Of a stretch of 64,000 nt of DNA, positions 1-64,000 are shown piece by piece; within the stretch, counting starts at the first letter, position 1; each line of letters begins with the position of its first letter. The notes under the pieces are model-generated. The model was not told the origin of the DNA. It did no database searches and was given only the letters and a program-made list of their open reading frames with translations. The translations under genes were made by a program, and so were the position numbers. The DNA is from Chloroflexota bacterium (GTDB taxonomy: Bacteria > Chloroflexota > Anaerolineae > Anaerolineales > Villigracilaceae): contig JAKAKJ010000084.1 in assembly GCA_021824575.1 (NCBI GenBank), positions 1-64,000 of the forward strand, given 5' to 3'.

Positions 1-288
1 GATCTGGCTGACCTGCCGCCTGCCTTGCGGAAGATCATGCGACTGATGCTGCGGGAATTACAGTTGAGCTATCCCCAACTGACGGAAGCCATCGCGTCCC
101 TCCCGGACGCAGAGCGGATTCCGCACGATGATCTGGATGAGGCACTCGCAACATTGACCAGCCAAAGCTGGCTAATTCGGATTGGCCAGGGCGAGAAGGC
201 CATCTACAAAGTCAATCTACGAAGAAAAGCTGGCAGCACCATCGCCAGCGGAATTTGGAACACGCTGGATTCAAAATTGAAGAAATAA
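1..288 (+). CDS. C-terminal part of an unknown protein, open to the left window edge
   Basis: Frame 1 is open from base 1 (DLADLPPALRKIMRLML...) to the stop at 288, so the ORF-track TTG start at 25 is probably internal. Confidence 0.6.
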   Translation, partial: DLADLPPALRKIMRLMLRELQLSYPQLTEAIASLPDAERIPHDDLDEALATLTSQSWLIRIGQGEKAIYKVNLRRKAGSTIASGIWNTLDSKLKK

Positions 289-292
289 TCAT

Positions 293-313
293 GGGGCGGC
301 AGGATGCCGCCCC
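293..313. terminator. GC-rich hairpin between convergent genes
   Basis: GGGGCGGCA-gga-TGCCGCCCC perfect 9-bp stem between the stop at 288 and the convergent stop at 340; no clear U tract. Confidence 0.5.
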
Positions 314-339
314 TGCGATTGCCCTTGCACCTTTACAAT

Positions 340-1875
340 TTATTCTTTTGGACTGATCAATTCAAAGATGGGCATCTCCGCACTTTTGCCCTTGAGCGCA
401 ACAGATCCCAGCTTCTTTGTTTCGAAGTGGGACTGGATTGCCTCTTCGATTTTCTCGCTGACAATGATCTGATCTTTGTTGGCTTTGTTCATCAAGCGCG
501 CTGTGGTATTGACCGTATCGCCCAACACATTGAATTCGCGGCGGCCGCGCGGCTCGCCGACTTCGGCCACGAACGCCGCGCCGTGATTGATGCCGATCTG
601 GCAGGTGATCTCCGGCTGGATTCCGCCCACCGTTGGCGATTTGATCTCACGGACGATCTGTCGAATCGCGAGTGCCGCCTCTGCCGCGCGCGCAGGGTCA
701 TTCGTATGCGCGGTCGGCACGCCGAAATAAATCACGATGTCAGAACCGGAAAGGTGATAAGTGATTTTCTTGAGTACGCCGCCGCGCGCTTCGACCGCCG
801 CATTGATCAACGCGAAAGCCCGCGAAAAACTGTTCACCACTTTTAACTCTTCGCCCGGCAGCGCGCGGTCCACCATTTCGGGCAGGCCGATAAAGTTGAC
901 GAACATCACCGTCGGTTCGGGAAAATCCGGCGGGATGTGCCGTTCGGCAGCGCTTTCGACGAGCAGGTTCAACACAGGTGCCGGGATGAAACTGGCAAGC
1001 GGCTCGATGGAATTCAACATTTCTTCGATCTCTTTGAGTAAACCCGCGACGCCGCGTTCGAACAAAACATTGCTGGCCTGCCGGCGGCGCGGCGTGATCT
1101 CATATTCGCCCAGTTGATCGCCGGTCAGATCATCCACGACCAGCATGTAGCCTTCCTTGCCCGGCTCGAAACGGAAATTGTTCTTTACGCGTTCGAAGGC
1201 TTTCAATGAAAGATTGACGCGTTCGTTCATCCCATTCGACTCGGTCAGCTTGGCTTGCTGGACGGCGGTGCCAAGTAAGACGTGTTCCATGCGGCGCGGC
1301 GTTCCGATGTCTGCGGTGAGAAAGCGTCCGGCGTGGATGCCGATCCGCATCCGAAGTTGAAGCGTGCCTTCCGGCGTTTCGATCTGCGAAAAATGCTTCA
1401 TGGCGCGCTGCATCCGAAGTCCCGCGCGAACCGCTTTGAGCGTGTCATCGCGGCGTTCCGTTTCCGGGAAAAAGGCGAAGAGTGCGTCGCCGGTAAACTC
1501 CATCAAGTCACCGCCCGATTTGCTGATGGTCTCGATCATCTCGGCAAAGTAGGCGTTGAGAACTTTCAAAAGCGAAGCGGCACCAGCCCGTCCTTGCGAG
1601 GCATTGGCTTCCATGAGACGGGTGAAACCGGCAAGATCGGTGAACATCAATGTGCCGCGCTGCCATTCATAGCGAACTTCCCCCGGGCGCGGCGCGCTCT
1701 CGGAAATGAGCCGGGAAGTGTAATCATGCAAAATACGCTGAAGAGTCCGCAGATGCTCGAAGACTCGTTCGAGCATTGTCGGTGAAGGATCCACCCAAAC
1801 GGAAGCGTATAAATCGGCGGGCAGGAGAGGCCGCAAGCGAGTTTCAATGGAAGACAAAGGAGATGAAGGCAACAT
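340..1875 (-). CDS. Class III adenylate/guanylate cyclase with two cyclase homology domains
   Basis: Two CHD-like segments (LMFTDLAGFTRLMEANAS...GDALFAFF and VMFVNFIGLPEMVDRALPGEE...GDTVNTTARLMNKA). Start set at MLPSSPLSS. Confidence 0.85.
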   Translation of the reverse strand: MLPSSPLSSIETRLRPLLPADLYASVWVDPSPTMLERVFEHLRTLQRILHDYTSRLISESAPRPGEVRYEWQRGTLMFTDLAGFTRLMEANASQGRAGAASLLKVLNAYFAEMIETISKSGGDLMEFTGDALFAFFPETERRDDTLKAVRAGLRMQRAMKHFSQIETPEGTLQLRMRIGIHAGRFLTADIGTPRRMEHVLLGTAVQQAKLTESNGMNERVNLSLKAFERVKNNFRFEPGKEGYMLVVDDLTGDQLGEYEITPRRRQASNVLFERGVAGLLKEIEEMLNSIEPLASFIPAPVLNLLVESAAERHIPPDFPEPTVMFVNFIGLPEMVDRALPGEELKVVNSFSRAFALINAAVEARGGVLKKITYHLSGSDIVIYFGVPTAHTNDPARAAEAALAIRQIVREIKSPTVGGIQPEITCQIGINHGAAFVAEVGEPRGRREFNVLGDTVNTTARLMNKANKDQIIVSEKIEEAIQSHFETKKLGSVALKGKSAEMPIFELISPKE

Positions 1876-1942
1876 AGAAAAATTATACTTGATGTTACAG
1901 AAATGCCAAATAAAAACCAATTTAATTCTCTGAGGAGACGAG

Positions 1943-2773
1943 ATGAAAAACAAAATACTTTTCGTTGTAATTGTCGGTGCCATGCTTTTGTTGGCAGCCT
2001 GCGGCGGACAACCAGCCAGTAATAATCAACCACCAAGCACCAATCAACCTGTGAGCACCAATCCGCCCGCAAATTCGAGCCAGCCGACAAGTTCGGGAAG
2101 CGGAACGACCCAGGCTACGCCTCAAGCCGCGATTGGAGGCGGATCCGCCAGCGTTGTGTTTGATCCGGCGCTGGTAACGGATGCCGCCACCAAGGAAGCC
2201 ATCAGCCGCGTTTATGAAAGCCTGACGCAGATTGCAAACAACAAACCGGTTATGCTGTTGGCCGTTGACATTACGCCTTCGGAAGACAACCTGGATTATG
2301 TGGTTACGCTCCGTCCCGGAGTGACCTTCCATGATGGCTCGGTGCTCAATGCGGATGCCGTTGTGACAAACTTCAACCGCTGGTTTGATCCGAAAGATCC
2401 GCTGCATGGTTCAGGCGCGTACAGCGCGTGGGTTTCGGACTTCGGAGGTTTCAAGGGCGAAACCGATGCGAACGGCAGACCCAAATCAGAGTTCGATGGC
2501 ATCGAGAAGCAGAACGAAACAACCGTGATCTTGCACCTCAACACGCCGGATCCAAATTTGTTGACCAAATTATCTGATCCAGCCTTCTCCATTGTCAGCC
2601 CGGCGGCATTACAGGCCGCAGGCTTTGGCACGCCGAGTGGGAAGGATGGCGGCACAGGGCCGTACAAGATCGGCACATGGAACAACTCTGGCCTGACGCT
2701 CGATCCATTTTCATCCTACTGGAATGCGGCAGCCGTGCCGACCAGCAGCATGAATGTAACGCTTGGTCCGTAA
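1943..2773 (+). CDS. Extracellular solute-binding protein family 5 (peptide/nickel type), short N-terminal-half form, lipoprotein
   Basis: Lipobox LLLAACGG; SBP_bac_5-like DYVVTLRPGVTFHDGSVLNADAVVTNFNRW and GTGPYKIGTW; only 276 aa. Confidence 0.75.
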   Translation: MKNKILFVVIVGAMLLLAACGGQPASNNQPPSTNQPVSTNPPANSSQPTSSGSGTTQATPQAAIGGGSASVVFDPALVTDAATKEAISRVYESLTQIANNKPVMLLAVDITPSEDNLDYVVTLRPGVTFHDGSVLNADAVVTNFNRWFDPKDPLHGSGAYSAWVSDFGGFKGETDANGRPKSEFDGIEKQNETTVILHLNTPDPNLLTKLSDPAFSIVSPAALQAAGFGTPSGKDGGTGPYKIGTWNNSGLTLDPFSSYWNAAAVPTSSMNVTLGP

Positions 2774-2845
2774 TCAGCAAGGCACGGAATGCAGAGTCTC
2801 ATGACTTTGTGCTGAGGTCAGAACTTCAGATTCCATGATCAAAAC

Positions 2846-2879
2846 AAAAAAGAGCCGATCTCGCGAGCGGCTCTTTTTT
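2846..2879. terminator. Bidirectional rho-independent terminator
   Basis: AAAAAAGAGCCG ... CGGCTCTTTTTT inverted repeat between convergent genes. Confidence 0.9.
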
Positions 2880-2925
2880 GTTTAACAGATGACATCGTTG
2901 AACGCGTCGGATCGCCTGCAAAGAT

Positions 2926-4083
2926 TTAATGCGCTGTCCAATCGGGCTGACCGTTGTACGATGAAGTGTTGGTGAGTTGATCCACTTCGCGCGTGGAAAG
3001 CACCATCTCGTAAAGTTCCATGCCGGTGCCGTCAGCGCACGCCTGATTCTGGTTTGAAACCGGACATGCCTCGAACACAAGCCGCGTCCCGTCTGGCGAC
3101 CAAATTGGATCGCCTTTTATGTTGAGATTGACAGCCAGGCTTTTGAGCGTGCTGTCTTTTACACCAATCAAATCAATGCCAGATATTCCGCCGCGGTCCG
3201 AGCGCACCGCGATTTGCGTGCCATCCGGCGACCAGGCAGGCACACCGTTTATCCACTGGCTGTTGGTCAGACAATGAAAGTTGCTGCCATCGCGATTCAC
3301 CGCGCAGATGTTGGCGATGCTGGGCGATGTAAAAGACCGGAATGCGATCAAACTTCCATCGGGCGACCAGGCCGGGTCGGAATCAGGAGGCGCTTCATTT
3401 GTTAAACGCATAAGTCCGCTTCCGTCTGAAGAAATGAGATACAGGGCTGAGTTGACGCTTTCGCGGCTGCTCATGAAAGCAATGCTGTTTCCCACTGGCG
3501 ACCAGACCGGGTTCGTGTCGCCCGCGGGATCATCCGTCAAACGCGTCAGGCCGGAACCATCCAGGTTGACCACATAGATTTGAAGGGTGCCAGTCTGAAA
3601 AGATTCGAATGCGATTTGTCTGCCATCCGGCGACCAGGTTGGAGACGAATCGCGCCCTGGATCAGTGGTGATTCGCCTCGCGACGTTGGTGGCCGGGTCA
3701 ATTACATAAATGTCCGTATTATGATTTATGGTGGACGCATAAGCGATGAGTCTTCCATCGGGCGACCATTGCGGCGACTCTTCCTCGGAATCCCCGGTGG
3801 TCAATTGCCGTATGTCACTGCCATCTGCGTTCATCAGATAAAGCTTTTTCTTGCCGCTCTGTGCGGACACAAACACGATGTGCCCGGTCGCGGGAGGCGG
3901 CGGGGTGGGGGTCGGCCCGCTGTCAGTTGGCTTCTTCTTGTTGGCATTCGTGTTCGAATCCAGCGGCGACACACCTGCCGCGCCCGCCAGACCAGTCGCC
4001 GCGCCGCAGGAAGTCAATAACAGCGAGCTGGCGATTCCCAGGAAGAAAAGAACATGCCAAAATTTCAATTTGATTTTGTTCAT
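2926..4083 (-). CDS. TolB-like PD40 beta-propeller lipoprotein
   Basis: Repeated PxWSPDGxxIAFxS motifs; lipobox LLLTSCGA; start set at MNKIKLKFW. Confidence 0.85.
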   Translation of the reverse strand: MNKIKLKFWHVLFFLGIASSLLLTSCGAATGLAGAAGVSPLDSNTNANKKKPTDSGPTPTPPPPATGHIVFVSAQSGKKKLYLMNADGSDIRQLTTGDSEEESPQWSPDGRLIAYASTINHNTDIYVIDPATNVARRITTDPGRDSSPTWSPDGRQIAFESFQTGTLQIYVVNLDGSGLTRLTDDPAGDTNPVWSPVGNSIAFMSSRESVNSALYLISSDGSGLMRLTNEAPPDSDPAWSPDGSLIAFRSFTSPSIANICAVNRDGSNFHCLTNSQWINGVPAWSPDGTQIAVRSDRGGISGIDLIGVKDSTLKSLAVNLNIKGDPIWSPDGTRLVFEACPVSNQNQACADGTGMELYEMVLSTREVDQLTNTSSYNGQPDWTAH

Positions 4084-4282
4084 TGCTCTCCATCGCTTGA
4101 TTTGATTCATAATAAAATCAGCGTTGTCATTATACGCGTACGACAACGCCGATTGGTTTCCAGATTTGATAGCAGAGACAGGTATAAACTTTCGATGTTA
4201 ATTTGGTCGCGCAAAGTATTTGAAAGGTGTCGCCCAAAGGTCACAAAAATATCTCGTAATCGAAAGCTTTCATTCAGAACAA

Positions 4283-5182
4283 CTACTTTTCTTTTCGCTG
4301 TGAGCGCATTTGCCTGGCCTTATTCTGCAAATTCCTGAAATACTGCGTATCCGTAATTTCGGCAACCTGCGAGGCGCGATGCTGCTCGTTAATCTCGATG
4401 CGTAATTTGGCAATCTCCTCGCGCAGCTTCCTTTCGCGGATGTAACCGTCCAGCGCGGCAGAAGCCAGCAGGACCAGCGCGTCCAGCACATCGTCCGAGG
4501 CGAACGGGATAATCTTGCCGGTATCCGGGTCCTTGGCGTTGATCAATTGCAGGACGCCAATGACTTCCTTATCCTTGCCTTCCAATGGAAGCGTCAGGAA
4601 GGATTTGGAGCGATAGCCCGTATTCTTGTCGAATGCTTTCGTGCCCGAAAAGTCAAAGCCCGCGCTGGTTTCGTACGCATCACCCACGGCAACTTTCTTC
4701 CTCATCAGCGCAACGTATGTTGCAATGTTGGAGCGATTTTCCGAGCCATCTTCGTTATACAAGGACAGGGGCGGGAACGTGATCTCGTTTCCGCTGGTCC
4801 CGCCCATGTTAACGTTCAAGGACAAATTGCGGACGATCACAAAGCGCAGTGTGTTGTCTTCCAGCAGATATAACGTCCCGGCATCTGCGCCCGTTACGTT
4901 CTGGGCCTCGACCACGAGTGACTCGAGCAGACGATCGAAATCCCTTTCGGCTGACAGTGCAACGCCGACGGGGATCACCTTTCTCAAAAGCTGCAATTGT
5001 TTGTAGCGGAAGGCCACGCCGCGTCCCATTGCATCAACGACCCGCGCCAATTGACCGATATCATCGGGCCGGCCAAGCAGGTCGGCCAGGAGGGCGGAAT
5101 TGTAATCTCCCTGCTCAACTGTGTTGACAGCCTGCATGATGCGTTTCAACGGAAGCTGCTCTTTGGAATTTGAATCTGTCAT
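4283..5182 (-). CDS. GAF domain-containing sensor with C-terminal coiled-coil tail
   Basis: GAF-like region (ERDFDRLLESLVVEAQNVTGADAGTLYLLEDNTLRF...GVLQLINAKDPDTG) and tail KLRIEINEQHRASQVAEITDTQYFRNLQNKARQMRSQ. Confidence 0.8.
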   Translation of the reverse strand: MTDSNSKEQLPLKRIMQAVNTVEQGDYNSALLADLLGRPDDIGQLARVVDAMGRGVAFRYKQLQLLRKVIPVGVALSAERDFDRLLESLVVEAQNVTGADAGTLYLLEDNTLRFVIVRNLSLNVNMGGTSGNEITFPPLSLYNEDGSENRSNIATYVALMRKKVAVGDAYETSAGFDFSGTKAFDKNTGYRSKSFLTLPLEGKDKEVIGVLQLINAKDPDTGKIIPFASDDVLDALVLLASAALDGYIRERKLREEIAKLRIEINEQHRASQVAEITDTQYFRNLQNKARQMRSQRKEK

Positions 5183-5243
5183 GCGAAAGTACCATCTGCG
5201 ATCTTGTCGAAGAGATAATCAACCTTTGAAAGATTCTATCAAA

Positions 5244-5271
5244 GAATTCCCCGCCAAGAGGCGGGGAATTC
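5244..5271 (-). terminator. Hairpin downstream of the HAMP sensor gene
   Basis: GAATTCCCCGCC-aaga-GGCGGGGAATTC perfect 12-bp stem just beyond the stop at 5274. Confidence 0.65.
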
Positions 5272-5273
5272 CA

Positions 5274-6374
5274 TTATTTCTTTTCTTCTTTATTTGTAGG
5301 CGGCTGATCTTTGAAACGACTCCGCATATCCTGAACTTTCGATCGCAAATCCTGGAAGAAATCGCTGTCCACGATTTCCTGCACCTGCGTCTCCAGCTTG
5401 GAATGATCAATCATGATTTCCAGTTGGGCCACGCGTGCGCGCAAGGCTTGTTCACGGGTATGTACCTTTCCGACCATTAATTCGAACACATTGGCAAGTT
5501 TATCCACTTCATCCTGCACACGAGTGGAATATAACTTGGAGAAATCCAAGTCATAATCGCCGCCGCCGATGCGGTCTGCCAGATTGGTCAATTGCAAAAC
5601 GGGCCGCGTCACGCTGGCTGCGACCAAACCAACCACGATGATTAACAGCAGCAAGGCGCCCCCAAAAACCAGCAGCGTGCTGCGCCGCACATTATTCTGC
5701 AGTTGAATCACATTGGCCGCGCACATGTCAACGCCCACTGCGCCGACCGGCTGGTCTGCCGAGTTGTAGATCGGCGCATACCCGGAAAGCCATGTGCCCC
5801 ATTGATCAGACCAAAGCTGCGTCTCCACGCCAGGCTCCTTGACGCCAGCCAGCATCGTTGGCGAGAGACCGTCAGCCCAGGTGTAGGCTTCGCCCAATGC
5901 AGGACGGCTGGAAGGCGGTATCTGACAGTCACTCAATGTACCGGACTTGTGGCTGGTTGGGGCGGCCGTTGAACCGGGCGGAAGTGCCGCGCTGACCACA
6001 AAATGCACCCGGTCCGTTTCGCCGGGAACCTGCACATACGTATAAACCCCGGAGGCCTTCGGGTTGGTAGCCTTGACCGAACGCAGCCAATTGGCGATCT
6101 GAGTATAGGTGGCATCATCAATCTGCCCGTGCAGGAACAGGTTCGTATGTTCATCCCCATTGATCCCGGCCGCGGCGGTCTCCGCAGTGGCGAGCAGATC
6201 GCGGCGCAGGTTTTGCATCATCATGTTGGTGACGAAGTTATCCAGCCATACGTAAAGCGCGGCAAACGAAATTAGAACCAGCACAGCCAATCCGGCGATC
6301 AATTTGGTGCGGAGGCTGATGAAAACAGTGCGTTTGCCGCTTTTCTTTGTTATGGGTTCAATGGTCTCGCTCAT
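5274..6374 (-). CDS. Membrane sensor with extracytoplasmic domain, HAMP domain and C-terminal coiled-coil tail
   Basis: N-terminal TM (LIAGLAVLVLISFAALYVWL), second TM (LLVFGGALLLLIIVVGLVAASV), HAMP (TRPVLQLTNLADRIGGGDYDLDF), tail QLEIMIDHSKLETQVQEIVDSDFFQDLRSKVQDMRS. Confidence 0.8.
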   Translation of the reverse strand: MSETIEPITKKSGKRTVFISLRTKLIAGLAVLVLISFAALYVWLDNFVTNMMMQNLRRDLLATAETAAAGINGDEHTNLFLHGQIDDATYTQIANWLRSVKATNPKASGVYTYVQVPGETDRVHFVVSAALPPGSTAAPTSHKSGTLSDCQIPPSSRPALGEAYTWADGLSPTMLAGVKEPGVETQLWSDQWGTWLSGYAPIYNSADQPVGAVGVDMCAANVIQLQNNVRRSTLLVFGGALLLLIIVVGLVAASVTRPVLQLTNLADRIGGGDYDLDFSKLYSTRVQDEVDKLANVFELMVGKVHTREQALRARVAQLEIMIDHSKLETQVQEIVDSDFFQDLRSKVQDMRSRFKDQPPTNKEEKK

Positions 6375-7105
6375 ATATGGCCTCCGACAAATGATGAAAG
6401 TGCATTGCGAACAAATTCATGATCTTCTTTTAAACGATATACATCCAAGTATAACCCATGCACCAGGTCAACGATATCCAGATTGGCGCTTTTGATGCCA
6501 GCAGATGAGGGAATCAAGATCAAGTGCATGGGTCGGGGAGATTCATCTTTCAGGGCTGCCGGGTCAATGTAACTTACATCCTCGATCATGACAGGTTCCA
6601 TGAACGGAACCGGCAAAATAATGCCGCCGCATTGACGATGGAACTGCAAACGTCTCTCATCGGCCAGACGGTCTGCTTCGGATTTCGCGTCCACCGAACG
6701 CTCGACTTCGACGAGATAACCAATCGAGGCGGATTTGCCAAATTGCCGCGCGTCCAGATCGAGTTGCTCCAGTGTCTGTTTCACCAGCCATTTGCCCAGT
6801 CCCTGTCCGCGCACTTTATTTGTTAAACCGATATATGCGCCGTGACCAAAATCCCGCGTGATGATGTAGCTGAACACGCGCAGTCCAACCCATTCTTCAT
6901 TTTGCTTAACCAGCCAAACGTGATCAAACGTGTTGGGATGCGATGGATGTCTCTGCTGTGCGCAAGCGCGGATATATGGAACATAACGGTGGTCTTCAGG
7001 AAAAATCTTTAGAAAGAGTTCGCAGGCAATATCCAAAAGGGGTGAATCGGCGCCAATGACCTCATGCAGGCACGCGCCGTTTGGACCATGTTTTTCAAGC
7101 GGCAT
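6371..7105 (-). CDS. GNAT-family N-acetyltransferase-like protein
   Basis: GNAT acetyl-CoA-binding-like motif NKVRGQGLGKWLVKQTLEQ; start set at MPLEKHGPNG; overlaps the following gene start by 4 nt. Confidence 0.6.
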   Translation of the reverse strand: MPLEKHGPNGACLHEVIGADSPLLDIACELFLKIFPEDHRYVPYIRACAQQRHPSHPNTFDHVWLVKQNEEWVGLRVFSYIITRDFGHGAYIGLTNKVRGQGLGKWLVKQTLEQLDLDARQFGKSASIGYLVEVERSVDAKSEADRLADERRLQFHRQCGGIILPVPFMEPVMIEDVSYIDPAALKDESPRPMHLILIPSSAGIKSANLDIVDLVHGLYLDVYRLKEDHEFVRNALSSFVGGHI

Positions 7106-7712
7106 CCACGCGCTCCGAAACAACGGGCCAGCCCGTCCAGTGATCGGCAAAAGCGTAGAGGTCCCACCAGGCACGCGGCAACACCGGTACAAGGTCCAGC
7201 CAGACGTGCTTCATCTTTTCTGCAAACTGCGGATTCAGAAATGACAACGAGGGACAGTTCTCGCCCAACTCCCATTCCAATTCATCGCGATGATTCAGCG
7301 TGGGAAGCAGCGGGAAAGTGCGGCAGTCCAATGGATTGTGATCGTGGATGCCGCACTGCAAGTTTTCCTTCAAGAACGGACAGGGCTTGCCGAGATCCAA
7401 CATGCCGACCTCGATGGTTGTTTCGGAATCGAGTGGAATTGACCAGATGCGAAAGAGTTCAGTCGAGACGCCGGTCTTCTCGATAATGTATTCCATCTCA
7501 AAGGGAAGCAGCACCACGATGGGACTGGCGATGTCGCGAGATTGCATGTGGCGCATGCCCGCGCGCGGACAGCACCGCGCCTGGCACAATTCAAGACATT
7601 TCAAATTGCTGGACGGGATGGATTTTTCCCGTTCGAGGATCTGGTCAAAACGCTTAAACCAGTCCCTCTTGAGTTGTTCGATGTGAGCTGATTCCAAAAT
7701 GACTCCTAACAC
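7095..7712 (-). CDS. YkgJ-family cysteine cluster protein (putative metal/Fe-S binding)
   Basis: CLELCQARCCP ... GKPCPFLKENLQCGIHDHNPLDCRTFP cysteine pattern. Confidence 0.75.
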   Translation of the reverse strand: MLGVILESAHIEQLKRDWFKRFDQILEREKSIPSSNLKCLELCQARCCPRAGMRHMQSRDIASPIVVLLPFEMEYIIEKTGVSTELFRIWSIPLDSETTIEVGMLDLGKPCPFLKENLQCGIHDHNPLDCRTFPLLPTLNHRDELEWELGENCPSLSFLNPQFAEKMKHVWLDLVPVLPRAWWDLYAFADHWTGWPVVSERVDAA

Positions 7713-7717
7713 TAAAA

Positions 7718-9070
7718 TTAGAATTCAATTCCATCCAGAGCACTCTTACGGCGCGGACGTGTCAACCGCCAGCCCAGCAAACTTTGATCATAATTTTTCC
7801 GCAGGCGGATGGCAAACAAAATAGCTATCAACGAAGCTAGAATAGCCATGCCAAGATAAACGTATAGCTTCAAGTCCGGCGAGATGAAGCCGCTGGTGCT
7901 GAGGAAAAGTAAAAATCCAAGCACGAGCGAGCCAATGATAGTGGAAATATCATAAAAATAACGATCAATCATCACGGCAACACGGCCGCGGCGTTCATCA
8001 GGGACAAGGTTCTGCAGGGACTTGCGCGCCGGTTCATCCCACGATTGCTGGACGAGCCGCCCAAGATAACGGGCAATCGCCGCGCCGTAAACGCCGGGAA
8101 CAGCAATCGCCATCCCCCCGCCCAAAGCCAGGGCAATCGGCTGGATGATGAACGAACTTTTCAATCCGATCTTTTCCAGATAACGATTGGAAATAAAAGC
8201 CTGGACCAGCAGTGTGCTGATGATCAAAATAATCTTGAAACTTCCGTAAAAGGTTTGGAATTGAAGCGGATTTTTGGAGACGGCCTGGTCCACCGAAGAC
8301 AGGAAGTGATATTCGATGACTGTAAACGCCAGCCCCGTGAGCAGCATACACACTGCCAGAAAACTAAAGATTGGCACATTCTTGATGTAATCCGCGCCAA
8401 CGCTGATCGTTTGTTTAAGATCGAATGTTTTTTCGTGTGACTGGCGGGCATTCACGGTCACTCTGGAGAAGGCCATTTCGAGGATCAGCAGGCCGATCAA
8501 TAAAACCACGGCTCCGATCGGCAAAAGCGAAGGCGGATCGCCGCCGCTCCTTTGCAGAATCCAGCCGGAAAGAGCCGCGAGACCGTTTCCCAGGATCGAG
8601 CCAATGGCCGTACCCATCAGAATGACCGGATAGAGTCGTTTGGCTTCCGCGGCATTGTACAAATCGTTGACCATGGCCCAAAACGCCAGTGGAAAGATGG
8701 CATAGAATTGATCGGTCAAAATGTAGAGCAAAGTGTAAGAGAACCAATCTGGCGCGCCAATGGCAAAAACAAAACGCAAAATGATGTACAGGATGGCAAA
8801 GCCAATGGTCAGCCACTTCACCAGCTTAAGGCGCTCCATTCGGTCTACAGCCATGGCGTACATGCCTGCCGTGAAAAGGGAAATCACCATGTCCACGATC
8901 CACAACCAGACTATATTGTTTGGGCCGACCTTGCTGACAAATCCACCCGTTGCGATTACATCCGATAATTCCAGGACAAGCGTGGTCACCGCAAGCACCG
9001 CAAGGAGGGAAAAGACCAGCTTGCGCTCTTCGGGCCTGACGTTCAAAATTTGAGAATGTCCGAGGCTCAT
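7718..9070 (-). CDS. Npt1/Npt2 (ATP/ADP translocase)-like multi-TM transporter
   Basis: About 12 hydrophobic helices; FWAMVNDLYNAAEAKRLYPVILMGTAIGSILGNGLAAL resembles NTT-like MFS proteins. Confidence 0.6.
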   Translation of the reverse strand: MSLGHSQILNVRPEERKLVFSLLAVLAVTTLVLELSDVIATGGFVSKVGPNNIVWLWIVDMVISLFTAGMYAMAVDRMERLKLVKWLTIGFAILYIILRFVFAIGAPDWFSYTLLYILTDQFYAIFPLAFWAMVNDLYNAAEAKRLYPVILMGTAIGSILGNGLAALSGWILQRSGGDPPSLLPIGAVVLLIGLLILEMAFSRVTVNARQSHEKTFDLKQTISVGADYIKNVPIFSFLAVCMLLTGLAFTVIEYHFLSSVDQAVSKNPLQFQTFYGSFKIILIISTLLVQAFISNRYLEKIGLKSSFIIQPIALALGGGMAIAVPGVYGAAIARYLGRLVQQSWDEPARKSLQNLVPDERRGRVAVMIDRYFYDISTIIGSLVLGFLLFLSTSGFISPDLKLYVYLGMAILASLIAILFAIRLRKNYDQSLLGWRLTRPRRKSALDGIEF

Positions 9071-9504
9071 GGCTTCCTTCTGAGTATGGGTTTTTCTGGC
9101 TAAGAGCAGCCAAAATTATACCGTGCCAACCCAACTTGACTTGTCCAAATAACTTGCAGGGTTATTGCAAAGAGAATATCGCCATTTTGGCGATATTCGG
9201 ATGCGTCAGGACTCTGCCGTGGGATGTCTTCTGATCTTCTTTCGAACGAAATGCTATTGGATAATGCGACCAAAAGCCTTCATTCATGACACAAAACCAA
9301 GCTTTCAGTTACACAAAAATTTGTCGCGAAACCCGGCGTGTGAGGGTTGAAACCGCGATGCGTGCGAAGGGAAAATCCCGTGTCTTTACCCTCTGGCAGT
9401 GAGAAACTTCTACTGCCTTTCATGAAGAAGCAGGTGACATTTAGCGCATCCGCGCCGGGATTTCCTCAGATGACGCGCCATTCTTCAAAGTTTATAATCG
9501 TAAC

Positions 9505-10761
9505 GTGTTTTCCCGCATTATAGAAAATCAAATACCGGATTCATATCGCTCCAACTTCATCCATCTCTATTTCGACATGGGATGGTTTGGCGTTCTAAGC
9601 GGTTCGGCGGTCAACTTTCTGAATATTTATGCCGCGCGCCTCGGCGCATCCGCAAACGAGATCGGGTTGTTGAGCGCGGTCGGTGCGATGGTCAGCCTGA
9701 CGCTGGCGATACCATCAGGCCACTGGATTGCCCGCCGTCCCATCGGCAAAGCCGTCTTCTGGACTTCCGTTCTTTACCGCATCGGCTTTCTGCTTTGGAT
9801 TCCACTGCCGTGGATTTTTGGCAACCAGGCTCAGGTCTGGGCGTTGATCGTTCTCGCGCTGCTGATGGCGATTCCGCTGACGCCGCTTTCGGTTGGCTTC
9901 AATGCGTTGTTCGCGTCCGCCGTCCCCGAAGAATATCGCGCCCATGTGGCGGGCATCCGCAATGTGGTTTTATCGGTGACATATATTTTGTCGTCGCTGT
10001 TGAGTGGATACTTGCTCGAGCAGTTCACATTTCCGGTTGGATATCAAATTGTTTTTGCAATCGGATTCTTTGGCGCGGCGATGAGCAGTCTGCATCTTTA
10101 TTTTGTGAAGCCGTTGCCGGTGTCGGATGTGAAACCGCCTCTTTCGGAACCGGAGCCGGATGAGGTTCCCGAAAGAGCGGATCGCCCGCTCGATCTTTCA
10201 TCCGCCATCCGCACCGACGTCTGGTCCACGCGCTTTCGAAATGTCCTGCTGGTCCTGATGGGATTCCATCTCGCACAATATCTGGCGCTTCCGGTGTTCC
10301 CGCTTTATCAGGTCAATCAACTGCATCTCACCGACGACCAGATTGGCATTGCCTCGGCATTGTTTTATCTGGTGGTTTTGTTTGGCTCCACACAGCTTCG
10401 ACGTGTTGTGCATAAGATTGGGCATCGCAATGTCACGGCGTTGGGCGTGTTTGGTATGGGGCTGTATCCATTCCTGCTGGCTCTTTCGCACAACGCTTTG
10501 GATTTCTATATTCTGTCTGCCATCGGCGGATTGAGTTGGGCATTAGCTGGCGGAGCGTACGCGAACTACCTGCTCGAACGGATTCCCGCCCACGACCGGC
10601 CCGCGTATCTCGCCTGGTACAACGTGATCTTGAACGCATGTATCCTCGTCGGATCATTGGTCGGGCCGTTGATCGCAAATGGAATTGGTTTGATCCCCGC
10701 GCTGTTTGTCTTTGCCTGCATACGTTCGCTGGCTGGCGTCGCCATCTGGAAATGGGGCTGA
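9505..10761 (+). CDS. MFS transporter
   Basis: 418 aa, 12 predicted TM segments, MFS-like loop IPSGHWIARRPIGK; GTG start. Confidence 0.8.
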   Translation: MFSRIIENQIPDSYRSNFIHLYFDMGWFGVLSGSAVNFLNIYAARLGASANEIGLLSAVGAMVSLTLAIPSGHWIARRPIGKAVFWTSVLYRIGFLLWIPLPWIFGNQAQVWALIVLALLMAIPLTPLSVGFNALFASAVPEEYRAHVAGIRNVVLSVTYILSSLLSGYLLEQFTFPVGYQIVFAIGFFGAAMSSLHLYFVKPLPVSDVKPPLSEPEPDEVPERADRPLDLSSAIRTDVWSTRFRNVLLVLMGFHLAQYLALPVFPLYQVNQLHLTDDQIGIASALFYLVVLFGSTQLRRVVHKIGHRNVTALGVFGMGLYPFLLALSHNALDFYILSAIGGLSWALAGGAYANYLLERIPAHDRPAYLAWYNVILNACILVGSLVGPLIANGIGLIPALFVFACIRSLAGVAIWKWG

Positions 10762-10769
10762 TTAAACTT

Positions 10770-10833
10770 TTGACCGCAAAGCGCATGAAGAACGCTAAGT
10801 TTTATGATTTTCTTGGCGGTCTTCGCGGTTCAA
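10770..10833. repeat. Imperfect long hairpin, dispersed CGCAAAG/CTTCGCGG type
   Basis: TTGACCGCAAAGCGCATGAAGAACGCTAAG ... CTTGGCGGTCTTCGCGGTTCAA. Confidence 0.5.
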
Positions 10834-10859
10834 ATTCGGTTGTGTTAGAATGATTTTGT

Positions 10860-11318
10860 ATGGCCGAAAACGTTAAAGTCGTCGCCACCAACCGCAAAGC
10901 CGGTTTTGAATATTTCCTGCTCGAACGGTTCGAGGCAGGTTTGTCTTTGCAGGGCAGCGAGATCAAATCCATCCGCGCCGGGCAGATGAGCATTGTCGAG
11001 TCTTACGTGGATATAGAAAACGGGAAAGACGCGTGGCTCATCGAAGCGCACATCGCTCCATACGAACAAGCCAACCGCTTCAATCACGATCCGAAGCGCA
11101 AGCGCCGCCTGCTGTTACACAAGAAAGAGATTCGCGAACTATGGAACGGCGTCAAGCAAAAAGGCATGACCATCGTCCCGACGCGCGTCTATTTGAAGGA
11201 TGGCCGCGCCAAAATCGAGATCGCACTGGCGCGCGGCAAGAAAGCTTACGATAAACGCGCTGCGATTGCCAAACGCGATCAAGCGCGCGAACAGGAACGC
11301 GAGTCCAGAGTAAGATAA
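10860..11318 (+). CDS. smpB: SsrA-binding protein SmpB
   Basis: NRKAGFEYFLLERFEAGLSLQGSEIKSIRAGQ ... YDKRAAIAKRDQAREQERE is a clear SmpB signature. Confidence 0.97.
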   Translation: MAENVKVVATNRKAGFEYFLLERFEAGLSLQGSEIKSIRAGQMSIVESYVDIENGKDAWLIEAHIAPYEQANRFNHDPKRKRRLLLHKKEIRELWNGVKQKGMTIVPTRVYLKDGRAKIEIALARGKKAYDKRAAIAKRDQAREQERESRVR

Positions 11319-11368
11319 TTCTGGAAGCCAATCAATTCGGCATCAGAGGGCCAGACTGCGAGACAAAG

Positions 11369-12154
11369 ATGAATCAACCCTACACCATCGGCGGCATCAA
11401 TCTTCTGCCCGAAGAGGAAAAACGCAAAATCTATTGCGACCTGATTCCACGCGAACTATTGGAACGATTCAACATCCCGCGCACGTTCGTTGATTCGCAA
11501 GGCCGTTCGCTGATCAAAGCCAAATGGGCGCCCGGCAACCCATCCGTCGAACTGGCGCTTTTCCATCAAGCCGATTTTCCCGATCCGATTCTATACGGTC
11601 ACATGACCGACACGATGAATGGTCAGGTTCACATTCTTTTATATATTTTGAACGATCCCGATTCGCCCCGCTTTGATGTGGACAAAATGCCGGACGGCCG
11701 CGCCACAAAGTTTGGCACGCTGATGCGGAATCTCGAAGCCGAGAAAGCAGCTCTCGAAACGGGACTCACTCCGGGTCAGGTGCGACACGGATTGCGTTTG
11801 CTGGGTCCAGCTGTCATCGCGTTCGAGAACTTTGTCGAAGGGCTTGGTCACGATATGTTTTTCGCCGAGCCTTTGTATTATCACAACGCGATCATCTTCG
11901 AGCGTTATGGATTTGCCTACCAGCAGGGGCGCAAACTGATGGAACGAATCCACGCCGGATTTTTGCCGGGCGGCGACTTACTGAAGCAACTCGATGGCTC
12001 GACGTTTCGCCCGCGCGAAGCGGTCAACAGCATTCGGCTGCGCTCGTGGGCCATTCACGATGGACTGCTGGGCGAACCGTTTACGAATGTGACAATGTAT
12101 AAGCGCGTTGGCAGGCACGCGGGTGTCAGCACAACGGAAGATACAAAGTGGTGA
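11369..12154 (+). CDS. Conserved-looking hypothetical protein
   Basis: 261-aa ORF with good coding character in a gap not claimed by other genes; weak GNAT-like NAIIFERYGFAYQQGRKLME segment. Confidence 0.7.
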   Translation: MNQPYTIGGINLLPEEEKRKIYCDLIPRELLERFNIPRTFVDSQGRSLIKAKWAPGNPSVELALFHQADFPDPILYGHMTDTMNGQVHILLYILNDPDSPRFDVDKMPDGRATKFGTLMRNLEAEKAALETGLTPGQVRHGLRLLGPAVIAFENFVEGLGHDMFFAEPLYYHNAIIFERYGFAYQQGRKLMERIHAGFLPGGDLLKQLDGSTFRPREAVNSIRLRSWAIHDGLLGEPFTNVTMYKRVGRHAGVSTTEDTKW

Positions 12155-12187
12155 GCGGGGAGTCTGCGGGAATAAAGGACCAGCGGG

Positions 12188-12793
12188 TTATTGTGGAGGC
12201 GATATCAACTGGTTCAATGCAAAGAACACAATCTCGCGAACGCTGAAGCGGTCAAGCACTGTGTGAGGGATTTGACCCTCGAGCATGAGCGAGACGATGC
12301 CGTGTAATTGTCCCCATACGGAAATGGCCATCATCTCTGGTGGGGCAGGGCGCAAAACGCCCGCTTCCTGGCAGACCCGCACAACATCCACCACGCGCTC
12401 GAATGTTTTGCGTGAAATTTCGACAAAGGCCGGATAATCTTTTTCCTTTTCCAACACGCCCGAAAACATGATATTGAAGGTGTCCGTGTTATTTATGGCA
12501 AATTGAACATACGCCCATGCTCCTTCTGCCAACTGTCGCCGGGGATTATTGGAGTAAGGCGAGACGGCGATGTCCAACTCGGCATAGAGCTGCTTGAATC
12601 CTTCGGTGGAGATGGCCGCGATCAACGACTGTTTATCCGGGAAATGAGCATACGGCGCGGAATGACTGACCCCCGCTTTTTGGGCAACTTTCCGCAGGCT
12701 CAATCCACCGATACCCTCTTTCGCAAGGATTTTGATGCCTGCCTGAATAAGCGCATTTTTCAAATCGCCGTGATGATATTTTTTTAGTGACAT
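12188..12793 (-). CDS. TetR/AcrR family transcriptional regulator
   Basis: N-terminal HTH KKYHHGDLKNALIQAGIKILAKEGIGGLSLRKVAQKAGVSHSAPYAHFPDKQSLIAAI; start at MSLKKYHH. Confidence 0.93.
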   Translation of the reverse strand: MSLKKYHHGDLKNALIQAGIKILAKEGIGGLSLRKVAQKAGVSHSAPYAHFPDKQSLIAAISTEGFKQLYAELDIAVSPYSNNPRRQLAEGAWAYVQFAINNTDTFNIMFSGVLEKEKDYPAFVEISRKTFERVVDVVRVCQEAGVLRPAPPEMMAISVWGQLHGIVSLMLEGQIPHTVLDRFSVREIVFFALNQLISPPQ

Positions 12794-12813
12794 AAACTTG
12801 ATATTACGTCCAA

Positions 12814-12832
12814 ATCTTGACACCGTCAAGAT
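12814..12832. promoter_or_regulatory. Putative TetR operator 1 (19-bp palindrome)
   Basis: ATCTTGAC-ACC-GTCAAGAT, perfect dyad in the divergent intergenic region, overlapping the -35. Confidence 0.8.
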
Positions 12833-12845
12833 ATTGTCCTAAAAT
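12817..12845 (+). promoter_or_regulatory. Putative sigma-70-type promoter for the aldolase operon
   Basis: TTGACA (12817-12822), 17-bp spacer, TAAAAT (12840-12845). Confidence 0.7.
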
Positions 12846-12862
12846 CTGGACGCTGTCTAGAT
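12844..12862. promoter_or_regulatory. Putative TetR operator 2 (19-bp imperfect palindrome)
   Basis: ATCTGGAC-GCT-GTCTAGAT, same architecture as operator 1, 30 bp downstream, overlapping the -10/+1 region. Confidence 0.75.
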
Positions 12863-12885
12863 TGAATGAGGAGGCCGCTTTGGGA

Positions 12886-13566
12886 ATGTTTGACGACGCG
12901 AAAAAACAAATTGTCGAGTCGGCGCAGGAATTGACTCGGAAAGGATATTTGATGGCGACCGGGGGAAATTTGTCGTTGCGGATTGCCGGGCAAAATGCTT
13001 TTGCCATTACCCCGTCCAATTACGATTACATGAAAATGGCCCCGGACGATGTTTGCGTTCTGGATTTCGAACTGAATCTGCTCGAAGGAACTCGCAAACC
13101 ATCGGTTGAATCATCCATGCACGGAGCAGTCTATCAAGTTCGCAGTGATGTAACCGCCATTGTTCACACACATCAAGTTTATGCCAGCGCGCTGACATTG
13201 ATTAAAGCTCCGATCCCTGCATTGTTTGATGAGCAGGCGCGTTTTCTTGGCCGAAGCGTGGACATCATTCCTTACGCGCCCTCCGGTACGGGATTTCTAA
13301 AGAATACAGTCGCCAAGCATGTGAAGAATCATAACAACGCGTTCATGATGCAAAATCATGGTGCGCTGGTTTTTGGGCACGATATGGAACGCGCCATTCA
13401 CAACGTGGAAATTCTGGAGAAATGTGCGCTGGCATATCTGCTGGCAATTTGCTCTGAACGCAAAATCAGCAAAATCCCGTTAGCCGTGCGTGAAGTCGCG
13501 TTTTCAAAATTACGAAACGATCAAAAGAAAGTCGAGAGGGGCGAAAGTGTGAAAGGCGGAGAATAA
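12886..13566 (+). CDS. Class II aldolase/adducin family protein (L-fuculose-phosphate aldolase-like)
   Basis: LTRKGYLMATGGNLSLRI, AIVHTHQVYASALT, NHGALVFGHDMERAIHNVEILEKCA; upstream GAGGAGG. Confidence 0.88.
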   Translation: MFDDAKKQIVESAQELTRKGYLMATGGNLSLRIAGQNAFAITPSNYDYMKMAPDDVCVLDFELNLLEGTRKPSVESSMHGAVYQVRSDVTAIVHTHQVYASALTLIKAPIPALFDEQARFLGRSVDIIPYAPSGTGFLKNTVAKHVKNHNNAFMMQNHGALVFGHDMERAIHNVEILEKCALAYLLAICSERKISKIPLAVREVAFSKLRNDQKKVERGESVKGGE

Positions 13567-13567
13567 A

Positions 13568-15013
13568 ATGGACGAGCAGAAATATGCAATCAGTCAGTAT
13601 CATGACACAAAAGAAATTTATGCAAGGTTAGACAACCTTATCAGCCAGCCGATGCGTCCGGTCAATCGTGAGAAGATGCAGGAATTTCTCAGTTATTTCG
13701 ATAATCAATGCAGGCGTTCAAAAGATTTAACGGATGAAGCCAAAAAATTTATTCCGGGCGGCGTGCAGCATAATCTGGCTTTCAATTATCCATTTCCAAT
13801 TGCCATCGAAAAAGTGGAAGGCGCACATTTGTGGGACGCGGATGGAAATCAATACATTGATTTTCTTCAAGCAGGCGGACCAACCGTGCTCGGCAGCAAT
13901 TATGCACCGCTGCGCGAGAAAATTTTTGAATTGCTTAGATCCTGCGGCCCGGTCACCGGCTTGTTTCACGAGTACGAATTGAAGTTGGCGCAACTTGTCA
14001 ATCGCTACATGCCGTCTGTCGAAATGTTCCGCATGTTGGGATCAGGAACAGAAGGCGTGATGGCTGCCATCCGCGCTGCGCGCACGTTTACGAAAAAGAA
14101 ATATGTAATCAAAGTCGGCGGTGCGTATCACGGTTGGAGTGATCAGATGGTTTATGGATTGCATGTTCCGGGCACGGGTCGGCTCGAAGCGAAAGGCATT
14201 CCGCGTGGTGCCAGTTCTGCCACCGAGGAATTTTTTCCGAACAGCCTCAGCGCGTTGAAACGTCATTTAATGGTCAACCGCTTGAGGGGCGGAACCGCGG
14301 CGGTTATTGTCGAACCGCTCGGACCTGAATCGGGAACACGTCCAGTTGCATTCGACTTCAATCAAAAAGTTCGCGAACTTTGCGACGAGTTCGGTACGCT
14401 TCTGATCTTCGACGAAGTCGTGACCGGCTTCCGTCTTGGCTTGGGAGGCGCCCAGGGTTTTTTCGGCGTCAAACCCGATCTGACGGTTTTTGGAAAATGT
14501 ATCTCCGGTGGTTATCCGATGGCGGGCGGCGTGGGCGGACGTGCAGATGTGATGATGTGCTTCGCGGCTGGCATCGGCGGTACAGGCGAACGCGCGTACA
14601 TTGGCGGAACACTTTCAGCAAATCCACTTTCATGTGTGGCCGGTTATTACTCACTGCTTGAAATGGAACGGACGAATGCGCCGGTCATTGCGGGACGCGC
14701 AGGTGATAGACTGACGAAAGGTTTGCAAGCCGTCGTCGAAAAATATGACTTACCGTTTGTTGTTTACAACCAGGGTTCGATTGTCCATCTTGAAACATCC
14801 GGTGTGATGCTGCTCGATCTTCGCAATCCGATTCGACTCGCGCGTGAACTCAAGCCGCGCAAACACATGATGGAAGAAATGGGCGCGGCATATATGTCGC
14901 AGGGATTGATCACGCTGGCGGGTTCGCGCATGTACACATCCATGGCAGATACGGATGATGTGATTGATGAGGCTCTCCGTAAATTTGAAACCGTGTTGAG
15001 TGCGTGTGCATAA
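13568..15013 (+). CDS. Class III aminotransferase (glutamate-1-semialdehyde aminomutase-like)
   Basis: FIPGGVQHN, GSGTEGVMAAIRAARTFTKKKYVIKVGGAYHGWSD, LLIFDEVVTGFRLG, VFGKCISGGYPMAGGVGG (PLP lysine). Confidence 0.9.
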   Translation: MDEQKYAISQYHDTKEIYARLDNLISQPMRPVNREKMQEFLSYFDNQCRRSKDLTDEAKKFIPGGVQHNLAFNYPFPIAIEKVEGAHLWDADGNQYIDFLQAGGPTVLGSNYAPLREKIFELLRSCGPVTGLFHEYELKLAQLVNRYMPSVEMFRMLGSGTEGVMAAIRAARTFTKKKYVIKVGGAYHGWSDQMVYGLHVPGTGRLEAKGIPRGASSATEEFFPNSLSALKRHLMVNRLRGGTAAVIVEPLGPESGTRPVAFDFNQKVRELCDEFGTLLIFDEVVTGFRLGLGGAQGFFGVKPDLTVFGKCISGGYPMAGGVGGRADVMMCFAAGIGGTGERAYIGGTLSANPLSCVAGYYSLLEMERTNAPVIAGRAGDRLTKGLQAVVEKYDLPFVVYNQGSIVHLETSGVMLLDLRNPIRLARELKPRKHMMEEMGAAYMSQGLITLAGSRMYTSMADTDDVIDEALRKFETVLSACA

Positions 15014-15023
15014 GAGGAACATC

Positions 15024-16223
15024 ATGGCAGATAACTACAAACTTTATGGCTATCGCTGGGTGGTGCTGGCGGTTTTCATGTTCATCAACCTGACCATCCA
15101 AATACTGTGGATCACGTACGCGCCCATTACCGGGCCTGCCGCAAAATTTTATGGCGTGAGCGATTTGCAAATCGGCTTACTGGCGATGTCGTTCATGATT
15201 GCTTTTATCCCGCTTTCGATTCCCGTTTCGTGGGTTATCGACACGTATGGGTTTAGAGTCGCCGTCAGTATCGGCGCGGTGCTGATGGGAATCTTTGGTC
15301 TCCTGCGCGGATTCGCGGGAGCGAATTATTCCCTCGTTTTGTGGAGCACAATTGGGATCGCTGCGGCTCAGCCCTTTCTGCTGAACGCATGGACGAAAGT
15401 CCCCGCCAATTGGTTTGCCATCGAAGAACGCGCCACCGCGGTCGGGTTGGTGACGCTTGCCAATTTGGTCGGCACAGCGCTTGGTATGGTGTTGACGCCG
15501 ATTCTCACAGAAACGATTTCAATTCCAACTGTTCAAATTATTTATGGCAGCATTGCAGCTTTGTCGGCGATTTTATTTCTTGTGCTTGCAAGAGAGACTC
15601 CACCCACACCGCCCGGACCCGCTGGAAGTGAAGTCCGCGCGTTAATGTTGGATGGACTCAAGCACGCGTTCACAGTGAAATCATTTTGGTTGTATCTGTT
15701 TGTTTCATTTATCGGACTTGGAATCTTCAACGGCGTGACCACGTGGGTGGAAAATATTATTCGTCCGCGCGGATTTACACCAACGGACGCGGGCACGCTC
15801 GGCGCGTTGATGCTGGTCGGCGGAGTCTTGGGTGCTGTGACCATTCCGCCGTTTTCAGACAAGCAACACAAACGTCAGCCTTATATTTTGTTGGGTTTGG
15901 TGTTAGCCATACCAGGACTGGCCGGTGTGGCGTTTTCAACCAGTCTTTGGTTGTTGTTTGTCTCTGCATTTGCGATGGGATTTTTCCTCGTCAGCACAAG
16001 TCCAATCGGGATGCAATACGCGGCGGAAGTGACGCACCCAACTCCCGAAGGTACATCGAATGGATTGATCCAACTTTTCGGTCAAGCTTCGGTTGTATTT
16101 GTTTACATCATGGAAGCACTGAAAACATCGGACGGTTCATTCACGCCCGCATTACTTCTGGCCATTGGACTATTGATCATTAGCGCGTTCCTCGTTACGC
16201 AGATGAAAGACCCTCAGAGATAA
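15024..16223 (+). CDS. MFS transporter
   Basis: About 12 TM segments, FLVCR/MFS-like ITYAPITGPAAKFYGVSDLQIGLLAMSFMIAFIPLSIPVSWVIDTYGFR. Confidence 0.83.
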   Translation: MADNYKLYGYRWVVLAVFMFINLTIQILWITYAPITGPAAKFYGVSDLQIGLLAMSFMIAFIPLSIPVSWVIDTYGFRVAVSIGAVLMGIFGLLRGFAGANYSLVLWSTIGIAAAQPFLLNAWTKVPANWFAIEERATAVGLVTLANLVGTALGMVLTPILTETISIPTVQIIYGSIAALSAILFLVLARETPPTPPGPAGSEVRALMLDGLKHAFTVKSFWLYLFVSFIGLGIFNGVTTWVENIIRPRGFTPTDAGTLGALMLVGGVLGAVTIPPFSDKQHKRQPYILLGLVLAIPGLAGVAFSTSLWLLFVSAFAMGFFLVSTSPIGMQYAAEVTHPTPEGTSNGLIQLFGQASVVFVYIMEALKTSDGSFTPALLLAIGLLIISAFLVTQMKDPQR

Positions 16224-16226
16224 ATT

Positions 16227-17801
16227 ATGACCAACGAAAAATTGATCCTCGCTGTTGACCTTGGCACCTCGGGCATGAAAGTCGCGTTGATCACCGTCAG
16301 CGGGAAAGTGATCGGCTGGGAAACCGGACCTGTCAGACTCATCATCACGCCGGATGGCGGCGCGGAACAATCGCCGGAGGAATGGTGGCGGGCATTTTTG
16401 TCAGCGACGGGAAGGCTGATTAAACGAGAGCCGGACGCGGGTCCGAGTGTGACCGCAGTTTGTTGTTCAACGCAAGGCGAAGGCACAGTCGCGGTTGATA
16501 AAGAGGGAAATGCGCTCGGCAACGCCATCCTGTGGATGGATATGCGCGGCGCTCCAAATCTTCGCAAACAAATCGGTGGCTTGATCAATATGGATGGCGC
16601 GGGCATTGTAAATGTTATGCGTTTTATAAAACTAACAGGCGGTATGCCGTCCATGACCGGCAAAGACCCGGCCGCGCACATGCTTTTTATCCGCGATACG
16701 ATGCCGGAGATTTACGCGCGTACGCATAAATTTTTGAACGTGTTGGATTATATGAATCTGCGTTTGACTGGTGAATTCGTTGCCAGCTTTGATTCGATTG
16801 TCACTTCGTGGGTGACCGATAATCGCGACCCGGATGCGATTCACTATGATGACTCGCTGATTCGCTCTCTCGGCATTGATCGCACCAAATTACCAGACGT
16901 TGTGCCTTGCACAAAAGTAATCGGAAATCTTCGCCGCGAAGTGGCAGATACCTTGGGGCTTTCTTCGAATGTAAAAGTTGTGGGGGGCGCGATTGACAAC
17001 ACTGCTTCGGCCATTGGTGCGGGCGCGGTCGAAGATTATTTGCCGCATCTTTACATTGGCACATCTTCGTGGATCGCGGCGCACGTGCCATTCAAAAAGA
17101 CCGATGTGTTTTCGAGCATGGCGTCCATCCCGTGCGCGGTGCCAGGGCGCTATTTGCTAACCGCGCTTCAGGCGACTGCGGGCGGCAATCTCACATTTCT
17201 GCGCGACAACATCATTTATCATAAGGATGAATTGCTGCAGGAAGCGGATGTTCCCGATATTTTCAAAGTGTTGGATCAAATCGCCGAACGTGTCCCCGCG
17301 GGCGCCAATGGTGTGATGTACACTCCGTGGATTTGGGGCGAGCGCGCACCTGTGGATGACAAATCGCTTCGCGCGGGACTTTATAACTTGTCGCTGAACA
17401 ATACGCGTGAAGACATCATCCGGGCTTTTCTCGAAGGCATTGCCTTCAACACGCGCTGGCTGCTATCGCCAGTTGAGAAATTTCTGGGGCGTAAGGTTGA
17501 GTCCATCAATATTGTCGGAGGAGGAGCGCAATCAAACGTGTGGTGCCAGATTTTCGCCGATGTGATGAACGTCGAAATCAGACAGGTGGCCGATCCTATT
17601 TACGCCAACGCACGCGGCGCGGCCTGGATCGGAGCCGTCGGCCTGGGCGAGATCAAATTCAGCGACATACCCAAATTGGTTCAATTTAAAAAGTCCTACC
17701 AGCCGAGGTCACAAAATCGCGCAATGTACGATGATAAATTTGAAGTGTTCCAGCAAATTTACAAACAGATGAAAAGCATATATCATCGGCTGAATAATTG
17801 A
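16227..17801 (+). CDS. FGGY-family carbohydrate kinase (xylulokinase-like)
   Basis: LILAVDLGTSGMKVALITVSG, AILWMDMRG, IVGGGAQSNVWCQIFADVMNVEIRQVADPIYANARGAAWIGAVGLG. Confidence 0.93.
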   Translation: MTNEKLILAVDLGTSGMKVALITVSGKVIGWETGPVRLIITPDGGAEQSPEEWWRAFLSATGRLIKREPDAGPSVTAVCCSTQGEGTVAVDKEGNALGNAILWMDMRGAPNLRKQIGGLINMDGAGIVNVMRFIKLTGGMPSMTGKDPAAHMLFIRDTMPEIYARTHKFLNVLDYMNLRLTGEFVASFDSIVTSWVTDNRDPDAIHYDDSLIRSLGIDRTKLPDVVPCTKVIGNLRREVADTLGLSSNVKVVGGAIDNTASAIGAGAVEDYLPHLYIGTSSWIAAHVPFKKTDVFSSMASIPCAVPGRYLLTALQATAGGNLTFLRDNIIYHKDELLQEADVPDIFKVLDQIAERVPAGANGVMYTPWIWGERAPVDDKSLRAGLYNLSLNNTREDIIRAFLEGIAFNTRWLLSPVEKFLGRKVESINIVGGGAQSNVWCQIFADVMNVEIRQVADPIYANARGAAWIGAVGLGEIKFSDIPKLVQFKKSYQPRSQNRAMYDDKFEVFQQIYKQMKSIYHRLNN

Positions 17802-17819
17802 ATTGCCAAAGGAGAGAGC

Positions 17820-18434
17820 ATGAGTCAAAAACTTCATCGAACGTATGAGATCATTGGGATTGTAATTTCGCAGATCGTAAACACACCGTTCATCGCGGGC
17901 GCGGCCATTACCCTGCTATTGTTTAGCCTGCGTCCCGATGTTCCACAGCGGCTCGTGGGCTGGGGCGTGTCATTGATCTTTTTGACTATCGTGCCTGCGC
18001 TTAGCCTGCTGTTCTACATTCCGCGGCGCAATGAGGCTTGGGCTTCGACCGAAAAACGTCAGCGTGTGATGAGCTTCGTATTCATGGCGGTCAGTTACCC
18101 GATTGGCTATGCAATTTTAAAAATCCTGCACGCGCCCGCTATTTTTGAAGCCATTACACTGGCTTATGTGATGGTCGTGCTCGGATTGATTCTGATCAAT
18201 ATTTTCTTCAAAGCCAGCGGACACGCGGCGGGCGTGGCGGGACCCGTCAGCGCATTGATTTATTTGTATGGGCTGATCGCCACGCCGCTGCTTGCTTTGA
18301 TTCCACTCACGATGTGGGCGCGGGTGAAGGCGAAAGGTCACACGCTTTCGCAGACCATTGTCGGCACGATATTGTCGGCGGCAATCACGATAACGATCCT
18401 GCTCGCATACGGTTTTCGGCCCGGACAATTCTGA
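17820..18434 (+). CDS. Multi-TM membrane protein, possibly PAP2-related
   Basis: Hydrophobic 204-aa ORF; KASGHAAGVAGP and ARVKAKGHTLSQ resemble degenerate PAP2 motifs 2 and 3. Confidence 0.6.
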   Translation: MSQKLHRTYEIIGIVISQIVNTPFIAGAAITLLLFSLRPDVPQRLVGWGVSLIFLTIVPALSLLFYIPRRNEAWASTEKRQRVMSFVFMAVSYPIGYAILKILHAPAIFEAITLAYVMVVLGLILINIFFKASGHAAGVAGPVSALIYLYGLIATPLLALIPLTMWARVKAKGHTLSQTIVGTILSAAITITILLAYGFRPGQF

Positions 18435-18518
18435 TTTCCAGCAGCCGCGTGCGCCATCCAGCCATCGTCAAGGAGGGAGGTGATAAAATCATTCAGCATC
18501 CATATAGAAACCTCCAAT

Positions 18519-19787
18519 ATGTTGGAACGCATCCTCACTAACCTGCGGGAGCATAGCCATGAAACTTTTACATCGCTATATGTCCGCAACTACCGCTTGT
18601 ATTACATTGGGCAGATCATCTCCACCTCGGGCACATTTATGCAATCGGTTGCCCAAGCCTGGCTGGTGCTCAAACTGACAAACTCCGGCACTGCTCTGGG
18701 CATTACCACCGCCCTGCAATATGTCCCCATTCTTTTCCTGGGTCCGTATGGAGGAGTCATTGCGGACCGCTTTTCCAAGCGGAAGATTCTTTACCTCACG
18801 CAATCCATATCCGGCATCCTGGCTTTGATCCTCGGCGCGTTGGTCGCAACAAACCTGGTCGAAGTGTGGATGGTTTATGTTCTGGCTTTTGGTTTGGGTA
18901 TGGTCAATGTTTTCGATAATCCCGCCCGCCAGACTTTCTATATTGAACTGGTTGGCCCGGATAATCTCAGGAATGCTGTAACTTTATATTCCACCCTTGT
19001 AAACCTGGCGCGCGTCATCGGTCCCGCTCTTGCCGCGCTGTTGATTGCCGTTTTGGGATTGGCTCCCTGCTTCATTATTAACGGTTTTTCGTACGCGGCA
19101 GTAGTGATCATGCTGGGGATGATGCGCACCGATGAGTTGCTGGTTACTCCGCCTGCGCCGCGCGCCAAAGGGCAGGTTGTGGAGGGTTTCAAATATGTGT
19201 TCTCCACGCCTGTTCTTGGATCAACTCTGTTGATCATGGCAATCATCGGCACACTCACGTACGAATTTCAGGTCAGCCTTCCGTTGATTGCTCAATTTAC
19301 ATTTAACGGGGACGCGAGCAGTTATGCCTTATTGACCGCTTCGATGGGATTCGGCGCGGCTGTCGGCGGGGTTTTCTTTGCCAGCCGCAAAGGAATCCGG
19401 TTTTCCAAAGTGGTCAGCGCATCGTTTCTATTCGGACTGACAGTTTTGGCGGCGGCTTTCATGCCAAGTTTGCTTCTAACAGGGCTGGTCATGGTCGCGG
19501 TGGGGATTTCCTCCATCAACTTCTCGTCACTTGGAAATAGTATTTTGCAATTGGAGAGTTCTCCACAAATGCGCGGGCGGGTTATGTCATTTTGGTCCAT
19601 CGCGTTCCTTGGATCTACCACGATTGGAGGTCCCATCGTCGGCTGGTTCTCCGGAGTAGCTGGTGCGCGTTGGGGGCTGGCATTGGGTGGTCTGGCCGCG
19701 CTGATCGCGGCCGCTTTGGGTGCAATCACACTGCGAAAAATTCCCACTGGCGAAACGGCTGTGGCCGAAGAAGAAAAGCCGGTTTGA
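18519..19787 (+). CDS. MFS transporter (EntS/MFS_3-like)
   Basis: LYVRNYRLYYIGQIISTSGTFMQSVAQAWLVLKLTNSGTALGITTALQYVPILFLGPYGGVIADRFSKRKIL. Confidence 0.88.
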   Translation: MLERILTNLREHSHETFTSLYVRNYRLYYIGQIISTSGTFMQSVAQAWLVLKLTNSGTALGITTALQYVPILFLGPYGGVIADRFSKRKILYLTQSISGILALILGALVATNLVEVWMVYVLAFGLGMVNVFDNPARQTFYIELVGPDNLRNAVTLYSTLVNLARVIGPALAALLIAVLGLAPCFIINGFSYAAVVIMLGMMRTDELLVTPPAPRAKGQVVEGFKYVFSTPVLGSTLLIMAIIGTLTYEFQVSLPLIAQFTFNGDASSYALLTASMGFGAAVGGVFFASRKGIRFSKVVSASFLFGLTVLAAAFMPSLLLTGLVMVAVGISSINFSSLGNSILQLESSPQMRGRVMSFWSIAFLGSTTIGGPIVGWFSGVAGARWGLALGGLAALIAAALGAITLRKIPTGETAVAEEEKPV

Positions 19788-19825
19788 TTTCTTCCCGCAT
19801 TTTATGGAAAGGGTATGTTGAATAT

Positions 19826-20332
19826 ATGCCTCAATCTGACCAGGGAATTACACGAGACCGTTATATGCTTATTCCGCGCACGATGATTCTTTTGCGGCGC
19901 GGCGATTCGTATTTGCTGCTCAAAGGCGCGCCGACGAAACGTTTGTGGGCAGGGAAATATAATGGTATTGGTGGTCATGTGGAACGCGGCGAGGATATTT
20001 TGTCCGCGGCGAAGCGCGAGTTGATGGAAGAGACCGGACTCGAATCAGGTCTTTGGTTGTGCGGAACAGTCATCGTCGACATAGGAGATGCGGGCGAGAT
20101 CGGAGTTGGTTTGTATATTTTTAGCGGAGAAAGTTCTGAAGGCGAGCCAAAGCCGTCCAAAGAAGGAGCCGCTGAATGGGTCCGGGTTGAAGCGGTGAAA
20201 GATTTGCAGGTCGTGGAAGATTTGCCGATCTTGTTGTCCAGAATCCACAAAATGAAGCGTGGTGATCCGCCTTTCTCGGCGCGGTCGTTTTATGATAAAG
20301 AGGGAAAACTGCGTGTCGAATTTGCAGATTGA
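19826..20332 (+). CDS. NUDIX hydrolase (8-oxo-dGTP diphosphatase-like)
   Basis: NUDIX box GHVERGEDILSAAKRELMEETGLESG; start set at MPQSDQG. Confidence 0.92.
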   Translation: MPQSDQGITRDRYMLIPRTMILLRRGDSYLLLKGAPTKRLWAGKYNGIGGHVERGEDILSAAKRELMEETGLESGLWLCGTVIVDIGDAGEIGVGLYIFSGESSEGEPKPSKEGAAEWVRVEAVKDLQVVEDLPILLSRIHKMKRGDPPFSARSFYDKEGKLRVEFAD

Positions 20333-20335
20333 TAT

Positions 20336-20369
20336 AAAAAATCCCAACTCAGTGCGAGTTGGGATTTTT
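20336..20369. terminator. Bidirectional rho-independent terminator
   Basis: AAAAAATCCCAACTC-agtgc-GAGTTGGGATTTTT between convergent genes. Confidence 0.92.
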
Positions 20370-20384
20370 CCATTTGATTCTTCT

Positions 20385-21170
20385 TTACGGAATGTTATAA
20401 CTCTGTAGCTCAGTCGTAGTATTGACGGCATTGCCCGCCATGTTTGCGCTTTCCACTTGCTTTACCATGCCGACGTTTGGCGCATACCAGGCTGTCGAAG
20501 TAATTGGAATACTAAAAGGCATGGCGGCGCCCTGAATTGTGACCTGTATGTCGAACGTCCCGCTAATTTGAAGTTTCATGGCATTAAAGGTTCCGCCGGG
20601 AACGGTCACGCTTTCATTTCCCAAAGCATTTATTTGATAGCTGGTTGTTCCTTGGGTTTGTACCGCGTTGTTTTGTAAGCTCATCGTTCCCTGTATGTCC
20701 AGTTTGTAGGACCAACTCTGGCCCGCAGCGATATTAGATGGCAGGGTTACGCCGCTTGATTTCGTGACTGTAAACTGAGCTTGAGTATTGGTGGCAGTGA
20801 TGGCCGCTGCGTTGCCCAGCGAGAGTTCCAACAGGCCATCGGCTGTGCAGGACCACTGTGAAGAACGGGTCAATTTGTTATCGAACACGGCTGTGTCCGT
20901 AAAACCATCCGAGCGTACATCGGTAACGGTGTCAACGTAAGTTGATGTGCCGGTTGGCAGGCCGCTAATCATGTAAGTCCAGGTGGCGCCTTTTTTGACC
21001 GGGTAATAAAGATTGGAACAGGGTTCGCTCGAGGATGATTGAGCAGGCGTGTTCACGGCCTGCGTTCCCTGATTGGAATTGCCAGCTGCGGGTGTGATGC
21101 TGTTGACCAGACTGCAGGCCAACATGCTGACGCAAATCAAGACGACCAACGGTAAAACTCTTCTGTTCAT
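20385..21170 (-). CDS. Hypothetical lipoprotein
   Basis: Signal peptide plus lipobox LICVSMLACS; start set at MNRRVLPL. Confidence 0.75.
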   Translation of the reverse strand: MNRRVLPLVVLICVSMLACSLVNSITPAAGNSNQGTQAVNTPAQSSSSEPCSNLYYPVKKGATWTYMISGLPTGTSTYVDTVTDVRSDGFTDTAVFDNKLTRSSQWSCTADGLLELSLGNAAAITATNTQAQFTVTKSSGVTLPSNIAAGQSWSYKLDIQGTMSLQNNAVQTQGTTSYQINALGNESVTVPGGTFNAMKLQISGTFDIQVTIQGAAMPFSIPITSTAWYAPNVGMVKQVESANMAGNAVNTTTELQSYNIP

Positions 21171-21217
21171 TTTCACCTCGTAAAAAATCCAAACACGACA
21201 CTGATAGAACACACGAT

Positions 21218-22387
21218 TTATTGACGCCAAACGGGTAAAAAAATCGTGAATGTGCTTCCATGTCCGGGCCGGCTCTCGACCTCCAATTTTCCATGATGCT
21301 GTTCGATCACCTGACGCGCAATCGCCAATCCGATGCCAAGCCCGCCGAAGAGCTCATCGTCGCTTCTATCGAGGTGATAGAAATGGTCGAAGATTCGAGA
21401 GCGGACTTCCGGAGTCATGCCGATGCCGTGATCTTCGACGGCGATCATCAGATCATCATTGCCCGCGTTAAAATGAATCTCGACGTCACCGCCGCGCGGG
21501 CTGAATTTGATGGCGTTATCAACCAGGGCGGTCAGTGCGCGTTCGAGCGACCGGGGATCGCCTGTCACGCGCGGGACATCCCGATCTCCTTTGATCTTTA
21601 AGCGGACATGATGCTGCTCAGCCTTTTGAATGTATTTGCCCGTGATGCGATGAGCGATGTCACTCATATCCACCGCCTGAAAGTCGGGCAGGACCATCTC
21701 GATTTCCTGGAGAAAAAGGATGTCATTGACGAGCGAAACGATTTGCCCAACGTTACGCGACACGGTTTCCAGGGCTTCATCGAGCTTCTTGCCAGTCAGC
21801 ATCTCTTTTTGAAGGATTTGCAAATAACCACTAGCCACCATGAGGGGCGTGCGGAGTTCGTGCGCGACATTGGTCAGGAATTCGCGGCGCGCCAAATCCT
21901 GTTCGGCAAGTTTTTGATACGCCTCAGCTAATTCCCCGGCGCGCATCCGCAAATCTTCGATTGCCAGTTCGTCGTTTTGTCGCAAACGGTTGCTGATCTC
22001 TTTGACCATTGCCATTGCAATGCTGCTGGAGTGCTGCAAGACGCGGTCAAAACCATCCTTCTCCAATTCCAGAACAACCAGCGGCGTTCTGGCTGTGACG
22101 GTTGCAGCGCGCGGCGCATTATGGATCAGCGCCATCTCGCCGAAGAAATCTCCCGCCTTCAATGTTTTGAGCAGACGCGTTTCGTTGTTGTTGACTGCCT
22201 TGCTGACTTCCGCTTCGCCATCGAGGATCATGTAAAACGTATGCTCGATGTTATTCTCACGGCATAAGACCGCGTCGGCCGGATAGGAATTGATCTTGCT
22301 GTTCGAGATCAATTCCTCGACTTCGGCGGGACTGATGCCCGGAAACGCGCGCGGGACGATTCGACTGGGAGCGCGAGTGTTTGTCAT
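21218..22387 (-). CDS. Cyclic-nucleotide-binding-domain sensor histidine kinase
   Basis: cNMP-binding fold (GEAEVSKAVNNNETRLLKTLKAGDFFGEMALIHNAPRAATVTA), HisKA (REFLTNVAHELRTPLMVASGYLQIL), HATPase (ALVDNAIKFSPRGG, GIGMTPEV, GGLGIGLAIARQVIEQHHGK). Confidence 0.93.
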   Translation of the reverse strand: MTNTRAPSRIVPRAFPGISPAEVEELISNSKINSYPADAVLCRENNIEHTFYMILDGEAEVSKAVNNNETRLLKTLKAGDFFGEMALIHNAPRAATVTARTPLVVLELEKDGFDRVLQHSSSIAMAMVKEISNRLRQNDELAIEDLRMRAGELAEAYQKLAEQDLARREFLTNVAHELRTPLMVASGYLQILQKEMLTGKKLDEALETVSRNVGQIVSLVNDILFLQEIEMVLPDFQAVDMSDIAHRITGKYIQKAEQHHVRLKIKGDRDVPRVTGDPRSLERALTALVDNAIKFSPRGGDVEIHFNAGNDDLMIAVEDHGIGMTPEVRSRIFDHFYHLDRSDDELFGGLGIGLAIARQVIEQHHGKLEVESRPGHGSTFTIFLPVWRQ

Positions 22388-22515
22388 TTCTTGCTCGAAT
22401 TGGCGCTATTCTAGCATCTGATGCAGAAAGCGGACTTCACCCATTTGGACTAATGTGCTGGAGAGCGCATCCCGTGCACATGGCGTGTAGTGGGAGGCTC
22501 TCTAACAACCCATTC

Positions 22516-23001
22516 TTAAAGCTTGTAACCGATCATTCGTAGGAAATCCTTGCGCCAGGCAATACCATCCGCATCTTCGACGCCTTTCGGCGAGAATCCA
22601 TCCACGACTCCGAGAATACCGCGGCCCTGTTCCGTTTCCGCGACCAGCACCTCGGTCGGGTTGGCGGTGGCGCAAAAAACGCGCGCCACTTCCGGCACGG
22701 TTTTGATCGTGTTGAGCACGTTGACTGGGAAAAAACCATCTGCGAGGAACAGGATGAACGAATGTCCCGCGCCGATGAGGGTCGCATTCTTTTTTGCCAG
22801 TTCGATCATGGCGTCGTCCGTCCCCGTCCAGCGCACGAGACATTTTCCCGAAGCCTCGCAGAATGCCAGGCCAAATTTGATTCCCGGCACAGCGGTGACC
22901 AGCGCTTCGTGTATATCTTCCACAGTCTTGATGAAATGCGATTGGCCGAGAATGAAATTGATCGGCTCTGGTTTCTCGATCCTTACGACTTTGATTTCCA
23001 T
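22516..23001 (-). CDS. Adenosine-specific kinase family protein
   Basis: MEIKVVRIEKPEPINFILGQSHFIKTVEDIHEALVTAVPGIKFGLAFCEASGKCLVRWTG matches the archaeal/bacterial Adenosine_kin family pattern. Confidence 0.82.
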   Translation of the reverse strand: MEIKVVRIEKPEPINFILGQSHFIKTVEDIHEALVTAVPGIKFGLAFCEASGKCLVRWTGTDDAMIELAKKNATLIGAGHSFILFLADGFFPVNVLNTIKTVPEVARVFCATANPTEVLVAETEQGRGILGVVDGFSPKGVEDADGIAWRKDFLRMIGYKL

Positions 23002-23068
23002 GCGGGCGTCCTCCTTCGCTACGATTGTAGCAAGATTCGCAGCCTGATACCATGATTGTATAATTGCG

Positions 23069-24097
23069 ATGTTCGATTGGATGAACCGAAAGGAGATTTC
23101 TTCCGTGGCTTTCCGTCGTTTGCTTCCCGTGATCTTCCTGCCGATATTGATCCTGGCGGCTTGCAGCGCCCCGCCTGTTACACAGAGTCCAACTGTGCCG
23201 CGCACAACTCTCGTCCCATCTTCCACGCCGACATCTGTTCCAACAGCTACTCCGACTCTCACGCCGACACCTGTTCCGCTTGTTCCCAATTTTCAACACA
23301 TCGTGATGGTCGTTTTTGAGAATAAGGAATTTGGCACAGTAATTGGAAATCCGAAAATGCCCTACTTCAATCAACTGGCGCAGACGTATACATTGCTTAC
23401 GCAGGAATATGCCGTGACGCATCCGAGCCTGCCAAATTATCTTGCCATGATTGGCGGTGACACATTCGGAATCACTTTTGATTGCGTGAGCTGCATTGTC
23501 AACGAGCCATCCCTGCCGGATCAAATCGAAGCCAGCGGGCGCACGTGGAAAACATATCAGGAGGATATGCCATCGCCGTGTTTCGCAGGAACTGAATCTG
23601 GAAATTACATGATCAAGCACAATCCATTCATGTATTTTGAACCGATCCGTTTGAATTCAGCGCGCTGCAACCGGAGCATCGTGCCGCTCACGCAGCTTTC
23701 CTCGGACATTGCGGCGGGCGCGCTTCCGAACTTTTTCTTCATCACTCCGAACCTTTGCAACGACGCGCACGACTGCGATGTGTCTGTCGCCGATGCCTGG
23801 CTCCCCAATTTGATGAATCAACTAAAGCCCGCGCTGGATTCAACGGGCAAGCCTTACCTCGTTATCCTGACTTGGGATGAGGGGCAGGGGAATCATTCGT
23901 GCTGCGGCCTTCCCAAGCTGGCAGGCGGGCGAGTTGCCACGGTCTTCATTTCGCCGCAGGCAAAAATGGCTTTTCAAGATGATACGCCGTACAGTCATTA
24001 TTCGATTTTGAAAACAATCGAGACCGCCTGGAATTTAAAATTGCTTGGTCATGCCGCTGATGAGCAAACAACGTTAATTACTGCGCCGTGGAAATAA
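23069..24097 (+). CDS. Phosphoesterase-family (acid phosphatase/phospholipase C-like) lipoprotein
   Basis: Lipobox LILAACS, TP-rich linker, HIVMVVFENKEFGTVIG ... ITPNLCNDAHDCDVSVADAWL ... VILTWDEGQG. Confidence 0.85.
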   Translation: MFDWMNRKEISSVAFRRLLPVIFLPILILAACSAPPVTQSPTVPRTTLVPSSTPTSVPTATPTLTPTPVPLVPNFQHIVMVVFENKEFGTVIGNPKMPYFNQLAQTYTLLTQEYAVTHPSLPNYLAMIGGDTFGITFDCVSCIVNEPSLPDQIEASGRTWKTYQEDMPSPCFAGTESGNYMIKHNPFMYFEPIRLNSARCNRSIVPLTQLSSDIAAGALPNFFFITPNLCNDAHDCDVSVADAWLPNLMNQLKPALDSTGKPYLVILTWDEGQGNHSCCGLPKLAGGRVATVFISPQAKMAFQDDTPYSHYSILKTIETAWNLKLLGHAADEQTTLITAPWK

Positions 24098-24100
24098 ACC

Positions 24101-24131
24101 ACGTAGGTCACGCTTCAAGCGTGACCTACGT
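24101..24131. repeat. GTAGGTCAC hairpin, copy 1
   Basis: ACGTAGGTCACGCTT-c-AAGCGTGACCTACGT, perfect 15-bp arms at the junction of convergent genes. Confidence 0.9.
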
Positions 24132-24681
24132 TTCTTTCGTAAAAAACCAGAAGCGTACTTCCGTATTTTCTTTGCTCGAACTCTTCAAGATTTTTCAATT
24201 TCACCGATTGATATTCTTTCGGATCAATTTGAATAATTGCCCAGCCGTCATCGGTCAGCCAACCGGGATTTTCATCGAGCAGGGCCAGAGCCCTCGACCA
24301 TAAATCCTGATATTGCGGCGGAGCGATATAAATGTAATGAAATTTTTTATCGGGACGCGCGGACAATAAACTAAAGGCATCCGCGCGTTTCGCTTCGGCG
24401 CGGGACGTGAGACGGGTCGCCGTTAAATTTTCCTTGATCGTGTCTATGGGTGCGCGGTTCAAATCCGTGAAGCGGACGAAGGCCGCGCCGCGGCTGAGCG
24501 CTTCGATTCCCACCGCGCCGGTCCCGCCGAACATATCCCACCAAATTGAATCAATGACATCCGCGCCTAAAATATTGAACAGCGCCTCTTTGACGCGGTC
24601 CGTGATCGGGCGCGTCGTATCGCCGGGAACAGATTTGAGTCTTCGGCCTTTGACAGCCCCTGAAATTACGCGTAGGCTCAT
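24115..24681 (-). CDS. rsmD: 16S rRNA (guanine966-N2)-methyltransferase
   Basis: MSLRVISGAVKGRRLKSVPGDTTRPITDRVKEALFNILG ... DMFGGTGAVGIEALSRGAAFV; YIAPPQY (motif IV). Confidence 0.93.
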   Translation of the reverse strand: MSLRVISGAVKGRRLKSVPGDTTRPITDRVKEALFNILGADVIDSIWWDMFGGTGAVGIEALSRGAAFVRFTDLNRAPIDTIKENLTATRLTSRAEAKRADAFSLLSARPDKKFHYIYIAPPQYQDLWSRALALLDENPGWLTDDGWAIIQIDPKEYQSVKLKNLEEFEQRKYGSTLLVFYERNVGHA

Positions 24682-24684
24682 TGG

Positions 24685-25662
24685 TTAATGATTGACTACA
24701 TTCCGCGCGGCCTGGATGTTTCCATGCGGCGCGATGATCGGGACGACACAGCCAGTGCTGAGAATCAATCTGCGCCTGCCGGTTTGTTGGATGGCATCGT
24801 CAGCTTCGCGTTGAACATCCCCAGCATTTTTATAAACCAATGTATCGCGGCTGACGCCTCCGCACAGGACGCCTTTGAATGTCTTTTGCGCTTCGGCCAA
24901 CGATGGCGGCGTTTCGCGGTCGTGCCAATTGATGATATGAACCGGATAATCTTTTGCGATGTTGAAGTAAACATCTTCGCCGTGAAGATGCAGCATGTTG
25001 CACCATAGATTTTCCGCGGCGCCGAGAATTTGCAAATCCATCTCGCGGCTGAAGTGGATAAATTCATCTTCGTTCAACAGGCTTGCTTGCGCGTGTTGGA
25101 CGGCGTAGAAGATTCCATCAATGCCGGTTGAAAGAGCGGCTTCGACAAAACGTTGTGTTGTGGCTGCAATGGTTTGCAGTCCTTTCATCACGGCATCTGG
25201 ATATTTTCGCAGATGGACTAAAAGCGTTTCGCCGCCAGCTAAATTTTTAGCCTGAGACAGCGGATTGAAGATCGTCTGGAGCATCGGCGTATCGGGGCCG
25301 AGGCCAGCGCGGATTTGGCGGAGGCAGGCCAGTTGTCCCGCGAGATGCGGCGCAGTTGGTTCCAACGCAGGCAGACTTTCCCAATCGCGCGGACCCGTGA
25401 TGATGTGTTTTGTGTAGCGCCGCGTCCCTTCGGTGCTTCCCTCCCAAACATCGTCCGCACCCCAATCCTTCAGGCAGAATGATGACGACGGCGTGACTTT
25501 GACGAGGTCAAAATCATAAGCGTGCTGAAAAGCCAATTGCGCGGCAGCCAGCGCGGATGGAGTCTGATCGTCCACAGGAAAATGCCGCCATAAGGCGACT
25601 GGCGTTTGATCCGGCAATTCGCCGGAAAGGCAGGTTTGGATTCGTTCGCGATGATTTGTCAT
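24685..25662 (-). CDS. Uroporphyrinogen decarboxylase superfamily protein (methyltransferase-like)
   Basis: UroD-like TIM barrel sequence, MLHLHGEDVYF, STGCVVPIIAPHGNIQAARNVV. Confidence 0.78.
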   Translation of the reverse strand: MTNHRERIQTCLSGELPDQTPVALWRHFPVDDQTPSALAAAQLAFQHAYDFDLVKVTPSSSFCLKDWGADDVWEGSTEGTRRYTKHIITGPRDWESLPALEPTAPHLAGQLACLRQIRAGLGPDTPMLQTIFNPLSQAKNLAGGETLLVHLRKYPDAVMKGLQTIAATTQRFVEAALSTGIDGIFYAVQHAQASLLNEDEFIHFSREMDLQILGAAENLWCNMLHLHGEDVYFNIAKDYPVHIINWHDRETPPSLAEAQKTFKGVLCGGVSRDTLVYKNAGDVQREADDAIQQTGRRRLILSTGCVVPIIAPHGNIQAARNVVNH

Positions 25663-27215
25663 GGGATTTTTTTGATCACACAAAATGGAACTCCCACGCG
25701 GCCAACCGTCAAAACGACCGGCGCGTCGCGGAAGGTGCTGCGGTCTTCGTTGGTGCGGGAATTGACAAGAATATAATCGCCGGAATGGATCTGATTAAAG
25801 TTGGTTCGCTCATCCAAAACGTTGATGCCGCTGGCTGCGTACGGCGCGGCAACCTCGGCCTCGCGGTGAACGTATAAGGTCGCCGGGCGCGGCGCAATCT
25901 GATTGAATTCTTCGACGGCTTGTTTATAACAAGTGAGCCAATAATCGGTTTCGTAGGAGCGGAAGACGCCGCGCGTCCCGCCGACAAAGGAATTGTAATA
26001 CGCATATTCGTAGGGATGGAGTTGAATGATTCCGTATGTTCCCGGCGCAAGCATAATTACCGCCAGCGCCGCGTTGATCCATGTCTTGTTAATTTTCTCG
26101 AAGATAAACTCGAATGCGAATCCCGCGAAGATGAAGAGCGGCGGAAGCATAAAGAGGAAATGCCGCATCCCGTCGAAGTTGGGCGGGCGGCGCCAGAGAT
26201 CGTATATAAATGGAATGGCGAACCACGCAAGGATCAATAGTGCTTGCGTTACTTTCTGAAAATCGTTCCTGATCTTTAAGTAGGCTGCGACCAGGCCAAA
26301 AATGAACAAAGGCCAGATGGGTTCTGTAAGTGTGAATACCAAATAAAAGGGTAAATAACGAAGTGGGAGATCGTAGGCGCGATAGCTTTGGCCTGCAAAA
26401 AGCACTTGCAGGGTGGTGGGGTTATCCGACATGAACTGGAAAACTTGAACGAACCGAAGCGGACTTTCCCATAGATAGGGCCACGTGACGATCATTACCA
26501 CAATGGAGAGCAATGTATAAAGAAGCATCCATAGAATTGTTCGACGCGTGGGATGCCGCGTTAGAAAATAAATAACGACGAACAACCCGGCCATTGGTCC
26601 GAGCACGCGGATGGAGGTGGCGATGCCGATAAAAAATGCCGGGAGCAATATCAATAAAAATGTTTTGAATGCAGATCGGTCCTCTGATTCGACCAATTGA
26701 TCCACCATGCGGAAGCCAAGATAAACCGCCCCGGTAAGAAAGACCAGAAAGGGCGAATCCTTCGGATTAATGAACGCGTGTCCCCATAAAAGCGGCTGAA
26801 ATGTAAAAAGCGTGGAGGCCGCGAACGCCGCCCATGGTTGCATGAAGCGTTCGCAGATCTTATAGAGAAAATAAACGCCGAACAGAAAGGTCAGGAAATT
26901 GACCAGGTGCCAGGCGTCGTCGGTATTGACGTGGAAATTTTCGATGAAATAGACCGGCTCGCGTGCCAACAACAAATAAGCCGGGCCGCGATTTTTGTGA
27001 TCGCTTGCGCTGGGGCCATAAGAGTTATTGAGATCAAAATGCCCGCTGAACCAGTTGGCGGGATTGTAAGCGTAGCCAAGCGCGTCAGCGTATTTGTAAA
27101 AAAGCGGTTCATCCCATGTAAAGCCATAATCGCGAAAGATGAACAAACCAATAATAAATGCTGTGATAAGGAGAATAAAAATCGGTCTTTTCAGAAGACC
27201 ATTGGCAAATTTCAT
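25659..27215 (-). CDS. Glycosyltransferase family 39/ArnT-like membrane protein
   Basis: About 10 TM segments; DYGFTWDEPLFYKYADALGY acidic first loop; 4-nt overlap with the downstream gene. Confidence 0.75.
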   Translation of the reverse strand: MKFANGLLKRPIFILLITAFIIGLFIFRDYGFTWDEPLFYKYADALGYAYNPANWFSGHFDLNNSYGPSASDHKNRGPAYLLLAREPVYFIENFHVNTDDAWHLVNFLTFLFGVYFLYKICERFMQPWAAFAASTLFTFQPLLWGHAFINPKDSPFLVFLTGAVYLGFRMVDQLVESEDRSAFKTFLLILLPAFFIGIATSIRVLGPMAGLFVVIYFLTRHPTRRTILWMLLYTLLSIVVMIVTWPYLWESPLRFVQVFQFMSDNPTTLQVLFAGQSYRAYDLPLRYLPFYLVFTLTEPIWPLFIFGLVAAYLKIRNDFQKVTQALLILAWFAIPFIYDLWRRPPNFDGMRHFLFMLPPLFIFAGFAFEFIFEKINKTWINAALAVIMLAPGTYGIIQLHPYEYAYYNSFVGGTRGVFRSYETDYWLTCYKQAVEEFNQIAPRPATLYVHREAEVAAPYAASGINVLDERTNFNQIHSGDYILVNSRTNEDRSTFRDAPVVLTVGRVGVPFCVIKKIP

Positions 27216-27688
27216 TTTCTTTGACCAAGCCGACGCGATTGACGCTCCTGTGCATCCTGCATTTTATGCTTCTCTTCCTCGGTCTCAGCTTTGAGCGGAG
27301 GGACGGAAGTTGGTTTGCCGTTATCATCGAGCGCGACGTAAACTAAATAAGCTGTGTTGGTATGAGTCCGCTCTCCGGTGAGCGGATTCTCGGCCTGGAC
27401 TTCCACCTGGACTTCCATCGAAGTGTGGCCGGCGTAGGTGACTTCGGCGTTCAGGATGACGAGATCGCTGATCTTGATCGGCTGGCGGAAAACCATCGAG
27501 TCGATGGCGACGGTGACGACGCGCCGCTGTGAATGGCGCATACAAGCCAACGCGCCAGCTTCGTCTACTAATTTCATGATCCAGCCGCCGTGAACGTTGC
27601 CGAGGTTGTTGGCGTGTTCCGGCTGCATGAGTTGTGCGATGGTGATATGCGATGCGTGAATGGGCTTGGCAGGAAGTGTATTTGTCAT
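27212..27688 (-). CDS. Acyl-CoA thioesterase (hotdog fold)
   Basis: MQPEHANNLGNVHGGWIMKLVDEAGALACMRHSQRRVVTVAIDSMVFRQPIKISDLV. Confidence 0.92.
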   Translation of the reverse strand: MTNTLPAKPIHASHITIAQLMQPEHANNLGNVHGGWIMKLVDEAGALACMRHSQRRVVTVAIDSMVFRQPIKISDLVILNAEVTYAGHTSMEVQVEVQAENPLTGERTHTNTAYLVYVALDDNGKPTSVPPLKAETEEEKHKMQDAQERQSRRLGQRK

Positions 27689-27760
27689 ATGGAATGTTCG
27701 ATATTCGATACTCGATATTGGATTTTCCGTTCGATGAACGAATTTCCGATATCGGCTTTT

Positions 27761-28126
27761 CTAATCCATATCTTCGCGGAGTTCGCCGATGTCAAGCGGA
27801 TGCAATCGCTCCGGCTCCTCGAGCAGGACATCAATCTGGCCTTGAGTCAACTCGCTCATCATCGGGGCGAGAGGGATGGTTGCGGGCGGATAAATCCTTT
27901 TCGGGGCGGGAGGCGGCTCGAGTCGCGGTTTGAGCGTGGATGTCGCACGCTTGCGAAGGATGCGCGGGTCGTTGGTCAAGTATCCAACGTAGTGTCCAAG
28001 CACGGAGTACACTTCGCGCTTCGGCGTTACCCAGCCGATCCAATCCCCAGTCCGGTTGAATAGGTATGGATATTCGAGGAATACATCGGCATCACCTTTT
28101 GAGTTGTAGATTGGAATGATTGCCAT
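27761..28126 (-). CDS. Small protein, possibly 4-fold beta-flower type
   Basis: IPIYNSKGDADVFLEYPYLFNRTGDWIGWVTPKREVYSVLGHYVGYL resembles beta-flower repeats. Confidence 0.6.
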   Translation of the reverse strand: MAIIPIYNSKGDADVFLEYPYLFNRTGDWIGWVTPKREVYSVLGHYVGYLTNDPRILRKRATSTLKPRLEPPPAPKRIYPPATIPLAPMMSELTQGQIDVLLEEPERLHPLDIGELREDMD

Positions 28127-28141
28127 GTTCTGTCTCCGCTT

Positions 28142-28600
28142 TCAGTCAACGTCATTATACGTCCAATAGCGGTTGACAAAGAAGTTCCAAAGCATAACAA
28201 TTCCGACCGCGATGGCGAGCGTCAGATTCCTCGCGAGAAATTCGGGGGAAAAGGATGGTAGGAGCCGGGCGCTCGTGAAGAAACTAATGAGCGGCGGTTC
28301 GACAAAATGCAGGATCGGAATGCGAATGGCCACGCCCACCACGTTGACAATGAAGAACATGCCGAGCTGATGATGCAATTGGCGCGATCGCGAGTCCGGA
28401 TACGTCCAGTAACGATTCCAGATAAAGTTGCTGATTACCGCGCAGGTGAACGAGATCGTTCCGGCATAGACGAGTGGCATATCCAGAAAATGGGAGAGCA
28501 GGTTCGCCACGCCGAAGTCAATGACAGCCCCGAACGCGCCGACAACCATGAATTTTAGAAAGCGCGTGCGCTCTGTTGGATTGGTAAGAATTACAGTCAT
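28142..28600 (-). CDS. GtrA family protein
   Basis: [46 protein letters not shown]. Confidence 0.88.
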
Positions 28601-29556
28601 GCGATGCCCAGTTTTTGTTTGAAGTACGGAATGGTTTTCCGGAGCCCTTCTTCGAGACTCACTTTCGGTTCCCAGCCGAGAATGGTTTGAGCGCGGGTGA
28701 TATCGGGCTGCCGCCGCTGCGGATCGCGTTCGCTGCGTGCGTTCGGGATGAACGTGATCCCGGCCTTATTGCCAACGATTTTGTTGATCGTCTGGGCAAA
28801 TTGAAACAACGACATTTCAATTGGATTCCCGATGTTGACCGGCAGGTGCTCGTTCGACATCAAAAGCCGAATGATGCCATCAACCAAATCGTCCACGTAG
28901 CAGAATGAGCGCGTCTGCTGGCCGTCGCCGTAGACCGTTAGCGCCTGTCCAAGCAGTGCCTGCTTGAGCAGGTTGGGCAGGGCGCGGCCATCTTCGAGGT
29001 CCATGCGCGGACCGTACGTATTGAAGATGCGGACGATGCGGGTGTCCACGCCGTGCTGGCGGTGGTACGCCATCGTCAACGATTCGGCAAAACGTTTGGC
29101 TTCATCGTAGACGGCGCGTGTCCCGACCGGATCAACATTGCCGGGATAGTTTTCCGCTTGCGGATGAACGAGCGGATCACCATAAATTTCACTGGTCGAG
29201 GCGAGAAGAAAGCGGGCCTTATGCGCCTTTGCGACGCCGAGCGAATTGTGTGTTCCAAGCGCGCCCGCTTTCATGGTTTGAATTGGAAGATTGAAATAGG
29301 CCAAAGGGGATTTTGGATTTGGGCTGGCAGGCGATGCAAGGTGAAGAACAGCGTCCACTTTTTTCTGCACGAATATGTAGTTCGAAACATCATGCTTGTA
29401 GAACGTAAACTTTTCGTTGCCCATCAAATGAGCGATGTTGTCTCGGCTGCCAGTGATGAAATTGTCCAAGCCGATCACCTCATGCCCATCGGCTAATAGC
29501 CGGTCGGTTAGATGCGAGCCGAGAAAACCCGCCGCGCCTGTAATAAGAATTCGCAT
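28597..29556 (-). CDS. NAD-dependent epimerase/UDP-glucuronate decarboxylase-like
   Basis: [41 protein letters not shown] ... [46 protein letters not shown]. Confidence 0.92.
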
Positions 29557-29645
29557 GATTACCTCGTGTAAAAAATTTACCAGAGACGAACAAAGATGAA
29601 CGTTTTGTTCTTATCCGTCTCTGTTTATCTCCGTGTGTCTCCGGT

Positions 29646-31268
29646 TCATTTCCAGTCAATTGTTGTGATCAAACCGTCGCCAGTAATCTGATATGCCTGA
29701 CCATTGCCGGTATCCACCAGCCAAAGATTGCCCTGATAAACCAGTGCAAGAAAATCTCCGCTTTGCCCCTGGATCGGCTCCGGCGCCCAGACTGGAGTCT
29801 GCGGCTCGATGCCGGTTGAATCGGCGGATGGAAAAACCACGCGTCGATTCGACCCGTCGCGGTCCATCACAACGACACGGTAGCGGCTGGTCTGGCTTTG
29901 ATCCGGGAAGATTGCCTGCAGATACGCAACCTGATAGGCTTTTTCCTGTCCGTTCATGCGTACTGGCGAAGCGGAAGGATAAGCGAACATGCCGACGTTT
30001 TGAGACATGTCAACTGTGAAATTGCTGACCATCGAAGTTGCCTCGAGGTCGAAGTAAGGCGATTCTTCGGGCGTCACCGGCGCAGGTGCGGATGCGTGAT
30101 TGACGAAGTAAATTGTCTTTCCGTCGCCGCCCCATACAATGGAAGGAACCCAGGCCCAATCGCTGTGAGTCTCGAGCGGAGTCACACCCAAAAGCGGCGC
30201 GAGAAAACCGCCATTCTGCATAACAATTCCAATGCCGTCCGGACGCGCATAGGCGATGCGTCCATCGGGCGACATGGCAAACGACATGCCCCACCAGCCG
30301 TACACGCCGCCGCTGTTGGCGTCCATGATTTTTTGCGGTTGTCCGCCGATGTTGACTTTGTAAAGATCATTGTTGGCCTGCCAGCCGGGAGCCGTATTAC
30401 GCGGCTCGACCGTCGAAAAGAAAACTGTTCTCGGCGAGGTTGGCGACCAAGCGGCAAAGTGTACCACGTTTGCCGCGTTCAACCAGATGGGATTCGGTGT
30501 GGATGATTTTGTGCTAACAACCCATAATGTATTGATTTGCTGGTCCGCAGGTTTTTTGGATTTGCGCGTGAAAAGCAGATAACTGCCGTCTGGTGACAGC
30601 GCGAAGATTCTCCCATCGAGGTCCCCGGTGTTAACCAACAAAGTTCGATTCGCGGTGGATGTGTCCATGATCCACGCGTTTCCGCCAGCGAGATATGCGA
30701 TCTTTCCCGGAATGGGAAGCGGCGCGAATGACGATTGCGCGCCGACCATCATAATTTCGGGGACAGGATTCTGCAGGATGACTGTTTTTACAACTGTCTT
30801 GCTGGTTTCGACGCCGTCTTCGAACACGCGTTGATACGTGATTTCTTCCTGCCCATTGACGCCAGCCTGCACGAGTCGCTGCTGGCCCTCGGGCAAAGAT
30901 TCATTTCGGACAACTTGCTGATCGAATGGAATGGTCTGTGTTTCGGTCGTGAATTCGTCTTTGACGCGCGTGAGCCTGATCGAATCGCCGCTGCTCAACA
31001 CAGTGTAAAACGGCGGGTCGGATTTATCGAGATCGCCCGGCGTAATCCCGGCTTGCTGCAAGGCTTGCAGCACTGTGCTGCCGGATGCGACATCGTATTG
31101 CTGGGTTTTTCCATCTGCGGTGATCGTGATGGAAATTTGTGTCCGCCCGGCCTGCGAAAGCTGGCAGCTTGAAAGCAAAATGGCTGAAAGAATTACAAAA
31201 AATGTGAATCGGTAATGGCTTTGAATTCTTCGTGCATTATCCCCGAAAAAGAATGAATTCTTTACCAC
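29646..31268 (-). CDS. Lipoprotein with ubiquitin-like (DUF348)/G5-type N-terminal region and beta-propeller-like C-terminal region
   Basis: SITITADGKTQQYDVASGSTVLQALQQAGI, KDEFTTETQTIPFDQQVVRNESLPEGQQRLVQAGVNGQEEITYQRVFEDGVETSKTVV (G5-like), then SPDGSYLLF-type repeats; lipobox LLSSCQ. Confidence 0.75.
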   Translation of the reverse strand: MVKNSFFFGDNARRIQSHYRFTFFVILSAILLSSCQLSQAGRTQISITITADGKTQQYDVASGSTVLQALQQAGITPGDLDKSDPPFYTVLSSGDSIRLTRVKDEFTTETQTIPFDQQVVRNESLPEGQQRLVQAGVNGQEEITYQRVFEDGVETSKTVVKTVILQNPVPEIMMVGAQSSFAPLPIPGKIAYLAGGNAWIMDTSTANRTLLVNTGDLDGRIFALSPDGSYLLFTRKSKKPADQQINTLWVVSTKSSTPNPIWLNAANVVHFAAWSPTSPRTVFFSTVEPRNTAPGWQANNDLYKVNIGGQPQKIMDANSGGVYGWWGMSFAMSPDGRIAYARPDGIGIVMQNGGFLAPLLGVTPLETHSDWAWVPSIVWGGDGKTIYFVNHASAPAPVTPEESPYFDLEATSMVSNFTVDMSQNVGMFAYPSASPVRMNGQEKAYQVAYLQAIFPDQSQTSRYRVVVMDRDGSNRRVVFPSADSTGIEPQTPVWAPEPIQGQSGDFLALVYQGNLWLVDTGNGQAYQITGDGLITTIDWK

Positions 31269-31282
31269 TGGTATAATCCGGG

Positions 31283-31843
31283 CTACTTGACGCGGCCGCT
31301 GACGGTCATCGCGCCGTCAGCGATGGAAATGCTCTCTAGACGGAATCCGGTCGCGGCGGGTCCGAGCGAGCCGGTGTATGCCTGTTGGATCAGCGAACTG
31401 ACCGCGTCGTTGAGTCCCTGCGGGGCCGGAAGCGGTCCAAAGTCGGCTTGTGTAATAGTGATTTGCGGCTGGCCGTTCGCATCCACGCCGACTTGCATCG
31501 TGATGCTGACGTTGGCGGTGAACATTCCTTGTTGTGCCTGCCCAAAGATTTGCATCTGCCCATTTTGCAAAACGACCTGCGGGTTGGTGATGAGCGGATT
31601 GGGCTGTGAGCTCAAGTAATTGGCAAGATAAGACGTGAGCTGGCTTTCCGTGATTTTCAGAGAGATGGTTCCGCTTTGTGCGCCTGCGGTCGCGGCTTGT
31701 TGAACTTGATCATGCAAACTTTGTGCGGCGTCGGTCGAAACCGGAATCGGCGTTGACGGATAAGATGGCCCGCCAACGAAAATCGAACAGGCCAGCGTTG
31801 AAAGCGCCAGCGCAATTGTGGCAATAAAAAAATTTTTCTTCAT
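31283..31843 (-). CDS. Hypothetical lipoprotein
   Basis: Signal peptide with lipobox LSTLACS; start set at MKKNFFIA. Confidence 0.72.
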   Translation of the reverse strand: MKKNFFIATIALALSTLACSIFVGGPSYPSTPIPVSTDAAQSLHDQVQQAATAGAQSGTISLKITESQLTSYLANYLSSQPNPLITNPQVVLQNGQMQIFGQAQQGMFTANVSITMQVGVDANGQPQITITQADFGPLPAPQGLNDAVSSLIQQAYTGSLGPAATGFRLESISIADGAMTVSGRVK

Positions 31844-31859
31844 TGTTTCTTCTTCATTT

Positions 31860-31968
31860 ATGTCATTGCGAGCGCCGGAGGCGTGTGGCAATCTCATGTT
31901 ATTATGTGGCCGCTTGTTTGAGGCTCAATTGAGATTGCTTCGGTCGCTGTGCTCCATCGCAGCGACAT
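31860..31968. repeat. MITE-like dispersed repeat, GTCATTGCGAG family
   Basis: ATGTCATTGCGAGCGCC...GGCAATCTCA ... TGAGATTGCTTCGGTCGCT...CGCAGCGACAT, interrupted inverted repeat. Confidence 0.6.
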
Positions 31969-31993
31969 TTGAAATTCGAGGAGTTATTATAGC

Positions 31994-32551
31994 ATGAGCG
32001 AAAATGAAACCAACGACCTGCCGCTGGCCGTGCAAATCGAGGGATTGCTTTTTGTGGCAGCGGAACCCGTGATGCCCGCGCATCTTGCCGAAGCGTTGGA
32101 TGTTGCGCCTTCGATGATCGAAGCTGCGCTCATCGAATTGGACGCTTCACTCCAGACCCGCGGCCTGCGGCTCCAGCGACATGCCGGGCGCGTGCAATTG
32201 ACCACCGCGCCGCAGCTCGCGGCGACGATCGAGCGGTTCCTCGGCCTCGAAGCGACGACTCATCTCAGCCGCGCCGCGCTCGAGACGTTGGCGATCATCG
32301 CCTATCAGCAGCCGGTGACGCGTCCGCAGATTGATTCGATCCGCGGCGTGAACTCCGACAGCATGTTGAAGAGTCTTTTGAACAAAGGCCTGATCTTTGA
32401 ATCGGGGCGAACCGAAGGACCGGGCAGGCCGATTTTGTATTCCACATCCCCCGAATTTTTACAGCACTTTGGAATCAATTCCATTATGGAATTGCCGCCG
32501 CTGGAGATTGCAGAATCAGATAACCATCATGATGTGATGTTGAAGGGCTAA
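31994..32551 (+). CDS. scpB: Segregation and condensation protein B
   Basis: IEGLLFVAAEPVMPAHLAEALDV ... RAALETLAIIAYQQPVTRPQIDSIRGVNSDSMLKSLLNKGLI. Confidence 0.96.
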   Translation: MSENETNDLPLAVQIEGLLFVAAEPVMPAHLAEALDVAPSMIEAALIELDASLQTRGLRLQRHAGRVQLTTAPQLAATIERFLGLEATTHLSRAALETLAIIAYQQPVTRPQIDSIRGVNSDSMLKSLLNKGLIFESGRTEGPGRPILYSTSPEFLQHFGINSIMELPPLEIAESDNHHDVMLKG

Positions 32552-32599
32552 ATGTCCGAGGAACGTCTATAAATACTTTTAGCTCAAGCTGGCTATGGC
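32552..32599 (+). pseudogene. Remnant of an rluB 5' end (MSEERL*ILLAQAGYG)
   Basis: Same frame and spacing as the intact gene at 34235 (MPERLQKLLAQAGYG), with synonymous third-position differences and an in-frame stop; overlaps the scpB stop context. Confidence 0.75.
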
Positions 32600-34038
32600 A
32601 TTGGGGAAATATAGCCATCGGTTAACCCACGCAGAACAGCGTAAAAAGCTAGTTTCGGTGCTCCGATTTCATCAAAAATGCAAGCCTTTGCGTTCGGTTC
32701 ATTGACTGCGATGTACCATGACCATGGATCTGATTGTCCCCAAAAATTTATTAGTTTGCAGACTTCACTCCGAACGCAAGAACGCACGACTTTTTCATAC
32801 CAATCAGATTGCTGAATCAATTTTCCTTGGTCGTTGCCTTTCATATACGTTTGATTTACATCCAGTTCTGTTATATATACGGGGAGTCCAAAGGAACGCA
32901 TAACGTCTACGGTCTCGTCTACGTTTATTGGTGTGTTTAATGATGGTTCATTTTGCGCCATGTGCATTTGCATTCCCACGGCGTCTATCAGATTATCTTT
33001 CGCAAGAAGCTTCGATATTTGTAGCGTGTATGGGTAATAGGTCCCCTCGTGGCTTTTGCTGTAGTTATATGTTTCGTTGTATATCAATTTCGCGTTGGGC
33101 AACACTTCTCTTGCGTGTCTGTAAATATCAAGCAGATATTCGTCACCGAACATTTTCCACATGGAATAGCCTGGATAGCCGGGATGAATTTCGTTCATAA
33201 TACTGGCGATGGTTATTTTGTCGCCATACTTTTGAGCGATGCTATCTATCGCGTCATTTACGAATTTAACCCCTTCTTCTTTGGACGGAAAAACTTCGTG
33301 CTGTGAAGCGCCCCATCCCAAGTGGAAAAACATTAGTTCATCGAGCTTCTCGTTTGCGATGCGCGACAGGCGATAGTTTGTGTCTCTGTCCATGCTGTTT
33401 GGTGGAACATCTTTGGTGTCATAAGGAATGTTGGCCACGCTGAAATTATCTGTGAACATTCCTGTTTTCTTGTTTAGATCCATTTCCTGTGCGGCATTAA
33501 TTAACGCCCCAACAAGAATATTATGCAAACTGGCAATATCTTTGAGATGTGCTTTGCTCCAGGTATACTGGCCAGTTTCTTGATCTTTCATATAAACGAA
33601 TAACGGGACATTGCCTTCGTTATAGGATGTTTCCGGCAAATCGGTTGTCGTTAGCAAAATAACCATATCCCCATTTTGGGTTTTCACTGCTTTGTAGGTT
33701 AAACTCGCATTTATTTTCTGCGCGCTTATGTCTACTCCGGCCATGTTCAAGGCATGAACATACTGCGGAATAGGTGCATTTGGCTTTTCGAGATTAAACA
33801 AGTCGGGATCAGAGAGACGCGGATCAGGGATATTCTGGCTCTTTAGATCAACAGTCGGTATTGGCGTTGATGTCAATGTAGGCGTAGGTGGAACGGGTGT
33901 AAAAGTTGGTGGAAGGGGCGCGGTTGGATAAGTTGACTTAGACGCGGCCGTTGCCGTCGGGATAACTTTAGCTGCTGGCGCGCACGAAGCCATAAAGAAA
34001 GCGACAAGCAAAACCGGGATGATTTTATTAATTTTCAT
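32593..34038 (-). CDS. GH10-family endo-1,4-beta-xylanase-like lipoprotein
   Basis: TIASIMNEIHPGYPGY (acid/base region), DAVGMQMHM, PVYITELDVN (nucleophile), NFWGQSDPWSW; lipobox FFMASCAP; start at MKINKII. Confidence 0.85.
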   Translation of the reverse strand: MKINKIIPVLLVAFFMASCAPAAKVIPTATAASKSTYPTAPLPPTFTPVPPTPTLTSTPIPTVDLKSQNIPDPRLSDPDLFNLEKPNAPIPQYVHALNMAGVDISAQKINASLTYKAVKTQNGDMVILLTTTDLPETSYNEGNVPLFVYMKDQETGQYTWSKAHLKDIASLHNILVGALINAAQEMDLNKKTGMFTDNFSVANIPYDTKDVPPNSMDRDTNYRLSRIANEKLDELMFFHLGWGASQHEVFPSKEEGVKFVNDAIDSIAQKYGDKITIASIMNEIHPGYPGYSMWKMFGDEYLLDIYRHAREVLPNAKLIYNETYNYSKSHEGTYYPYTLQISKLLAKDNLIDAVGMQMHMAQNEPSLNTPINVDETVDVMRSFGLPVYITELDVNQTYMKGNDQGKLIQQSDWYEKVVRSCVRSEVCKLINFWGQSDPWSWYIAVNEPNAKACIFDEIGAPKLAFYAVLRGLTDGYISPMP

Positions 34039-34234
34039 AATCACCTGCACTCTGCAGCGAATCGCCCAACGGTTCGCTGGAGATGCTGTGCGGGCGTACC
34101 CGACGATAAGCATAGGTTTATTGTCAATTCACAACAAGCTTCTAACTGATAAAATCAGTGTATTAGGCTGCACCTTGCCTTTCAAGTAACATTTGTCATG
34201 AGGACAATCTTCTAATCATTCAAGGAAGAAAAAT

Positions 34235-35059
34235 ATGCCCGAACGCCTTCAAAAACTTTTGGCTCAAGCTGGTTACGGCTCGCGTCGCGCCTGCGAAGAA
34301 TTCATCACCGCAGGGCGCGTGCGCGTGAACGGACAGGTGGCGGAGCTTGGTCAAAAAGCTGATCTGTCTGTTGATAAGGTTACGCTGGATGGTAAGCCTT
34401 TATCCGCGCCGGAAAAGTTAACGTATATTGCATTGTATAAACCCCGCAATGTAATTTCGTCTGTGGATGATGAAGTTGGGCGCAAGACCGTCCGCGATTT
34501 GATTCCCGAAGCTGGGCATCTTTATCCTGTTGGCCGCCTGGATTGGGACAGCGAAGGCCTGGTCTTGATGACCAACGACGGTGATTTGACCAACAAGCTC
34601 ACGCACCCGCGCTATGGGCATCAAAAGGAATATAAAGTTTTGGTTGCGCGGCGTCCCGAACCGGAACAAGTCGCAACCTGGCGCCGCGGCGTTGTGCTTG
34701 AAGAGGGATATAAAACTGCCCCTGCTGAGGTTTTTGTCGAATCGGGTGCGGGCAAAGGCGCGTGGCTGAGAGTCACAATGGGGGAGGGACGCAAACGCCA
34801 GATACGCGAGATTGGCAAAACGCTGGGATTGCCAGTCGTTCGCATTGTGCGCGTCCGCATTGGGACTTTGCGTTTGGGGACTCTCAAACCCGGCGATTGG
34901 CGTTATCTGACAGCAGATGAACTTGCTGAATTAAAAGGTGAGAGGCCCATCGGCAAAGGAACTTCCAGCCCCACGCGCCAACCGCATTCCAGAAATCGAT
35001 TCGAGCATAGTGCGGATCCCCAAAAGAAATCTTTGCGTTCCTCGCGGTTCAGGAAATGA
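34235..35059 (+). CDS. rluB: RsuA/RluB-family 23S rRNA pseudouridine synthase
   Basis: S4 domain ERLQKLLAQAGYGSRRACEEFITAGRVRVNG; VGRLDWDSEGLVLMTNDGDL. Confidence 0.93.
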   Translation: MPERLQKLLAQAGYGSRRACEEFITAGRVRVNGQVAELGQKADLSVDKVTLDGKPLSAPEKLTYIALYKPRNVISSVDDEVGRKTVRDLIPEAGHLYPVGRLDWDSEGLVLMTNDGDLTNKLTHPRYGHQKEYKVLVARRPEPEQVATWRRGVVLEEGYKTAPAEVFVESGAGKGAWLRVTMGEGRKRQIREIGKTLGLPVVRIVRVRIGTLRLGTLKPGDWRYLTADELAELKGERPIGKGTSSPTRQPHSRNRFEHSADPQKKSLRSSRFRK

Positions 35060-35072
35060 TCGGCGATAAATG

Positions 35073-35099
35073 AAAGAGACCCACACAGGTCTCTTTTTT
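35073..35099. terminator. Bidirectional rho-independent terminator
   Basis: AAAGAGACC-cacaca-GGTCTCTTTTTT between convergent genes. Confidence 0.88.
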
Positions 35100-35106
35100 G
35101 TTCTTC

Positions 35107-35742
35107 CTAGCGAATATCCCAAACTTCTTCTGCAATCTTCCAAACCGCGTCCTTGACTTCCGCCTTCTTTAGACCGGCCACCTTGAATGTGATCAGTCTT
35201 GTTGTTGGATCCTCGCCCGCAAATTGACCAAATGCGATGAAGTTGCCGCCGAGTTCCGCAATGGCTTTCGTGATCTTGGCAAGCTCACCAGGACGATTCT
35301 TCAGCAAGGCCGTGACGCGGATTCCCTTGTCGCGTGCGCCCATGAGTTCGAGGAATATTTTGAACAGATCGGTTTCGGTGATTATACCGACCACTTTGCT
35401 GCCTCGCAGGACGGGCAGTCCGCCAATCTTGTTATCAGCCATGATGCGCGCGGCTTCCTCGATGGGCGTATCTTCTGTAACCGTTAATACTTTTTTTGAC
35501 ATCACGTGTTTGACCATGACTTTGCTGAGCAGATAATTCATTTCCCAAATGCTCAAGCTGGAAACCGGCGACGGCGACGCGTTCAACAGATCGGTCTGCG
35601 AGATGATGCCAATCAGCTTGCTGTTTTTCATGACTGGAGCGCGGCGAATATGCTCCTTCTTGAATAGAGCTAACGCGTCGTGGACGGGCATTTCTGGCGT
35701 AACCGAAATAACAGGGTGAGACATTCTTTCGCCAACTAACAT
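35107..35742 (-). CDS. CBS-domain pair plus ACT-like domain protein
   Basis: MLVGERMSHPVISVTPEMPVHDALALFKKEHIRRAPVM ... MSKKVLTVTEDTPIEEAARIMADNKIGGLPVLRG; C-terminal NRPGELAKITKAIAELGGNFIAFG. Confidence 0.88.
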   Translation of the reverse strand: MLVGERMSHPVISVTPEMPVHDALALFKKEHIRRAPVMKNSKLIGIISQTDLLNASPSPVSSLSIWEMNYLLSKVMVKHVMSKKVLTVTEDTPIEEAARIMADNKIGGLPVLRGSKVVGIITETDLFKIFLELMGARDKGIRVTALLKNRPGELAKITKAIAELGGNFIAFGQFAGEDPTTRLITFKVAGLKKAEVKDAVWKIAEEVWDIR

Positions 35743-35948
35743 AGGATTCTCCTTTCGTTGATTTGACAGCGCGCGTTGTGAAAAATACCACAATCAAATT
35801 ATATTCGGAATTTGGAGAAGCGTCGTCACAGTTTTGATGGGAAGAAGGTCACTTTACCCTAAAGCTTTTTACTCGGGGACTTTTATAAGGCAGCGCTTTT
35901 CCGCGAAATCCGCGTTCATACCGGACGAGGGCTATAAGCGTAACAGGT

Positions 35949-36560
35949 TCATTTCATCAGGTTGAAAAGCCAGTTGATCGAGTACGCGCCGGCGTAGGCA
36001 AAAATCCACATCTTGATGATTTTGCCCAGCAGGCATGAAAACAAAAATTTGTGAATTGGCATCTTGAGCGCACCAGCTGCCATGCCGCCCAAATCGAAAA
36101 ATGGGTTGGGGACTGCCGCAAGAACAAAGATGGTCAGCATCCCATAATGTTCCATCCAATGCTCGATGTGCTCATAGATTTTTGTACGTTCCGCAAGCAC
36201 TTGTCCACTGAAACCGGCCAGGTAACCGGAAAGTTCCCCAACGGTTGAACCCGCGGCTGCCACGAGTCCAACCACCAACGGATTAAATACACTGCCCATC
36301 GCGAAGACAATTGCCACACCCGGCGCGGGAAGAATAAGTGTCGCATTCGCAAGCAACGAGATCAGAAAAATACCGGGATAGCCATATCCCGCGAATTTCT
36401 GCGCTTGGTCGCGTATCGTAAAAATGTAGACGCTGATGGCAATGACCACCAGCAGAATCAGAATCCGCAGGACGTTCATTCCAAGATTTGAAGGCTTGGA
36501 GGGTGAAACGCCCGCGGGTTTCTTGACGTGAATTGCCGGCGAATCAGGCGGACTCTTCAA
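35949..36560 (-). CDS. VTT/DedA-type membrane protein
   Basis: [57 protein letters not shown]. Start may be internal (MNVLRIL at 36479). Confidence 0.83.
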
Positions 36561-37056
36561 TTGTTACTTTCAGGATTTTGACGCCGGGATATTCGGGACG
36601 ATTCGGATCGCGCGGCGGGATGGACATCAGAACATCCATTCCTTCGATGACCTGCCCGAAGATCGTGTGTTTGTTATCCAGCCACGGCGTGGGAACATGC
36701 GTGATGAAAAACTGCGAACCGTTCGTGCCGGGACCCGCGTTCGCCATGGATAACCGTCCCGGCTTATCGTGTTTCAAGCTCGGATGAAATTCGTCGCCAA
36801 ATTTATAGCCGGGGCCGCCGCTGCCTTTGCCGGTCGGATCGCCGCCCTGGGCCATGAAATCCGCGATCACGCGGTGGAAGATGATGCCTTCGTAGAATCC
36901 TTCGCGTGATAGAAACACAAAGTTATTGACTGTCTTCGGCGCTTTATCGGCAAAGAGTTCGAAGACCATTGTGCCTTTGTCGGTTTCCATGTGAGCTTTA
37001 TATTTTTTCTTTGGGTCAATAATCATTGACGGCGGGGTATTCCATTGTTTTGCCAT
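36544..37056 (-). CDS. Peptidyl-prolyl cis-trans isomerase (cyclophilin)
   Basis: [60 protein letters not shown]. Confidence 0.95.
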
Positions 37057-37116
37057 TTGTTCTCCTGTTTTGTTTTTTGCCGCTCAATTCACGGATTTTT
37101 GCTGAAATCTTAAACG

Positions 37117-37740
37117 CTACTTTAATAACGCTTCGACGCGAGCCACGACCATGTCCAGCGCGGCAGCATTGAATCCGCCCTCGGGGATGATGACGTCTGC
37201 ATAGCGCTTGGACGGTTCGACAAATTCCAGATGCATGGGCCGCACCGTGGCCAGATATTGCTTGATGACGGATTCCGTCGTGCGGCCCCGTTCGCTGATA
37301 TCCCGTTCCAGGCGGCGGATGAAACGCAGGTCGGCATCTGTATCCACAAAAATTTTAACATCGAAAAGGTCGCGCAAAGCCGCTTCTATGAAAATCAAAA
37401 TACCTTCAACCAAAATCACACGATGCGGTGAAATGGTAAAGGTCTTTCCAGTGCGGCTGTCCGTTGAGAAATCATAGATTGGAACCTCGACCGGCCTGCC
37501 TTCCCGAAGCGCAATGATATGTTTAATGAGCAGTTCCGTTTCGAGTGAATCGGGATGGTCGAAATTTACCGCCGCATGCTGAGTGGGAGGCAATCCGCTT
37601 AAATCTTTGTAATACGAATCGTGCTGGAGAAATGCGATGCGGTCCGCGCCGACGCGATTTAGAATTGTCTGAGCCACGGTGGTTTTGCCTGAACCGGATC
37701 CACCCGCAATGCCGATGACCAATGGATCGGGATGCTTCAT
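37117..37740 (-). CDS. udk: Uridine kinase
   Basis: VIGIAGGSGSGKTTVAQTIL, DSYYKDLS, NFDHPDSLETELLIKHI, RRLERDISERGRTTESVIKQYLATVRPMHLEFVEPSKRYADVIIPEGG. Confidence 0.95.
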   Translation of the reverse strand: MKHPDPLVIGIAGGSGSGKTTVAQTILNRVGADRIAFLQHDSYYKDLSGLPPTQHAAVNFDHPDSLETELLIKHIIALREGRPVEVPIYDFSTDSRTGKTFTISPHRVILVEGILIFIEAALRDLFDVKIFVDTDADLRFIRRLERDISERGRTTESVIKQYLATVRPMHLEFVEPSKRYADVIIPEGGFNAAALDMVVARVEALLK

Positions 37741-37762
37741 AATATTGAATTATACCTGTGAA

Positions 37763-37792
37763 AAAATTCCTCTCCGACCGGAGAGGAATTTT
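37763..37792. terminator. Hairpin terminator downstream of degV-like gene
   Basis: AAAATTCCTCTCC-gacc-GGAGAGGAATTTT. Confidence 0.85.
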
Positions 37793-37796
37793 CTGT

Positions 37797-38651
37797 TTAC
37801 ATGCCTGCTAAAAACACAAGGCCAACGGTGCCTGGCCCGGCATGTACGCCGACCACCGGACTGACTGAAGAGAGCACGCTTTCCACAGCATTGAACTCTT
37901 TGCTTGCCTTGTTGAGCAGAGCGCGGGCTTCTTGTTCTGCGTTGGCATGAAGCGTTGCGATTCGAATATTGCTCTTGCCCCTCAATTTTTCGGATGCAAG
38001 TTCAAGCACGCGATCCAGTGCCTTGGGTTTTGTGCGGACGCGATCTTCGGCTTCAACCCGGCCATCCTTGATGGCAAGAATCGGTTTCAGGTTTAGCGCA
38101 GAACCAATGAAACGCGCTCCACCGCCGATGCGCCCGCCTCGGTGCAGGAATTCGAGCGTATCCACCGCAAAATAGACCCCAGTTTGCTCGCGCCCTTTCT
38201 CGACCAACGCTTTGCATTCGGCCAGATTCGCGCCTTGTTCCGCAGCGCGCGCCGCGGCCAGAACGAGAAATCCCATTGCCATCGCAGTGGTGTTGCTGTC
38301 AACGAGCGCGACTTTTTCGGCAGCAGAACCCAGTGCTTCGCGTCCTTGAAGGGCGGATTGCATGGTCCCGGAAAGCTTGCCTGAAATAAAGACTCCCAAA
38401 ACGTCACAGCCCTTGTCAATTAAGTCTTGAAAGGTATGCTGCATGGTTACAACCGAAACCTGCGATGTGGTCGGCATGGTTTTGCTGGTCTTGAGCCTTG
38501 CATAGAATTCATCGGGTTGGATATCAACGCCGTCCTGATAAGTTTGATCTCCCCATACAAGGATTTGCGGTGCGACGGTGATATCGTATTGCTTGACAAG
38601 GCTCGCGGGGATGTAAGCAGTACTATCCGTAACAAGCGCAATTTTTGCCAT
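37797..38651 (-). CDS. DegV family (fatty-acid-binding) protein
   Basis: IALVTDSTAYIPASLV, TSQVSVVTMQHTFQDLIDKG, SGKLSGTMQSAL, HRGGRIGGGARFIGSALNLKPIL. Confidence 0.95.
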   Translation of the reverse strand: MAKIALVTDSTAYIPASLVKQYDITVAPQILVWGDQTYQDGVDIQPDEFYARLKTSKTMPTTSQVSVVTMQHTFQDLIDKGCDVLGVFISGKLSGTMQSALQGREALGSAAEKVALVDSNTTAMAMGFLVLAAARAAEQGANLAECKALVEKGREQTGVYFAVDTLEFLHRGGRIGGGARFIGSALNLKPILAIKDGRVEAEDRVRTKPKALDRVLELASEKLRGKSNIRIATLHANAEQEARALLNKASKEFNAVESVLSSVSPVVGVHAGPGTVGLVFLAGM

Positions 38652-38812
38652 GAAGCCCTCCCGGGATAGGAATATTTGGATATAGAAACACCGCCAGCGA
38701 TGAACGGTTGCACGAGGAAAGTTGCGGTTTGGTCGTTATGATATAATCATTGTAACAGTCGCCATCGCAGCAAGCGGCAGGATAGCAAAGATTTGCATCG
38801 AGGAGTCTTCCG

Positions 38813-39883
38813 TTGGCCTTCAACCCAATAAACTGGCTGTTAGGCCTGTTCTCATTAGACATTGCCATTGATCTGGGCACCGCGAACACCCTTGTTCACG
38901 TGCGCGGCAAAGGTATCGTTATTAATGAACCATCCTGGGTGACCATTGACAAAAGATCACGCCTGCCTCTGGCAATAGGTTTGGAGGCAAAAGAAATGGT
39001 TGGCCGAACTCCGGGCAATGTTATGGTTGTGCGCCCGGTGCGGGATGGCGTTATTTCCGAGTTTGATGTGACGCAGGTCATGCTGGAATATTTTATCGGA
39101 AAAGTTCACGAACAGAGCGTGGTTCCATTGCCGCGCCCGCGCGTCGTCTGTGGAATCCCAACCGGTGTGACGGAAGTGGAGAAGCGCGCGGTGTACGACG
39201 CGGTGATGGCGTCGGGGGCGCGCCAAGCCATGCTGATCGAGGAGCCGATTGCGTCGGCGCTGGGAGCGGGTCTGCCGATTGGTGAGATTCGCGGCTCAAT
39301 GGTGGTGGACATCGGCGGCGGCACAACCGAAGTCGCGGTGATGTCCATCGGCGGTGTGGTGGCATCGCGTTCGCTGCGTGTCGCGGGCGATGAAATGGAT
39401 CAAGATATCGTCCAGTATTTGCGGAATAAATATAACCTGTTGATTGGCGAAGGCGTGGCCGAACAGGTGAAGTGGAAGATTGGTTCGGCGTATCCGCTCC
39501 AGCCGGAGAAAACGATGGAAGTCCGCGGGCGCAATTTGGTTACCGGTTTGCCGGAGACAGTCGAAGTCTCATCTGTTGAAATCCGCGAGGCGCTGGCAGG
39601 CTCGGTGCAGGTGATCATTGACACCGTCCGGGATGCGCTGGATGAAATCCCGCCTGAGATCGTTGCAGATTTGATGGACATCGGAATCTGTCTGGCTGGC
39701 GGCGGCGCGCTGCTTCAGGGATTGGCCGATCGTTTGACGGATGAATTGAAACTGCGCGTCTGGGTGGCGGAAGACCCGCTGACTTGCGTGGCCCGCGGCG
39801 CGGCAGCCGTCTATGAAGACATCGATCACCTGAGCCGTTATCTGGTCGGTTTGGAGCGCGGCAGCACGCGTCATGGCGCTTAA
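38813..39883 (+). CDS. mreB: Rod shape-determining protein MreB
   Basis: SLDIAIDLGTANTLVHVRGKGIVINEPSWV, VVDIGGGTTEVAVMSIGGVV, LAGGGALLQGLADRL. Confidence 0.97.
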   Translation: MAFNPINWLLGLFSLDIAIDLGTANTLVHVRGKGIVINEPSWVTIDKRSRLPLAIGLEAKEMVGRTPGNVMVVRPVRDGVISEFDVTQVMLEYFIGKVHEQSVVPLPRPRVVCGIPTGVTEVEKRAVYDAVMASGARQAMLIEEPIASALGAGLPIGEIRGSMVVDIGGGTTEVAVMSIGGVVASRSLRVAGDEMDQDIVQYLRNKYNLLIGEGVAEQVKWKIGSAYPLQPEKTMEVRGRNLVTGLPETVEVSSVEIREALAGSVQVIIDTVRDALDEIPPEIVADLMDIGICLAGGGALLQGLADRLTDELKLRVWVAEDPLTCVARGAAAVYEDIDHLSRYLVGLERGSTRHGA

Positions 39884-39922
39884 CGCGCGCTCATTTTCGT
39901 TTGTTATAAGTACGTTCAAAGA

Positions 39923-40768
39923 ATGAAAGATCTGTTATCTCGCACATTGCAAACGAGCATCATCTTTTTGGTTGTTGGGGGAATTCTTGTGCTGGCGTTC
40001 GGCGGTTTTTTCAGTTCAGCATCAAATCAACTTACAGGCGGTTTCGTTTCCGCGCAGACCTGGTTTGCAACCCGGTACCAGGCTATTCAGCAATTTCTGG
40101 CGGCGCCGCGCGATATTGCCACTCTGCGTACGCGCAACACCGAACTCGAAGCGCAAGTCGCGCAGCTACAGGCGCAGGTGATCAACCTGCAGCAGGCTGT
40201 GAACCAGACTCAAATACTTTCTGCGCTGGTTAATTTTTCGCGCACGAATCCAGAAAACAGTTATGTAGCCGCGTCGGTCATTGGCCGCGATCCAAGTCCG
40301 TTTCTTCATTACGTGATCATCAATCAAGGTTCGAATGGAGGCATTCAGCGCGGCATGCCCGTTGTGACGAGTGACGGCTTGGTGGGCCGCGTGGACGCGG
40401 TGATCGCGGACGCGGCTCGCGTTCAGTTGATAACAGATCCGGCTTCGTCTGTAAATGTCCATCTCAAGAACGCGAATACGGATGCCATGCTGCAAGGCTC
40501 CGTCACCGGTGATCTTTCATTGGATTTGATTTCGCAGGATGCCACAGTTGAACCGGGCGATCTGATTCTGACTTCGGGATTGGGAGGCGGCTTTCCTCCC
40601 GATTTGATTGTCGGACAGGTCGTTAATATCCATAAATTGCCCGCTGAATTATTCCAACAGGCAACGGTTCAGCCCTCGGTGGATTTCAGCCGCCTTCAAA
40701 TTGTCTTGATTATTACCAATTTTCAGTCGGTTGATGTTACTCCGCTGATCCCGACCACCACTCCCTGA
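39923..40768 (+). CDS. mreC: Rod shape-determining protein MreC
   Basis: Single N-terminal TM, coiled coil, VIGRDPSPFLHYVIINQGSNGGIQRGMPVVTSDGLVGRV, GDLILTSGLGGGFPPDLIVGQV. Confidence 0.93.
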   Translation: MKDLLSRTLQTSIIFLVVGGILVLAFGGFFSSASNQLTGGFVSAQTWFATRYQAIQQFLAAPRDIATLRTRNTELEAQVAQLQAQVINLQQAVNQTQILSALVNFSRTNPENSYVAASVIGRDPSPFLHYVIINQGSNGGIQRGMPVVTSDGLVGRVDAVIADAARVQLITDPASSVNVHLKNANTDAMLQGSVTGDLSLDLISQDATVEPGDLILTSGLGGGFPPDLIVGQVVNIHKLPAELFQQATVQPSVDFSRLQIVLIITNFQSVDVTPLIPTTTP

Positions 40769-40769
40769 T

Positions 40770-41270
40770 ATGCGTAACGCGATTGCTCTTCCACTGCTTG
40801 GTCTGGCTGTGATTTTGCAGTCGGCGATCGTCAGCCAATTCTCCCTGTTATCTGGTTATGCTGACCTGCTGCTTGTGATCCTCGCGGCGTGGGCTTTGCA
40901 GGAAGGCGTTACGACTGCGTTCCATTGGGCCTTTCTTGCCAGCATCATGGTCAGTTTTGCGTCCCATCTTCCGTGGTTCATCTATTTGCTGGGATATTGC
41001 GGCGTGGTGTTCCTGGCCCTCGCGCTTCAACGCAGGGTATGGCAGGCGCCGCTGCTGGCGATGTTCAGTGTGACTTTTTTGGGAACTTTGTTCATGCACC
41101 TTTTATCATTCGCATATTTGCGCCTCTCCGGGGACAATTTACCATTCAGCGACTCAATGGGCTCGATCACGCTGCCCAGCATTTTGCTGAACTTGCTGCT
41201 GGCCATTCCAATTTTTGGAATGATGCGTGACCTGGCGCATTGGGTATTTCCGTCCATGGAGGAACGATGA
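40770..41270 (+). CDS. mreD: Rod shape-determining protein MreD
   Basis: Small multi-TM protein directly downstream of mreC. Confidence 0.85.
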   Translation: MRNAIALPLLGLAVILQSAIVSQFSLLSGYADLLLVILAAWALQEGVTTAFHWAFLASIMVSFASHLPWFIYLLGYCGVVFLALALQRRVWQAPLLAMFSVTFLGTLFMHLLSFAYLRLSGDNLPFSDSMGSITLPSILLNLLLAIPIFGMMRDLAHWVFPSMEER

Positions 41271-43540
41271 CTTCACCTGCTGTGCCGCGTTCGTCTCGCT
41301 TCGAGACGTGGCGGTTGTTCGTGGTTTATGGTGTGATCTTTATTGTGCTGGTTGTCCTGCTTGGAAAACTTTTGTCCTTGCAGGTTCTTGGCAGTCAAAA
41401 TTGGATTGATGCGGCAGTTGCCAATTACACAAAGGAGATCAGCCTGCCGGCCGCCCGCGGCATCATCTATGACCGCAATGGTTATGTGCTGGCCCGCAAT
41501 GTTGCTTCCTATAATGTCACGATCATCCCGGCCAATTTGCCGGATGATACTGCTGATATCCAACGCATCTATCGCGATATTTCGACTCTTACTGGAATTC
41601 CGGTGAATAGCGGAACGGTTGAGCAGGCAAAATTGTATGCGCCGTGCGTGGAGGGACCGGGCATCAGCCAGTTGGTTGACCTTGGCGATTCGATCGCTCC
41701 ATACAGCCCGGTTGAAATCAAATGCAATGTTGATGAAAACGTTGCGCGGCTCATCCAGGAACACGAGTCAGATTGGCCGGGAGTCGGCATCGAAGTTAAC
41801 CCGATCCGGGATTACCCGACCGGTTCCCTGACCGCCGATGTGATCGGATATCTCGGCCCGATTCCGGCCATCCTCGAGCCAGAGTTGACCGCACGAGGCT
41901 TTGTTGCCAACCGCGACAAATATGGCTACGCAGGAATTGAACTGTCGCTTCAAGATGTTCTGGCTGGGCAGAATGGCAAACGTGTTGTCCAAGTTGATGT
42001 GGCGGGGCAGGAAATCCGAAATTTGCAACCCCCGATTGCTGCTCAACCCGGTTATAACGTCAGCCTGACGATTGACACGCGCCTTCAGCAAGCTGCTGAG
42101 GCTTCCCTCCTGCGCGAGATCAATTATTGGAATACTTACTTCTATGGGAATACCGGACAAATTCGCATTTCCAGCGGCGTGGTCATGGCGATGAATCCAA
42201 AAACCGGTGAAATCCTCGCGATGGTTTCGTATCCAACGTATCAAAACAATCGCATGGCGCGTTTCATTCCCTATACTTACTACCAGCAATTGAGCCAGGA
42301 TCCGCGTCACCCACTCTTGAACAATACCATTCAAAGTGAATATCCGCCCGGCTCGACGTTTAAACTCGCTGCCGCTAATGGCGTGTTAAACGAGGGCGTT
42401 ATCTCAAGCCCGAACCAGATTATTAATGCGCCTGGCCAGATTGAATTGTGCAATGTATACACACCGAATGAGCCGTGTGGGCCGAACAATATGCACCCAT
42501 TTGTGGATTGGATTTACGACACCGATCCGGCAGGCTTCGGACAAATTGATTTCTATCATTGCATTGCCTATTCCAGCGATGTCTGCTTCTATAAGTTGGG
42601 CGGCGGATTTGGAACCGAAATTCCCAATGGCGGCTTGGGCATTTTCCGGCTCGGAGAATATGCGCGGGCGCTCGGCTACGGTGCGCCTTCCGGAATTGAA
42701 TTACCCGGCGAGGCCAGTGGTTTGATCCCAGACCCGAAATGGAAGCGTATTACACAAGGTGAAAACTGGTCAACCGGTGACACCTACATCGCGACAGTCG
42801 GTCAGGGATACGTGCTGGCGACTCCGCTGCAGGTGCTGATGTCCGGTGAGACGATGGCGAACAGCGGCAAGTTAATGCAGCCTACCATTGTCCGCCAGAT
42901 CACCGACAGCGCGGGCAATGTTCAGACGGTGTGGTACAGCCCGAGCGATCTGACGCAGTGGGTGCCTCATCAGTCTGTTGACGCGCAAGGCAACGTTCAC
43001 CAGGATTGGCAAAAACTGGGAGATGGTACGATCGCGAATCAACTGCCGGCTGGAAGTTATCAAATCTCGCCGTTTGTCCCGAACATGAAATGGGATATTA
43101 CCAAAGATCCTCGCATCGGCACTTTTACCTGTGAGGCTGGAAACTGCATTCCAACCGGTCAATATAAGACCGTTGCTCCCAGCGTTGTGAAAGATGTGCA
43201 GGCGGGAATGCGGCTGGCCGTCACAGACCCGCGCGGGACTTTGCATGCCGCTTTTGTAACGGATTATCCGTTGCCTATTGCCGTGGCCGGGAAGACCGGA
43301 ACCGCTGAATACTGCGATGATGTGGCGCTCGCGGCCAATCGCTGTCAATATGGTCAATGGCCCTCGCATGGATGGACTCTGGCGTACGCGCCTTATGAAA
43401 ATCCAGAAATCGTTGTCGCTGCGTTCATGTACAATGGCGGCGAAGGCGCTGTCGTGGCGGCTCCGGTTGTAGCTCGCGTCATGCAGGCTTATTTTGCGCT
43501 GAAATCCATCGACCAGGCGAATGCCACCGGCGGCGGATAA
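41267..43540 (+). CDS. mrdA: Penicillin-binding protein 2
   Basis: AARGIIYDRNGYVLARN, YPPGSTFKLAA (SxxK), YSSDVCFYKLG, AGKTGTAEY. Confidence 0.94.
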   Translation: MTSPAVPRSSRFETWRLFVVYGVIFIVLVVLLGKLLSLQVLGSQNWIDAAVANYTKEISLPAARGIIYDRNGYVLARNVASYNVTIIPANLPDDTADIQRIYRDISTLTGIPVNSGTVEQAKLYAPCVEGPGISQLVDLGDSIAPYSPVEIKCNVDENVARLIQEHESDWPGVGIEVNPIRDYPTGSLTADVIGYLGPIPAILEPELTARGFVANRDKYGYAGIELSLQDVLAGQNGKRVVQVDVAGQEIRNLQPPIAAQPGYNVSLTIDTRLQQAAEASLLREINYWNTYFYGNTGQIRISSGVVMAMNPKTGEILAMVSYPTYQNNRMARFIPYTYYQQLSQDPRHPLLNNTIQSEYPPGSTFKLAAANGVLNEGVISSPNQIINAPGQIELCNVYTPNEPCGPNNMHPFVDWIYDTDPAGFGQIDFYHCIAYSSDVCFYKLGGGFGTEIPNGGLGIFRLGEYARALGYGAPSGIELPGEASGLIPDPKWKRITQGENWSTGDTYIATVGQGYVLATPLQVLMSGETMANSGKLMQPTIVRQITDSAGNVQTVWYSPSDLTQWVPHQSVDAQGNVHQDWQKLGDGTIANQLPAGSYQISPFVPNMKWDITKDPRIGTFTCEAGNCIPTGQYKTVAPSVVKDVQAGMRLAVTDPRGTLHAAFVTDYPLPIAVAGKTGTAEYCDDVALAANRCQYGQWPSHGWTLAYAPYENPEIVVAAFMYNGGEGAVVAAPVVARVMQAYFALKSIDQANATGGG

Positions 43541-43605
43541 AGACTCATAGCGATTTTTATGGCAAGAGCGGGGATGCACATGCTATAATCTGTCGCAACT
43601 ACCGG

Positions 43606-44295
43606 ATGAATGAAATAGATTCACTGATTCAAATCAAAGGATTGCGGGACAGCCTGCTGGTTTCTGTGGCCGAAGCTTCATGGGAGGAACAGCGCGCCGC
43701 GCTGTTGTCACAGATCGACGCACGCCAGGCTTTCTTCCATGGAGCGCGTTTGGCGCTGGATGTCGGCACGCAGATTGTCAAAGTCAATGAATTGGTTGAA
43801 TTGCGCGACCGCCTTTCAGAACGAAATGTTTCGTTATGGGCCGTGATCAGCGAATCGCCGACCACGGAAAACACGGCCCAGCTTCTCGGCCTAGCGACTC
43901 GAATCTCCAAGCCGCAGCCCGAAGATACGCGTCAATTCGCGGTTCAGGACCTTGGCGAAGGGACCGCGCTTTTTGTGAACCGGACTCTTCGCTCCGGCAC
44001 GCGAATCGAATTTGAAAGTCATGTGGTAGTGCTCGGAGATGTGAACCCCGGCGCGGAAATTGTGGCCGAAGGAAACGTGATCGTGTGGGGACGATTGCGC
44101 GGCGCTGTCCATGCCGGTTCGAAAGGGAATGAAAGCGCGGTTGTGTGTGCGCTCGATTTTATGCCGATGCGTTTGCAAATTGCGGAAGACGCGATGAACG
44201 TTGCAGGTCGGAAAGAGACCGGTAGGCCCGAAATGGCTTTTATTCAGGATCAAAAGGTCATCATTGAACCCTGGCAACCGGGGAGTACAGGATAA
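43606..44295 (+). CDS. minC: Septum site-determining protein MinC
   Basis: NRTLRSGTRIEFESHVVVLGDVNPGAEIVAEGNVIVWGRLRGAVHAGSKGNESAVVCAL. Confidence 0.93.
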   Translation: MNEIDSLIQIKGLRDSLLVSVAEASWEEQRAALLSQIDARQAFFHGARLALDVGTQIVKVNELVELRDRLSERNVSLWAVISESPTTENTAQLLGLATRISKPQPEDTRQFAVQDLGEGTALFVNRTLRSGTRIEFESHVVVLGDVNPGAEIVAEGNVIVWGRLRGAVHAGSKGNESAVVCALDFMPMRLQIAEDAMNVAGRKETGRPEMAFIQDQKVIIEPWQPGSTG

Positions 44296-44298
44296 CCC

Positions 44299-45102
44299 AT
44301 GACAGCTCAAGTAATCACGATCTCATCCGGGAAAGGCGGCGTTGGCAAGACAACGACCGTGGCGAATCTTGCTGTGGCCTTGGCGGCGGACGGTGCGAAA
44401 GTCGTTTGCATTGACGGCGACATCGGCCTGCGTAATCTTGATGTCGTCATGGGGTTGGAGAACCGCATCGTCTATGACATCGTGGATGTGATCGAGGGAC
44501 GCTGCAAACTGCGGCAGGCAATGATCCGTGATAAACACCTGACGGAGTTGTACCTGATCCCAGCGGCTCAAACGCGGGACAAGAATGCGGTCTCGCCGTC
44601 CGACATGACGCGCCTGTGCAACGAGCTTCGACCCGAAGTTGATTTCATCCTGATCGATTCTCCGGCAGGCATCGAGCGCGGGTTCCGCAATGCCATCGCA
44701 CCGGCGGACCGCGTTTTAGTGGTGACCAATCCCGAAGTCTCGGCGGTGCGCGACGCGGACCGCGTTGTTGGCATCCTCGAAGCGGAGGAAAAACGTCAAA
44801 CGGGGTTGATCATCAATCGCCTGAATCCTGTTCTGGTAAAACAGCACGACATGCTTTCCGCAAACGATGTGCTTGATTTGCTTGGTATTCAGTTGGTGGG
44901 AATTGTGCCTGAAGATGAGGGCGTCATTGTCAGCTCGAATCGGGGCGCGCCGGTTGCTCAAGACCCAAAGAGCCGCGCCGGACAGGCCTTTCGCAATATC
45001 GCCAAACGCATCAAGGGCGAGGATGTTCCGTTCATGGAATTCGGCAAACAGGACGGCTTGTGGGACCGCATCCAAAGGATGGCTGGAGGGAGGAAAGCAT
45101 GA
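44299..45102 (+). CDS. minD: Septum site-determining protein MinD
   Basis: VITISSGKGGVGKTTTVANLAVALAADGAKVVCIDGDIGLRNLDVVMGLENRIVYDIVDV. Confidence 0.98.
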   Translation: MTAQVITISSGKGGVGKTTTVANLAVALAADGAKVVCIDGDIGLRNLDVVMGLENRIVYDIVDVIEGRCKLRQAMIRDKHLTELYLIPAAQTRDKNAVSPSDMTRLCNELRPEVDFILIDSPAGIERGFRNAIAPADRVLVVTNPEVSAVRDADRVVGILEAEEKRQTGLIINRLNPVLVKQHDMLSANDVLDLLGIQLVGIVPEDEGVIVSSNRGAPVAQDPKSRAGQAFRNIAKRIKGEDVPFMEFGKQDGLWDRIQRMAGGRKA

Positions 45103-45353
45103 TGAAGTGGTTTGGACGCAAACCCAGCGCAGAAAGTGCGAAGGAACGTTTGCAGTTGGTTTTGATCCATGACCGCACGGCTTTGACACCGGCAGAGATG
45201 ACCGCGCTCAAAGATGAACTTCTGGCCGTCATCTCGCGTCACGTTGAGATTGATCCGGATGCTGTGCAAATCCAATTGGAACACGATGGCCGCACACAGC
45301 GGCTTTTGGCCGATATCCCATTGAGGAGCGTGTCACGCCGTCGCGCGGGATAG
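45099..45353 (+). CDS. minE: Cell division topological specificity factor MinE
   Basis: SAKERLQLVLIHDRTALTPAEMTALKDELLAVISRHVEIDPDAVQIQLE; ATGATGA overlap with minD. Confidence 0.93.
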   Translation: MMKWFGRKPSAESAKERLQLVLIHDRTALTPAEMTALKDELLAVISRHVEIDPDAVQIQLEHDGRTQRLLADIPLRSVSRRRAG

Positions 45354-45360
45354 AGTAAGT

Positions 45361-46458
45361 ATGCGCGGTCTTTCGTGGCGTAATTTCGATTTTTTGCTCT
45401 TCGGCGCGGTGATACTGGCCAGCGCGTTCGGGGCGATGATGATTCGTTCGGCCATTGCCGGGAATGAAACATTGGCTGGTTATGACACGCGCCAGGTTTA
45501 CTTTTCCCTGGCTGGTATCGCGGTCATTCTGCTTCTTGCCAGCATTGATTATCGTTATTGGCTTTCCATTCACTGGCCGATCTACATTGGCATCATGGTT
45601 TTTCTGATTACGCTCTCTGGACTCGGACAGGCGGCGTTTGGCGCACAGCGATGGTTCCAGGTTGGCACACTGTTTTTGCAGCCGACTGAATTTGCGAAGA
45701 TCGTAATCATTCTGGTGTTGGCGCGGTATTTCGAAAAGAGTCAGAATGATCCGCGCGATCTAAAGTGGCTGATAAAAAGTCTGTTATGGGTTTGGGGATT
45801 GGTTATTTGGATTTTGCTCCAGCCGAATCTATCCAATGTGATCGTGTCCATGGTGATTTGGGCGGGGCTGGTGTGGATGAGCGGTGTGCGGATCAAACAG
45901 ATCGTTATGCTGGGTCTGATTTTTCTGGTAGTTGCTGTCGTTGGCTTTCGTTTCCTGCAGCCGTATCAGCAGGCACGCGTCCTAAACTTTGTTCAGCCGG
46001 ATCAAAATGCCCGGCAGGGCGCAGTCTATAACGTTCAGCAGGCACTGATCGCGATCGGCTCCGGCGGATTGTTCGGCGAAGGGTACGGTCACGGGACACA
46101 GACACAGCTTCGTTTCCTGAAAGTCCGTCAAACGGATTTTATCTTCTCGGCGACTGCTGAAGAATTTGGGATGGTCGGCGCAATCATCATAATCCTGATC
46201 GAGGCGCTTATCATCTGGCGCTGTATTCGCGCCGCGCAGAAAGCGCGGGATGTTTCGGGTGCGATGATCGCAATGGGCGTTGCAATCCTGTTGTTCTTCC
46301 AGGGCGCGGCGAACATCGCGGTAAATTTGAATCTGATTCCTGTATCGGGATTGCCGCTGCCGTTCATCAGTTACGGTGGCTCCGGCTTGATGTCGTTGAT
46401 GATCGGCGTGGGACTTGTGGAAAGCGTCGTGATGCGTCACAAAGAGCTTGAATTCTAA
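45361..46458 (+). CDS. rodA: Peptidoglycan glycosyltransferase RodA
   Basis: FAKIVIILVLARYFE, GSGGLFGEGYGHGTQTQLRFLKVRQTDFIFSATAEEFGMVG, GLPLPFISYGGSGLMSLMIGVGLV. Confidence 0.95.
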   Translation: MRGLSWRNFDFLLFGAVILASAFGAMMIRSAIAGNETLAGYDTRQVYFSLAGIAVILLLASIDYRYWLSIHWPIYIGIMVFLITLSGLGQAAFGAQRWFQVGTLFLQPTEFAKIVIILVLARYFEKSQNDPRDLKWLIKSLLWVWGLVIWILLQPNLSNVIVSMVIWAGLVWMSGVRIKQIVMLGLIFLVVAVVGFRFLQPYQQARVLNFVQPDQNARQGAVYNVQQALIAIGSGGLFGEGYGHGTQTQLRFLKVRQTDFIFSATAEEFGMVGAIIIILIEALIIWRCIRAAQKARDVSGAMIAMGVAILLFFQGAANIAVNLNLIPVSGLPLPFISYGGSGLMSLMIGVGLVESVVMRHKELEF

Positions 46459-46494
46459 AAAATTTCTGCGTTTGCGAAATTAGAAAGGTATTGC

Positions 46495-47982
46495 ATGACC
46501 GATTACAATAACCCCGCGCGTGTGCGCGTCGCGCCTTCGCCGACTGGACACATGCATCTTGCCACGGCGCGGACCGCTCTCTATGATTATTTGCTTGCCA
46601 AAAAAACCGGCGGTAAGTTTATTCTGCGCGTGGAAGATACCGATATAAAGCGCACTGTTCCCGGTTCAGAACAGGAAATCATGGATGGCCTGCGCTGGCT
46701 GGGCCTTGACTATGATGAAGGTCCTGATATTGGCGGGCCATTTGGTCCGTATCGTCAGACGGAACGCCGCGATATCTACCAGCAGCACGCAAAAATCCTT
46801 GTTGATAAGGGCCGTGCCTATCCATGCTTCTGCACTCCAGATCGTCTCGAGAAAATGCGTCAGGAACAGCAGAATCGTAAAGAAACGTATCATTACGATG
46901 GGACATGCCGCAGACTCTCACCTGATGAAGCTGCGCGCCGCGTGGCAAATGGCGAGAAGCATGTGATTCGTTTCAAGATGCCGCAGGAAGGTTCAACCAC
47001 GGCTCATGATCTTTTGCGCGGCGACATTGTGATCGAGAACAAAAACATTGATGATTACGTTATTCTAAAATCGGATGGCCTGCCAACGTATCATCTTGCC
47101 GCGATGGTGGACGATCATCTCATGCAAATCACGCATGTCTTGCGCGGCTCGGAGTGGTTGAGCACATTTCCGCTTCATGTCAATGTAGTTCGGGCTTTTG
47201 GTTGGGATGAACCGGAGTGGGTACATCTTTCGCTTTTCCTCAAGCCGAGCGGCAAAGGCAAATTATCCAAACGCGATTCCGAAATTGCCATCAAGGATGG
47301 TTATTCGGTCTTTATCAAAGATATGCGGGATTTGGGTTTCATCCCCGAAGGCGTGTTGAATTGGATTGCCTTGATGGGGTGGGGCGTTCCCGAAGATGAT
47401 GTTATGTCTCTTGAAGAAATGATCAAAAGATTCAGCATTGACAATTTGACTGCATCTCCAGCGGCGATCAACTTCGCCAAGCTGGATCACTTCAACGGGA
47501 CACATATCCGCCTGCTGCCGGACCCGGAGCTGGCCGCGCGTATCAAGCCTTTCTTCATCAAAGCAGGTTATTCCGTCAAGGATGACATGCTGATAAAGAT
47601 CGTCCCGTTGATTCGCGAACGCCTCATCACGCTGGACGATTGCGTTTCATTTGCTGGTTTTTTCTTCGAAGATGTTGTTGAGCCAAACCCGGATGATTTA
47701 ATCGCAAAGGGTTTAGACGCAAAACAATCCGCGGCAATTGCGCGCAAGGCTTATGAAATCCTTTCGGCGTTACCAGATTTGACTCATCAAGTCGCCGAGC
47801 CGCCGATGCGCGCATATGTGGAGCAATCCGGCTTGAGCGCCAATCAAGTTTTTGGTATTCTGCGTGTAGCCACTACAGGACAAAAGGTCAGCCCACCGTT
47901 GTTCGAGAGTATGGAAATAATCGGGAAAGAAAAATCTTTGGAACGATTGAAAAAAGCAATTGAGATGTTAGAGAAAATGTAA
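46495..47982 (+). CDS. gltX: Glutamate--tRNA ligase
   Basis: VRVAPSPTGHMHLATARTALYDYLLAKKTGGKFILRVEDTD; KLSKRDSEIAI (KMSKS-type). Confidence 0.95.
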   Translation: MTDYNNPARVRVAPSPTGHMHLATARTALYDYLLAKKTGGKFILRVEDTDIKRTVPGSEQEIMDGLRWLGLDYDEGPDIGGPFGPYRQTERRDIYQQHAKILVDKGRAYPCFCTPDRLEKMRQEQQNRKETYHYDGTCRRLSPDEAARRVANGEKHVIRFKMPQEGSTTAHDLLRGDIVIENKNIDDYVILKSDGLPTYHLAAMVDDHLMQITHVLRGSEWLSTFPLHVNVVRAFGWDEPEWVHLSLFLKPSGKGKLSKRDSEIAIKDGYSVFIKDMRDLGFIPEGVLNWIALMGWGVPEDDVMSLEEMIKRFSIDNLTASPAAINFAKLDHFNGTHIRLLPDPELAARIKPFFIKAGYSVKDDMLIKIVPLIRERLITLDDCVSFAGFFFEDVVEPNPDDLIAKGLDAKQSAAIARKAYEILSALPDLTHQVAEPPMRAYVEQSGLSANQVFGILRVATTGQKVSPPLFESMEIIGKEKSLERLKKAIEMLEKM

Positions 47983-48007
47983 CTGCGTTTCCAGGGCGAT
48001 TTAATTG

Positions 48008-48628
48008 TTAACGACTTGGTCCATGATAAGCAAACATAGGAGTAGATAAAAGCCAAGTGCGCGGAGATGGCTTTATAGAAAAGAGCACGACATTAAAAAT
48101 GCCGGAGACATGTTGCCAATGTCTCCAAATGAATAAGCAGATTTCATCGGTCTCCTTGCCGTTTAGTAGTGAGGCAAAATTCTGCCTTCGATATGTTAGA
48201 AGGTCATATGGCGAATAGTCTTGAATGGTATAAGGAATTAATGCTTCTGGAAATATGTTGTCGTCTTCGCAGTCGTTGTACAATTTTGGATCGAAGTCAC
48301 TTCTTGCCCAACCTTGCTTAAGTAGTTGCTTACTGATATAGCTGATTATTTGCTGCCTGGATTTTTCTTCGGGTATTTTCTCGTATGAAAGGGTTGTAAT
48401 TTCTTTCCAAGTAAAATATCTGAACGTACCTTGTGAAGTTACAGAATAAGTTGGAAACAACCAAATCGGTGAACCGTAGTCGTCATACGGAGGAGAGATC
48501 GACGGCTGTATAAAATGGGGAAAAACTTCGTAAAGATACAAACCTGCCAAGCATAGAAATACAATTCCTAACGATGTGAGCACGACACGAATTATCTTCT
48601 GTTTCTTGCTTTGGTTGGCGGCTTGCAT
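48008..48628 (-). CDS. Hypothetical protein with N-terminal TM segment
   Basis: 206-aa ORF (MQAANQSKKQKIIRVVLTSLGIVFLCLAGLYLYEV...); no recognised family. Confidence 0.6.
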   Translation of the reverse strand: MQAANQSKKQKIIRVVLTSLGIVFLCLAGLYLYEVFPHFIQPSISPPYDDYGSPIWLFPTYSVTSQGTFRYFTWKEITTLSYEKIPEEKSRQQIISYISKQLLKQGWARSDFDPKLYNDCEDDNIFPEALIPYTIQDYSPYDLLTYRRQNFASLLNGKETDEICLFIWRHWQHVSGIFNVVLFSIKPSPRTWLLSTPMFAYHGPSR

Positions 48629-48652
48629 CGAACTGTTTATTCCTTCCTCATT

Positions 48653-48691
48653 AAAACAGTAGGTCACGTTTCAAAGGTGACCTACTGTTTT
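48653..48691. repeat. GTAGGTCAC hairpin, copy 2
   Basis: AAAACAGTAGGTCAC ... GTGACCTACTGTTTT, overlapping the glnS stop region. Confidence 0.88.
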
Positions 48692-50378
48692 ATTGCTTCT
48701 TCTCAATCTTCGCCCATGTGTCTTTGAGCGAGACCGTCAAATTGAAAACGGGTTTGCCATCGGTGGAGTCGGGGTCGGTGCAAAAATATCCCTGGCGCTC
48801 GAATTGGAAACGGTCGCCCGCTTTCGTCGAGGAAAGAAGCGGTTCCACATATCCATTTGCGATTTGCAATGAATTCGGATTCAAGGCGTTCAAATAGTCG
48901 TCTTCGCCTTCTTCGGGATCTTCTTTTGTAAACAAGCGATCATACAATCTGAATTCAGCAGGCTTGGCGTGCGCGGCAGAAACCCAATGAATCGTTGATT
49001 TGACTTTGCGCCCATCGGGCGCGTCGCCGCCGCGCGTAGCGGGATCGTATGTCGCGTGAATTTCAACGATTTCACCTTTATCGTTTTTGATAACGTGTGT
49101 GCATTTGATGAAATACGCATATCGCAAACGGACCTCGTTGCCGGGATAAAGACGATAATATTTCGGCGGAGGCGTCTCGCGGAAATCATCCTGTTCGATG
49201 TAAAGAACTTTGGAAAATGGAACTTTGCGCGTGCCCGCGTTTGGATCTTCGGGATTGTTGACCGCGTCCATTTCCTCGGTTTGATTTTCCGGATAATTGT
49301 CAATCACAACTTTGAGCGGTTTGATCACAGCCATGCGGCGCGGCGAGCGCTTGTTGAGATCATCGCGCACACATTCTTCCAGGAAAGCTACATCTGCGAT
49401 TACACCGGAGTTCGACGTGGCAACAGTGGAAATTCCCATGCGCGTGACGAAATCAATAATGGCTTCAGCGGTATAACCGCGTCGGCGCATAGCGCGCAAG
49501 GTCGGCATGCGCGGGTCATCCCAGCCGCTGACGCGTTTCTCTTCCACGAGGCGGCGCAATTTGCGCTTGCTCATCACGGTGTAATTCAGGTTGAGGCGCG
49601 CAAACTCGATCTGGCGCGGTTTGAAGACTCCTAATTGTTCCGGGAACCATTCATACAGCGGACGGTGGTCGCGATATTCCAGCGAACACAACGAATGCGT
49701 GATGCCTTCCATCGAGTCGTTCTGTCCATGCGCCCAATCGTACATCGGGTAGATTTTCCATTTTGAGCCAGTGCGATGATGCGGCGGCTCATGGATGATG
49801 CGATACATCACCGGATCGCGCATGTTGAGATTGGGATGCGCCATGTCAATCTTGGCGCGCAGGACACGCGAGCCATCGGGGAATTCGCCGTTCTTCATCC
49901 GTTCGAGCAGATCGAGATTTTCTTCAACTGAGCGATTTCGATAAGGCGATTCTTTTCCGGGCTCGGTAAACGTGCCGCGGTTCGCGCTGACTTCCTCCGG
50001 GCTTTGATCGTCCACGTACGCCTTGCCCATTTTGACAAGTTTGACCGCCCACTCATAAAGCAAGTCGAAATAATCGGACGCGTACGTAACCTTGACCCAT
50101 TGGATGCCGAGCCAGTGGGCATCGTCCATGATGGCGTCCACGTATTCGACATCTTCCTTCACGGGATTGGTGTCATCGAAGCGTAGAATCAACTCGCCGT
50201 TGTTTTCCTTTGCGATCAAATAATCAATCATGAACGCTTTGACGTGTCCAATGTGCAGATAGCCGTTTGGTTCAGGCGGCAGGCGCGTGCGGACATAGTT
50301 GAAGCGTCCGCTTTTCAAATCTTCCGCAACCGCTTCGCGGATGAAATCAGTGGGCTTGGTAGTCGATTCGTCGGTCAT
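48690..50378 (-). CDS. glnS: Glutamine--tRNA ligase
   Basis: [79 protein letters not shown]. Confidence 0.97.
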
Positions 50379-50504
50379 GAAGGATCCTCGGGAACTTTTT
50401 ACAAAAATCGTGCGTCTTGCTTGAAGTCATCGCATACATTATAACAAAGGTGCGATGATTTATAATCCATACGGCACGGTAGCCGTAAATCATTCGGAGG
50501 GACG

Positions 50505-50840
50505 ATGGAAGAAGAAAAACAATCAGGTTTTCTGGGAACATATTTCGACCGCGATATGGTTTTGCGGGTTTCCCGTTTGGCAGATATCATCTCGTGGATC
50601 GTGCTGGTTGTATATCTGTTGACATGGCTCGTCTCAGTAGCGCAATTCATAGTTCAGCTTGCAACAGGCATGTTTTTTGACAAAGGGCAGACCTGGTTGA
50701 ACTGGTTCAACATGTTTTCCCCGTATTTACAGCAGCCTTTACCCGGACTTTTTTACTTTGTCGGACTTCAAGCTGTATCGCATGGACTTTTGATTTTTCT
50801 CGACATCGAGGATAATCTTCGGCGTGCGGCCAGAAAATAG
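50505..50840 (+). CDS. Small membrane protein, unknown
   Basis: 111-aa ORF with two hydrophobic segments. Confidence 0.65.
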   Translation: MEEEKQSGFLGTYFDRDMVLRVSRLADIISWIVLVVYLLTWLVSVAQFIVQLATGMFFDKGQTWLNWFNMFSPYLQQPLPGLFYFVGLQAVSHGLLIFLDIEDNLRRAARK

Positions 50841-50924
50841 ATTCCATCATCAGAGCGCCGCGTGATGGCGTTCCCGCTTGCGCCAAACGCGGCGGCGTGC
50901 TAAAATATCGCCCGCTGGAAATGG

Positions 50925-50995
50925 TGGGGGCTCGTCTAATGGCAGGACAGCTGACTCTGGATCAGCCAGTAGCGGTTCAAATCCGTTGCCCCCAG
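50925..50995 (+). tRNA. tRNA-Gln (anticodon CTG)
   Basis: Hand fold: acceptor TGGGGGC/GCCCCCA, D arm GTCTAATGGCAGGAC, anticodon arm GCTGA-CTCTGGA-TCAGC, T arm AGCGG-TTCAAAT-CCGTT, discriminator G; CCA not encoded. Confidence 0.93.
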
Positions 50996-51000
50996 CTTGT

Positions 51001-51030
51001 GAGGGCCGCCTCAAAAAGGCGGCTCTTCTT
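51001..51030 (+). terminator. Rho-independent terminator after tRNA-Gln
   Basis: GAGGGCCGCCT-caaaa-AGGCGGCTCTTCTT. Confidence 0.8.
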
Positions 51031-51063
51031 TGTTTGTATTAAGGCCTGTATGCAAATTCGTCT

Positions 51064-51179
51064 CATGCCATTCTCCCGAAGGACATCGGGACGATGTGAG
51101 TGGCCAACGGGAGCGAAGAATCTCGTTTTTCATTCAAGACTTTGAGATTCTTCGTCGCTTCGCTCCTCAGAATGACATG
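51064..51179. repeat. MITE-like dispersed repeat (reverse translates to CHSEERSDEES)
   Basis: Outer arms CATGCCATTCT/AGAATGACATG; inner arms GGAGCGAAGAATCTC / GAGATTCTTCGtcgcTTCGCTCC. Confidence 0.7.
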
Positions 51180-51339
51180 CGCGCAGATTGTACGGAGAAG
51201 CGCGGTTGCGAAAGAGAACTCTCCCAAGTTCGACTGAAGCCGTTTTGTGAAATGCTGATAATCGCCGGGGAAAAAACTTGCTATAATTCTTTGTAAGAAA
51301 CAACCGGGTCAATTAATCAAAAGATTGGCAAAGGATCGA

Positions 51340-52218
51340 ATGGATATCACAGTTGCTTTAGGCGGCGGCGGGGCAAAAGGAAACTCGCACATCGGCGTGT
51401 TGCGTGTTTTGGAAAACGAAGGATTCCGCGTCCGTGCCATTGCCGGAACCAGCTTTGGGGGCATGGTGGCCTGTTTCTACGCGGCCGGCCACAGTGCGGA
51501 TGAGATCGAGGAAATTTTTGCCGCGGTGGATCAGTCGCGTTTGTATGATCGCCTCGCGGACGAGAGTCCATCCTTCCTCGGATTGGGCCGCGTGCATCAA
51601 TGGCTCGATCATTATTTCGGCAAGCTTACGTTCGAAGAATTGAAAATCCCGTGTGCGGTCACAGCTGTGGATTTGAACAAATCGCAGGAAGTCATATTGA
51701 GAAGCGGAAATGTGCGCGATGCGATTCTGTCCACCATTGCGGTGCCCGGCATCTTCCCGGCGTTCCGCATGAACGATTGGGAATTGTTGGATGGCGGCGT
51801 GTTGAACCCGGTTCCGGTGGCGTTGGTGCGTTCGCTCGCGCCGGGCTTGCCGGTGGTTGCCGTGCCGCTCAACGATCCGCTTGGAGAGCCGCCGCGTTCG
51901 ATCTCGATGCGCCTGCCGAGCGCATTGCCTGCGCCGCTTGTCTCGCGTCTGAGCCGCTTGAGAATCGCACAGGCTTTCGATATTTTTATGCGCTCGATTG
52001 ATATCGGCAATCGTCAGGTTACGGAACTTCGCCTTCAACTCGAAAAGCCGCAGGTAATTATCCGCCCGGAGGTGGGTGAGGTTGGTTTGTTGGATCAGGT
52101 GAATGTGCATGAGATTGCGCTGCGCGGCGAAGCCGCGGCGCGGGCCGCCTTGCCGGAACTTAAGCGGGTGACATCGTGGACGAATCGCCTGCGCCGTCAA
52201 ATCTTTGGAGAGAATTGA
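51340..52218 (+). CDS. Patatin-like phospholipase family protein
   Basis: VALGGGGAKGNSHIGVLRVLENEGFRVRAIAGTSFGGMVA (GXSXG), LLDGGVLNPVPV (DGG). Confidence 0.93.
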   Translation: MDITVALGGGGAKGNSHIGVLRVLENEGFRVRAIAGTSFGGMVACFYAAGHSADEIEEIFAAVDQSRLYDRLADESPSFLGLGRVHQWLDHYFGKLTFEELKIPCAVTAVDLNKSQEVILRSGNVRDAILSTIAVPGIFPAFRMNDWELLDGGVLNPVPVALVRSLAPGLPVVAVPLNDPLGEPPRSISMRLPSALPAPLVSRLSRLRIAQAFDIFMRSIDIGNRQVTELRLQLEKPQVIIRPEVGEVGLLDQVNVHEIALRGEAAARAALPELKRVTSWTNRLRRQIFGEN

Positions 52219-52445
52219 TGAAGCGTGATTTGCGCGAATACGCGAGGCAGACTAATATTCAGCTCGCGGCGGGCGCATTCATCCTGTTGTTTGTCTTTGG
52301 CATTGCGCTGATCTATTTTATTTATGGCCCCGGCGCGGCGCTCGTCGGTTTTCTATGTTTGCTCGGCGCGCTCGTGCCAATCAGCTTGATTCTTCTTGCA
52401 TTATTTGGCATTGATTGGATTGTTAAACGTGCGAATTCAAAGTGA
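52218..52445 (+). CDS. Small two-TM membrane protein
   Basis: MKRDLREYARQTNIQLAAGAFILLFVFGIALIYFIYG...; start overlaps the upstream stop. Confidence 0.65.
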   Translation: MKRDLREYARQTNIQLAAGAFILLFVFGIALIYFIYGPGAALVGFLCLLGALVPISLILLALFGIDWIVKRANSK

Positions 52446-53109
52446 CACTGATTTGATTACCTTTCAAGATTGGACATTACGCGTCCGGCCCGCGGCGGCG
52501 GGCGTGCCCCGTTTAATGTTGCTGATCCACGGCTGGACGGGCGACGAAAATTCGATGTGGGTCTTCGCGCGCAGCCTGCCGCGTGATTTTTGGATGATCG
52601 CGCCCCGGGCGCCGTACGCGACGGAGCGTGGCGGCTATTCATGGCGTCCGCCCCGCGCGGAAAACGTTCGCCGCACCCCGAACGATTCCCGCGGCTGGCC
52701 CGGCTTCGACGATTTTCGTCACGCGGCTGATTCGTTGATTCGCCTCGTTGACGCTTATGCCGCGCAAAATGGAATGGATGTCAAACAATTCGATGTAATG
52801 GGTTTTAGTCAGGGCGCGGCGCTGACGAATACGATCGCGCTTTTGTACCCGGAGCGGATTCGGCGCGCGGGCGTGCTTGCTGGTTTTATTCCAGCAGGCG
52901 CGGAGTCGGTGATCGAGAAGCGTCCATTAAACGGCAAGCCGATTTTCGTCGCGCACGGAACGCTGGATGAAATGGTCAGCATCGAATATGCGCGGCAGTC
53001 TGTCGAAATGCTGGAACGCGCGGGCGCTTCCGTCACGTTTTGCGAAGATGAAGTCGGCCATAAGGTCAGCGCGAATTGTATGCGTGGTCTGGAACAATTT
53101 TTTGCGTAG
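52429..53109 (+). CDS. Phospholipase/carboxylesterase-like alpha/beta hydrolase
   Basis: LLIHGWTGDENSMWVFARSLP, VMGFSQGAALTNTIALLYPERI, VAHGTLDEMVSIEYARQSVEML, VGHKVSANC; GTG start assumed. Confidence 0.88.
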   Translation: MRIQSDTDLITFQDWTLRVRPAAAGVPRLMLLIHGWTGDENSMWVFARSLPRDFWMIAPRAPYATERGGYSWRPPRAENVRRTPNDSRGWPGFDDFRHAADSLIRLVDAYAAQNGMDVKQFDVMGFSQGAALTNTIALLYPERIRRAGVLAGFIPAGAESVIEKRPLNGKPIFVAHGTLDEMVSIEYARQSVEMLERAGASVTFCEDEVGHKVSANCMRGLEQFFA

Positions 53110-53195
53110 ATTAGACGGTGATAATCTTCACGTTGACGTTGCGTCTTTTTACGATTATCCTTGTCCCGTTTGGCATTTTATGAAAAGGTAATTGC

Positions 53196-54344
53196 ATGTC
53201 CCATCCATCATTCTCTCGTCGTGATTTTCTGAAGCTGACCGGGCTGAGTCTTGGCGCAGTGGCGTTGAATCCGCTCAAAGGCAGGTTCGATAAAGTCATG
53301 CCGCTGGCTCAATTCCCAGCGGGCGACCATTTGGGGCGGATCGCGGTCACGCCGAATTTTTACTCGACGCCGCTGCGAACGCAGCCTGATCAAAACGCGC
53401 AAACTATTCGCAATCTCCAGCAGGATGAAGTCGTTGTCTGGCAGCGGGAAGTTGTTGGAACGACCGCGGCCGGCGGCATCAGCCGGACATGGGTCCAAAC
53501 GCCGGATGGATTTGTTTATGCGCCGCACGTTCAGCCGGTGCGTAATTTGCCCAATACGCCCATCACTGCTGTTCCAGCGGGCAAACAGGGATTTTGGGCG
53601 GAAGTAACCGTCCCTTATGTTGATCTTATGCTTCAGAACCAGCCGATTTCACCGGGCATCAAGTATCTCCTCCAGACCAACCAGCCTGTGCGTTTGTATT
53701 ACAGTCAGGTCGTTTGGATTGATCAGGTCGGATCACAGGATGGGCACACCATCCTTTATCGCTTCAATGAATCGCCCGGTCACGGATACGGCTACGGTGA
53801 CTTGTTCCTGGCTGAGGGCGCGGCGTTCCGGCCTTTGACTCCGGATGATGTTTCGCCGATCAACCCGGATGTGGACCCGTCCACGAAAACGATTCAAGTG
53901 GATGCGACCAGCGAGCATCAAACTCTTTCATGTCTCGAAGGCAAGAACGAAGTTTATTTCTGCCGTGTCTCGACAGGTTATGGCGACAAGTATTCAACAC
54001 CGGTTGGGAATCAGGCGGTCTCGTGGAAGATATTTTCCATTCACATGGCGGCCAGCTTCGGCGCATCGGACAGCGGCTATGACACGATGGCTGTTTCATG
54101 GCCGATCTTTTTCAACCAGCCCGCGGGCGCGGCCATCCATGCTGCGTTCTGGCATAATGATTTTGGCAACCGGCGCTCGCATGGCTGCGTGAATGTTGCG
54201 CCTGAAGATGCAAAGTGGATTTTCCGCTGGTCAACGCCGTTTCTTTCGTTGGACCAGAGCGAGTGGCGGGAGACGGATTTCTCGAAAATCGGCGGTGCAT
54301 TCAGCACGTCGGTGGATGTAACCGAATTGAAAGTCACAGGATAA
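53196..54344 (+). CDS. L,D-transpeptidase (YkuD) with Tat-like signal
   Basis: SRRDFLKLTGLSLGAVALN; catalytic region HNDFGNRRSHGCVNVAPEDAKWIF. Confidence 0.9.
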   Translation: MSHPSFSRRDFLKLTGLSLGAVALNPLKGRFDKVMPLAQFPAGDHLGRIAVTPNFYSTPLRTQPDQNAQTIRNLQQDEVVVWQREVVGTTAAGGISRTWVQTPDGFVYAPHVQPVRNLPNTPITAVPAGKQGFWAEVTVPYVDLMLQNQPISPGIKYLLQTNQPVRLYYSQVVWIDQVGSQDGHTILYRFNESPGHGYGYGDLFLAEGAAFRPLTPDDVSPINPDVDPSTKTIQVDATSEHQTLSCLEGKNEVYFCRVSTGYGDKYSTPVGNQAVSWKIFSIHMAASFGASDSGYDTMAVSWPIFFNQPAGAAIHAAFWHNDFGNRRSHGCVNVAPEDAKWIFRWSTPFLSLDQSEWRETDFSKIGGAFSTSVDVTELKVTG

Positions 54345-54354
54345 CAGAAAGATA

Positions 54355-55074
54355 ATGAATATTTCCGAAGTTACCATCGGCCTTGCTTTTTTGGCTGGCC
54401 TTGCTTCTTTTCTTTCGCCGTGCGTGTTTTCTCTCGTTCCAGCGTATATCGGTTATCTGGGCGGGCGCGCTGCGGGCGGCGAACAGACCGAATCCAATCG
54501 CTGGGTGACGGTCACGCACGGACTGGCGTTCGTGCTTGGATTCAGTGTGGTCTTCATTATTTTGGGCGTGGCCGTTTCGGCGGCGGGCGGACTTCTGTAC
54601 GATATCCGCAATTATCTGGCAAAGATCGGCGGCATCGTGGTCATCATCTTTGGCCTGCACATGATCGGCGTTTTCCGAATCCCATTTTTGGAATACGATA
54701 CGCGCGTCAATACCGCACCGGATCGAAAATGGGGCTATCTTTCATCGGCTTTGATGGGCGTTTTCTTTTCGGCGGGCTGGTCGCCGTGCGTCGGACCCGT
54801 GCTCGGTGCGATTTTGACTCTGGCGATCAATGGCGGATCGGTTGCACTCGGTGCGAAATTGCTCACGGCATATTCCGCGGGACTTGCCATTCCGTTCATC
54901 GTCGCCGCATTTGGAATCGGCTGGGTCACGACGACTCTTCGCAAATACAGCAAGGTCATGCATTATGTTGAAATCGCAATGGGTGTGGTTCTTGTGATCG
55001 TCGGCGTGCTGCTGTTTACCGGCGTATTCGAATTGATTGCCCGGTATGGTTATTACGTGAACTTTGGATTGTGA
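54355..55074 (+). CDS. Cytochrome c biogenesis protein CcdA-like
   Basis: LAFLAGLASFLSPCVFSLVPAYIGYLGG ... GVFFSAGWSPCVGPVLGAIL. Confidence 0.94.
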   Translation: MNISEVTIGLAFLAGLASFLSPCVFSLVPAYIGYLGGRAAGGEQTESNRWVTVTHGLAFVLGFSVVFIILGVAVSAAGGLLYDIRNYLAKIGGIVVIIFGLHMIGVFRIPFLEYDTRVNTAPDRKWGYLSSALMGVFFSAGWSPCVGPVLGAILTLAINGGSVALGAKLLTAYSAGLAIPFIVAAFGIGWVTTTLRKYSKVMHYVEIAMGVVLVIVGVLLFTGVFELIARYGYYVNFGL

Positions 55075-55077
55075 GCC

Positions 55078-56097
55078 ATGACTGAGAATATTTTTACTGT
55101 TACGCTTTATACCCGTGAGAACTGCAAATTGTGCGATGAAGTCAAAAAGAATCTGGAAAGCTTGCAGGAGAAATTTCCGCACCGGCTGGTTGAAATCAAC
55201 ATAGATACTGACTCGGCGCTCAGAGAGAAATACGACGAACAGATACCGGTCGTTGACATTGGCCCGTATCAACTCAAAGCGCCGATCACAAAACAATCGC
55301 TTGAGATGTCGCTTGGTGCGGCCCGCGACCGCCGCGGACAGCTCCAGCAGGTCGGCGGCGCGGCCTATCAGGAACGCCTCCGGCAGGGGCAAACCCTTTC
55401 GCGCAGCGACAACATCTACTTCTGGATTTCCAAACACTATCTCGCTGTATTGAACGTGCTGATGTTCCTGTATGTCGGCCTGCCGTTTGCCGCGCCGACT
55501 TTGATGAAGCTTGGCGCAGATATTCCGGCGCGCGTAATCTACACGATGTACAGTCCGCTTTGCCACCAGTTTGCTTTTCGTTCGTTCTTCCTGTTTGGCG
55601 AACAGCCTTATTATCCAATAACGGAAGCGGGCGTGGCAGGCGTCCAGACTTTTGAGCAAATCAGCGGCCATACTGGTTTCGGTGATCCATACAGCATCTC
55701 GCGTTTGTATGCACGTCAATACATTGGCAATCCAACAGTTGGATATAAAGTTGCATTCTGCGAACGCGATGTTGCCATCTATGCGTCCATCCTTCTCTTC
55801 GGCCTGATCTTTGCATTGACTGGCCGCCGCATTAAACCTTTGCATTGGATGTTGTGGGGACTGATCGGCATTGTCCCGATGGCGATTGACGGCTTCTGGC
55901 AATTGTTCAGCGAATTCAACTGGCCGTGGCTGATGGCATACCTGCCTTATCATGAAAGCACGCCGTTCCAGCGCGTGCTGACGGGTTTCCTGTTCGGGTT
56001 CGCGACCGCATGGTTTGCGTATCCGGCCATCGAAGAATCAATGAAAGAGACGCGCGAATTTTTCGTCAAGAAATTTGCGGTTGTTCTTCCAGCCTGA
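55078..56097 (+). CDS. Glutaredoxin-like domain fused to DUF2085-type membrane domain
   Basis: VTLYTRENCKLCDEVKKNLESLQ (CxxC) at N-term; SPLCHQFAFRSFFLFGEQ ... FCERDVAIYASILLFGLIFALTGR ... GIVPMAIDGFWQLFSEF at C-term. Confidence 0.83.
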   Translation: MTENIFTVTLYTRENCKLCDEVKKNLESLQEKFPHRLVEINIDTDSALREKYDEQIPVVDIGPYQLKAPITKQSLEMSLGAARDRRGQLQQVGGAAYQERLRQGQTLSRSDNIYFWISKHYLAVLNVLMFLYVGLPFAAPTLMKLGADIPARVIYTMYSPLCHQFAFRSFFLFGEQPYYPITEAGVAGVQTFEQISGHTGFGDPYSISRLYARQYIGNPTVGYKVAFCERDVAIYASILLFGLIFALTGRRIKPLHWMLWGLIGIVPMAIDGFWQLFSEFNWPWLMAYLPYHESTPFQRVLTGFLFGFATAWFAYPAIEESMKETREFFVKKFAVVLPA

Positions 56098-56100
56098 TCC

Positions 56101-56877
56101 ATGCCATTTTCGAATAAAAACGGAATTCGATATTACACATTCGATCTTTTCCCGCGCGCACTGACGCAGGCGGTGTTCACGCGGCAGGGAGGCGTCAGCC
56201 CCGCGCCGTGGACTTCGCTCAACGTCGGCGGGACGGTCGGCGACGACGCGGAACGCGTGCGCGAAAATCGCGTCCGTTCGTTTTCGGCTCTGGGCCGGAC
56301 TTTGGATTCGCTCTTCGACGTCTGGCAGGTTCACTCCGCTGACGCCGTCTTCGCCGACGCGCCGCGGCCTGTCCATGCAGATCATCACAAAGCAGATATT
56401 ATTCTGACTGACAAACCAAACGTCACGCTTTACATGCGCTTCGCAGATTGTGTGCCGATTCTTTTTCATGACCCGAAAAAAGGTGTGGTTGGAATCACTC
56501 ATGCCGGCTGGCTGGGAACGGTGCGCGGCGCGAGCGCGGCGACTGTCAAGGCGATGCGCGAAAAATATGGCTCACAGCCAAAAGATATTATGGCGGCCAT
56601 TGGACCATCCATTGGCGTGGATCATTATGAAGTTGGCCCGGATGTCGTTTCACAAGTCGAGCAAGTCTTTGGCGGTGACTCGAAACACGTGATCGAAATG
56701 CGAAATGGGAAAACCTATTTTGATTTGTGGAACGCCAACCGAATTCAATTGGAAAAATCCGGCGTGGAGCAAATAGAAGTTTCAGGAATTTGCACAGCCT
56801 GTCACCTTGATGATTGGTATTCACACCGCGCAGAAAAAGGCAAGACCGGCCGCTTCGGCGCATTGATTGCGCTGTGA
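56101..56877 (+). CDS. pgeF: Peptidoglycan editing factor PgeF-like (polyphenol oxidase/laccase family)
   Basis: FTRQGGVSPAPWTSLNVGGTVGDDAERVRENR, TLYMRFADCVPILFHDPKKGVVGITHAGWLGTVRG, CTACHLDDWYSHRAEKGKTGRFGALIAL. Confidence 0.93.
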   Translation: MPFSNKNGIRYYTFDLFPRALTQAVFTRQGGVSPAPWTSLNVGGTVGDDAERVRENRVRSFSALGRTLDSLFDVWQVHSADAVFADAPRPVHADHHKADIILTDKPNVTLYMRFADCVPILFHDPKKGVVGITHAGWLGTVRGASAATVKAMREKYGSQPKDIMAAIGPSIGVDHYEVGPDVVSQVEQVFGGDSKHVIEMRNGKTYFDLWNANRIQLEKSGVEQIEVSGICTACHLDDWYSHRAEKGKTGRFGALIAL

Positions 56878-56987
56878 TGAATACAAATTCAGCTTATCGT
56901 CCAGATGCGAAGGCACAAAGTCGTCAAAGACTTTTGTGAATCTTCGTGTCTTTGCGTCTTCGCGGTGAGTCTTTTTGCCAGGGTAAA

Positions 56988-57734
56988 ATGCTTTCGATGC
57001 CTGATCTTGTCTCTACCATTCGTGAACGATATTTGCATGTTCTTGATAACATTTCTGTCGCAGCCGACAAGGTTGGTCGAAATCCAGAATCAATTCGTTT
57101 GGTGGTGGTGACAAAAACTCAGCCGATTGAAGTTGTTCAAGCGGCCATCGAAGCGGGGGCGAAAACCCTTGGCGAGAATTATGCCGAAGAGGCCGTCGAA
57201 AAAATTCTTGCGTTGGAATCGCAATCTGCTGTTAATCAATATGCGGTAGAATGGCACATGATCGGTCACGTCCAGAGCCGCAGGGCCCAACTCGTGGCCG
57301 AACATTTCGCTCTTTTCCATTCGCTCGATAGCCTAAAACTTGCCCAACGCGTGGATCGTTTTGCCGGAGAAGTCGGGCGGACGCTGCCTGTCCTGTTGGA
57401 ATTCAATGTCGGCGGCGAGGAAAGCAAAAGCGGCTGGCTTGCTTCGGACGAAGCGCGTTGGCCGGATTTGCTGTCAGATGTAAACGCCATCGCCGCGCTG
57501 ACGAATCTCGAAATCCGCGGGCTGATGACGATGCCGCCTCTTTCCACTGGACCGGAAGCGGCGCGGGCCTACTTTCAGCGTTTGCGCCGCCTGCGTGATT
57601 TTCTCGTTGAGCGTGTGCCGCAGACCAGTTGGACTGAGCTTTCCATGGGAACCAGCAGTGATTACAGCATCGCAGTCGAAGAGGGCGCAACACTGGTAAG
57701 AATCGGTCAGGCCATTCTGGGGCCTCGACCATAA
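56988..57734 (+). CDS. YggS family pyridoxal phosphate enzyme
   Basis: IRLVVVTKTQPIEVVQAAIEAGAKTLGENYAEEAVEKI, EWHMIGHVQSRRAQLV, TELSMGTSSDYSIAVEEGATLVRIGQAILGPR. Confidence 0.95.
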   Translation: MLSMPDLVSTIRERYLHVLDNISVAADKVGRNPESIRLVVVTKTQPIEVVQAAIEAGAKTLGENYAEEAVEKILALESQSAVNQYAVEWHMIGHVQSRRAQLVAEHFALFHSLDSLKLAQRVDRFAGEVGRTLPVLLEFNVGGEESKSGWLASDEARWPDLLSDVNAIAALTNLEIRGLMTMPPLSTGPEAARAYFQRLRRLRDFLVERVPQTSWTELSMGTSSDYSIAVEEGATLVRIGQAILGPRP

Positions 57735-57746
57735 TCTGGAGGTTGA

Positions 57747-58010
57747 ATGGTTTTTGTTGGGCTGGCAAATGCAGTAAATCTTCTTGCCAATTTTTTGACG
57801 ATCCTGGTTTTGATCTCGGTTATCCTCTCGTGGTTCATGTCGCCGTATCATCCACTGCGCGCCGCGATTGATCGGATTGTTGATCCCATGTTGAATCCGA
57901 TCCGCCGCGTTGTCCCGACCGCCGGTATGTTCGATTTCAGTCCGCTGATCCTGATAATCCTGATTGAGTTCCTTGCGCGTGTATTGACCAGTATTCTTCT
58001 ATCTTTATAG
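57747..58010 (+). CDS. YggT family membrane protein
   Basis: NFLTILVLISVILSWFMSPYHPLRAAIDRIVDPMLNPIRRVVPTAGMFDFSPLILIILIEFL. Confidence 0.92.
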   Translation: MVFVGLANAVNLLANFLTILVLISVILSWFMSPYHPLRAAIDRIVDPMLNPIRRVVPTAGMFDFSPLILIILIEFLARVLTSILLSL

Positions 58011-58022
58011 AGTGAGGTGGTT

Positions 58023-58334
58023 ATGCCCATACGGAATTTTCATTTGCATGATGGCAAGAAAGGCTCGGCCATTGCCGTGCGTGTGACGCCGCGCGCCAGC
58101 GAAAACAAGATTGCCGAGGTGCTCGAAGACGGTACAGTCAAGATCCATGTCGCAGCCCCGCCTGAAGACGGCGAGGCCAACGAAAAGCTTTTGGCGTATC
58201 TCGCCGAGATTTTGAATATTCCCAAAACACGGATTGAGATCGTGGCCGGCGCGACCGGACGCGATAAGCTGATTTCGGTTTTGGATATGGATGCCGAGGC
58301 GGTTCATAAACGCATCCTTGCCCATCTCGATTGA
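58023..58334 (+). CDS. DUF167/YggU family protein
   Basis: GSAIAVRVTPRASENKIAEVLEDGTVKIHVAAPPEDGEANEKLLAYLAEILNIPKTRIEIVAGATGRDK. Confidence 0.94.
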   Translation: MPIRNFHLHDGKKGSAIAVRVTPRASENKIAEVLEDGTVKIHVAAPPEDGEANEKLLAYLAEILNIPKTRIEIVAGATGRDKLISVLDMDAEAVHKRILAHLD

Positions 58335-58378
58335 TAAGTTGCCGCGTTGGGGAATTTGTACAGGATTTAACACAGGGG

Positions 58379-58422
58379 CGCGAAGCCGCAAGGATGAAAT
58401 CGTAAATCTTTGCGGCTTCGCG
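58379..58422. repeat. Hairpin, CGCGAAGCCGCAAGGAT type, downstream of the yggU-like gene
   Basis: CGCGAAGCCGCAAGGAT-gaaatcgtaa-ATCTTTGCGGCTTCGCG, 17-bp arms with one mismatch. Confidence 0.75.
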
Positions 58423-58599
58423 TTAAAGATCCTTGATATAGGGCAGGTCAAGAACAAAGGTGATGGGATTGGGCTAATCTGTTTTCTTGACTTTTTGCGG
58501 CTCGCTCATTAATCGGAGCGGGCCGTCGTATTCCTCTTGCGGCACAAACATGGTTGTGGCATAATCCCGCAAATTTTTTCGGGCCATTCGGAGGAAGAG

Positions 58600-59784
58600 A
58601 TGTCTCATATTGTGGATCAGGTTTCGTTGGGGGCCATTGTCCAGGTGCGCGATCGTTTGCTCGATCAGCAGGCGCGCGGACGCAAGGTGCTTCGCTTGGA
58701 GTCAGGCGACCCGTCGTTCGACATTCCAGTCCTTGCGCGCGAAGCGATGGAAAAAGCGTTACGCGACGGACTGACACATTACACCGCGTCAACCGGCATT
58801 CCGGTTTTGCGCGAAGCGATCTTCAAAAAAGTAACAACTGAAAATGGATTGAAAGTCCCCAATACCGATCATGTGGTCGTGACCAATGGCGGCATGCACG
58901 GACTCTACATCATTTTCCGCGCGCTGCTCGATCCGGGTGACGAAGTGATCCTGCCCGACCCGATGTGGACGGAGATCGCGGAAAACGTTCGTCTCGGAGG
59001 CGGGAAGCCGGTGCCGGTTCAATTGCGCGAAGAAAACGGTTATCAATACGATCCGGCTGAAATCGAAGCCGCGATCACGCCGAAGACGCGCGCCATCTTT
59101 ATCAACACACCGCAGAATCCAATTGGCGTTGTGGCGTCGCGCGAAACGCTCGAAGTGATTGTCAAAGTCGCAGAAAAGCACAACCTGTTCCTCGTCAGCG
59201 ATGAGGCGTACGAGCATGTCATCTTCGATGGACAGAAGCACGTCAGTCTTGGCTCCTTGCCCGGCGCGGAAGACCGAACGATCAGCGTTTATTCGCTCTC
59301 CAAAACATATGCCATGAGCGGATTGCGTCTCGGCTATGTGATTGTGAACCAGCCGCTGTTCCTCGACCGGATCAAGAAGCTCGTGCGCTGTACGATCAAT
59401 GGCGTGAATTCCGTCGCTCAGTACGGAGCAGCCGCGGCGATCAACGGGCCGCAGGATTTCACTCACTCCATGGCGCAGGAATACCAGAAGCGCCGCGATA
59501 TTTTATTCGATGCTTTGGAGGAAGCGCCTTATGTCAAGGCATTCAAGCCGGGCGGCGCATTCTATCTTTGGGCGCGCATCCAGCCGGAGTGGCCGGGGTA
59601 TGGCGGTCAAAAAGATGATTGGTCCATGACCAATTATTTGATTGATACGGCAGGCATTGGCTCCTCGCCAGGATCAGCCTTCGGCGCGGCCGGCGCGGGA
59701 CACATCCGCTTTGCGTTTTCGTGTTCCACGCAGCAAGTCGAGGAAGCCGCGCGGCTCCTGCCGGAGGTCTTGCAGGCGGCATAA
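58600..59784 (+). CDS. Class I/II aminotransferase (aspartate aminotransferase-like)
   Basis: LRLESGDPSFDIPVLAREAMEKALRDGLTHYTASTGIPVLREAI, NTPQNPIGVVASRETLE, SLSKTYAMSGLRLGYV. Confidence 0.95.
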   Translation: MSHIVDQVSLGAIVQVRDRLLDQQARGRKVLRLESGDPSFDIPVLAREAMEKALRDGLTHYTASTGIPVLREAIFKKVTTENGLKVPNTDHVVVTNGGMHGLYIIFRALLDPGDEVILPDPMWTEIAENVRLGGGKPVPVQLREENGYQYDPAEIEAAITPKTRAIFINTPQNPIGVVASRETLEVIVKVAEKHNLFLVSDEAYEHVIFDGQKHVSLGSLPGAEDRTISVYSLSKTYAMSGLRLGYVIVNQPLFLDRIKKLVRCTINGVNSVAQYGAAAAINGPQDFTHSMAQEYQKRRDILFDALEEAPYVKAFKPGGAFYLWARIQPEWPGYGGQKDDWSMTNYLIDTAGIGSSPGSAFGAAGAGHIRFAFSCSTQQVEEAARLLPEVLQAA

Positions 59785-59786
59785 TG

Positions 59787-59819
59787 AATGTAGGTCACGC
59801 TAAAGGCGTGACCTACATT
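59787..59819. repeat. GTAGGTCAC hairpin, copy 3
   Basis: AATGTAGGTCACGC-taaag-GCGTGACCTACATT between convergent genes. Confidence 0.9.
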
Positions 59820-59820
59820 G

Positions 59821-62277
59821 TTAAGAACCGTTTCCGTAGAGTCTCTTGTAAACGATATAATTTTCGTAAATGCTCTGGATATATTGGCGGGTCTCGGAAA
59901 AACGAATCGACTCGAGCATTAAGTCGGGGTCGCCCTGCGAAAGCTTCTCCCATTCTGATGCATTGCCCGGCCCGCCGTTGTAAGCCGCCAGCGCGCCGTA
60001 AATGTCGCCGCCTAATAATTTCCGATTCGAGGCGAGATAGTCAGCGCCCAGCACAACACTGACTTTCGGACGGTAAAGCTGCCCCGGATCGAAATATGGC
60101 GGCCATCCAACTTGACTGGAAATAGCCTTCCCCGTGCTGGGAACAATTTGCATCAATCCGCGCGCGCCGGCTGTCGAGCTGACAAAACCTTCGAACAGGC
60201 TTTCCTGCCGCACCACCGCGAACAGGAACAGCGGATCGAACCCATTGCTCTGCGCGGCGGGGATAATGATATCGGAATAATAGAGTCCGTAACGCACATG
60301 ACTGAAATAGGTGGGAGCCAGCATGGCGGAATTGTTGTCGGTCAGGCCGGCAAGCGTCAGAACCTGGCGGAGCGCAAAAATCCCGGAGCGATATAAGCCC
60401 ATGTCAATCAAGTAATTCCCGAGGCGGTAACTCCCGACCGGATCGGTGCTGATGGAATTGCGAAGGTCTTCGAATTCGAGACGCGCGTCCTCGTACTGGC
60501 CGAGATTCCATAATTCGGTGCCGCGGATCACGCGCGGATCCGAAGCAAGCGGACCGAGTCCGCTGAGATCGGTATCGGACGGCAGATTGAATGTAAGCCG
60601 CATCCACGTATCGGCGGCCTTGCGCTCAGCCAAAAGATCAACCTTCAAGTTGCTGGATGACGGAGGCGCGAAGGGCGCCCGGCCCATCAGCAGGTCGCGG
60701 GCGCGTTCGCTGTAATAGCCGCCCGGATCGAGATTCTCCGCCTGCTGCCAGGCAGTTTGCGCCTCGGCATTCTTTCCAAGTTTTTCCTGTGTCTTGCCGA
60801 TCCACAAATCGGCGCGGGCCTGGTCTTCGACCGCGCTGGCTTGTGAGAGACTGCGCTGGAAGATTGGCAAGGCGGCGCTGTAATCGGATTGGCGGTATTG
60901 CATGATTCCGGCAAAGAAGACGGCGGTCGGAGCCTGGTCGTAACCGGGATAATTCGTTCCCACCTGCGCCCAAACCTGCGCGGCTTCGTCGAAGCGGCCA
61001 TCTTCTTCGAGCAGACGCGCAGCGATCATCAACGCATCGGCGCCGTCGTTTGGAGTCGGCGCGGATTTGGCGAACGTTTCGAGCGTCGCGGCCGCGTCGG
61101 AATACAGGTTCTGATCCTGCCATTGGATCGCTGCTTTTTCGTTCCACGCATCCGACCAATGCGGATTCGTCGGATAATTTTTGATGAAGTCATCCAACGC
61201 GCTGATCGCCTGCGGATAATTCTGCAATTGTTCCAGCGCCAGCGCGCGGTAGTAATGCGCTGTGCCGTCCTCGTTGGGTGTCGCGGCGATATAGCGTTCG
61301 AGTGCGGCCAGAGCCGCGTTCAGAGCATCCGGGTAATTGTTTTGAACAGCAAAATAGTAATCTGTGATGCCGCGGTCGAGATCACTGACTTGCGCCTTTG
61401 CCTTGACCAATTCAACCAGTGACTGATACGCATAATACGAGAGCGGATAATTCTGAACTACGTGACGGAAGGCAATATAAGCTTCGTCGTTTCTGTTCAG
61501 CGATAAATTTGCTTCGCCGGTCAGGTAATCCATTTGTGCGCGAATGTAATCATTGGTTGTATTTGCCGCGATGGTGCCATACATCGAAAGCGCAGTGGCG
61601 TAATCGCCGATCTGAGCGCGTGTCTGCGCGATCTTGATGAGCAGCGCTTCCGCGTCATCGAGATGCGGCGCGGCCTGCGCGGCGTCATAAGCGATGAGCG
61701 CGTCGGAGTAATCGCTGGCTGCAGTCAGGGCGTCGCCGCGCAATTCCTGAACATACGAATCAAGAACTCCGGGGCGGGCATTCAGATACAGTTGATATGC
61801 GGCAGCTGCGTCAGTGTAGCGCTGCATATCGTTGTATGTTTGGCCTTGAAGAAAATACGCGGCAGGCACATACGGCGAGTTTGGATAGCTGCTGATGAGT
61901 TGAGCCAGCGTTGTGAGTGTGTCCACATGCCGCGCATCTGCGGCTTGCGTGCGCGCCAATCCCCAAAGCGCCGCGGCTTTGACTTGCGGGTCGTTGGACT
62001 CGCTGAACGCTTTCCGGTAATCGGCCGCGGCAGTATCAATATCGCCGTCGAAGAGTGCCTGGTCACCGTTCGCGACGCGCACAAGCGGAACCGGCGTCGG
62101 CGCGGGCGTTGGCGTCAATGTGGCGGTGGGCGAAGGAAGGAGAGTCGGAGTCGCTGTGGGGAAGAACGGGAGCGGGGGACGGCTTGGGATCAGATTACAG
62201 CCCGCGATAAGGGACGCCAGCCCAAGTCCGGATATGACGCGCAAAGCGCGGCGTACTTTCCGTGAAATTTTCTTCAT
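59821..62277 (-). CDS. Soluble lytic murein transglycosylase-like lipoprotein with TPR-like repeats
   Basis: SLT motif RQESLFEGFVSSTAGARGLMQIVPSTGKAIS ... AAYNGGPGNASEWEK; tandem TPR-like helices; lipobox LIAGCN; start at MKKISRKV. Confidence 0.93.
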   Translation of the reverse strand: MKKISRKVRRALRVISGLGLASLIAGCNLIPSRPPLPFFPTATPTLLPSPTATLTPTPAPTPVPLVRVANGDQALFDGDIDTAAADYRKAFSESNDPQVKAAALWGLARTQAADARHVDTLTTLAQLISSYPNSPYVPAAYFLQGQTYNDMQRYTDAAAAYQLYLNARPGVLDSYVQELRGDALTAASDYSDALIAYDAAQAAPHLDDAEALLIKIAQTRAQIGDYATALSMYGTIAANTTNDYIRAQMDYLTGEANLSLNRNDEAYIAFRHVVQNYPLSYYAYQSLVELVKAKAQVSDLDRGITDYYFAVQNNYPDALNAALAALERYIAATPNEDGTAHYYRALALEQLQNYPQAISALDDFIKNYPTNPHWSDAWNEKAAIQWQDQNLYSDAAATLETFAKSAPTPNDGADALMIAARLLEEDGRFDEAAQVWAQVGTNYPGYDQAPTAVFFAGIMQYRQSDYSAALPIFQRSLSQASAVEDQARADLWIGKTQEKLGKNAEAQTAWQQAENLDPGGYYSERARDLLMGRAPFAPPSSSNLKVDLLAERKAADTWMRLTFNLPSDTDLSGLGPLASDPRVIRGTELWNLGQYEDARLEFEDLRNSISTDPVGSYRLGNYLIDMGLYRSGIFALRQVLTLAGLTDNNSAMLAPTYFSHVRYGLYYSDIIIPAAQSNGFDPLFLFAVVRQESLFEGFVSSTAGARGLMQIVPSTGKAISSQVGWPPYFDPGQLYRPKVSVVLGADYLASNRKLLGGDIYGALAAYNGGPGNASEWEKLSQGDPDLMLESIRFSETRQYIQSIYENYIVYKRLYGNGS

Positions 62278-62389
62278 TACATTTTTATACTGGCAAAGCA
62301 AACGAGTGTCAAGCGGGCATAAGTTTTTAACCGCTTCAATTTCTAGACAATATGAGCATCGCATGATAAACTCTTGCCCGCTGATAATC

Positions 62390-62410
62390 GCGTGGCGCCT
62401 CGCGCCACGC
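62390..62410. repeat. GC-rich hairpin in a divergent intergenic region
   Basis: GCGTGGCGC-ctc-GCGCCACGC followed by ATTTTT. Confidence 0.6.
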
Positions 62411-62429
62411 ATTTTTCTGCGAATCAAGG

Positions 62430-62504
62430 ATGTCATTGCGAGGGCGCAAGCACCCGGAGCAACCTTTTCTAAAATGGGATTGCTTAATTCCGCTCACAAC
62501 GACC
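62430..62504. repeat. Degenerate GTCATTGCGAG-family dispersed repeat
   Basis: GTCATTGCGAGGGCGCAAG...GAGCAACC ... GGATTGCTT..CGCTCACAACGACC. Confidence 0.5.
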
Positions 62505-62513
62505 AAGGAAACG

Positions 62514-63467
62514 ATGGACATTATTATCACCGGCTCTGTTGCGTACGATTATTTGATGACCTTTCCCGGTCTGTTCAAGGAACAAATCCTGCCCGAACGA
62601 TTGGCTTCGATCAGTCTTTCGTTTTTGGTCGATTCGATGTCGAAGCAGCGCGGCGGCATCGCGCCGAACATCGCGTACACGATGGCGCTGCTCGGCGGGA
62701 AGCCGCGCGTGATGGCGACGGTTGGCGAGGACTTCTCGGATTACCGCGCCTGGCTTGATTCGAAAGGCGTGGACACTTCGCTGATGAAGGTCGTCCCTGG
62801 CGAATTCACCGCTTCGTTCTTTGCGACAACGGATCAGGCGTCTGCTCAAATTGCCTCGTTCTACCCCGGGGCGATGGGACACGCCAACATCCAATCGTTG
62901 AAGGATTTGCCAAAGAAGCCGGACGTTGTGGTTGTTTCACCGAATTCGCCCGATGCGATGATGAAGTTCCCTGCCGAATGCCGCGAGATGGGAATCAAGT
63001 ATCTTTATGATCCGAGTCAGCAGGTGCTGCGCCTTGAAGGAAACGAATTGGCGCGCGATATGGAAGGCGCGTACTTCCTGTTCTGCAACGATTATGAATT
63101 TGGATTGATTTCGAAAAAGACCGGCTGGGATTTAAAGCAAATCTTGAAGCACGTGAAAGTCGTCGTCGTGACGCGCGGCAAAGACGGCGCGAGTCTCTAC
63201 ACGGACGGTGAAGAGTTTACAATCCCGACTGTGCCCGAACGCGAGATCGTTGACCCGACTGGTGTCGGCGATGCGTTCCGCGGCGGCTTTCTCGTCGGAT
63301 ATTCCCACGGCTGGGACTGGACGTTATGCTGTGAGGTCGGTTCGCTGGCGGCGGTGTATTGTCTCGAACAACGCGGCCCGCAGAGTCATCATTACACGAG
63401 AAAAGAATTTGTCGCAAGATTCAGACAGCAGTTTGACGACAAAGGTAAGTTGAACGCACTATTATGA
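62514..63467 (+). CDS. PfkB-family carbohydrate kinase, adenosine kinase-like
   Basis: IIITGSVAYDYLMTFPG, RGGIAPNIAYTMALLGGKPRVMATVG, VVVVTRGKDGASLY, DPTGVGDAFRGGFLVGY. Confidence 0.9.
   Translation: MDIIITGSVAYDYLMTFPGLFKEQILPERLASISLSFLVDSMSKQRGGIAPNIAYTMALLGGKPRVMATVGEDFSDYRAWLDSKGVDTSLMKVVPGEFTASFFATTDQASAQIASFYPGAMGHANIQSLKDLPKKPDVVVVSPNSPDAMMKFPAECREMGIKYLYDPSQQVLRLEGNELARDMEGAYFLFCNDYEFGLISKKTGWDLKQILKHVKVVVVTRGKDGASLYTDGEEFTIPTVPEREIVDPTGVGDAFRGGFLVGYSHGWDWTLCCEVGSLAAVYCLEQRGPQSHHYTRKEFVARFRQQFDDKGKLNALL

Positions 63468-64000
<533 letters not shown>

Follow-up and report, generated by a model that had tools for sequence, protein, structure and literature searches.

Within the window, that is, the whole stretch of 64,000 nucleotides that was analysed, two adjacent genes on the minus strand encode sensor proteins which end in the same peptide. 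The first (4283–5182) encodes a protein of 299 aa with a HAMP-like segment, a putative GAF domain of the cyclic nucleotide (cNMP) type (Pfam GAF, 31.5 bits) and the C-terminal module that is called the tail here. The second (5274–6374) encodes a membrane sensor of 366 aa, in which a transmembrane (TM) segment, an extracytoplasmic sensor domain, another TM segment and a HAMP domain (Pfam HAMP, 30.1 bits) precede the tail. Profile matches placed the tail at residues 249–297 of the GAF protein (4292–4438), 2 aa from the C-terminus, and at residues 307–355 of the HAMP protein (5310–5456), 11 aa from the C-terminus. The neighbouring genes on the same strand encode a tandem class III cyclase of 547 aa (340–1983; Pfam Guanylate_cyc, E=1e-34, in two stretches), a PD40 beta-propeller lipoprotein (2926–4146), which is a conserved neighbour adjoining the GAF-tail gene, a GNAT-like protein (6371–7192; Pfam Acetyltransf_1, E=6e-4), which is a conserved neighbour upstream of the HAMP-tail gene, and a TLC/NTT-like membrane transporter (7718–9070; Pfam TLC, 43 bits). 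A short solute-binding lipoprotein (276 aa, 1943–2773) contains only the first part of SBP_bac_5; a broken gene is an improbable explanation, since about 14 loci have this short form next to the cyclase.

At the left edge, the plus strand carries the 3' part (1–288) of wH3, a small winged-helix-like gene that follows an ATPase gene; its end was taken from the alignment with a sister genome (L057). Bases 1–257 of the window are the end of another contig of the source genome (G000 C45 1–257) in reverse, with 99.2% identity over 257 bp, and both stretches are contiguous in L057. The overlap indicates that the two contigs are neighbours in the genome and that the cluster was split by the assembly. 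The locus to the left of the window therefore comprises wH3, a MinD-like ATPase, a cNMP-binding-tail protein, a PrsW-like protein, a PD40 lipoprotein, an anti-sigma factor and a sigma factor, as well as, on the opposite strand, another ATPase and the winged-helix gene that belongs to it (wH16). In the source family, a sigma factor gene and an anti-sigma-like gene regularly occur as a pair in the cluster (L006 5242–6347).

The initial annotation proposed that the C-termini of the two sensors align without gaps, and this was borne out by BLASTP (53 aa, 38% identity, 68% positives, E=5e-10), in which the C-terminal match was the only one between the two proteins. The ungapped BLOSUM62 score of the two tails was 101, compared with a maximum of 62 in 100,000 full shuffles and of 68 in 100,000 shuffles that kept the heptad phase. 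Because the heptad-keeping shuffles stay below the observed score, the likeness goes beyond a shared coiled-coil composition. The refuting outcome that the initial annotation had named, mere generic coiled-coil similarity, was thus not what emerged. The description of the two sensors as otherwise unrelated does not hold entirely, as residues 11–52 of the GAF protein contain a HAMP-like stretch (24.1 bits, below the Pfam cut-off of 25), which makes both look like HAMP-type signalling proteins. Two more proteins of the source genome carry the tail, a PrsW-like/GAF protein (C4:16036) and the cNMP-binding protein (C45:1384), bringing the number to four, and full-length relatives of the HAMP-tail sensor with the same tail were found in Cyanobacteria (L160, L172 and L173).

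The tail is 49 residues long and has a two-part anatomy, with a first half showing a clear heptad pattern and a predicted short second helix. Among 119 non-redundant tails, the conserved positions were R1, E2, L5, L12 (99%), I14, I16, D17 (94%), V25, I28, T29, [YF]33, F34 (90%), L37 (95%), A41 and R45 (96%, the remainder being K). In AlphaFold2 models of both window proteins, a long helix is predicted to run to about position 30 of the tail and to break at [DE]-[TS] before a second helix. For the GAF-tail protein, the long helix covers residues 231–277, the break 278–279 and the second helix 280–298, with fair confidence there (pLDDT 73–82); for the HAMP-tail protein, the helices cover residues 289–336 and 338–355 on either side of the break, with low confidence.

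The profile search and the survey of preceding domains that had been proposed as a check returned the tail in many genomes and behind many types of input. Pfam domains before it included dCache, 4HB_MCP, CHASE3, CHASE2, HAMP, GAF, receiver, HisKA, PAS, cNMP-binding, PrsW and ECF-S-like domains, and additional PAS-like and Cache-like sequences were judged by eye. Among 178 distinct tail proteins, 167 have no more than 40 residues after the tail (median 5), which is in line with the suggestion of a shared output or docking module. The exceptions include four ORFs that run into an ATPase (a fifth, L223, has a weak tail, E=4.5e-4), three that run into an alpha/beta hydrolase and a few that end in other ways. 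In the 32 tails scanned, no match to a Pfam or NCBIfam model exceeded the curated cut-off, the best of the scattered weak matches being to a coiled-coil model (E=1.8e-4), in line with the earlier remark that no named domain was known for the tail. No PDB match to the tail was found below E=0.25, and no description of a named tail, or of a pairing of the ATPase with sensors, was found in the open-access literature. Judged from these sequences, the tail is probably an unnamed output module at the end of many kinds of sensors in at least seven phyla.

Two of these architectures have features of their own. The three proteins that continue into a hydrolase are HisKA-receiver-GAF-tail proteins in which the hydrolase is complete (L110 7455–10004, L123 7617–10184 and L130 7846–10368). 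In the PrsW-GAF-tail protein (L005 6813–8195, from contig C4 of the source genome, and L038), the PrsW-like membrane domain has QQ where the protease has EE, and it resembles an inactive protease that now serves as a membrane component.

Solid matches to the tail profile were obtained in 49 of 100 genomes of the source family, in 51 of 400 sampled Chloroflexota genomes, which represent several classes, and in 102 of 242 sampled cyanobacterial genomes. A scan of GTDB species with a five-row alignment as the query also detected it in Cyanobacteria, Rokubacteria, Desulfobacteraceae, Thermoleophilaceae, Rubrobacter, Trueperaceae, Planctomycetia and a metagenome-assembled genome (MAG) of Bacillota. 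Since several of these contigs come from MAGs, single assignments may be wrong, but the set from Cyanobacteria is large, and some of its genomes are assembled in very few contigs.

The gene most constantly found near the tail encodes a MinD-like ATPase with the motif HS[FY]RGGTGKS. It scored above the cut-off for AAA_31 (62 bits), ParA (55) and CbiA (47), and the nearest solved structure was MinD (1hyq, E=9e-23). In the 16 aligned members, the RGGTGK[ST] motif has an invariant Arg in the place of the signature lysine of the deviant Walker A motif (KGGxGK[ST]), which is why the name MinD-like is used.

When the ATPase was scored in the same genome sets (E<=1e-40, or 1e-60 in Cyanobacteria), its presence followed that of the tail closely. 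In the 400 Chloroflexota genomes, 48 had both, 3 the tail only, 1 the ATPase only and 348 neither (tail 51, ATPase 49; Fisher p 3e-57, ignoring relatedness). The corresponding numbers were 45, 4, 1 and 50 for the 100 genomes of the source family (tail 49, ATPase 46; Fisher p 2e-22, ignoring relatedness) and 97, 5, 3 and 137 for the 242 Cyanobacteria (tail 102, ATPase 100; phi 0.93; Fisher p 4e-57, ignoring relatedness). The counts within the family indicate that tail and ATPase are gained or lost together at short range, and this patchy spread, together with the replicate in a second phylum, argues against simple co-inheritance. The ATPase was also present in 15 of 16 tail genomes outside the Chloroflexota, 8 of the 16 being Cyanobacteria. 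Tail genomes that lacked it included three Chloroflexota (G205, G376 and G440), five Cyanobacteria (G500, G559, G572, G646 and G699) and the Rokubacteria MAG, and draft assemblies may partly account for this.

The two genes are also physically linked. For 32 tails in distant Chloroflexota loci, an ATPase of the clade was located within 8 kb in 18 and within 300 bp in 7, compared with a chance expectation of well under one, given about two ATPase copies in 3–6 Mb. Directly adjoining tail and ATPase genes were found in Desulfobacteraceae, Rubrobacter, Thermoleophilaceae, Planctomycetia and Coleofasciculus loci as well. Five cyanobacterial ORFs (L216, L219, L220, L221 and L223) combine REC or HisKA-REC, HAMP, tail and ATPase in one chain, and no tail-like stretch was found inside stand-alone ATPases. 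Two antisense ORF clusters (c19 and c20), considered as variable neighbours, turned out to be artefacts of the genes for the ATPase and the cNMP-tail protein. The same loci also contain ATPase paralogues with an altered Walker A motif (L111 3463–4257, L114 5214–5966, L116 5358–6095, L120 6363–7190, L131 4944–5732, L045 5912–6712 and L055 1498–2250), mostly near a canonical ATPase, a position that suggests a heterodimer with a changed site.

We are highly confident that the tail and the ATPase are parts of a single system. What the fusions prove is linkage rather than docking; that the tail serves as the output of the sensors by docking directly on the ATPase of this clade and switching it is the explanation we consider probable. 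In the mechanism that we infer, which includes the physical docking and its direction, a role for R45, dimerisation and the final effector, the inputs would be extracytoplasmic ligands, cyclic nucleotides or phosphorelay receivers. A conformational change would be relayed by HAMP or GAF to the first half of the tail, a parallel coiled coil, and from there reach the conserved helix break T-[DE]-[TS] and the short amphipathic helix [YF]F-x2-L-x3-A-x3-R with its near-invariant Arg. This second helix would dock on the dimeric HS[FY]RGGTGKS ATPase and alter its nucleotide state, in the way that ParA/MinD ATPases respond to partner peptides, which are a general principle there (PMC10241942). The ATPase, with the small winged-helix protein, would then act on an effector, for which the membrane transporters encoded nearby are plausible candidates. 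If this is correct, sensors with HAMP, GAF, receiver or cNMP-binding domains and no recognisable output would gain both an output and a named partner, and the MinD-like ATPase would be a common signalling end point in Cyanobacteria and Chloroflexota, cultured species included. It would also give cyclic nucleotides and phosphorelays a connection to ATPases of a family that is otherwise known for positioning cargo.

The arrangement resembles the known pairs of ParA/MinD ATPases and partners (MinD-MinE, ParA-ParB, ParC and PpfA), in which a MinD-like ATPase is tied to partners that share a short charged terminal peptide; the tail is likewise a charged terminal peptide with a conserved basic residue, R45 or otherwise K. 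However, the known peptides are mostly N-terminal, whereas the tail is C-terminal and 49 aa long, its carriers are many kinds of sensors from at least seven phyla, and the ATPase has an invariant Arg for the signature Lys and is often followed by a winged-helix gene. TadZ/CpaE is a receiver domain fused to a ParA-like ATPase, and the cyanobacterial fusions similarly join a receiver and a MinD-like ATPase in one chain. In the latter, however, the receiver is separated from the ATPase by HAMP and the tail, and the system consists mostly of separate genes with other inputs, with no pilus context seen. Methyl-accepting chemotaxis proteins share the Cache/4HB-HAMP input and a helical cytoplasmic end, but no MCP signalling domain was detected by Pfam in the tail proteins, and the end is 49 aa long.

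The same co-occurrence, adjacency and fusions would also fit the reverse relation, in which the ATPase positions or clusters the sensors and the tail is a cargo-adaptor peptide rather than an output. ParA/MinD ATPases do position chemotaxis clusters via partner peptides, ParC/PpfA serving chemoreceptor arrays (PMC10241942). This would, however, leave sensors that possess only the tail (REC-HAMP-tail, cNMP-tail and Cache-HAMP-tail) without any output, and the receiver domains in many tail proteins suggest that a signal is passed to the tail; we therefore regard the reverse relation as unlikely, while giving it more weight than the other alternatives. It is less probable again that the tail touches another member of the system, the winged-helix protein or a transporter, and is linked to the ATPase indirectly. 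Genes of the wH3/wH16 type do follow the ATPase gene in Chloroflexota and some Cyanobacteria, and transporters of the TLC, APC and SulP types lie within 1.5 kb in 34, 13 and 5 loci, respectively. Nevertheless, among the neighbours seen, it was the ATPase alone that was followed together with the tail in every phylum examined, and tail fusions were seen with the ATPase but not with a winged helix or transporter.

A generic coiled-coil end for dimerisation or stabilisation, or an S-helix, would account for the heptad pattern and the weak coiled-coil matches in single-sequence Pfam scans, but is very improbable, given that heptad-preserving shuffles fall short of the score, that conservation is strong at polar positions (D17, T29 and R45) and at the aromatic F34 and that the tail is almost always missing from genomes that do not have the ATPase. 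The S-helix is defined by an ERT signature in its central heptad and by its location between two signalling domains (PMC1592074). The tail is similar in being helical, with about 40 residues as a coiled coil after HAMP, GAF or PAS; it differs in the extra conserved second helix, in the near absence of ERT (1 of 213 tails) and in its terminal position, and identity with the S-helix was rejected on the last two. Docking on the tandem cyclase, 2.3 kb away, which had been put forward as a candidate partner, is slightly less credible still. The cyclase is in the same cluster in many Chloroflexota loci and adjoins tail genes in several, but this linkage is found in only part of the Chloroflexota, and it was not seen beside tail genes in the cyanobacterial, Rubrobacter, Planctomycetia or Desulfobacteraceae loci, whereas the ATPase tracks the tail by gene order, profile and fusions across phyla. 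The cyclase was therefore rejected as the docking partner on its distribution.

The GAF and cNMP-binding inputs of tail proteins instead make the cyclase a likely source of messenger. By sequence, the GAF domain in the window was nearest to those of PDE5 (E=2e-11), PDE2 and the cyanobacterial cyclase CyaB2 (E=5e-10), and CyaB2 (1ykd) was also the best Foldseek match of the GAF-tail protein, so that by sequence and predicted fold it is a putative cNMP-type GAF closest to the PDE/CyaB group; the tail protein on C45 has a cNMP-binding domain (90.6 bits). In the simplest reading, the cyclase is a candidate second-messenger source for both proteins: cAMP or a similar messenger made at 340–1983 would be read by the GAF-tail and cNMP-binding-tail proteins.

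Regarding the effector, the raw counts of loci with a transporter gene no more than 1.5 kb from a gene for the tail or the ATPase were 34 for the TLC/NTT-like type (the window among them), 13 for the APC type and 5 for SulP-STAS-cNMP. The winged-helix profile is akin to the C-terminal extension of some cyanobacterial ATPases (L172 and L173) and to an internal stretch of an APC-type permease whose gene adjoins that of the ATPase, with hhalign probabilities of 93–97%, and only 25% for the permease against wH3, in shallow alignments. This kinship is tentative; on this reading, the adaptor would occur alone, fused to the ATPase and inside the permease. Transporters near the ATPase, together with the winged-helix relations, suggest transport as the effector of the tail-ATPase system, and we put forward control of transporters only as a possibility. 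The wider proposal, an undescribed multi-phylum pathway in which a C-terminal tail common to one- and two-component sensors switches a MinD-like ATPase, which then controls transporters via a winged-helix adaptor, is equally tentative. The SulP members are fusions of a sulfate permease, STAS and a cNMP-binding domain that adjoin tail, ATPase or tail-ATPase genes (L220 5856–8105, L216, L219, L221 and L166).
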